Made by a program: the position numbers and the translations under genes. Below the pieces are notes generated by a model. It saw nothing but the letters and a program-made list of their open reading frames with translations, made no database searches and was not told the DNA's origin. 32,049 nucleotides of DNA from Burkholderiales bacterium (GTDB taxonomy: Bacteria; Pseudomonadota; Gammaproteobacteria; Burkholderiales; Burkholderiaceae_C): positions 1 to 32,049 of the forward strand of contig JAGWTP010000043.1 in the NCBI GenBank assembly GCA_028868895.1. The letters are read 5' to 3'. How positions within the stretch are numbered: the first letter of the stretch is position 1; every line of letters begins with the position of its first letter. This document shows, one piece after another, positions 1 through 32,049 of this stretch.

Positions 1-186
1 TGCGCCACCGACTGGCAGCCCTACGCCGAGCAGATGCTGGAGGTGCTCGCGGCCGAACCCGCGCTGCGCAACACCGCGCCGGGCTATGCGCCGCGGCCCG
101 GGCACCGCCCGCTGACGAAGTTCGAGCACCGCGGCCTCAAGCTCGGCCACGGCGTGTGGGATCTGGTGTTCGTGCGGCGCGCGTGA
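1..186 (+). CDS. trmB: tRNA (guanine-N7-)-methyltransferase, C-terminal fragment
   Basis: The window opens inside this gene; 61 codons and the stop remain. TrmB uses S-adenosylmethionine to methylate N7 of G46 in the variable loop of tRNAs in the cytoplasm. The visible tail contains [14 protein letters not shown] near its start and [20 protein letters not shown] near its end. The second stretch is the family's typical C-terminal signature (T-K-F-E-x-R-G), which contributes to the substrate pocket. The SAM-binding domain lies outside the window, so integrity of the whole gene cannot be judged. It converges with uppP, with only 16 bases between their stop codons. Identification rests on recognition of the C-terminal motif. 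Confidence 0.88.
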
Positions 187-202
187 CGCACCCGGCGTCC
201 GT

Positions 203-1039
203 TCACGCCGCCCAGGTGATCCAGCCCTGCCACCACGTCACCAGCACGACGATGCCGAAGGCGATCCGGTACCAGGCGAACGGCGTGAAGTCGTGCGTCG
301 AGATGTAGCGCAGCAACCAGCGCACCACGATCCACGCCACCAGGAACGACACCACCGTGCCCACCACCAGCAGCGGCACGTCGGCGCCCGACAGCGACGC
401 GCGCTCCTTCCACAGGCTGTAGACGCTCGCGCCGATCAGGATCGGGATCGCCAGGAAGAAGCTGAAGTCGGTGGCGACCTTGCGGCTCAGGCCGAACAGC
501 ATGCCGCCGATGATGGTCGCACCCGAGCGGCTCGTGCCCGGCACCAGCGCCAGGCTTTGCGCCAGGCCGACCTTCAGCGCGTCCAGCGGCGTCAGCTCGT
601 CGACCGAGTTCACACGCACGGTGCTGGCCGGCCGCCGCTCGGCCCACAGGATCACCAGGCCACCCAGGATGAAGGTGGCCGCGACCACCGCCGGCGTGAA
701 CAGGTGCGCCTTGATCGCCTTGTTGAACAGCACGCCGAGAATCGCCGCGGGCAAGAAGCCGATCAGCACGTTGAGCACGAAGCGGCGCTGGCGCGCGTCG
801 CCGCCGACCACGCCGGCCAGCGCCTCGCGCACGCGCTGCCAGTAGACGATCACCACCGCGACGATCGCACCGGCCTGGATCACGATCTCGAACAGCTTGG
901 CCGAATGGACGGTGGCGTCGGTGAAACCGATCAGCGAGCCGGCCAGGATCAGGTGCCCGGTGCTGGACACCGGCAGGAATTCGGTCAGCCCCTCGACGAT
1001 GCCCATGATCGCGGCTTTGAACAGAAGAATGAGGTCCAA
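203..1039 (-). CDS. uppP: undecaprenyl-diphosphatase (BacA/UppP)
   Basis: A 278-residue polytopic inner-membrane enzyme that removes a phosphate from undecaprenyl diphosphate and so recycles the lipid carrier for peptidoglycan and O-antigen synthesis. Both family signatures are present: the [14 protein letters not shown] segment at residues 16-29 (catalytic Glu16, Glu20, Ser26, His29) and GTSRSG at 168-173 with Arg171. Hydrophobic segments run throughout, and the length is normal for the family. The start is a TTG. On the coding strand GGAG stands six bases before it, and the N-terminus [17 protein letters not shown] matches what the family usually shows, so the next ATG (residue 12) would cut into the domain. 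The gene is transcribed away from the divergent DUF2249-nsrR unit. Confidence 0.95.
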
Positions 1040-1167
1040 CGACGGCTCCAGGCGGTTGAGGAAAGCGGCGATGTTACCGACGCCCTCGTGACCCGCCGGT
1101 GGCCGCTCGCCCGGCGCGCGCCGCGGGCACCCGGCGCAGGCGCGTACGCCGCCGAATCCGCGTTGGC

Positions 1168-1181
1168 TTGATGCGGATCAA
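1168..1181. promoter_or_regulatory. FNR/Anr/Dnr-type box, perfect palindrome
   Basis: The sequence reads TTGAT-GCGG-ATCAA, an exact match to the TTGAT-N4-ATCAA consensus of the FNR/CRP family of oxygen- and NO-responsive activators. Its centre is 1174.5. If it acts as a class II site centred at -41.5, transcription starts at about 1216 and the -10 hexamer falls on 1204-1209, which reads CAGAAT (4 of 6 matches to TATAAT, including the second A and final T). This places it correctly to activate the DUF2249-nsrR-nnrS unit when oxygen is low. Which paralogue (Fnr or Dnr) binds cannot be told from the box. Confidence 0.85.
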
Positions 1182-1209
1182 GCCCGGACGTGGCGTCCGC
1201 TTTCAGAAT

Positions 1210-1230
1210 AGATGCATTGCTGATGCACCT
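1210..1230. promoter_or_regulatory. NsrR-type operator overlapping the predicted start of transcription
   Basis: An imperfect palindrome of architecture AGATGCAT-N5-ATGCACCT. The published NsrR consensus has the same layout (AGATGCAT-N5-ATGCATCT), so only one base of the outer 16 differs. The nsrR gene itself lies two reading frames downstream at 1611. The site covers the transcription start (about 1216) predicted from the FNR box, where a bound repressor would block initiation. The likely logic is autoregulation: NsrR with an intact iron-sulfur cluster represses, and NO damage to the cluster releases it. The similarity is visible; the function is inferred. Confidence 0.75.
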
Positions 1231-1264
1231 TCTGAACAACTTCCTTCATTCCCACGGAGCCTCC

Positions 1265-1555
1265 ATGACCCGCACCGACGCCAACGCCTCCACCATCGAC
1301 GTCCGCAATATCGCCCCGCGCGAGCGCCATCCGCTGATCTTCTCGACCTTCCGCGGCCTGGCCGCCGGCCAGGCGATGGAGCTCGTCAACGACCACGACC
1401 CGAAGCCGCTGTACTACCAGTTCCAGACCGAGATGCCCGACACGTTTCGCTGGGACTACCTCGAGTCCGGCCCCGACACCTGGCGCGTGCGCATCGGCAA
1501 GCTCGCCGCGCCGCACGGCAACGGCTCGTGCTGCGGCTCGTGCGGCGGCGCCTGA
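1265..1555 (+). CDS. DUF2249 domain protein with cysteine-rich tail
   Basis: A 96-residue soluble protein. The central part has the DUF2249 pattern: Asp-Val-Arg near residue 12, HPLIFSTFRGLAAGQAMELV at 22-41, NDHDPKPLYYQ at 42-52 and a FRWDYLESGPDTWRV stretch. DUF2249 is a small TusA-like fold of unknown biochemical role that recurs next to denitrification and NO-response genes. The C-terminus ends GSCCGSCGGA, with Cys89, Cys90 and Cys93, which could bind a metal or take part in thiol chemistry; that is inference. The ATG at 1265 is chosen because CGGAG lies a few bases upstream and the domain begins soon after; a longer reading frame opens at 1190 but would begin upstream of the operator. 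First gene of the NsrR/FNR-controlled unit. Confidence 0.85.
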   Translation: MTRTDANASTIDVRNIAPRERHPLIFSTFRGLAAGQAMELVNDHDPKPLYYQFQTEMPDTFRWDYLESGPDTWRVRIGKLAAPHGNGSCCGSCGGA

Positions 1556-1610
1556 CCCCGCGAGCACGCGGCAAGAGCCCGCCAGGCGGTGCCGTTCCCA
1601 CAGGTCGAGC

Positions 1611-2063
1611 ATGAAACTCACCAGCTTCACCGACTACAGCCTGCGGGTGCTGATGTACCTGGCAGCCGAACCGGGTCGGCGCGCGACGATCGCGGAAGTG
1701 TCGTCGGCCTTCGGGGTCTCGCAGAACCACCTGACCAAGGTGGTTCACTTCCTCGGCCAGCAGGGCTGGCTCGCCAACGTGCGCGGCAAGGGCGGTGGCC
1801 TCGGGCTGGCGCTGCCGCCCGAGCGCATCGTCGTCGGCCAGGTGGTGCGCGCCACCGAAGGCGCGGCGCTGCCGGCCGAGTGCTTCGGCGACGATCCCTC
1901 GCGCTGCGCCATCGAGCGCTTCTGCCGCTTGCGCGGCGTGTTGACGCAAGCGGTCGACGCCTTTCATGCGGTGCTCGACGGCTACACGCTTGCCGATCTG
2001 GTGCTCAACCGAACGTCGTTGGCCAAGGTGTTGTTCGCCCCGCCGGCCGCGCACCGCGCTTGA
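1611..2063 (+). CDS. nsrR: Rrf2-family NO-sensing repressor NsrR
   Basis: A 150-residue transcription factor. The N-terminus MKLTSFTDYSLRVLMYLA is the classic NsrR opening, with Asp8 where the family's non-cysteine cluster ligand sits. A winged helix-turn-helix follows (about residues 25-65, with FGVSQNHLTKVVHFL as recognition helix and NVRGKGGGL as wing). The cluster-binding loop holds Cys91, Cys99 and Cys105; the spacing is C-x7-C-x5-C, slightly wider than in Escherichia coli. NsrR binds a [4Fe-4S] or [2Fe-2S] cluster that NO destroys, releasing DNA. The gene lies 55 bases after the DUF2249 gene and 89 bases before nnrS, in one direction, downstream of a matching operator. IscR is an unlikely alternative because the N-terminal and loop motifs fit NsrR. 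Confidence 0.92.
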   Translation: MKLTSFTDYSLRVLMYLAAEPGRRATIAEVSSAFGVSQNHLTKVVHFLGQQGWLANVRGKGGGLGLALPPERIVVGQVVRATEGAALPAECFGDDPSRCAIERFCRLRGVLTQAVDAFHAVLDGYTLADLVLNRTSLAKVLFAPPAAHRA

Positions 2064-2152
2064 GGCGCGCTGGCAGCGATCCTTCACGCGACGGGCCGAC
2101 GCGGTCGGAGCGCGCCTCGCACCACCCTCACCACCCTCACAGAGACTTCGCC

Positions 2153-3352
2153 ATGGCAACGTTCATCTCGATCGAGGAGCCGCAACGCCCCGCCGCCGCC
2201 GCACCGGCCGGCTTCGCGCTGTGGCAACTCGGCTTTCGGCCGTTCTACCTGCTCGCGAGCAGCTTCGCGGCGCTGTCGATCGCCCTGTGGGCGGCGCAGG
2301 TGGCCGGCTGGCTGAGCCACCCGTACCTGGCCGGGCCGCTGTGGCATGCCCATGAAATGCTGTTCGGCTTCACGCTCGCGGTGGTCGTGGGTTTTCTGCT
2401 GACGGCCGGGCGCAACTGGTCGAACCGACCGACGCTGACCGGCATACCGCTGGCGGCGCTGGCACTGCTGTGGGTGGCCGGGCGCGTGCTCGTGCTCACG
2501 CCGTTCGGCTGGGCCGCCGCGATCGTCGATGCAGCCTTTCCGATGGCTGCGGCGGTGGCGCTGGCGGTGCCGTTCTGGGCCGCGCGCAACCGGCGCAACT
2601 ACTTCTTCGTCGGCCTGCTGGTGCTGCTGGGCGTGGCCGACCTGGCGATCCACCTGTCGCAGCTCGGCGTGATCGCGCTGCCCGCCTGGCTGGGCCTGCA
2701 GCTCGCGCTCGACGTGGTGCTGTTCATCATGGCGGTGATGGCCGGGCGCGTCGTTCCGATGTTCACCAACAACGGCGTGCCGGGCGCCGGCGCCGCGCGC
2801 CACGCGGCGGTCGAAAAGGCCGCGCTCGGCGCGGTGCTGGCGCTGCTGGCGGCCGACCTGCTGGGCCTGCACGGCCTCGCGCTGGCCGCCATCGCGCTGT
2901 TCGGTGCGCTCGCGCACGGCCTGCGCTGGGCGCTGTGGAAACCCTGGAAGACCTGGCGCGTTCCGATCGTGTGGGTGCTGCAACTGGCGTATGCCTGGAT
3001 CCCGGTGCATCTGGCGCTGCGCGCGGCCGCCGAACTCGGCTGGGTTGCCGGCTCCGCCGCCACCCATGCGCTGACGGTGGGCGCTGCCGGCGGCCTGGTG
3101 ATCGGCATGATGACGCGCACCTCGCGCGGCCACACCGCGCGGCCGCTGCGCGCCGACGGCTACGACCTCGCCTGCTACGTGCTCGTCGCGCTGGCCGCGT
3201 TCGTGCGCGTGCTGGTGCCGCTGGCGGTGCCGGTGTGGGCACTGCCCGCGATCGTGGGTTCGGCGGCGCTCTGGTCGGCCGGGTTCGGGTTGTTCGCGCT
3301 GCGCTACTGGCCGGTGCTGACCCGCCCGCGCCTGGACGGCAAACCGGGCTGA
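2153..3352 (+). CDS. nnrS: NnrS family haem- and copper-containing membrane protein
   Basis: A 399-residue inner-membrane protein with about twelve hydrophobic segments. The opening FALWQLGFRPFYLLASSFAA, then LWHAHEMLFGF (about residues 64-74) and the central GRVVPMFTNNGVPGAGA segment are hallmarks of NnrS. Members are linked to relief of nitrosative stress and protect iron-sulfur enzymes under NO; several are regulated by NsrR or NnrR. The ATG at 2153 is preferred over the much longer open frame because it starts just before the conserved LWQLGFRPF motif and because nsrR occupies the sequence before it. A short AGAG lies upstream, so translation initiation may be modest. The gap to nsrR has a 9-base direct repeat (ACCACCCTC twice at 2121-2138). 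Confidence 0.92.
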   Translation: MATFISIEEPQRPAAAAPAGFALWQLGFRPFYLLASSFAALSIALWAAQVAGWLSHPYLAGPLWHAHEMLFGFTLAVVVGFLLTAGRNWSNRPTLTGIPLAALALLWVAGRVLVLTPFGWAAAIVDAAFPMAAAVALAVPFWAARNRRNYFFVGLLVLLGVADLAIHLSQLGVIALPAWLGLQLALDVVLFIMAVMAGRVVPMFTNNGVPGAGAARHAAVEKAALGAVLALLAADLLGLHGLALAAIALFGALAHGLRWALWKPWKTWRVPIVWVLQLAYAWIPVHLALRAAAELGWVAGSAATHALTVGAAGGLVIGMMTRTSRGHTARPLRADGYDLACYVLVALAAFVRVLVPLAVPVWALPAIVGSAALWSAGFGLFALRYWPVLTRPRLDGKPG

Positions 3353-3356
3353 TCCG

Positions 3357-3752
3357 ATGGACTACCTCGTGCTCAAGACGATCCACATGAGCGCCGTCGC
3401 GCTGTCGGTCACCGGCTTTTTCGGGCGCGGAATCGGTGCGCTCGCCGGCGCGCGCTGGGTGCGCAGCCGCCTGGCCAGGACGCTGCCGCACGTCGTCGAC
3501 TCGGTGCTGCTGCTGTCGGCGATCGCGCTGGCGTGGCGGCTGCGCCTGGACCCGCTGGCGACGCCGTGGCTGATGGCGAAGATCATCGGCCTGCTCGCCT
3601 ACATCGTGCTGGGCATGGTCGCGCTGCGCCCCGGGCGGCCCTGGCCGGTGCGGGCGACGGCGTGGGTTCTGGCGCTAGTGACCTTCGGCTACATCGTCTC
3701 GGTGGCCATCACCAAGAGCCCGGCGGGATGGCTCGGCTCGTTCCCCGGTTGA
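3357..3752 (+). CDS. SirB2-family small membrane protein
   Basis: A 131-residue protein with four predicted membrane helices. The N-terminal LVLKTIHMSAVALSVTGFFG, the HVVDSVLLLSAIALAWRL segment and the C-terminal TKSPAGWLG are typical of the SirB2 family (named after a putative Salmonella invasion regulator; real function unknown). It starts only four bases after the nnrS stop, so it is almost certainly cotranscribed and translationally coupled. The conserved His10 after the first lysine could be a haem or metal ligand, but this is a guess. Context ties it to the NO/low-oxygen response rather than to invasion. Moderately sure of the family, unsure of the role. Confidence 0.85.
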   Translation: MDYLVLKTIHMSAVALSVTGFFGRGIGALAGARWVRSRLARTLPHVVDSVLLLSAIALAWRLRLDPLATPWLMAKIIGLLAYIVLGMVALRPGRPWPVRATAWVLALVTFGYIVSVAITKSPAGWLGSFPG

Positions 3753-3993
3753 TACCGCGGCCGGTGCGGGCACGGACCGCGCCGCCATCCCCCGAACGCG
3801 TGCGCACCGCGTCGCGCGCCTTGCGCACGCGACTGCGCACCTTGCCGCCGACCCTGGCGATGCACGACCTCTCGGCCACCCCGGCACGGTCCATCCGCAC
3901 CGCAAGGTAGTTCGCCAGCTGCGCTGCGCTGGAGCAGCCGGAGCACGAGCAGACCAGTGGCAGGTGCGAGTGGTCGGTCGCCGCGCGCAGCAC
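3709..3993 (-). pseudogene. remnant of a DGC-domain putative zinc-binding protein
   Basis: On the minus strand a frame beginning at a GTG (3993) encodes LPLVCSCSGCSSAAQLANYL and then a VRMDRAGVAERSCIARVGG stretch. This is clearly the N-terminal half of the DGC family (pfam08859), whose intact members read LPLVYSCSGCSSAAQ and end with a D-G-C-P-L-x-C motif that gives the family its name. Here the similarity fades near 3805 and the frame runs on as low-complexity arginine-rich sequence to a stop at 3709. The two other minus frames do not supply the missing DGCPLxC part. It appears to be a truncated gene in decay. It lies between the two denitrification units, opposite in direction to both. Confidence 0.7.
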
Positions 3994-4264
3994 CCCGGCG
4001 GCGTCGCTCGCTCGTCGAGAACCCAATGCGTGTTCATGAAGCCCGATTGGGTCAGCATGACGCCGGTGCGGTTTCGTTGCAGCGCCAGGGTCCTCGGAAA
4101 CATGGCACGGCAACGTGCCGCACCCGCGGGTCGCGGGGCGCGCTCGCGCATGCCGGTGTCCGCGTGGTTTTTCTTGTCCGACATCAAGGCCACGCACGGA
4201 CTCGCCTCGTATCGTGCATTGCGGCGTTGGCTGCTTCGAATCGAACAAGCACGGGGAGGACTCC
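3753..4264. other. 512-base intergenic stretch between the SirB2-like gene and nirK
   Basis: The stretch holds the DGC-family remnant on the minus strand (similarity roughly 3805-3966), the FNR-like box and -10 element of the nirK promoter (4174-4215), and the nirK leader. The reading frames that cross it on the plus strand show no recognisable protein and lack good ribosome-binding sites. No terminator with a T-run was found after the SirB2-like gene. The part between about 4000 and 4170 shows nothing identifiable. Confidence 0.6.
4174..4187. promoter_or_regulatory. FNR/Dnr-like box of the nirK promoter
   Basis: The sequence reads TTGTC-CGAC-ATCAA. The right half is perfect and the left half keeps TTG, giving 8 of 10 matches to TTGAT-N4-ATCAA. 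With the centre at 4180.5 set to -41.5, the start of transcription is about 4222 and the -10 hexamer at 4210-4215 reads TATCGT (4 of 6 matches). Both the box and the hexamer sit where a class II FNR/Dnr promoter needs them, 43 bases before the nirK ATG. A GTGCAT sequence at 4214-4219 resembles half of an NsrR site, but there is no matching second half. Confidence 0.65.
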
Positions 4265-5755
4265 ATGATCCAAGGTCTCAGAACCATCATCGTCGGCGGC
4301 GCGATCGCCTGCGGACTGAGCGCCGCATTCGGCGCTACGTCCGAAGCGCAGGCGCCCGTCAAGTGGGCCGGTGACTTCGGGCCGCCGCAAGGCGCACCGA
4401 TCCACGCGGTGCTGACGAGCCCGCCGAACGTGCCGCCACCGACCCACCGCACGGTGCCGGCCAAGGTCATCGTCGAGCTCGAGGTGGTCGAGAAGAACAT
4501 GCCGATCTCCGAGGGCGTGTCGTACACGTTCTGGACCTTCGGCGGCACGGTGCCCGGCAGCTTCATCCGCGTGCGCCAGGGCGACACGGTCGAGTTCCAC
4601 CTGAAGAACAACCCGAACAACAAGATGCCGCACAACATCGACCTGCACGGCGTCACCGGCCCCGGCGGTGGTGCGGCGTCGAGCTTCACCGCGCCCGGCC
4701 ACGAGTCGCAGTTCACGTTCAAGGCGCTCAACGAGGGCATCTACGTGTACCACTGCGCCACCGCGCCGGTGGGCATGCACGTGGCCAACGGCATGTACGG
4801 GCTGATCCTGGTCGAGCCGCCCGAAGGGCTGAGCAAGGTCGACCACGAGTACTACGTGATGCAGGGCGACTTCTACACGACCGGCAAGTACCGCGAAAAG
4901 GGGCTGCAGCCCTTCGACATGGAAAAGGCGATCGACGAGCGCCCGACCTACGTGCTGTTCAACGGCGCCGAAGGCTCGCTGACCGGCGACAAGGCGATCA
5001 CCGCCAAGACCAACGAGACCGTGCGCCTGTTCATCGGCAACGGCGGGCCGAACCTGGTGTCGAGCTTCCACGTCATCGGCGCGATCTTCGACAAGGTGCG
5101 CTTTGAAGGCGGCACCAACACGCAGAGCAACGTGCAGACCACGTTGATCCCGGCCGGCGGCGCGGCCGCGGTGGAGTTCAGCACCAAGGTCCCGGGCAGC
5201 TACGTGCTGGTCGATCACTCGATCTTTCGGGCCTTCAACAAGGGCGCCCTGGCAATCCTGAAGGTCAGCGGCCCCGAAGACAAGACCATCTACTCCGGCA
5301 AGGAGCTCGACTCGGTCTACCTCGGTGACCGCTCGCAGCCGAACCTGCAGGCGGTGACGACCGCGGCGCACGCCGCCGCCACCGGAACCCTGACGCTGCA
5401 GGACCAGGTCCAGGCCGGCCAGGCGCTGTTCGCGGGCACCTGCTCGGTGTGCCACCAGGCCAATGGCGCGGGGCTGGCCGGCGTGTTCCCGCCGCTGGCG
5501 AAGTCCGACTACCTCGGCGCCGACCCGAAGCGCGCGATCGGCGTCGTGCTGCACGGCCTGACCGGCAAGGTCAGCGTCAACGGCGGCGACTACAACTCGG
5601 TGATGCCGCCGATGAACCAGCTCAACGACGACGAGGTCGCCAACATCCTGACCTACGTACTCAACAGCTGGGGCAACCCGGGCGGGCGCATCCTCACCGA
5701 CGACGTCAAGAAGGTGCGGGCCGCGAAACCGGCCGCACCGGCCGCGGCGCATTGA
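4265..5755 (+). CDS. nirK: copper-containing nitrite reductase with C-terminal cytochrome c domain
   Basis: A 496-residue periplasmic enzyme reducing nitrite to NO. A signal peptide covers residues 1-30 (cleavage likely after SEAQA). Two cupredoxin domains follow. Type 1 copper ligands are His123, Cys164, His172 and Met177; type 2 ligands are His128, His163 and His318; the catalytic pair is Asp126 and His269. After a linker (about 340-385) a cytochrome c domain carries CSVCH at 393-397 and candidate axial methionines 447 or 450 in SVMPPM. Typical NirK is about 340-380 residues; the fused haem domain is known from Ralstonia pickettii-type enzymes and probably passes electrons directly to the type 1 copper. 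The start at 4265 follows GGGGAGGA and begins the signal peptide; longer frames upstream lack support. Followed after 8 bases by nirV. Confidence 0.97.
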
Positions 5756-5763
5756 GCCCGGCG

Positions 5764-6609
5764 ATGTCCGCGCCGCACCGCCGCCACACCGCGCGCCGCT
5801 TGCCGGCGCGGGTGCTGTGGCACGCACGCGGCCTGCTGGCGCTGCTGCCGACGGCATTGCTGAGCGTGGCGCTGCTGAGCGTGCCCGGCGCCGCCCACGC
5901 GGCCGACTACGTGCAATTGCCTGCCGGCACGCTGACCAGCGTGCTGGCGAGCGACGCCGACAAGGGCCCGCTGCCGGTGGCCGCGTTCGCGATGCGTGTG
6001 ACCCCGGTGACCCAGGGCGAGTACCTGCGCTTCGTCGGTGCGCACCCCGCATGGCGGCGCGACCGCATCGCGCGCACCTTTGCCGACACCGGCTACCTGC
6101 GCGACTGGCGCGCGCCGCTCGAGCTGCCCGAGCCGGCGGCGCAGCGGCGCCCCGTGACCAACGTGAGCTGGTTCGCCGCGCAGGCCTATTGCGAAGCCGA
6201 GGGCGCTCGCCTGCCGACCTGGACCGAATGGGAATACGCGGCCGCCGCCGATGCGACCCGCCGCGACGCCCGCGCCGACCCGGCCTGGCGTGCGCGCATC
6301 CTCGCGTGGTACTCGCGCCCCGCCGACACCGCGCTGCCCGACGTCGGTGGCGCGCCCGACGTCTACGGCGTGCGCGACCTGCACAGCCTGATCTGGGAGT
6401 GGGTCGACGACTTCAATGCACTGCTCGTCAGCCCCGACAGCCGCGCCGGCGACGACCCCGACAAGCTGAAGTTCTGCGGCGCCGGCGCGATCAACCTGAA
6501 GGACCGCGAGAACTACGCGGTGCTGATGCGCATCGCGCTGCTGTCTTCGCTCAACGCTTCCGACAGTACCAGCAGCCTGGGCTTCCGCTGCGTGCGCCCC
6601 CTGCCCTGA
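5764..6609 (+). CDS. nirV: NirV-type SUMF1/formylglycine-generating-enzyme-like protein
   Basis: A 281-residue exported protein. A long arginine-rich n-region and a hydrophobic core lead to a cleavage site near AHA-AD (residue 47-48). The remainder is an FGE/SUMF1 domain: VTPVTQGEYLRF, VTNVSWFAAQAYCEAEGARL, TWTEWEYAAAAD, GVRDLHSLIWEWVDDFNA and a terminal SSLGFRCV. In sulfatase-activating enzymes a cysteine pair near the C-terminus is catalytic; here the equivalent stretch after KFCGAG has no such pair, so formylglycine formation is unlikely. NirV proteins are found directly downstream of nirK in several denitrifiers, and their role is unresolved (assembly or electron transfer to NirK have been considered). 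It starts 8 bases after nirK and is surely in the same transcript. Confidence 0.88.
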   Translation: MSAPHRRHTARRLPARVLWHARGLLALLPTALLSVALLSVPGAAHAADYVQLPAGTLTSVLASDADKGPLPVAAFAMRVTPVTQGEYLRFVGAHPAWRRDRIARTFADTGYLRDWRAPLELPEPAAQRRPVTNVSWFAAQAYCEAEGARLPTWTEWEYAAAADATRRDARADPAWRARILAWYSRPADTALPDVGGAPDVYGVRDLHSLIWEWVDDFNALLVSPDSRAGDDPDKLKFCGAGAINLKDRENYAVLMRIALLSSLNASDSTSSLGFRCVRPLP

Positions 6610-6621
6610 GGACAACTCACG

Positions 6622-7254
6622 ATGACCTGCCCGACCCTTGCACGCCCGACCCGCCACGCCCTGCTCGGCCTGCTGCTGGCCGGCGCCGCGAGCCTGGCCG
6701 TTGCGACACCGGCCGCCGCGCCGGTCTCGTCCACGACCGCGGCCCCGCTGCCCGCCGACTCGATCTACCAGCTCGCGCTGCCGCTGACCGACCAGACCGG
6801 GCGCAACTTCCGCCTCGACGAACGCCGCGGCCAGCCGATGCTGGTCAGCATGTTCTACACCTCGTGCCAGTTCGTCTGCCCGATGCTGATCGACGCGCTG
6901 CGCGACACCGAGGCGCGGCTGACCGACGCCGAGCGCGCCCGATTGCACGTGCTGATGGTCAGCTTCGACCCGGCGCACGACGGCGTGGCCGTGCTCAAGC
7001 GCACCGCCGACCAGCGCCATCTCGACGCCGCCCACTGGAGCCTGGCGCGCACCGACGCCAGGCACGTGCGCAAGCTCGCCGCCGTGCTCGGCATCCAGTA
7101 CCGTGCGCTGCCCGACGGCGAGTTCAACCACACCACCGCACTGATCCTGATCGACGCCGAGGGCCGCATCGCCGGGCGCACCGCGAAACTCGGCGACGCC
7201 GACCCGGCATTCGTCAAGCTCGTCAAGGCCTCGGTGCAGGCCGGGTCGAACTGA
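6622..7254 (+). CDS. SCO1/SenC family copper chaperone-like protein
   Basis: A 210-residue exported thioredoxin-fold protein. Residues 1-33 form a signal sequence or anchor. The SCO copper site is complete: TSCQFVCPM holds Cys82 and Cys86 (C-x3-C) and FNHTT holds the distal His170. SCO proteins deliver copper to or reduce cysteines of the CuA centre of cytochrome oxidase. This one is the last gene of the nirK-nirV transcript, 12 bases after nirV, and no oxidase gene is in the window, so loading copper into NirK is the simplest reading. GAGGACAA before the ATG serves as ribosome-binding site. Confidence 0.9.
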   Translation: MTCPTLARPTRHALLGLLLAGAASLAVATPAAAPVSSTTAAPLPADSIYQLALPLTDQTGRNFRLDERRGQPMLVSMFYTSCQFVCPMLIDALRDTEARLTDAERARLHVLMVSFDPAHDGVAVLKRTADQRHLDAAHWSLARTDARHVRKLAAVLGIQYRALPDGEFNHTTALILIDAEGRIAGRTAKLGDADPAFVKLVKASVQAGSN

Positions 7255-7347
7255 ATCTCGTCCGTGCGTGGTCGCTGTGGGCGCAGCGGCAGTCGGCAGC
7301 ACGGGTAGCATCCTGACTCCACTGCAATCGTCAGGAGGGCCGAGGCC

Positions 7348-7737
7348 ATGACCACCCAGGGCTTCGTCGCATCCCATGCCAAGGACGCGACGTTCGAACG
7401 CGGCCTGCGCTCGTTCTACGAGTACCGCGATCTCGGGATCAAGAGCGCCACCGACGGTCGCGTGGACGCGCATGTGATTCGTGCCGCGGCGGGCAAGGAG
7501 TTTTCCAGCCAACCGCATCTCCACAAGACATCGTTCCAGCTGGTCTATGTCCTGAAGGGCTGGATCGAATTCGAGTACGAAGGTCAAGGTGTGGTGCGCC
7601 TAGAAGCCGGTTCGTGCGTCCACCAGCCACCAGGCATCCGGCATCGCGAGCTCGGCCACAGCGACGACATCGAAATGCTGGAGGTCGTGCTGCCCGCTGG
7701 CTTCGCCACAGAAGAAGTCGATTCGGTCCAGGCGTGA
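7348..7737 (+). CDS. single-domain cupin protein
   Basis: A 129-residue soluble protein with one cupin beta-barrel. The first metal-binding motif has His57 and His59 in QPHLHKTSFQLVYVLKGW, and the second has His99 in PPGIRHRELG. The usual acidic ligand of motif one is replaced by Gln64 or is absent. Substrate is unknown; such proteins range from dioxygenases to sensors. CAGGAGGG lies upstream of the ATG with good spacing. It is separated from the SCO gene by 93 bases and probably starts its own transcript. Codon use is slightly less GC-biased than in the nir genes, and it begins the accessory stretch that runs to 10059. Confidence 0.8.
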   Translation: MTTQGFVASHAKDATFERGLRSFYEYRDLGIKSATDGRVDAHVIRAAAGKEFSSQPHLHKTSFQLVYVLKGWIEFEYEGQGVVRLEAGSCVHQPPGIRHRELGHSDDIEMLEVVLPAGFATEEVDSVQA

Positions 7738-7769
7738 CGAGGCTGCTTCAACCCAACCGAGTGCCATCG

Positions 7770-8009
7770 ATGTCTGCGAACTCACCGGATACGGCGGCGA
7801 CCGTCGCCGAGGCGATCCATTCCCGAAGGACCACACGTGCATTTCGGCCCGACGATGTCCCGAAGGCGCTGATCATCGAGCTCCTGGACGCGGCGCGCGT
7901 CGCGCCGCGCACGTTCAACACGCGGGCCTGGTCCGTGCACGCGCTCGCCGGCGACGCAAAAGGAGCGTTGAGCGAGGCATTCACGACGTGGCACGGGCAC
8001 GCTCAGTAG
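7770..8009 (+). pseudogene. nitroreductase family protein, truncated after the N-terminal third
   Basis: The 79-residue frame opens with the nitroreductase N-terminus: VAEAIHSRRTTRAFRPDDV (about residues 12-30, including the FMN-binding S-R-R-T motif) and ELLDAARVAPRTFNTRAWSV. Family members are about 180-220 residues long. After residue 70 the sequence becomes FTTWHGHAQ and stops; no other frame downstream continues the domain, and the next gene begins at 8133. The part that completes the flavin site and dimer is missing, so the product should be inactive. A 3' deletion is more likely than a simple frameshift. Similarity is clear from the motif alone. Confidence 0.75.
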
Positions 8010-8132
8010 CCGATGACGTGACAGATCGAGGCGGTCGCCGGTCTGGCGCACGCGGCTGGCGTCAACCCTCGGCATCGCCGCAGCGCTACGATGCCCTCCC
8101 GACGTCCCCGACAACGCGACAAGGAGCACTTG

Positions 8133-8567
8133 ATGGCCCGAGATCTCATCATCACGAATACCGCCGCGATTGAACCCAAGCGCGTCTGCGGTGAGCAGAT
8201 CACGATCCTCGCCGACGGCAGCCAGACCGGAAGCTATGAGGTCTACCTGCACGACGCGCCCGAAGGCGCCGGCCCGCCGCCGCATTCGCATCAATGGGAC
8301 GAGGCCTTCTACGTCATTTCAGGCGTGGTGGACTTCAACTGTGGCGGATTGGAACGCAGCGTGGCCGCCGGGGGCTTTGTTCACGTACCGGGTGGCACGG
8401 TCCATTCATTTCGCTACGCCAGCCCGACCGCACAGATCCTGGGCGTTACCTCGCAAGGCGGCGCCGCCTCGATGTTCACGGCCGTTGACCGCGAGTGCGG
8501 CGAGGCTCCCCAGATCGACAAGTTGCTCAGCGTCCTGGGCCGCAATGGAGTCACCGTGGCCGCATGA
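8133..8567 (+). CDS. cupin domain protein
   Basis: A 144-residue protein with one cupin fold. Motif one is complete: His51, His53 and Glu57 in PPHSHQWDEAFYVISG; motif two carries His91 in VPGGTVHSF. A metal-dependent enzyme or small-molecule sensor is likely, resembling quercetin-dioxygenase-like cupins, but the substrate cannot be named. The ATG at 8133 is chosen because AAGGAG sits just upstream; the frame also opens at 8091 without a binding site. It is not closely similar to the cupin at 7348, so the two are not a recent duplication. Confidence 0.82.
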   Translation: MARDLIITNTAAIEPKRVCGEQITILADGSQTGSYEVYLHDAPEGAGPPPHSHQWDEAFYVISGVVDFNCGGLERSVAAGGFVHVPGGTVHSFRYASPTAQILGVTSQGGAASMFTAVDRECGEAPQIDKLLSVLGRNGVTVAA

Positions 8568-8695
8568 GACACGCCGGGTGCGCACGGCGCCCGTGCCCAT
8601 TCGGTTCGACGCCGTGCCGTGAACCATGGGTCTGCGGCCGCGCATCACCATGCGCTGCGCGACTCGTCCAGTCGTCCCCTTGCAGGAGTGCCCCC

Positions 8696-9085
8696 ATGCT
8701 TGAAGGCTCGTGCCACTGCGGATCTGCTCGTTGGCAGCTCGACGACGCGCCGGAATCGGCGACGGCCTGCAATTGCACCGCCTGCCGCAGGTACGGCGTC
8801 TTGTGGGCCTACGGCTACGAAGGCGAGAACATCAGAACCGAGGGGCCGACCACTGCGTACATCCGCGGTGATTCGCTCAGCTTCAACTTCTGCCCCAAGT
8901 GTGGAGGCGTCACGCATTGGCGCGCACTGGCGCCAGATGCGCAGGGACGCAGAAGGGTCGCGGTGAACCTGCGAATGACCGAGCCCGATCCGATCGCTCA
9001 GGTCCCGATCGACCACTTCGACGGCCTTGAGAAGTGGGAAGACTTGCCCAGGGACGCAAGGTGCATCAAGGACATGTGGTTCTGA
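8696..9085 (+). CDS. GFA (CENP-V/glutathione-dependent formaldehyde-activating) domain protein
   Basis: A 129-residue zinc-binding protein. Its cysteines follow the GFA pattern: GSCHCG (Cys6, Cys8), CNCTAC (Cys25, Cys27, Cys30) and FCPKCG (Cys66, Cys69). The family is named after an enzyme thought to speed the joining of glutathione and formaldehyde, though most members are uncharacterised. TGCAGGAG lies about eight bases before the ATG at 8696; the longer frame from 8495 overlaps the cupin gene and is not supported. It is followed by a MAPEG protein, another family associated with glutathione. Confidence 0.88.
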   Translation: MLEGSCHCGSARWQLDDAPESATACNCTACRRYGVLWAYGYEGENIRTEGPTTAYIRGDSLSFNFCPKCGGVTHWRALAPDAQGRRRVAVNLRMTEPDPIAQVPIDHFDGLEKWEDLPRDARCIKDMWF

Positions 9086-9175
9086 CGGTGGCTTGCAATG
9101 CTCAGCCTGCTGCCAGTGAGTGGCACACTCGCCCCGCGTCACGCTGCGCAAACCACCGATTCATCGAGGCCTCAC

Positions 9176-9622
9176 ATGGATAACTGGCTGACCCATCAGG
9201 CGTTCGTCGCGTACGCGATCAGCTGCCTGATCCTGTGCGGCAACCTGCTCTTTCTCTGGGGCTACAGCGGCGCGGTGCGCGGCAGGGTCAAGTCGACGCC
9301 GAATGTTGAAGACGTCGCCGCGTTCGGCGGCTCGCTGGCGGAGGTCGACCCCCCAGCCGTCGCCCGCGTGCTGCGCGCGCACAGCAACGCCCAGGCGAAT
9401 ATCTTTCCCTTCGTGGTGGTGGGTTTGCTGTACCTGCTCGCGGGCGGCAACGGTGGGCTGGCGACCATCGTGTTCGGTGTCTTCACCGCGGCGCGCCTGC
9501 TGCACTCGTTGGCCTACCTCGGGCAGTGGCAACCGTGGCGGACGGTCTTCTACGTCATCGGCGCACTCTCCACCGGGGTGCTCATGGTCAATGTCGTGTG
9601 GCTGTTGGTGCGCGCGGCTTGA
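9176..9622 (+). CDS. MAPEG family membrane protein
   Basis: A 148-residue protein with four membrane helices (roughly 10-32, 74-90, 92-112 and 122-146). The motif RVLRAHSNAQANIFPFVVVG (about residues 64-83) is the signature of MAPEG proteins, the family of microsomal glutathione transferases, with the Arg and Asn that contact glutathione. TAARLLHSLAYLG also fits. It may detoxify lipid peroxides or electrophiles at the membrane. The ATG at 9176 precedes the first helix; the earlier part of the frame has no recognisable content. It follows the GFA gene by 90 bases. Confidence 0.88.
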   Translation: MDNWLTHQAFVAYAISCLILCGNLLFLWGYSGAVRGRVKSTPNVEDVAAFGGSLAEVDPPAVARVLRAHSNAQANIFPFVVVGLLYLLAGGNGGLATIVFGVFTAARLLHSLAYLGQWQPWRTVFYVIGALSTGVLMVNVVWLLVRAA

Positions 9623-9672
9623 CGGTTCATTACCGCCGGCGTTGTGTTCGGCGGCGGCGCGCGGAGTCATCG

Positions 9673-10059
9673 ATGGTGGTTCGTGTGGTCAGGCTGGGCA
9701 GTGATCGGGCGCCGGACGAAGGCACGCGCGTCGGCACGGTGCGTCGCCCGCCGCGGGGCGTGCCGAAGTCGCAGTTCGCTTCGGGCAACTGGTACGACGT
9801 GTGGTTTCCGAACCTCGCCCCCAGCGTCGAGACCATGAAGCTCGGGCAGGCCGCCACCACTCCCGCCCAGTGGGCGGCGTTCACGCGGAAGTACCGCAGC
9901 GAGATGGCCCGACCCGAAGCCAGCCATGCGCTCGAGCTGCTGGCGGCATTGTCCAGGGGCAGCAACTTCTCGGTCGGTTGCTACTGCGAGAACGAGGACC
10001 ACTGCCACCGCTCGGTGTTGCGAGCGCTGCTGGCCGAAAAGGGCGCAGCGGTTGCCTGA
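9673..10059 (+). CDS. DUF488 family protein
   Basis: A 128-residue soluble protein of the DUF488 family. Diagnostic parts are RLGSDRAPDEGTRVGTVRRP at the N-terminus, YDVWFPNLAPS in the middle and the C-terminal VGCYCENEDHCHRSVL, whose C-x-C-x5-C-H-R pattern is the most conserved segment of the family. The function is unknown; the conserved cysteines and Arg suggest nucleic-acid or metal binding. The ATG at 9673 lies 50 bases after the MAPEG stop. No strong ribosome-binding site precedes it. Confidence 0.85.
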   Translation: MVVRVVRLGSDRAPDEGTRVGTVRRPPRGVPKSQFASGNWYDVWFPNLAPSVETMKLGQAATTPAQWAAFTRKYRSEMARPEASHALELLAALSRGSNFSVGCYCENEDHCHRSVLRALLAEKGAAVA

Positions 10060-10248
10060 ACGCCGATGTTTCGCCGGCCGAGGCTGGCCGCAAGCTTCGG
10101 CATCCACTCGATCGGCGACCGGTCCTGCGAGCGGTGCCCTCAAACACGAGACCCACGCCGCCAGGCGGCCCGTCAACCACGGGGGTGCAAACCACCGGCG
10201 GCGTCGACACCGGACAATGCCGCCTGCCACCACAGGAAAGCGATTGCG

Positions 10249-11436
10249 ATGAAACGTTGGATGAAATGGGCGGTCGTGTTGCTGGCCGTGCTCCTGCTGG
10301 CCGGCTTCGTCGCCCGCGCGGTGGCACTGCGCAAGCAGGGCGCGGCGGCCGCGGCCCAGCCCGCCAGCGCGCCGGCCGCGCTCGAACTCGGCAGCGCCGA
10401 CGTCGTCACCGCGCGCACGCTGGCGCTGACGCGCACGGTGGCGGTCTCGGGCGGGCTCAAGGCGGTCAACAGCGCCGTCGTCAAGGCCAAGGTCGCGGCC
10501 GAACTGGTCGCCCTCACGGTGCGCGAGGGCGACACGGTGCAGGCCGGCCAGGTGATCGGCCGGCTCGACGCGAGCGAGTTCGACTGGCGCGTCAGGCAGG
10601 CCGAGCAGACCGCGCTGGCGGCGCGCACCCAGCTCGACATCGCCCGACGCACGCTCGACAACAACCGCGCGCTGGTTGCGCAGGGCTTCATCTCGGCCAC
10701 CGCGCTGCAGACCTCGGTGTCCGGCGAAGCCGGCGCGCAGGCCAACTACCAGGCCGCGCTCGCGGCCACCGAGCTGGCGCGCAAGGCGCGCGCCGACGCG
10801 GTGCTGGTGGCGCCGATCGGCGGCATCGTGTCGCAGCGGCTGGCGCAACCGGGCGAACGGGTCGGCGTCGATGCGCGGCTGGTCGAGATCGTCGACCTCT
10901 CGAGGATCGAGCTCGAAGCGGCGGTCGCGCCGGAAGACGTCGGCGCGGTGCAGGTCGGGCAGCTCGCGCGGCTGGCGGTCGATGGCCTGAGCGAGCCGGC
11001 CACCGCGAAGGTAGCGCGCATCAATCCGAGCACCCAGGCCGGCACGCGCGCGGTGATGGTCTACCTGGCGCTGCAGCCGCAGCCGGGGCTGCGCCAGGGC
11101 CTGTACGCGCGCGGCACGATCGCGCTGCAGCGCACCGACGCGCGGGTGGCGCCAGTCTCGGCGGTGCGGGTCGATCAGGCGCGACCTTACGTGCTCGCGG
11201 TCGAGGCCGGCCGCGTGGCGCAGCGCACCGTTGAACTCGGCCTGCGCGGTGAAGCGGCGATCGACGGCGGCGTCGTCAACGCGGTGGCGTTGACCTCGGG
11301 CGTCGACGAAGGCGCCACGCTGCTGCGCGGCACGGTCGGCAACGTGCGCGACGGCACGCCGGTGCGGCTCGCCGCGGCGCCGCCGGCGGCGAGCGCGGTT
11401 GCCGGCCGCTCCGCTTCGACCGCCGCGGCGCGCTGA
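10249..11436 (+). CDS. RND efflux periplasmic adaptor (HlyD/MFP family)
   Basis: A 395-residue membrane-fusion protein linking an inner-membrane RND pump to a TolC-type channel. An N-terminal anchor (residues 4-28) is followed by the lipoyl-like half VTVREGDTVQAGQVIGRLDA (about 88-105), an alpha-helical hairpin (about 110-185), the second lipoyl half VLVAPIGGIVSQRLAQPGE and a beta-barrel with membrane-proximal domain. There is no lipobox cysteine. It ends in a Ser/Ala-rich tail. AGGAAAG lies upstream of the ATG. The pump gene begins two bases after the stop, so the pair is translationally coupled. The substrate cannot be deduced. Confidence 0.92.
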   Translation: MKRWMKWAVVLLAVLLLAGFVARAVALRKQGAAAAAQPASAPAALELGSADVVTARTLALTRTVAVSGGLKAVNSAVVKAKVAAELVALTVREGDTVQAGQVIGRLDASEFDWRVRQAEQTALAARTQLDIARRTLDNNRALVAQGFISATALQTSVSGEAGAQANYQAALAATELARKARADAVLVAPIGGIVSQRLAQPGERVGVDARLVEIVDLSRIELEAAVAPEDVGAVQVGQLARLAVDGLSEPATAKVARINPSTQAGTRAVMVYLALQPQPGLRQGLYARGTIALQRTDARVAPVSAVRVDQARPYVLAVEAGRVAQRTVELGLRGEAAIDGGVVNAVALTSGVDEGATLLRGTVGNVRDGTPVRLAAAPPAASAVAGRSASTAAAR

Positions 11437-11438
11437 GC

Positions 11439-14400
11439 ATGTGGTTCACGCGCGTCGCGATCGGCAACCCGGTGATGGCCGTGATGGTCATGCTGGCGTT
11501 CGTCGTGCTTGGGGCTTTCAGCTACCAGCGCCTGGCGGTCGACCAGTTCCCCAATATCGACTTCCCGACCGTCGTGGTCGTGATGGACTACCCCGGCGCC
11601 TCGCCCGAGATCGTCGAGTCCGAAGTGACGAAGAAGGTCGAGGAAGCCGTCAACACGGTGGCCGGCATCAGCTCGCTTTACTCGCGCTCGTACGAAGGCA
11701 CCTCGGTCGTGATCGTCGAGTTCAACCTCGATGTCGACGGCCGCAAGGCCGCCGACGACGTGCGCGAGAAGGTCGCGCTGATCCGCCCACTGCTGCGTGA
11801 CGAGGTCAAGGAGCCGCGCATCTCGCGCTTCGACCCGCAAAGCGTGCCGATCTTCAACGTGGCCGTGCTCTCCACCGATGGCACCAAGAGCGCGCAGGAG
11901 CTGACGACCTGGGCCTCGCAGGTGCTGCAGAAGAAGCTCGAGAACGTGCGCGGCGTCGGCGCGGTCAGCGTGGTGGGCGGCGTGAGCCGCCAGATCAACC
12001 TGTACCTGAAGCCGGCCGCGCTCGAGGCCTTCGGCATCGGCGTCGACCCGATCCTGGCCGCGGTGAAGAGCGAGAACCAGGAGCTGCCGATGGGCTCGAT
12101 CCGCTCGCTCGACCAGGACCGCGTGGTCCAGATCAACGCGCGGCTGCAGCGCCCCGAAGACTTTCGCGACATCGTCGTCGCGCGCCGCGGATCGGCCAGC
12201 ACCGGCGGTGCCGGGCCGGGCAGCGCGCCGGTGCGGCTGTGGCAGGTCGCCGACGTGGTCGACGGCCCGCAGGAGCTCGACAGCCTGGCGCTGTACAACG
12301 GCCAGCGCACGGTGCTGCTGAGCGTGCAGAAATCGCAGGGCGAGAACACGATCGCGGTCGTCGACGGCCTGTACCAGGCACTGGCCGACGCGAAGTCGGT
12401 GACGCCGCCGGGCGTGAAGGTCGAGGTCATCCGCGACAACTCGCGCGCGATCCGGGTCTCGGTGGCCAACGTCAAGCGCACGCTGTTCGAGGGCGCGGCG
12501 CTCACGATCCTGATCGTGTTCCTGTTCCTGAACTCGTGGCGCTCCACCGTCATCACGGGCCTGACGCTGCCGATCGCGCTGATCGGCACGTTCCTGTTCA
12601 TGTACCTGTTCGGCTTCACGATCAACGCCATCACGATGATGGCGCTGAGCCTGTGTGTGGGCCTGCTGATCGACGACGCGATCGTGGTGCGCGAGAACAT
12701 CGTGCGCCACGTGCAGATGGGCAAGAGCGCACACCAGGCGGCGCTCGACGGCACCCGCGAGATCGGCCTGGCGGTGCTCGCCACCACGCTGTCGATCGTT
12801 GCGGTGTTCCTGCCGATCGGCTTCATGGGCGGCATCGTCGGCAAGTTCTTCCACGAGTTCGGCCTGACGATCGTCGCCGCGGTGCTGATCTCGATGTTCG
12901 TCAGCTTCACACTCGACCCGATGCTCTCCAGCATCTGGCACGACCCGCAGGCCGAACGGCGCCACGGCAGCGCGCCCGGCGCGGTGCCGCTCACGCGCTA
13001 CGACAAGACCATCGGCCGCGTCACGCAGCTGTTCGAGCGCCTGACCGAAGCGCTGTCGCGGGCCTACCAGGGCATCCTGCGCTGGTCGCTCGCGCACAAG
13101 CTCGCCACGCTGGCGATCGCGGCGGCCACCTTCGTCGGCAGCTTCTTCATCGTGCCGCTGCTGGGCGCCGAGTTCGTGCCGAAGGCCGACTTCTCGGAGA
13201 CGCAGCTGAACTTCTACACCCCGGTGGGCTCCTCGCTCGAGCTCACCGAGGCGCGCGCGAAGCAGGTCGACGCGGCGCTGCGCGAGCTGCCCGAAGTGAA
13301 GTACACCGTGACCACCCTCAACAGCGGCCAGGCGGCCGGCAAGATCTACGGCGCGGTCTACGTGCGCCTGGTCGACCGCAAGGACCGCAGCCGCAGCATC
13401 GACGCCATGGCGGTGCCGATGCGCACGCGGCTGGCGCGCATCCCCGGCATAACGATCACCAACATCGGCGTCACCGACCTGGGCGGGGGCAAGAGCCTGC
13501 AGTTCTCGGTGCAGGGCCCCGACCTGGCCGAGCTCGAGCGGCTGTCGCGCCAGATCACGCCCAGGCTGCTGGCGATTCCCGGGCTGGTCGACCTGGACAG
13601 CACGCTCAAGCCCGACAAGCCGACAGTGGCGATCGACGTGAAGCGCGACGCGGCATCCGACGTCGGCCTGAACGTGAACGCGCTGGCCACCAGCCTGCGC
13701 ACGATGCTGGCCGGCACGCTGGTGGGCAACTGGCGCGCGCCCGACGGCGAGAACTACGACGTCAACGTGCGGCTGCGCCCGGACCGCCGCAACGCCATCG
13801 CCGACCTGCAGCGCCTGCCGATCGTGGTGGCGCCTGGCGCCGACGGCTCGCCGCGCGCGGTGCCGCTGTTGCAGGTCGCCGACGTGCGGCCCTCGACCGG
13901 GCCGAACCAGATCAACCGCCGCGACCTGAACCGCGAGATCAACTTCGACGCCAACGCGCTCGGGCGCAGCTCGGGCGATGTCTCGGCCGACATCAAGACC
14001 GCGCTCGACGCCATCCACTGGCCGCCCGGCTACCGCTACCGCTTCGGCGGCTCGACCAAGAACATGACCGAGTCGTTCCAGTACGCGATCGGCGCGCTCG
14101 CGCTGGCGGTGGTGTTCATCTACATGATCCTGGCGAGCCAGTTCAGGAGCTTCCTGCAGCCGCTGGCGCTGATGAGCGCGCTGCCGCTGACGCTGATCGG
14201 CGTGGTGCTGGCGCTGCTGATGTTCGGCTCGACGCTGAACATGTTCAGCATCATCGGCATCGTGATGCTGATGGGGCTGGTGACGAAGAACGCGATCCTG
14301 CTGATCGACTTCGCCATCCGCTCCCGGGCGGGATCGATTCCCGGCGACGGTTCGGCCAACGGCGGCCCTGGCGAGCCGCCGCGCAGCCGCGAAGACGCGC

Positions 14401-14693
14401 TGCTGCACGCCGCCCAGGTCCGGCTGCGCCCGATTCTGATGACCACGCTGGCGATGATCTTCGGCATGGTGCCGCTCGCGTTCGCGCTGTCCGAAGGCTC
14501 GGAGCAGCGCGCGCCGATGGGCCAGGCCGTCATCGGCGGGGTGATCACCTCGTCGCTGCTGACGCTGGTGGTGGTGCCGGTGATCTACTGCTACCTCGAC
14601 GACCTGGCGGTGTGGGCGAAGCGGCGGTTCGGGGCCAAGCCGGGCCGAGGCTCCCCGCTCGATCCGGCCGCCCCGGCTGCGCCCACGAAATAG
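11439..14693 (+). CDS. RND-family efflux permease (HAE1/AcrB type)
   Basis: A 1084-residue inner-membrane proton antiporter. It starts WFTRVAIGNPVMAVMVMLAF and has FPNIDFPTVVVVMDYPGASP in the first porter loop, both typical. Twelve membrane segments are recognisable in two halves. The proton-relay aspartates are Asp412 and Asp413 in LCVGLLIDDAIVVREN; the second half has MGLVTKNAILLIDFA. The length is about 40 residues above the family norm. Extra Gly/Ser/Pro-rich pieces lie at RRGSASTGGAGPGSAPVR (porter domain) and in a cytosolic loop near residues 965-980. It is coupled to the adaptor gene upstream and belongs with the TolC-like gene at 15781. Drug, solvent or metabolite export is possible; charge pattern does not suggest a heavy-metal (CzcA) pump. 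Confidence 0.95.
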   Translation: MWFTRVAIGNPVMAVMVMLAFVVLGAFSYQRLAVDQFPNIDFPTVVVVMDYPGASPEIVESEVTKKVEEAVNTVAGISSLYSRSYEGTSVVIVEFNLDVDGRKAADDVREKVALIRPLLRDEVKEPRISRFDPQSVPIFNVAVLSTDGTKSAQELTTWASQVLQKKLENVRGVGAVSVVGGVSRQINLYLKPAALEAFGIGVDPILAAVKSENQELPMGSIRSLDQDRVVQINARLQRPEDFRDIVVARRGSASTGGAGPGSAPVRLWQVADVVDGPQELDSLALYNGQRTVLLSVQKSQGENTIAVVDGLYQALADAKSVTPPGVKVEVIRDNSRAIRVSVANVKRTLFEGAALTILIVFLFLNSWRSTVITGLTLPIALIGTFLFMYLFGFTINAITMMALSLCVGLLIDDAIVVRENIVRHVQMGKSAHQAALDGTREIGLAVLATTLSIVAVFLPIGFMGGIVGKFFHEFGLTIVAAVLISMFVSFTLDPMLSSIWHDPQAERRHGSAPGAVPLTRYDKTIGRVTQLFERLTEALSRAYQGILRWSLAHKLATLAIAAATFVGSFFIVPLLGAEFVPKADFSETQLNFYTPVGSSLELTEARAKQVDAALRELPEVKYTVTTLNSGQAAGKIYGAVYVRLVDRKDRSRSIDAMAVPMRTRLARIPGITITNIGVTDLGGGKSLQFSVQGPDLAELERLSRQITPRLLAIPGLVDLDSTLKPDKPTVAIDVKRDAASDVGLNVNALATSLRTMLAGTLVGNWRAPDGENYDVNVRLRPDRRNAIADLQRLPIVVAPGADGSPRAVPLLQVADVRPSTGPNQINRRDLNREINFDANALGRSSGDVSADIKTALDAIHWPPGYRYRFGGSTKNMTESFQYAIGALALAVVFIYMILASQFRSFLQPLALMSALPLTLIGVVLALLMFGSTLNMFSIIGIVMLMGLVTKNAILLIDFAIRSRAGSIPGDGSANGGPGEPPRSREDALLHAAQVRLRPILMTTLAMIFGMVPLAFALSEGSEQRAPMGQAVIGGVITSSLLTLVVVPVIYCYLDDLAVWAKRRFGAKPGRGSPLDPAAPAAPTK

Positions 14694-14725
14694 AATGCGC
14701 CGCGCCCCTTCCCTTGCGAAACACC

Positions 14726-15379
14726 ATGAACATCGAACAAGCCCGCTTCAACATGATCGAGCAGCAGATCCGCCCGTGGGACGTGCTGGACCCCGGCGTG
14801 CTGGAACTGCTCGCGGTCGTCAAGCGTGAAGACTTCGTGCCGCCCGAGCACCGCGCGCTGGCCTTCGTCGACACCGAAGTGCCGCTTCCCGCAGGTCAAT
14901 GCATGCTGGCGCCCAAGGTCGAGGCGCGCCTGCTGCAGGAACTGGCGGTGCACAAGCACGAACGCGTGCTCGAGATCGGCGCCGGCTCGGGCTACATGGC
15001 CGCGCTGCTGGCGCACAAGGCCCAGCACGTGATCACACTCGAGATCGACGCTGCGCTGGCGCGCCTGGCCACCGCGAACCTCCAACGTGCCGGCGTCATG
15101 AACGCGACCGTGATCCACGCCGACGGCGCCATCGGCTGGCCCGGCGAGGCGCCGTTCGATGTGATCGTGCTGTCGGGCTCGGTGGCCGAGGTGCCCGACG
15201 CGCTGCTGGCACAGTTGAAGGTCGGTGGGCGCCTGAGCGCGATCGTCGGCTTCGAGCCCGTGATGCGCGCGGTGCTGATCACCCGCAGCGGCGACCAGGG
15301 CCTGGAGCGTCGGGTGCTGTTCGACACCGTCGCGCAGCGCCTGCAGGGCTTTGCCGAGCCGAGCCGGTTCAATTTCTGA
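14726..15379 (+). CDS. protein-L-isoaspartate O-methyltransferase-like protein (PIMT-related)
   Basis: A 217-residue SAM-dependent methyltransferase of the Pcm family. The start NIEQARFNMIEQQIRPWDVL and motif I VLEIGAGSGYMAALLAHKA (about residues 82-100) fit, as does VITLEIDAALARLA. Real PIMTs have a G-Q-T-I-S loop in which Thr/Ser is needed for repair of isoaspartyl residues; here the loop reads PAGQCMLAPKVEARLL (about 55-70), without that Thr and Ser. The protein may therefore methylate something else. A copy of this subgroup often stands before a rhodanese and a TolC-like gene in Burkholderiales, as here. TAGAAT at 14691-14696, overlapping the pump stop codon, could be a -10 element. Confidence 0.82.
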   Translation: MNIEQARFNMIEQQIRPWDVLDPGVLELLAVVKREDFVPPEHRALAFVDTEVPLPAGQCMLAPKVEARLLQELAVHKHERVLEIGAGSGYMAALLAHKAQHVITLEIDAALARLATANLQRAGVMNATVIHADGAIGWPGEAPFDVIVLSGSVAEVPDALLAQLKVGGRLSAIVGFEPVMRAVLITRSGDQGLERRVLFDTVAQRLQGFAEPSRFNF

Positions 15380-15711
15380 TGAAGCAGCTGAGCGGCCGCG
15401 AGCTGCTGGCCGAGCACGCCGGCGGCGCCGCGCGGCCGCTGCTGCTCGATGTGCGTGAACCCTGGGAGGTCGCGCTCGCTGCGATCCGCATCGACGGCTG
15501 CAACACGCTGCACATCCCGATGAACTCGATTCCCGCGCGGCTGGGCGAGATCGATGCGGCGCAGCCTGTCGTGTGCATCTGCCATCACGGGGTGCGCAGC
15601 GCGCAGGTCGTCGCATTCCTGGAGCGGCAGGGCTTCGAGGCGGTCTATAACCTCGCCGGCGGCATCGACGCCTGGTCGCAGCAGGTCGACGCCGGCGTGC
15701 CGCGCTACTGA
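15379..15711 (+). CDS. single-domain rhodanese-like protein
   Basis: A 110-residue cytosolic rhodanese. The CH2A-like motif LLLDVREPWEVALA (about residues 21-34) and the active loop CHHGVRS with Cys68 as the persulfide-forming residue are intact; the loop ends GGIDAWS, the usual family C-terminal motif. It would transfer sulfane sulfur to an unknown acceptor. Its ATG shares one base with the stop of the methyltransferase gene (TGATG), so the two are coupled in translation. About 70 bases separate it from the TolC-like gene. Confidence 0.9.
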   Translation: MKQLSGRELLAEHAGGAARPLLLDVREPWEVALAAIRIDGCNTLHIPMNSIPARLGEIDAAQPVVCICHHGVRSAQVVAFLERQGFEAVYNLAGGIDAWSQQVDAGVPRY

Positions 15712-15780
15712 ACGCAACAACCGCGCCACGGCCGAGCCGCCGCTGCGCCGACAACCCTCAAGATCCTGGAGAGATTCGTC

Positions 15781-17172
15781 ATGCCGCTGCGCAGTCATCA
15801 CCGACCCAACCGGCGCACGGCCCGCGCGCTGCTGCTGACGCTGGGGCTCGTGCTCGGCCTGGGTGCGGCCGCCGGTGCGCGCGCGCAGAGCCTGCAGACG
15901 CTGTTCGACGCGGCGCGCGGCTACGACGCCACGTTCCTGTCGGCGCGCGCCTCGCTCGACGCCGCGCAGTACCGCCTCGACCAGACCTACGCGCTGCGCC
16001 GGCCGTCGGTCGGTCTGGCGGTGAGCGGCTCGCGCTCGATCAGCCAGACGCCCGGCGCCAGCACGCAAAGCACCACCAGCGACGTCTATGGCGCCACCGT
16101 CAACGGCTCGCAGACCCTGTTCAACCGCGCCAACGACAAGACCATCGCGCAGGGTGAAAAGTCGCTCGAGGTCGCGCGTGCCGATTTCGAATCCGCCGAG
16201 CAGGACCTGATCGTGCGCGTCTCTCAGGCCTACTTCGACGTGCTTGCCGCGCAGGACGCATTGGCCACCGCGCAAAGCAGCCTGAAGGCGATCGCCGAGC
16301 TGGTGGCCTCGGCCAAGCGCAATTTCGAGGTCGGCACCGCCACCATCACCGACACCCGCGAAGCCCAGGCCCGCTACGACCTGGCGCGCGCCACGCAGAT
16401 CCAGGCCGACAACGACCTGATCACCAAGCGCATCGCGCTCGACCAGTTGGTCGGCCGCACCGACGTCGCACCGAAGCAGTTGGCGACTCCGGTCGTGTTG
16501 CCCACGATCGCGCCGGCCAATGTCGACGACTGGGTGGCGCGCGCCGACAGCGAACACCCGCTGGTGCGCAAGGCCCGCCTGGGCCTGGAGATCGCCCGGC
16601 TCGAAACCGAGAAGGCCAACGCCGGCAACCTGCCGACAGTGGCGCTCACCGCCAGCTACGGCCGCGGCGAAGCGAACAACAGCGGCACGTTCGTGCCGTT
16701 CGGTGCGCCGGGCAGCGTGTCGTTTTCGTCGTCCACCCCGACCACGAACGCCGGGGTCGCACTCACGCTCAACCTGCCCTTGTTCGCCGGCTACGCGATC
16801 CAGAACCGCGTCAAGGAGACGCTCGCGCTCGAAGACAAGTCGCGCAACGACCTCGACGCCGCGCGCCGCGGCGTCGCGCAGGCCACCCGCACCGCGTTCT
16901 ACGGGTTGCGCTCCGGCGCCGCCCAGGTCACCGCCTTCGAGGCCGCCGAATCCTCGAGCAAGCTCGCGCTCGAAGCCACCGAACTGGGCTTCAAGGTCGG
17001 CGTGCGCGTCAACATCGACGTGCTCAATGCCCAGGCCCAGCTCTACACCACCCAGACCCAGCTCGCCAAGGCCCGCTACGACGTGCTGATGGCCGGCCTG
17101 AAGCTGCGCCAGGCCTCAGGCGTGCTGACCGGCGCCGACGTGACGGCGCTGAACAGCCTGCTGCAACCCTGA
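15781..17172 (+). CDS. TolC family type I secretion/efflux outer-membrane channel
   Basis: A 463-residue outer-membrane protein. A signal peptide covers about residues 1-36 (RALLLTLGLVLGLGAAAG core, cleavage near ARAQ-S). The rest is two TolC repeats of long helices and beta strands: SLQTLFDAARGYDATFLSAR at the start, then VRVSQAYFDVLAAQDALATA and VGVRVNIDVLNAQAQLYTTQ, all characteristic. Length equals that of Escherichia coli TolC. CTGGAGAG lies before the ATG. It is the natural partner of the adaptor and pump encoded just upstream and may also serve other exporters. Confidence 0.93.
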   Translation: MPLRSHHRPNRRTARALLLTLGLVLGLGAAAGARAQSLQTLFDAARGYDATFLSARASLDAAQYRLDQTYALRRPSVGLAVSGSRSISQTPGASTQSTTSDVYGATVNGSQTLFNRANDKTIAQGEKSLEVARADFESAEQDLIVRVSQAYFDVLAAQDALATAQSSLKAIAELVASAKRNFEVGTATITDTREAQARYDLARATQIQADNDLITKRIALDQLVGRTDVAPKQLATPVVLPTIAPANVDDWVARADSEHPLVRKARLGLEIARLETEKANAGNLPTVALTASYGRGEANNSGTFVPFGAPGSVSFSSSTPTTNAGVALTLNLPLFAGYAIQNRVKETLALEDKSRNDLDAARRGVAQATRTAFYGLRSGAAQVTAFEAAESSSKLALEATELGFKVGVRVNIDVLNAQAQLYTTQTQLAKARYDVLMAGLKLRQASGVLTGADVTALNSLLQP

Positions 17173-17176
17173 GCGC

Positions 17177-17686
17177 ATGCAGGCACTCGTCACCGCGCAA
17201 CTTCTGCTCGAGCCCTTGACGGTTGCGCATGCCGACGAGATGTTCGATGTGCTGTCGGATGAGGCCATCTATCGCCATCTCGACGAGGCCGCGCCGGCCT
17301 CGGTCGAACACCTGCGCCGCGTCTACGACAAGCGTGAGGCGCGCCGATCTCCGGATGGCAGCGAAGACTGGTTGAACTGGGTGGTCCGCGTGCCCGGCGG
17401 CCAGCTCTTGGGCTGCGTGCAAGCCACGGTCTTCGTGCCGGGCAGCGCCTGGATCGCCTACGTGTTTTCGAGCCGGCATTGGGGCCGCGGCCATGCCCAC
17501 GAGGCGACGGCAGGCATGCTCGCGCATTTGGCGCAGGCCTACGGAGTCCGTCGATATCTGGCGACGGTCGAGGTCGAAAACGAGCGGTCGATCCGTCTGC
17601 TTGAACGCCTGGGCTTCGCGCGAGCGTCCCCGCACGAAATGGCCGGTCATGACCTGTCAACGACGGAGCTACTGTTCTTGCGGTAG
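17177..17686 (+). CDS. GNAT family N-acetyltransferase (RimJ/RimL type)
   Basis: A 169-residue acetyl-CoA-dependent acyltransferase. It opens with TAQLLLEPLTVAHADEMFDV, the usual RimJ/RimL N-terminus; the acetyl-CoA segment is about residues 95-115 (SSRHWGRGHAHEATAGMLAH), where the phosphate loop is H-W-G-R-G-H-A rather than the common R/Q-G-x-G-x-A; the C-terminal NERSIRLLERLGFAR is standard. The target is unknown. It starts four bases after the TolC-like stop, so it may be cotranscribed, although the codons are a little less GC-rich and a functional link to efflux is not apparent. Confidence 0.87.
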   Translation: MQALVTAQLLLEPLTVAHADEMFDVLSDEAIYRHLDEAAPASVEHLRRVYDKREARRSPDGSEDWLNWVVRVPGGQLLGCVQATVFVPGSAWIAYVFSSRHWGRGHAHEATAGMLAHLAQAYGVRRYLATVEVENERSIRLLERLGFARASPHEMAGHDLSTTELLFLR

Positions 17687-17848
17687 CGAATGATTGCGTC
17701 CATGCAATCGGTTGGCAGCGTGCGAGCCGATCGTGAGCACTGGTATTCCCCGGTCATCCGCAACACCCGAAGCAACGTTTCTTGACCATGCCCACACGCC
17801 GGCTTGACGCGCCGCGACCACACTGGGCTCAGCTTCGGAGCCGCGCCC

Positions 17849-19249
17849 ATGTCGAACCCTGTCACGCTGCAGTCGGCCATCGCCGCGAACCGTTTCGGTC
17901 TGGGCGAGGCGTCACTCGACGCCGTGCCAGGCGACGCCCGCGCCTGGCTCGAGGCGCAGATCGGCCCGGCCGATGCGCCGCTGGGCGACGGGCTGCTGAG
18001 CACCCGCGACGCGCTCGAGCACAGCGCTGCCGAGCGCCAGATCGCGAAGAACCCGCCGCCGGGCATGAGCGCGGCGCAGGCGCTCGGCGCCTACTACCGC
18101 GAAATCAATCTGGCCGACGCGCGCTCGCGCCTGCTGACCGCGATGCGCAGCACGCGGCCATTTGCCGAGCGGCTGCAGTGGTTCTGGGCCAATCACTTCA
18201 CGGTGTCGCTGGCCAAGGGCACGACGCGCGGGCTGGTCGGCGCGTTCGAGCGCGACGCGATCCGGCCGAACATCGCCGGCTCGTTCGAGGCACTGCTCAC
18301 CGCGTCGACCACGCACCCGGCGATGCTGCGCTATCTCGACAACGTCCAGTCGGCCGGGCCGCATTCGCGCATCGTCGCGCGCGCCGCCCGCTTTGCTGCG
18401 CGGCGCGACGAGACGCCGCGGCTGACGGGGCTGAACGAGAACCTGGCGCGCGAGGTGCTGGAGCTGCACACGCTGGGCGCCGACAGCGCGCGCAGCGCCA
18501 CGCCCAGCTACACGCAGGCCGACGTGACCGCGTTCGCCCGTGTGCTCACCGGCTGGCGGGTCGGGCCGGCCGAGACCGACCCGACGAAGAACTTCGACCC
18601 CGCCTGGCACGAGCCCGGCCCGAAAACCTTGCTCGGCACCACCTACCCCGAAGGCCCCGAGGCGCTGCACCGGGTGCTGCACGATCTGGCCCACCACCCG
18701 GCCACCGCGCACTTCATCGCCACCAAGCTGGCGCGCCATTTCGTCGCCGACGACCCGCCGCCGGCGCTGGTCGAGCGGCTCGCCGGCACCTACCTGCGCC
18801 ACGACGCGCAACTCGCGCCGGTCTACCGCGAGCTGATCGCGAGCCGCGAGGCCTGGCAGCCGCACCCGGTCAAGCTCAAGACGCCGGAGGAATTCGTGGT
18901 CTCGTCGGTGCGCATGCTCGGCCTGAACCCGCGCCTGTTCGACCCGCGCGACGCGGCCCGGGGCCTGGGCATCGTGACGCTCGGCCAGCGCATCCTGGCG
19001 GCGCCGTCGCCGGCCGGCTGGAGCGACCGCGCCGACGACTGGCTCGGCCCCGACGCGGTCTGGAAGCGCGTCGAGTGGTCGACCCACACCGCCCAGCGGC
19101 TGGGCAGCAGCGTCGATGCGCGGGTGCTGGCCGCGAGCAGCCTCGGGCCGCTGCTGAGCCCCGAGACGACGACGCAGATCGAGCGTGCCGCCGACGCCCC
19201 GCAGGCGCTGGCGCTGCTGCTGATGGCGCCGGAGTTCCAGCGCCGCTGA
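17849..19249 (+). CDS. DUF1800 domain protein
   Basis: A 466-residue protein filling the DUF1800 family length. Recognisable parts are AIAANRFGLGEASL at the N-terminus, ERLQWFWANHFTVSLAKG (about 110-128), NENLAREVLELHTLG (about 205-220), FARVLTGWRVG and HHPATAHFIATKLARHFVADD (about 285-305), closing with LLLMAPEFQRR. No signal peptide or membrane helix is seen. The biochemical role is unknown; members nearly always stand before a DUF1501 gene, as here, with 32 bases between. The ATG at 17849 matches the usual start just before the ANRFGLG motif; the frame opens 15 codons earlier without support. Cotransport with the Tat-exported partner is possible but speculative. Confidence 0.9.
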   Translation: MSNPVTLQSAIAANRFGLGEASLDAVPGDARAWLEAQIGPADAPLGDGLLSTRDALEHSAAERQIAKNPPPGMSAAQALGAYYREINLADARSRLLTAMRSTRPFAERLQWFWANHFTVSLAKGTTRGLVGAFERDAIRPNIAGSFEALLTASTTHPAMLRYLDNVQSAGPHSRIVARAARFAARRDETPRLTGLNENLAREVLELHTLGADSARSATPSYTQADVTAFARVLTGWRVGPAETDPTKNFDPAWHEPGPKTLLGTTYPEGPEALHRVLHDLAHHPATAHFIATKLARHFVADDPPPALVERLAGTYLRHDAQLAPVYRELIASREAWQPHPVKLKTPEEFVVSSVRMLGLNPRLFDPRDAARGLGIVTLGQRILAAPSPAGWSDRADDWLGPDAVWKRVEWSTHTAQRLGSSVDARVLAASSLGPLLSPETTTQIERAADAPQALALLLMAPEFQRR

Positions 19250-19281
19250 GCGCGTCGCAACCCATTCCCCGGAGACCACCC

Positions 19282-20499
19282 ATGAACTTGCCCGTCAACA
19301 CCCGCCGTCGCCGCCTGCTCGGCGCCGCACTCGGCGCCGGCACGCTCGCGCCCTGGTCGACGCTGAGTTTCGCGGCCGGTGCGGCCCACGACGCGGTCGC
19401 CGATCGACGCTTCGTGTTCGTGATCCTGCGTGGCGCGCTCGACGGGCTGTCGGCGGTGCCGGCTCTCGGCGACCCCGACTTCGCGGCAGCGCGCGGTGCG
19501 CTCGGGCAGTTCGGCGCTGCGCCGCTCGCGCTCGACACCACCTTCGCGCTGCACCCGAACCTGGCGCAGCTGCATGCGATGTACGGCCGCGGCGAACTCG
19601 CGGTGGTGCACGCGGTGGGCCAGCCCTGGCGCGACCGCTCCCACTTCGACGCGCAACAGGTGCTCGAAAGCGGCGGCGTGCGGCCCTACGAGCTCGCCAC
19701 CGGCTGGCTCGGCCGCGCGCTCGGCGCCCAGCGCAGCAAGGGCCTGGCGCTGAACACCGCGGTGCCGCTGGTGCTGCGCGGGCCGGGCGTGGTCGACACC
19801 TGGGCGCCGTCGGCGCTGCCCGATCCCGGCGCCGACCTGGTGGCCCGGCTCGACCGCATGTACGTCAACGATGCCGCTCTGGCGACCGCTCTGGAGCGCG
19901 CCAAGGCACTGCATTTCGGTGCCGCGATGCCGGCCGACATGGCCGGCGGCGGCATGGGCGGAGCGGCGGCCGGGCGCGCCGGCGGCTTCGTCGTGCTGGC
20001 GCAGCGCGCGGCCGAATTCCTCGCCGAACCGAACGGCCCGCAGGCCGCCGTGCTCGAGATGACCGGCTGGGACACCCACGCCAACCAGGCCAACCCGAAC
20101 GGGCCGCTGGCCAACTACCTGCGCCAGCTCGACACCGGCCTGGCCGCGCTGCGCGACGGGCTGCTCGCCAGCGGAACCTGGAGCCGCACGGTCGTCGTCG
20201 TCGCCACCGAGTTCGGCCGCACGGTCGCGATCAACGGCACGCTCGGCACCGACCACGGCAGCGGCGGTGCGGCGTTCGTGCTCGGCGGCGCCGTGAACGG
20301 CGGGCGCGTCATCGCCGACTGGCCCGGCCTGGCCGCGCGCGACCGCTTCGAGGGCCGCGACCTGAAGGTCACGACCGACCTGCGCGCCGTGCTCAAGGGC
20401 GTGCTCGCCGACCACCTGCAGGTGCCGGCGCAGCGCCTGGACACCGAGGTGTTCCCGGGCAGTGCCGCGGTGAAGGGCATCGCGCTGCTCAAGGCCTGA
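19282..20499 (+). CDS. DUF1501 domain protein with Tat-like signal
   Basis: A 405-residue protein of the DUF1501 family, which belongs to the alkaline phosphatase/sulfatase fold. The N-terminus NTRRRRLLGAALGAG followed by a hydrophobic stretch and SFAAGA looks like a twin-arginine export signal. Family motifs include LRGALDGLSAVPALGDPDF (about 49-67), VGQPWRDRSHFDAQQVLESG, MTGWDTHANQ and VVATEFGRTVAINGTLGTDH, where conserved Asp and His residues would bind metal as in phosphatases. A Gly/Met-rich loop (ADMAGGGMGGAAAGRAGG) lies near residue 220. CCCGGAGA serves as ribosome-binding site. It is paired with the DUF1800 gene; the pair's job is not known. Confidence 0.9.
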   Translation: MNLPVNTRRRRLLGAALGAGTLAPWSTLSFAAGAAHDAVADRRFVFVILRGALDGLSAVPALGDPDFAAARGALGQFGAAPLALDTTFALHPNLAQLHAMYGRGELAVVHAVGQPWRDRSHFDAQQVLESGGVRPYELATGWLGRALGAQRSKGLALNTAVPLVLRGPGVVDTWAPSALPDPGADLVARLDRMYVNDAALATALERAKALHFGAAMPADMAGGGMGGAAAGRAGGFVVLAQRAAEFLAEPNGPQAAVLEMTGWDTHANQANPNGPLANYLRQLDTGLAALRDGLLASGTWSRTVVVVATEFGRTVAINGTLGTDHGSGGAAFVLGGAVNGGRVIADWPGLAARDRFEGRDLKVTTDLRAVLKGVLADHLQVPAQRLDTEVFPGSAAVKGIALLKA

Positions 20500-20525
20500 G
20501 CGTTGCCCGCTCGAGGCCGAGCCGC

Positions 20526-21812
20526 TCAGGCCGGTCGGATCAACGGCACGATGCGCCGCGCCATGCGCGCCGCGGCACCGCGGTGCTGAGCGGCGAACTG
20601 GACCGCCCGGGCCGACAGTTGCGCCAGGCGCTGCGGCTCGCGCAGCAGCGCGTTCACCTCGGCCACGCCGGCGGCCATGTCGGCCACCCGCAGCGACGCG
20701 CCGGCGGCGAGCGAGAGTTCGGCGGCGTCGTTGAAGTTGAACGTGCTCGGGCCCATCACCAGCGGGCAGGCGCAGGCGGCGGCCTCGATCAGGTTGTGGC
20801 CACCGAGCGGCGCAAAGCTGCCGCCCAGCAACGCGACCCGCGCGGTGGCGTAGTAGAGCGCCATCTCGTGCATCGAGTCGCCGAGCCAGACCTGCGCCTG
20901 CAGCGCCTCCGGCAGCGGCTCCTGGTCCCACGCGCTGCGCCGCGCGAGCGTCAGTCCGGCGGAGCGCACCAGGCTCGCGACCTCGTCGAAGCGCTGCGGG
21001 TGGCGCGGCACGATCAACAGCAGTGCGCCGGGTACGCGCTGACGCGCCCAGGCCGCCAGCAGCAGCGCCTCCTCACCCTCGCGGGTGATGGCGGCGAGCA
21101 CCACGTCACGGCCCAGCAACGCGCGCCAGGCGGCGCCGCGCGCGAGCTGCGCGGGGTCGGGCGTGAGGTCGAACTTCAGGTTGCCGCTGACCTCGACCGT
21201 GCGCGCGCCGGACTCGCGGATCCGGCGGGCATCGTCTTCGGTCTGGGCGAGCACCAGCGCCAGGCTCTCCACGGCCGGGCGCAGCACCTCGGCGAAACGC
21301 AATCCACGCCGAAAACTGGTCTCGTTCAGGCGCGCATTGGCCAACACCATCGGCACCGCGCCGGCCTGCGCCGCGAGCAGCAGGTTGGGCCAGACCTCGG
21401 TTTCCATCAGCACGCCCACGCCCGGGCGGAACTGCGCGAAGAAGCGCCGCGCCGCGCCCGGCGTGTCGTAGGGCAGCCAGGTCTGGCGATCGCCGTCGCG
21501 CAGCAGCGCCTGGCCGGCCTCAAGCCCGGTGGCGGTGCCGTGGGTGAGCAGCAGGCGCATGCCGGGGCGCGCCGCGCGCAGCACGTCGATCAGCGCGGCG
21601 GCGGCCCGCGTCTCGCCCAGCGACACCGCATGCACCCAGACCCAGCCCCTGCCCGGCGCACCGCGGTACCAGCCAAAACGCTCGGCGATGCGCTCGCGGT
21701 ACAGCGGCTCGGCCCGGCCGCGCCACCACAGGCGCAGCAGGTGCGCGGGCGCCAGCAGGCGCAGCAGCAGCGAGTAGGCGCCTCGCGCCAGCGCGCTGCG
21801 CAGCCGGCTCAT
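20526..21812 (-). CDS. waaA: 3-deoxy-D-manno-octulosonic acid (Kdo) transferase
   Basis: A 428-residue membrane-associated glycosyltransferase that adds Kdo from CMP-Kdo to lipid A precursor. An N-terminal hydrophobic helix (about 10-28) is followed by YRERIAERFGWYRG with the catalytic glutamate region, GWVWVHAVSLGETRAA (about 56-71), LMETEVWPNLL (about 135-145) and the C-terminal donor-site motif LGGHNLIEAAACACPLVMGP. Length fits the family. The ATG at 21812 forms an ATGA overlap with the stop of waaC; an ATG four codons earlier is possible. The gene converges with the DUF1501 gene, 26 bases apart. Confidence 0.94.
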   Translation of the reverse strand: MSRLRSALARGAYSLLLRLLAPAHLLRLWWRGRAEPLYRERIAERFGWYRGAPGRGWVWVHAVSLGETRAAAALIDVLRAARPGMRLLLTHGTATGLEAGQALLRDGDRQTWLPYDTPGAARRFFAQFRPGVGVLMETEVWPNLLLAAQAGAVPMVLANARLNETSFRRGLRFAEVLRPAVESLALVLAQTEDDARRIRESGARTVEVSGNLKFDLTPDPAQLARGAAWRALLGRDVVLAAITREGEEALLLAAWARQRVPGALLLIVPRHPQRFDEVASLVRSAGLTLARRSAWDQEPLPEALQAQVWLGDSMHEMALYYATARVALLGGSFAPLGGHNLIEAAACACPLVMGPSTFNFNDAAELSLAAGASLRVADMAAGVAEVNALLREPQRLAQLSARAVQFAAQHRGAAARMARRIVPLIRPA

Positions 21813-22852
21813 ACGACCGGGCATACGCTCGCTCCCGGGACCGCTGCGCGCACGCTCACCCACGCCGCCCACACGGCTTCGATCAAGGGCGGCCGCGGTG
21901 CCGGCCAGGCGCCGTGCCCGTCCGCTTGCCCGTCCACTTGCCCGTCCCCCTGTACGGTCACCTGGTGCGAATGCCCGTGCGTGGCCTGCGGGCCGGTGCG
22001 CCACGCCGTCGGCCAGTTGTAGATCTGCACGTGCGGCAGGTTCAGCGCCACGGCGACATGGCTCAGGCCGCTGTCCACGCCGATCACCCCGTGCGTTGCC
22101 CCGAGTCGATCGACCAGCGCGTCGAGCGCCATCTCGGGCCAGACCTGCGCCCCCTCGCCGAGCGCGCTGGCGATGCGCTGCGCCCGGTCCCGCTCCACCG
22201 CGCCAGCGTGCGGCAGCGCAACGCGCCAGCCCTCGCGCAGCGCACGGCGGCCGAGCTCGACCCAGGCCGCCTCGGGCCACAGCTTGTCGGCGCGCGACGT
22301 GCCATGCACCAGCGCCACGGTCGGCGCGCCCGCCGCGAGCTCGGCGTGGGTTTGCAAGCCGAATTGCGGTGGCCCGGCGACGCGATAGCCGAGCGCGCGC
22401 GCCGCCAGCTCGCGCCCACGGTCCAGGGCGTGGATGTGCGGTTCGATGCGGATCGGGCGGTCGACCAGCCAGCGTGCCGGCGCCTCGAAGCTCGCGCCGT
22501 CGGTGCGGTTCGCCAGACCGTAGCTCACGCCATGAGCCAGGCGCGCAACGACGGCCGATTTGGTCAGGCCCTGCAGGTCGAGCACGGCGTCGTAGTGGTC
22601 GCGTTGCAAACGCTCGCGAAACGCGCGCCATTCGGTGCGCACCCCGGCGCTCCACCACGCGCGGGTCCAGCGCCGCAGCCCGCATTCGATGACCTGGCAC
22701 ACGCCGTCGACGCGCCGCACCAGCGGAGCAAAGCCGGGCTCGACCACCCAGTCGATCATTGCACCGGGGTGCGCCGCGCGAATGTCGTGCACCACCGGCA
22801 TGCTGTGCACCACGTCGCCGAGCGACGAGAGCTTGACGATCAGGATCCGCAC
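21809..22852 (-). CDS. waaC: lipopolysaccharide heptosyltransferase I
   Basis: A 347-residue GT-B glycosyltransferase that adds the first heptose to Kdo in the inner core. The start is a GTG and the N-terminus reads VRILIVKLSSLGDVVHSMPV, the family hallmark with the catalytic Asp of SSLGD at position 13. Donor-site features include VALVHGTSRADKLWPEAAWVEL and GVIGVDSGLSHVAVAL. Near the C-terminus an unusual DGQVDGQADGHG insert is encoded by a 12-base tandem repeat. The upstream ATG at 23020 would add 56 arginine-rich residues and is rejected. The four-base overlap with waaA means coupled expression. Confidence 0.94.
   Translation of the reverse strand: MRILIVKLSSLGDVVHSMPVVHDIRAAHPGAMIDWVVEPGFAPLVRRVDGVCQVIECGLRRWTRAWWSAGVRTEWRAFRERLQRDHYDAVLDLQGLTKSAVVARLAHGVSYGLANRTDGASFEAPARWLVDRPIRIEPHIHALDRGRELAARALGYRVAGPPQFGLQTHAELAAGAPTVALVHGTSRADKLWPEAAWVELGRRALREGWRVALPHAGAVERDRAQRIASALGEGAQVWPEMALDALVDRLGATHGVIGVDSGLSHVAVALNLPHVQIYNWPTAWRTGPQATHGHSHQVTVQGDGQVDGQADGHGAWPAPRPPLIEAVWAAWVSVRAAVPGASVCPVV
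21915..21950. repeat. 12-base tandem repeat inside waaC, three units
   Basis: Three adjacent 12-base units on the plus strand: TGCCCGTCCGCT, TGCCCGTCCACT and TGCCCGTCCCCC. They keep the waaC reading frame and encode a D-G-Q-V/A-D-G-Q/H pattern on the minus strand. Since each unit is a multiple of three, slippage changes length without a frameshift. The first two units differ by one base and the third by two or three. Confidence 0.85.
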
Positions 22853-22991
22853 CGACGGCGCCCCTCGTCCGCGGCGCACCGCAACCGATCCCGCGGTGGA
22901 AGGCGGGCCGGCCAAGGGCCAAGCCGGGCCCCTTCGTTGCCCGAAGCGGCCCGGCGCTCGGCCCGCAGGAAAGTCGACGTCACGCGATGTC

Positions 22992-24383
22992 TCAGTGCGC
23001 CGCCACCGCCACGCGCGCATCGGGCTTGACCCGGCGCAGCGCGGCCATGAAGTCGCCCTGGATGCGCTCCAGCGCCGCCGCGGTGTGGCCTTCGAAGCGC
23101 ATCACCAGCACCGGCGTGGTGTTGCTCGCGCGGATCAGGCCGAAGCCGTCCTTGTAGTCCACGCGCAAGCCGTCGATCGTGACGATCTCTTGCGCACCGG
23201 GGAACCTGGCGTTCGCCAGCAGTTGCTGCACGACGACCTTGGGTTCGCCCTCGGCGCAGGGCACGTTCAGCTCGGGCGTGCTGAAGCTGGTGGGCAGCGC
23301 GTTGAGTACCCGGCTCGGGTTTCTGCTGCGCGACAGGATCTCGAGCAACCGTGCCGCGGTGTAGGTGGCGTCGTCGAAACCGTACCAGCGCTCGGCGAAG
23401 AAGATGTGCCCGCTCATCTCGCCGGCGATCGGTGCGCCGGTTTCGCGCAGCTTGGCCTTGACGAGCGAGTGGCCGGTCTTCCACATCAACGGCACGCCGC
23501 CACCCCTGCGGATCGCCTGCGCCAGGCGCTGCGTGCACTTGACGTCGAAGATGACCGTGGCGCCGGGGTGGCGCTTCAGGATGTCGGTGGCCAGCAGCAT
23601 CAGTTGGCGGTCGGGGTAGATGATCTGGCCGTCCCGGGTGACGACGCCGAGGCGGTCGCCGTCGCCGTCGAACGCCAGGCCGAGTTCGGCGCCGGTCTCG
23701 CGCACGGTGCGGATCAGGTCGGCCAGGTTGGCGGGCTGGCTCGGATCGGGGTGGTGGTTCGGGAAGTCGCCGTCGACCTCGGAGTAGAGCTCGACCACCT
23801 CGCAGCCGAGCGCGCGCAGGATGCCGGGCGCCGACGCGCCCGGGATGCCGTTGCCCGAGTCGACGACGATCTTCATCGGCCGCGCGAGATGGCAGTCGCC
23901 GACGATGCGCGCGAGGTATTCGGCGCCGATGTCCATCGCCGCCGAGCGGCCCGCGCCATGCACGTAATCCTCGGCCTCGATGCGCCGGCGCAGCGCCTGG
24001 ATCTCGTCGCCGTAGATCGCCTTGCCGGCCAGCACCATCTTGAAGCCGTTGTAGTCCTTCGGGTTGTGGCTGCCGGTGACCATCACGCCGCTGCGGCAGC
24101 CGTGCCGGTCGCGCGTGGCGGCCACGTAGTAGAGCATCGGCGTGGTCACGGCGCCGAGATCGACGACGTCGAGTCCGGTCGAGGCCAAGCCCTTGATCAG
24201 CGCCGCGGCCAGACCCGGGCCCGACAGCCGCCCGTCGCGCCCGACCGCCACCGCGCGCTCGCCGGCCTGAACGGCCTCGGTGCCGAACGCGCGGCCGAGG
24301 TGTTCTGCGAACGCGGCGTCGAGACCTTTGCCGACCACGCCGCGGATGTCGTAGGCCTTGAAGCTGGATGCGCTGACTTGCAT
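22992..24383 (-). CDS. phosphomannomutase/phosphoglucomutase (AlgC/ManB type)
   Basis: A 463-residue alpha-D-phosphohexomutase interconverting hexose 1- and 6-phosphates for LPS, exopolysaccharide or GDP-mannose synthesis. The four family sites are visible: phosphoserine loop TGSHNP with Ser105, metal loop DGDGDR at 239-244, sugar-binding GEMSGH at 321-326 and the phosphate-binding [14 protein letters not shown] near the C-terminus. The N-terminus [11 protein letters not shown] is standard. The start ATG at 24383 lies just before this motif. It is 139 bases upstream of waaC on the same strand, in keeping with a joint role in surface polysaccharide supply. Confidence 0.95.
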
Positions 24384-24411
24384 GGGTGGGTGGGGCTGCC
24401 GGGGTGCGGCG

Positions 24412-24417
24412 ATTGTA
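24412..24417 (-). promoter_or_regulatory. -10-like element before the phosphohexomutase gene
   Basis: On the minus strand the hexamer is TACAAT (5 of 6 matches to TATAAT), 28 bases before the ATG at 24383. No convincing -35 hexamer is found at 16-18 bases. The remainder of the 88-base gap to the acs stop is GC-rich. Confidence 0.35.
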
Positions 24418-24471
24418 GGGACGCGCCCGCGGGGCAACGCCTGCGCGCCCCGGCCCTCAGCCCACCCGCGG

Positions 24472-26442
<1,971 letters not shown>

Positions 26443-26549
26443 CGGTGTCTCCTGGGGGTGTCGGGGTCGGCCCCGAGCGGCTGGCGCCGCAGGTTAGGCA
26501 GGTGCTCTTACGAAGGGCTTACTCGCTCTGGCGACGATGGTGTGGCAAC

Positions 26550-26555
26550 TACAAT
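26550..26555 (+). promoter_or_regulatory. -10-like element before the UPF0114 gene
   Basis: TACAAT (5 of 6 matches to TATAAT) followed by TTT stands 46 bases before the ATG of the UPF0114 gene, in the divergent gap with acsA. No clear -35 hexamer lies at the usual distance. The surrounding bases are the most AT-rich of the gap. Confidence 0.35.
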
Positions 26556-26601
26556 TTTCGGCATCCGGAGTATCCCTCGCCGATCTGTACCGAAAGCGCC
26601 C

Positions 26602-27246
26602 ATGGCCTTGCCACCCGAACCCCGAGCCGCCAAGACCGTCCGCCTGAGTCCCTTGCCCAACTTCATCTTCGCGAGCCGGTGGTTGCAACTGCCGTTGTAC
26701 CTGGGGCTGATCCTGGCGCAGTGCGTGTACGTGTTCCATTTTTGGGTCGAACTGGTGCACCTGGTGCAGGCCGCGTTCGGCGACCGATCGGCGCTGGCCG
26801 CGCTGGTCGAGGGCATGGGCTACCAGTTTCCGTCGATCGTCGACGCTGCCGGCAAGATCATCGGCCAGCAGGTGCCCAAGCTCACCGAAACCGTGATCAT
26901 GCTGGCCGTGTTGGCGTTGATCGACGTCGTGATGATCTCGAACCTGCTGATCATGGTGATCGTCGGCGGCTACGAAACTTTCGTCAGCCGCATGAACCTC
27001 GAAGGCCACCCCGACGAACCCGAGTGGCTGAGCCATGTCAACGCCTCGGTGTTGAAGGTCAAGCTCGGCACCGCGATCATCGGCATCAGCTCGATCCACC
27101 TGCTCAAGACCTTCATCAACGCCGGCAACTACAGCGAAAAGGTGTTGATGTGGCAGACCATCATCCACATCACGTTCCTGCTCTCGGCGATCGCGATCGC
27201 CTACACCGACAGGCTGCTCAACGCGGCGAAGCAAGCGGCGCATTGA
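26602..27246 (+). CDS. UPF0114 (YqhA-like) family membrane protein
   Basis: A 214-residue inner-membrane protein with four helices: about 27-48, 95-125, 155-172 and 180-205. [18 protein letters not shown], the very hydrophobic [20 protein letters not shown] and [20 protein letters not shown] are the family's conserved parts. Function unknown. It is longer than the Escherichia coli homologue (about 164 residues), owing to a longer N-terminus and an extended loop after helix 1. The ATG at 26602 is preceded by AAAGCGCC, a weak binding site. It is 119 bases before the fumarase gene and may be independent. Confidence 0.88.
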
Positions 27247-27282
27247 GCCGCAGCGCGGCGCCGGGACGGCCGCCGCCGCGGG

Positions 27283-27311
27283 TCGAAACGCTTGCCCTGG
27301 TTCAGTAGACT
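27283..27311 (+). promoter_or_regulatory. possible sigma-70 promoter of the fumarase gene
   Basis: TCGAAA at 27283-27288 and TAGACT at 27306-27311 are separated by 17 bases and match the -35 and -10 consensus at 4 of 6 positions each. They lie 55 bases before the fumarase ATG. Confidence 0.3.
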
Positions 27312-27365
27312 CGAGTTCTCCGTCGTCGCCCGATTCCGTCGCCCGATTCATCAGCGAGCCTGCCC

Positions 27366-28913
27366 ATGCCCACCCGCACCATGACCCTGCGCTACACCGA
27401 CCTCGTCGAAAGCGTCGCCGCCGCGCTGCAATACATCTCGTACTACCACCCGGCCGACTACATCGCCCACCTGGCGCGCGCCTACGCCGCCGAGCAAAGC
27501 CCGGCCGCGAAGGACGCGATCGCGCAGATCCTGACCAACTCGAAGATGAGCGCCGAGGGCCGCCGGCCGATCTGCCAGGACACCGGCATCGTCAACGTGT
27601 TCCTGAAGATCGGCATGGACGTGCGCTTCGAGGGCTTCCCGGCCGGCATCGAGGACGCCGTCAACGACGGCGTGCGCCAGGGCTACCTGAACCCCGACAA
27701 CGTGCTGCGCGCCAGCATCGTCGCCGACCCGCATTTCGAGCGCAAGAACACCAAGGACAACACGCCCGCGGTGATCCACACGACGCTGGTGCCCGGCAGC
27801 ACGGTCGACGTGCAGGTGGCGGCCAAGGGCGGCGGCAGCGAGAACAAGAGCAAGTTCGTGATGATGAACCCGAGCGACAGCCTGGTCGACTGGGTCTTGA
27901 AGACGGTGCCGGCGATGGGCGCCGGCTGGTGCCCGCCGGGCATGCTGGGCATCGGCATCGGCGGCACCGCCGAGCGCGCGATGCTGCTGGCCAAGCAGAG
28001 CCTGATGGAAGACATCGACATGTACGAGCTGAAGGCTCGTGGCCCGCGCAACAAGGTCGAGGAGTTGCGCATCGAGCTGTTCGAGAAGGTCAACGCGCTG
28101 GGCATCGGCGCCCAGGGCCTGGGCGGCCTGAGCACCGTGCTCGACGTGAAGATCGCGATGTACCCGACCCACGCGGCCGGCAAGCCGGTGGCGATGATCC
28201 CGAACTGCGCCGCCACGCGCCACGCGCACTTCGTGCTCGACGGCTCGGGGCCGGCCTATCTCACGCCGCCGAGCCTGGACCTGTGGCCCGACGTGAAGTG
28301 GGCGCCCGACTACAACCGCAGCCAGCGCGTCGACCTGAACACCCTGACCAAGGAGCAGGTCGCCGCCTGGAAGCCGGGCGACACGCTGCTGCTGAACGGC
28401 AAGATGCTCACCGGCCGCGACGCCGCCCACAAGCGCATCCAGGACATGCTGGCCAGAGGCGAGAAGCTGCCGGTCGACTTCACGAACCGCGTGATCTATT
28501 ACGTCGGCCCGGTCGACCCGGTGCGCGACGAGGTCGTCGGCCCCGCTGGCCCGACCACCGCCACGCGCATGGACAAGTTCACCGAGATGATGCTGGCGCA
28601 AACCGGCCTGATCGGCATGATCGGCAAGGCCGAGCGCGGGCCCACCGGCATCGAGGCGATCAAGAAGCACAAGAGCGCCTACCTGATGGCCGTCGGCGGC
28701 GCCGCCTACCTGGTCTCGAAGGCGATCAAGCACGCCGAGGTCGTCGGCTTTGCCGACCTCGGTATGGAAGCGATCTACGAGTTCGACGTGATCGACATGC
28801 CGGTCACCGTGGCCGTCGACTCCAACGGTGTCTCGGTGCACGAGACCGGGCCGAAGGAGTGGCAGGCGCGCATCAAGGCTGGGATCGGCGGGATTCCGGT
28901 GGCGGTGGGGTGA
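27366..28913 (+). CDS. fumarate hydratase, class I (iron-sulfur)
   Basis: A 515-residue single-chain enzyme that hydrates fumarate to malate in the citric acid cycle. The N-terminal alpha domain holds the three cysteines for the [4Fe-4S] cluster: Cys70 in CQDTG, Cys189 in GWCPPG and Cys281 in IPNCAATRHAHF. The beta domain (about 325-515) contains GDTLLLNGKMLTGRDAAHKR and GPAGPTTATRMDKFTE, typical of the C-terminal half. Length is normal for the fused FumA/B form. Such clusters are sensitive to oxygen, superoxide and NO. The ATG at 27366 is used; a second ATG five codons later is also possible. Confidence 0.96.
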   Translation: MPTRTMTLRYTDLVESVAAALQYISYYHPADYIAHLARAYAAEQSPAAKDAIAQILTNSKMSAEGRRPICQDTGIVNVFLKIGMDVRFEGFPAGIEDAVNDGVRQGYLNPDNVLRASIVADPHFERKNTKDNTPAVIHTTLVPGSTVDVQVAAKGGGSENKSKFVMMNPSDSLVDWVLKTVPAMGAGWCPPGMLGIGIGGTAERAMLLAKQSLMEDIDMYELKARGPRNKVEELRIELFEKVNALGIGAQGLGGLSTVLDVKIAMYPTHAAGKPVAMIPNCAATRHAHFVLDGSGPAYLTPPSLDLWPDVKWAPDYNRSQRVDLNTLTKEQVAAWKPGDTLLLNGKMLTGRDAAHKRIQDMLARGEKLPVDFTNRVIYYVGPVDPVRDEVVGPAGPTTATRMDKFTEMMLAQTGLIGMIGKAERGPTGIEAIKKHKSAYLMAVGGAAYLVSKAIKHAEVVGFADLGMEAIYEFDVIDMPVTVAVDSNGVSVHETGPKEWQARIKAGIGGIPVAVG

Positions 28914-28926
28914 AGCCGGCGCAGCG

Positions 28927-29277
28927 GTGGTTCGGCAGCCAGGCAACTTGGCCACAAGCCCCGACAGGCGTCGCGGCGCGACGCTCGAACACGCCGAAGC
29001 GGCCGCACGGCTGCTCGCGGTAGGCGAAGGCACGATCAAGAGCAGGCTCCTCGCCGCGTACACCGACCAACTCCAACACGTCGTCCAGGCCGAGGTGCCG
29101 GCCGAACTCGTGCAGAGGCTGGTATCGATACGCCGGCGACTCGGCGCGACTGGCGGGCGCGACTCGCAATCGCCGGTCAAGTCGGCGATCGATCGGATGA
29201 CCGTTGCCGATGCGGTGAAGATCGCCGCCGACATCTTCGATTTCCACGTGGCGCTTTCGTGTGCCCTGCATCACTGA
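28927..29277 (+). CDS. small protein of unknown function
   Basis: A frame of about 110-116 residues with no family recognised. The middle and end are clearly protein-like: EHAEAAARLLAVGEGTIKSR, a mixed-charge helix with VPAELVQRLVSIRRRL, and SAIDRMTVADAVKIAADIFD. It appears mainly alpha-helical and soluble, without membrane helices or cysteines until the final SCALHH. The start is uncertain: GTG at 28927 (116 residues) or TTG at 28948 (109 residues); neither has a strong binding site, and the ATG upstream overlaps fumarase. It ends close to the GTG start of the following GNAT gene, suggesting cotranscription. Confidence 0.6.
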   Translation: MVRQPGNLATSPDRRRGATLEHAEAAARLLAVGEGTIKSRLLAAYTDQLQHVVQAEVPAELVQRLVSIRRRLGATGGRDSQSPVKSAIDRMTVADAVKIAADIFDFHVALSCALHH

Positions 29278-29288
29278 AGGTCGTCGCG

Positions 29289-29798
29289 GTGAGTGCGCCC
29301 GGCGTTCGCATCACCCCGTGTGATCCTCGCGGCGAAGACGCGCTGGCGCTGCTGCGCGAAGCCGCCATCGAAGCGCGCGAGTTGTACCCCGAACTGCACG
29401 TCGCAGGCGCGCCGTGGCCGACCAACCCGCCGACGCCGCCCCGCGGGGTCTACCTTGTCGCGTATGTCGATGGGTTGCCGGTTGGTTGCGGGGCACTGCG
29501 CCCCATCGACGAGCGGGTGGTCGAAGTGCGCCGGATGTACGTGCGGCGATCCGTGCGCAGAATCGGAATCGCACGCGCCCTCCTCGCTCGCCTGGAGCAG
29601 CTTGCGCGCGAACTCGGCTACGCGACGATGCGTCTCGACGCGGGCTGTCGGCAGCGGCCGGCCATGTCGCTCTACGAGTCTTGCGGCTTCACGCGCATTG
29701 CGCCGTTCGGCGAGTACCGCGGCGACCCGACGAGCGTTTGCCACGAGTTGGCGCTGCGTGCCGAGTGGAGCGACAAGCCGATGAGCACCCGAGCATGA
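29289..29798 (+). CDS. GNAT family N-acetyltransferase
   Basis: A 169-residue acetyltransferase. The N-terminal PRGEDALALLREAAIEAREL, YLVAYVDGLPVGCGALRPID (strand core), VEVRRMYVRRSVRRIGIARA (acetyl-CoA phosphate loop, R-R-I-G-I-A) and AMSLYESCGFTRIAPFGEYR (final motif) define the fold. It resembles PA4866/YpeA-like small GNAT enzymes, but the substrate is not known. The GTG at 29289 is chosen for AAGG eight bases before it; another GTG at 29259 would overlap the preceding gene. Its TGA stop overlaps the ATG of the LtrA gene. Confidence 0.85.
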   Translation: MSAPGVRITPCDPRGEDALALLREAAIEARELYPELHVAGAPWPTNPPTPPRGVYLVAYVDGLPVGCGALRPIDERVVEVRRMYVRRSVRRIGIARALLARLEQLARELGYATMRLDAGCRQRPAMSLYESCGFTRIAPFGEYRGDPTSVCHELALRAEWSDKPMSTRA

Positions 29799-30970
29799 AC
29801 AGCACCGAAGCCAACCCCTTCCTGCGCGACCGCAACACCCGCACCCGGGTCACCAACGAAGAGCTGTTCTTCGACCTGATCTACGCGTTCGCCGTCACGC
29901 AACTCTCGCACCGCCTGCTGGAGCAGCTGACGCCGATCGGTGCGTTGCAGACACTGGTGCTGTGGTTCGCGGTCTGGCTCGGCTGGCAGTACACCGCTTG
30001 GGTCACGAACTGGTTCAACCCCGAGAACCGTGGCATGCGCATCATGCTGTTCGCGGTGATGCTGCTCGGCCTGTTGATGTCTTCGGCGATTCCCGACGCC
30101 TTTGCCGCGCGCGGGCTGCTGTTCTCGTCGTGCCTGGTGGCCATCCAGGTCGGGCGCAGCGCGTTCGTGTTGTTCAAGCTGCGCGCCAGCCACGCGCTGC
30201 GCATGAACTTCGTGCGCATCTTCGGCTGGCTGTGCATCTCCGGCGCGCTGTGGATCGCGGGCGGACTTTCCCGAGGCGACGGGCGGCTGGCGTTCTGGAT
30301 CGCCGCGGTGGTCGGCGAATACGTCTCGCCGATGACCGGCTTCTGGCTGCCGGGGCTGGGCCGATCGGTGACGTCCGACTGGACGATCGACGGTGCGCAC
30401 CTCGCCGAACGCTGCCAGCTGTTCGTGATCGTCGCGCTCGGTGAATCGATTCTCGCCACCGGCTCGGGTTTCAGCAGTTCGTCGCACTGGGACGCACCGA
30501 CCTTCATCGCGCTGCTCGTGGCCTTCGCCGGCAGCCTGGCGATGTGGTGGATCTACTTCGACACCGCGAGCGAGCACGGCACGCTTGCGATCGTCGGTGC
30601 CGACGACCCTGGCCGCATCGGCGCGCGGTTCCATTACATCCATGTGACGTTGATCGCGGGCATCATCGTGGCCGCTGTCGCCGACGAACTGACGATTCAC
30701 CAGCCGGGCCAGCGCGTCGATCTGGCGAGCGCCAGCGTGCTGGTCGGCGGCCCGCTGATCTACCTGCTCGGCAACGCGGCCTACAAGAAGGTGGTCTACG
30801 GCTGGTTTCCGCCGTCGCATATCGCAGGTGTCGCGCTGCTGCTCCTGACGATCGCGGGCGCCTTCACAACGGACCGGCTCATGGTGGGCGGGCTCACGAC
30901 TGCGATCCTGATCGGCGTTGCCGCGTGGCAGAGCAGGCACGCGCCGGCGATGCCGGGGCGGGGCGCGTAG
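29795..30970 (+). CDS. low temperature requirement protein A (LtrA) family membrane protein
   Basis: A 391-residue inner-membrane protein with about ten to twelve helices. The N-terminal VTNEELFFDLIYAFAVTQLS and the middle ERCQLFVIVALGESILATG are the family's two most conserved segments; FDTASEHG and HYIHVTLIAGIIVAAVADEL also fit. LtrA was named for a Listeria locus needed for growth in the cold; its molecular role is unknown. The ATG overlaps the GNAT stop (ATGA), so translation is coupled. The gene converges with xerD. Confidence 0.92.
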   Translation: MNSTEANPFLRDRNTRTRVTNEELFFDLIYAFAVTQLSHRLLEQLTPIGALQTLVLWFAVWLGWQYTAWVTNWFNPENRGMRIMLFAVMLLGLLMSSAIPDAFAARGLLFSSCLVAIQVGRSAFVLFKLRASHALRMNFVRIFGWLCISGALWIAGGLSRGDGRLAFWIAAVVGEYVSPMTGFWLPGLGRSVTSDWTIDGAHLAERCQLFVIVALGESILATGSGFSSSSHWDAPTFIALLVAFAGSLAMWWIYFDTASEHGTLAIVGADDPGRIGARFHYIHVTLIAGIIVAAVADELTIHQPGQRVDLASASVLVGGPLIYLLGNAAYKKVVYGWFPPSHIAGVALLLLTIAGAFTTDRLMVGGLTTAILIGVAAWQSRHAPAMPGRGA

Positions 30971-30988
30971 CCGCACCCGGGCAACTCG

Positions 30989-31006
30989 CGAACGAAGCGT
31001 CGTTCG
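30989..31006. terminator. short hairpin between convergent LtrA-family gene and xerD
   Basis: CGAACGA-AGCG-TCGTTCG forms a perfect 7-base-pair stem with a 4-base loop, 19 bases after the LtrA stop. No T-run follows in either direction, so it is at best a weak or Rho-assisted terminator. The half GTCGTTCG recurs at 31055-31062. Confidence 0.3.
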
Positions 31007-31104
31007 GCAGGCGCCCGCGCCACCGCGCCGCGCCACTTCGGCCGCATGCGAGACGTCGTTCGTGACGCGCAGAAACATCCGCCGGGATGCCGCGTCGTCC
31101 GGGC

Positions 31105-32007
31105 TCAGCCGCGCGGGTGATGCTGCTCGTGCAGCCGCTTCAGCCGCTCGCGCGCCACGTGGGTGTAGATCGTGGTGGTCGAGATGTCGGCGTGGCCGAG
31201 CAGAAGCTGCACCGCGCGCAGGTCGGCGCCGTGGTTGAGCAGGTGGGTCGCGAAGGCGTGGCGCAGCGTGTGCGGCGACAGCGCCACGTCGATGCCGGCC
31301 CGCAGCGCATGCGCCTTGATCAGCTTCCAGAACATCTGCCGTGTCATCGCGCCGCCGCGCGCGGTGACGAAGAGGGCGTCGCTCGCCTGGTCCGAGAGGA
31401 TCGCGCCACGGGCGTCGCGCAGGTAGCGCGTGAGCCAGGCGTGCGCCTCTTCGCCGAAGGGCACGAGGCGCTCCTTGCCGCCCTTGCCGGTGACGCGGAG
31501 GACCCCTTCGGCGAGGCCGACCTGCACCGTCTTCAGCGCCACCAGTTCGGACACGCGCAGGCCGCAGGCGTAGAGCAGTTCGAGCATCGCGCGCTCGCGC
31601 AGGCCGAGCGGCTTGTCGGTGTCGGGCGCCGCGAGCAGCGCTTCGACCTGCGCTTCGCTCAAGCTCTTCGGCACACGCAGCGTCTGCTGCGCGTTGCGCA
31701 GGCGCAGCGTCGGGTCGGCCTCGACGAGGCGTTCGCGCAGCGCCCAGCGGAAGAAGCGCTTGAAGACCGTCAGGCGCCGGTTCGCGCTCGTCGCCTTCGA
31801 GCCGGCGTGGCGCGCGGCGGCGTAGGCGAGCAGGTCGCTCTCCTTCGTCGCTTCGATCGGCGCGCCGCTCGCCTCGTGCAGCCAGGCGGCGTAGAGCGTC
31901 AGGTCGCGTCGGTACGCCGCGAGCGTGTTGGCCGCCAGACCGTCTTCGATCCAGAGTGCATCGAGGAAGCGGTCGAGGGTGGCGACCGAGTTCAATCGTT
32001 CGATCAC
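31105..32007 (-). CDS. xerD: site-specific tyrosine recombinase XerD
   Basis: A 300-residue tyrosine recombinase that, with XerC, resolves chromosome dimers at dif during division. The N-terminal SAM-like domain (about 8-93) contains GLAANTLAAYRRDL. The catalytic residues are Arg151 (ACGLRVSEL), Lys175 (GKGGKER), His246 and Arg249 (SPHTLRHAFATHLL), His272 (LLGHADISTT) and Tyr281. Length (298-300) and motif wording are those of housekeeping XerD rather than a phage or integron integrase. The start is a GTG at 32007. An upstream partner in the window is absent. Confidence 0.94.
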   Translation of the reverse strand: MIERLNSVATLDRFLDALWIEDGLAANTLAAYRRDLTLYAAWLHEASGAPIEATKESDLLAYAAARHAGSKATSANRRLTVFKRFFRWALRERLVEADPTLRLRNAQQTLRVPKSLSEAQVEALLAAPDTDKPLGLRERAMLELLYACGLRVSELVALKTVQVGLAEGVLRVTGKGGKERLVPFGEEAHAWLTRYLRDARGAILSDQASDALFVTARGGAMTRQMFWKLIKAHALRAGIDVALSPHTLRHAFATHLLNHGADLRAVQLLLGHADISTTTIYTHVARERLKRLHEQHHPRG

Positions 32008-32012
32008 AAAGG

Positions 32013-32038
32013 GGCTTCGACGAGCTCAGCCCGAACGG
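32013..32038. repeat. dispersed-repeat-like sequence upstream of xerD
   Basis: A 26-base stretch, GCTTCGACGAGCTCAGCCCG in its middle, ending GAACGG. Sequences of this form (TTCGACAGGCTCAGCCCGAACGG and variants) recur in intergenic regions of many Burkholderiales and other Proteobacteria. Only one copy lies in the window, so repeat status is from general knowledge. It begins six bases upstream of the xerD start codon. Confidence 0.5.
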
Positions 32039-32049
32039 GAAACCAACGC

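Follow-up and report, generated by a model that had tools for sequence, protein, structure and literature searches.

What controls a short run of NO-related genes that has an FNR/DNR-type box and an NsrR-type palindrome directly upstream? The window, a stretch of 32,049 nucleotides, is the whole of one contig (C8) of a Burkholderiales draft genome of 4.07 Mb in 196 contigs. We asked whether the two sites at 1168–1230 form a promoter that joins activation by an FNR-family protein with repression by NsrR. Our own handles for loci (L), genomes (G) and contigs (C) are given where they are needed to tell items apart.

The genes and the two sites

The features on which the argument turns are as follows.

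203–1039, minus strand: gene of the BacA/undecaprenyl-diphosphatase family, divergent (PF02673, 7e-87)
1168–1181, plus strand: FNR/DNR-type box TTGATGCGGATCAA, TTGAT-N4-ATCAA with no mismatch
1204–1209, plus strand: putative -10 hexamer CAGAAT, imperfect, abutting the operator start, with no recognisable -35
1210–1230, plus strand: NsrR-type operator AGATGCATTGCTGATGCACCT, read as AGATGCAT-N5-ATGCACCT, one mismatch, covering the inferred start at about 1216
1265–1555, plus strand: DUF2249 protein of 96 aa, encoded by the unit's first gene (PF10006, 1.2e-31)
1611–2063, plus strand: nsrR-like gene for an Rrf2 repressor of 150 aa, its three cysteines separated by X7 and X5 (PF02082, 1.1e-33)
2153–3352, plus strand: nnrS, 399 aa (PF05940, 1.9e-105)
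3357–3752, plus strand: SirB-family protein, 131 aa, starting 4 bases after nnrS
4265–5755, plus strand: nirK, copper nitrite reductase with a fused C-terminal cytochrome c domain, neighbour of the unit

Because the BacA-family gene is divergent, positions 1040–1264 constitute the intergenic 5′ region of the unit, whose first gene encodes a DUF2249 protein, a family that we take to be COG4309. The gaps between DUF2249, nsrR and nnrS are 55 and 89 bases and therefore leave room for internal promoters; no terminator-like sites are listed in either gap. A SirB-family gene also stands behind nnrS at, for example, L063, L081 and L092. Upstream of nirK lies a weak FNR-like box with two mismatches (TTGTCCGACATCAA, 4174–4187); the hexamer in the slot for a class II -10 is TATCGT, and 4174–4215 has no NsrR operator. 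The stretch 4265–7254 encodes NirK and then FGE-sulfatase-like and SCO1/SenC-like proteins.

The earlier note on this DNA had described an exact FNR-type box followed 28 bases on by a near-perfect NsrR palindrome, with an NsrR-family regulator encoded in the same unit. Both sites and the gap (1182–1209, 28 bases; start-to-start distance 44) are as it said, and the regulator gene lies within the unit here and in many relatives. The box at 1168–1181 is the only exact TTGAT-N4-ATCAA in the window, where eight FNR-type sites with up to two mismatches were found against 2.1 expected. Since the whole genome holds eight exact copies, the box taken alone is weak evidence. The operator differs at one position from the NsrR palindrome AGATGCAT-N5-ATGCATCT, and the window has no second NsrR-type site at up to three mismatches (0.09 expected; at least one site in 8 of 100 shuffles). 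The mismatch puts a C where the right arm of the consensus has T, an accepted form of the operator, since C holds that position in 12 of the 18 regions that were aligned (counting the window). A search of 1040–4300 returned no sigma-70 -35/-10 pair, which, with 0.1 expected by chance, is weak evidence and says little, but agrees with an activator-dependent promoter.

Conservation of the site pair

The comparison covered 110 DUF2249 upstream regions, namely the window's own, 29 from a family search (DUF2249 in 49 of 150 genomes; 30 loci taken, including that of the window) and the best 80 of 366 relatives in GTDB genomes. After removal of 2 too-short and 18 near-duplicate regions, 90 were counted, allowing up to two mismatches in the FNR-type box and up to three in the NsrR-type site. 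At these thresholds the box occurred in 44 regions and the operator in 44, compared with 5.5 and 8.9 regions in shuffled sequence, and 31 regions held both. The start-to-start distance was 43–45 in 26 of these 31 (43 in 4, 44 in 19 and 45 in 3; 44 in the window). Thus 26 of the 90 regions, the window included, carry the pair at this spacing, against a mean of 0.01 and a maximum of 1 in 200 dinucleotide shuffles. A chance origin is therefore untenable, and by the evidence of sequence comparison box and operator together are a real control element. The earlier note had proposed this comparison of orthologous upstream regions, and both sites were indeed found at a conserved spacing.

The class II pair is absent from 64 of the 90 DUF2249 upstream regions. 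Three plasmid records were added to the comparison; the distance is 43 in those of Cupriavidus metallidurans and Variovorax and 63 in that of Eleftheria terrae. A strict joint two-site pattern, run on 399 genomes from Burkholderiales, matched the window only, with no control matches listed; this pattern is too strict, 11 other genomes of the same family being listed, and it gauges the low chance background, not prevalence.

A -10 element locked to the operator

Eighteen of the 19 regions with a spacing of 44, the window's among them, entered a column table (one was too short), with slots numbered from a start placed 48 bases after the box begins. The -10 slot read T in 10, A in 16, two free positions, A in 16 and T in all 18, that is, TAnnAT with T at -12, A at -11, A at -8 and T at -7. 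None of these -10 columns had been part of the search patterns, unlike the cores of box and operator, which were selected for. The conserved operator in the aligned regions extends to AGRTGCAT-N5-ATGCAYCTT, and the -10 element ends immediately before its first base. Because the spacer between box and -10 (columns 14–31) holds only about 0.23 bits per column, the shared elements do not reflect mere closeness of the sequences. The centre of the window's box, 1174.5, falls at -41.5 relative to the inferred start at 1216, the class II position, with the -10 in register. The proposal that the NsrR site lies over the transcription start near 1216 thus gains support from the comparison, in which a conserved -10 occupies the predicted slot, the start itself being deduced from sequence.

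A second geometry was seen in four of the 90 regions (L044, L055, L076 and L092) and in the Eleftheria record (L150), where the box begins 62–66 bases before the operator. Here the -10/operator unit is unchanged and the FNR box lies 18–22 bases further upstream than in the first geometry; counted from the inferred start it is at about -59.5 to -63.5, within the range of class I FNR sites. L054 and L057 match a spacing of 62 with one operator mismatch above the threshold, and L051 does so with two above. L123 shows distances of 31 and 76, and L105 fits class II at 43 with four operator mismatches. The 44-base spacing of the window is therefore one of two geometries.

Gene context of the promoter

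The class II pair was found in 25 of the 38 units that have NorB, NsrR or NnrS downstream (same strand, within 4.5 kb) and in 1 of the 52 others; with NorB downstream it was found in 20 of 22 units. The loci from the family search had a flank of 1500, so that for them the context counts are lower bounds. In the commonest order, that of 17 of the 29 units that have NsrR downstream, NorB lies between DUF2249 and NsrR, as at L063, where Pfam and solved relatives identify NorB as a qNorB, and in the annotated Eleftheria record. This norB-containing order, common in relatives, was absent from the earlier note. The window shares the norB-less order DUF2249-nsrR-nnrS with L072, L081, L092, L105, L110 and L123 (at L105 nnrS lies somewhat further on), and only three of these seven units hold the class II pair within the mismatch limits applied.

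Which activator reads the box

The sequence of the box cannot separate FNR from DNR, and we consider an oxygen-sensing FNR the most likely activator, with rather better than even confidence. A PF00325 search of the window genome returned six CRP/FNR proteins. Among them, L002 is a cysteine-bearing FNR (CSSCNLRELC) that at 234 bits passes the NCBIfam Fnr cut-off of 228, so that a cluster-bearing FNR is encoded in this genome. L004 is a cysteine-bearing homologue (CSDCELRALC) that at 198.8 bits stays below the cut-off, L003 and L006 are FNR-like paralogues that lack the cysteines, and L001 and L005 are CRP-like. All five comparison genomes encode a cysteine-bearing FNR; four of them have the composite promoter and the fifth (G143) the operator only.

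The main contender, appreciably less probable than FNR but to be taken seriously, is a DNR-type, NO-responsive activator of the FNR family, with which NO would act twice, through activation and through derepression, and oxygen only indirectly. Such an activator is suggested by the two cysteine-less paralogues, of which L003 has an FNR-type recognition helix and an exact box before its own gene; however, neither looks like an orthologue of solved DNR, L003 scoring 114.9 bits with FNR and having no match to solved DNR at 1e-5, and L006 scoring 93.9 bits with FNR against 45.4 with solved DNR. Moreover, no member of the L003-type clade was found in G157 and G158 (a Ralstonia MAG and a Polaromonas), both of which have the composite promoter. 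On these scores and on this distribution we favour FNR. The PF00325 search did miss at least one CRP-type protein, FtrB-like and encoded on contig C155, so that the list of six is incomplete and a DNR could be missed likewise, here or in the comparison genomes; we have lowered our confidence in FNR for this reason. For DNR there is also a precedent, in that the available text of Rodionov et al. (2005) names DNR for the sites upstream of COG4309-norB in R. solanacearum, which share the TTGATnnnnATCAA core (PMC1274295). The exact box upstream of the L003 gene (contig C47, 10228–10241) in itself suggests a regulatory cascade.

Which repressor reads the palindrome

NsrR is the best NCBIfam family for the regulator encoded in the window, at 126.6 bits, below the equivalog cut-off of 182. 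Its closest solved relative is Streptomyces NsrR (5n07, 1.4e-20), and within its Rrf2 domain the three cysteines align with the cluster cysteines of S. coelicolor NsrR. We regard it as NsrR-like, a sequence-based assignment with which the operator type and the neighbouring genes agree. It is improbable that another Rrf2 protein, RirA- or IscR-like and sensing iron or Fe–S status, uses the palindrome as its operator. The RirA score of 116.6 bits, likewise below its cut-off, nearly equals that for NsrR, and the X7 and X5 spacing of the cysteines resembles that of RirA; however, the palindrome fits the NsrR consensus, NO genes surround the regulator gene, and among solved proteins NsrR is its best relative.

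A mismatch-free copy of the operator core ATGCAT-N5-ATGCA lies at a single further position in the genome, directly before a BrnT/BrnA toxin–antitoxin pair. There (L008, contig C146, about 1265–1285) a perfect ATGCAT-N5-ATGCAT resembles an NsrR site closely enough for a motif scan to miscall it. With up to one mismatch allowed, the core matched the genome in 16 rows, which count some palindromes twice, once per strand; two matches outside the window were inspected, L008 and L021 (at the start of a CcmH gene), and ten more one-mismatch loci are L011–L020.

Least probable of all is that NsrR alone controls the unit and the FNR-type box is a relic or a chance match, as the eight exact boxes in the genome and the 13 of 90 regions with an NsrR site but, at the thresholds used, no FNR box might suggest, since the spacing is held at 43–45 in 26 of the 31 regions with both sites.

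Proposed mechanism

We put at about 0.77 the probability that 1168–1230 is a class II FNR-type/NsrR promoter of DUF2249-nsrR-nnrS-sirB, a reading in which binding, start point, signal logic, co-transcription and autoregulation are all predictions. An FNR-type activator dimer at 1168–1181, centred at -41.5 in the class II position, would recruit RNA polymerase, which would engage the promoter through the -10 at 1204–1209, the -35 not being recognisable. NsrR at 1210–1230 would cover the start point and block it, until NO damaged its iron–sulphur cluster and so lifted the block. Because nsrR lies inside the unit, NsrR would also limit its own level, provided that nsrR is transcribed mainly from this promoter, a condition on which the room for internal promoters bears. 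The simplest logic, by analogy with Neisseria aniA, would be a joint requirement for low oxygen and NO. The Fe–S cluster of FNR is itself damaged by NO, and the response may therefore be a pulse or a window instead of a clean AND.

Relation to known systems

Promoters of the E. coli hcp/hmp type carry an NsrR palindrome of the same consensus, and that of hcp combines FNR and NsrR, with other genes and other site positions than in the window. At the meningococcal aniA (nirK) promoter, FNR is essential, NsrR represses and NO relieves the repression, according to the available text (PMC10187123). FNR activation with NO-relieved NsrR repression is what we propose here; aniA differs in responding also to NarQP and Fur, and the text available there does not describe nsrR as part of the regulated unit (PMC10187123).

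The nearest precedent is the 2005 prediction, in the accessible part of Rodionov et al., of an upstream DNR site and a downstream NsrR site at COG4309-norB of R. solanacearum and at nnrS2 of Burkholderia (PMC1274295). There, COG4309 is also a predicted member of the NsrR regulon in three beta-proteobacteria, and nnrS can share a possible operon with nsrR (PMC1274295). For R. solanacearum, the text available from a later study reports RegPrecise NsrR sites at norB and at hmpX (PMC9045102). Another, in what is accessible of it, links DUF2249 proteins to denitrification in haloarchaea and notes a proposed role as nitrate sensors in Thermus (PMC11218638). The R. solanacearum unit, as far as that source describes it, resembles ours in the kind of first gene, the FNR-type box upstream and the NsrR site downstream, and differs in that the window lacks norB and has nsrR-nnrS-sirB after DUF2249, and in that the published activator is DNR (PMC1274295). 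One Ralstonia MAG in our set (L090) combines the pair, spaced 44 bases start to start, with NorB downstream. The DNR/NsrR-site architecture, on the available text, is thus already predicted in 2005 (PMC1274295), a precedent that the earlier note does not mention. In the open-licence literature, as far as its accessible text extends, we found neither the fixed register nor the locking of -10 to operator nor the two box positions described, and to that extent these are additions to the 2005 prediction; a search there for DUF2249 together with nsrR gave no match.

A unit without norB in a genome without a recognised NO reductase

The unit in the window has no norB and is adjoined by nirK. The qNorB of L063, for which NCBIfam named no family, served as the probe for NO reductase, and with it no qNorB/cNorB relative was found in the window genome. 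Of 12 genomes searched with this probe, 10 gave matches, among them the one from which it came; the two negatives are the window genome and G151. Five of the matches are full-length (40–100% identity), and in five genomes they reach only 31–32% over about residues 275–755, the part of the probe that also matches solved cNorB. The globin, Prismane and ScdA_N families, standing for flavohaemoglobin, Hcp and RIC (the last judged by ScdA_N alone), were likewise not found in the window genome and were found in 3, 5 and 3 control genomes, respectively. Because the assembly is a draft of 196 contigs, the absence of NO reductase and of these families is likely, not certain.

PF00115 picks out four heme–copper oxidases in the window genome: COX1 (L141), CcoN, a ba3-like enzyme and a divergent one. 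Contig C155 (14000–31000, L179) encodes the last two: subunit I of a ba3-like oxidase, and a divergent protein resembling COX1, 491 aa as cut, for which no named family beyond COX1 was found. From their sequences, these two non-standard oxidases might be candidates for an unusual NO reductase in a substitute role. The organism is possibly a partial denitrifier without a canonical NO reductase. We also entertain, as an unlikely though conceivable history, that in this lineage a conserved norB promoter outlived norB and now drives DUF2249, NsrR, NnrS and SirB in a genome that produces NO through nirK, with DUF2249 and NnrS, perhaps together with the ba3-like oxidase, being sufficient for NO defence.

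A promoter class earlier predicted as a pair of sites now has an anatomy, with the operator locked to the -10 element and the FNR-type box at either of two positions. The window adds a natural example of NnrS and DUF2249 apparently under NO control without norB, so that their role becomes directly testable.
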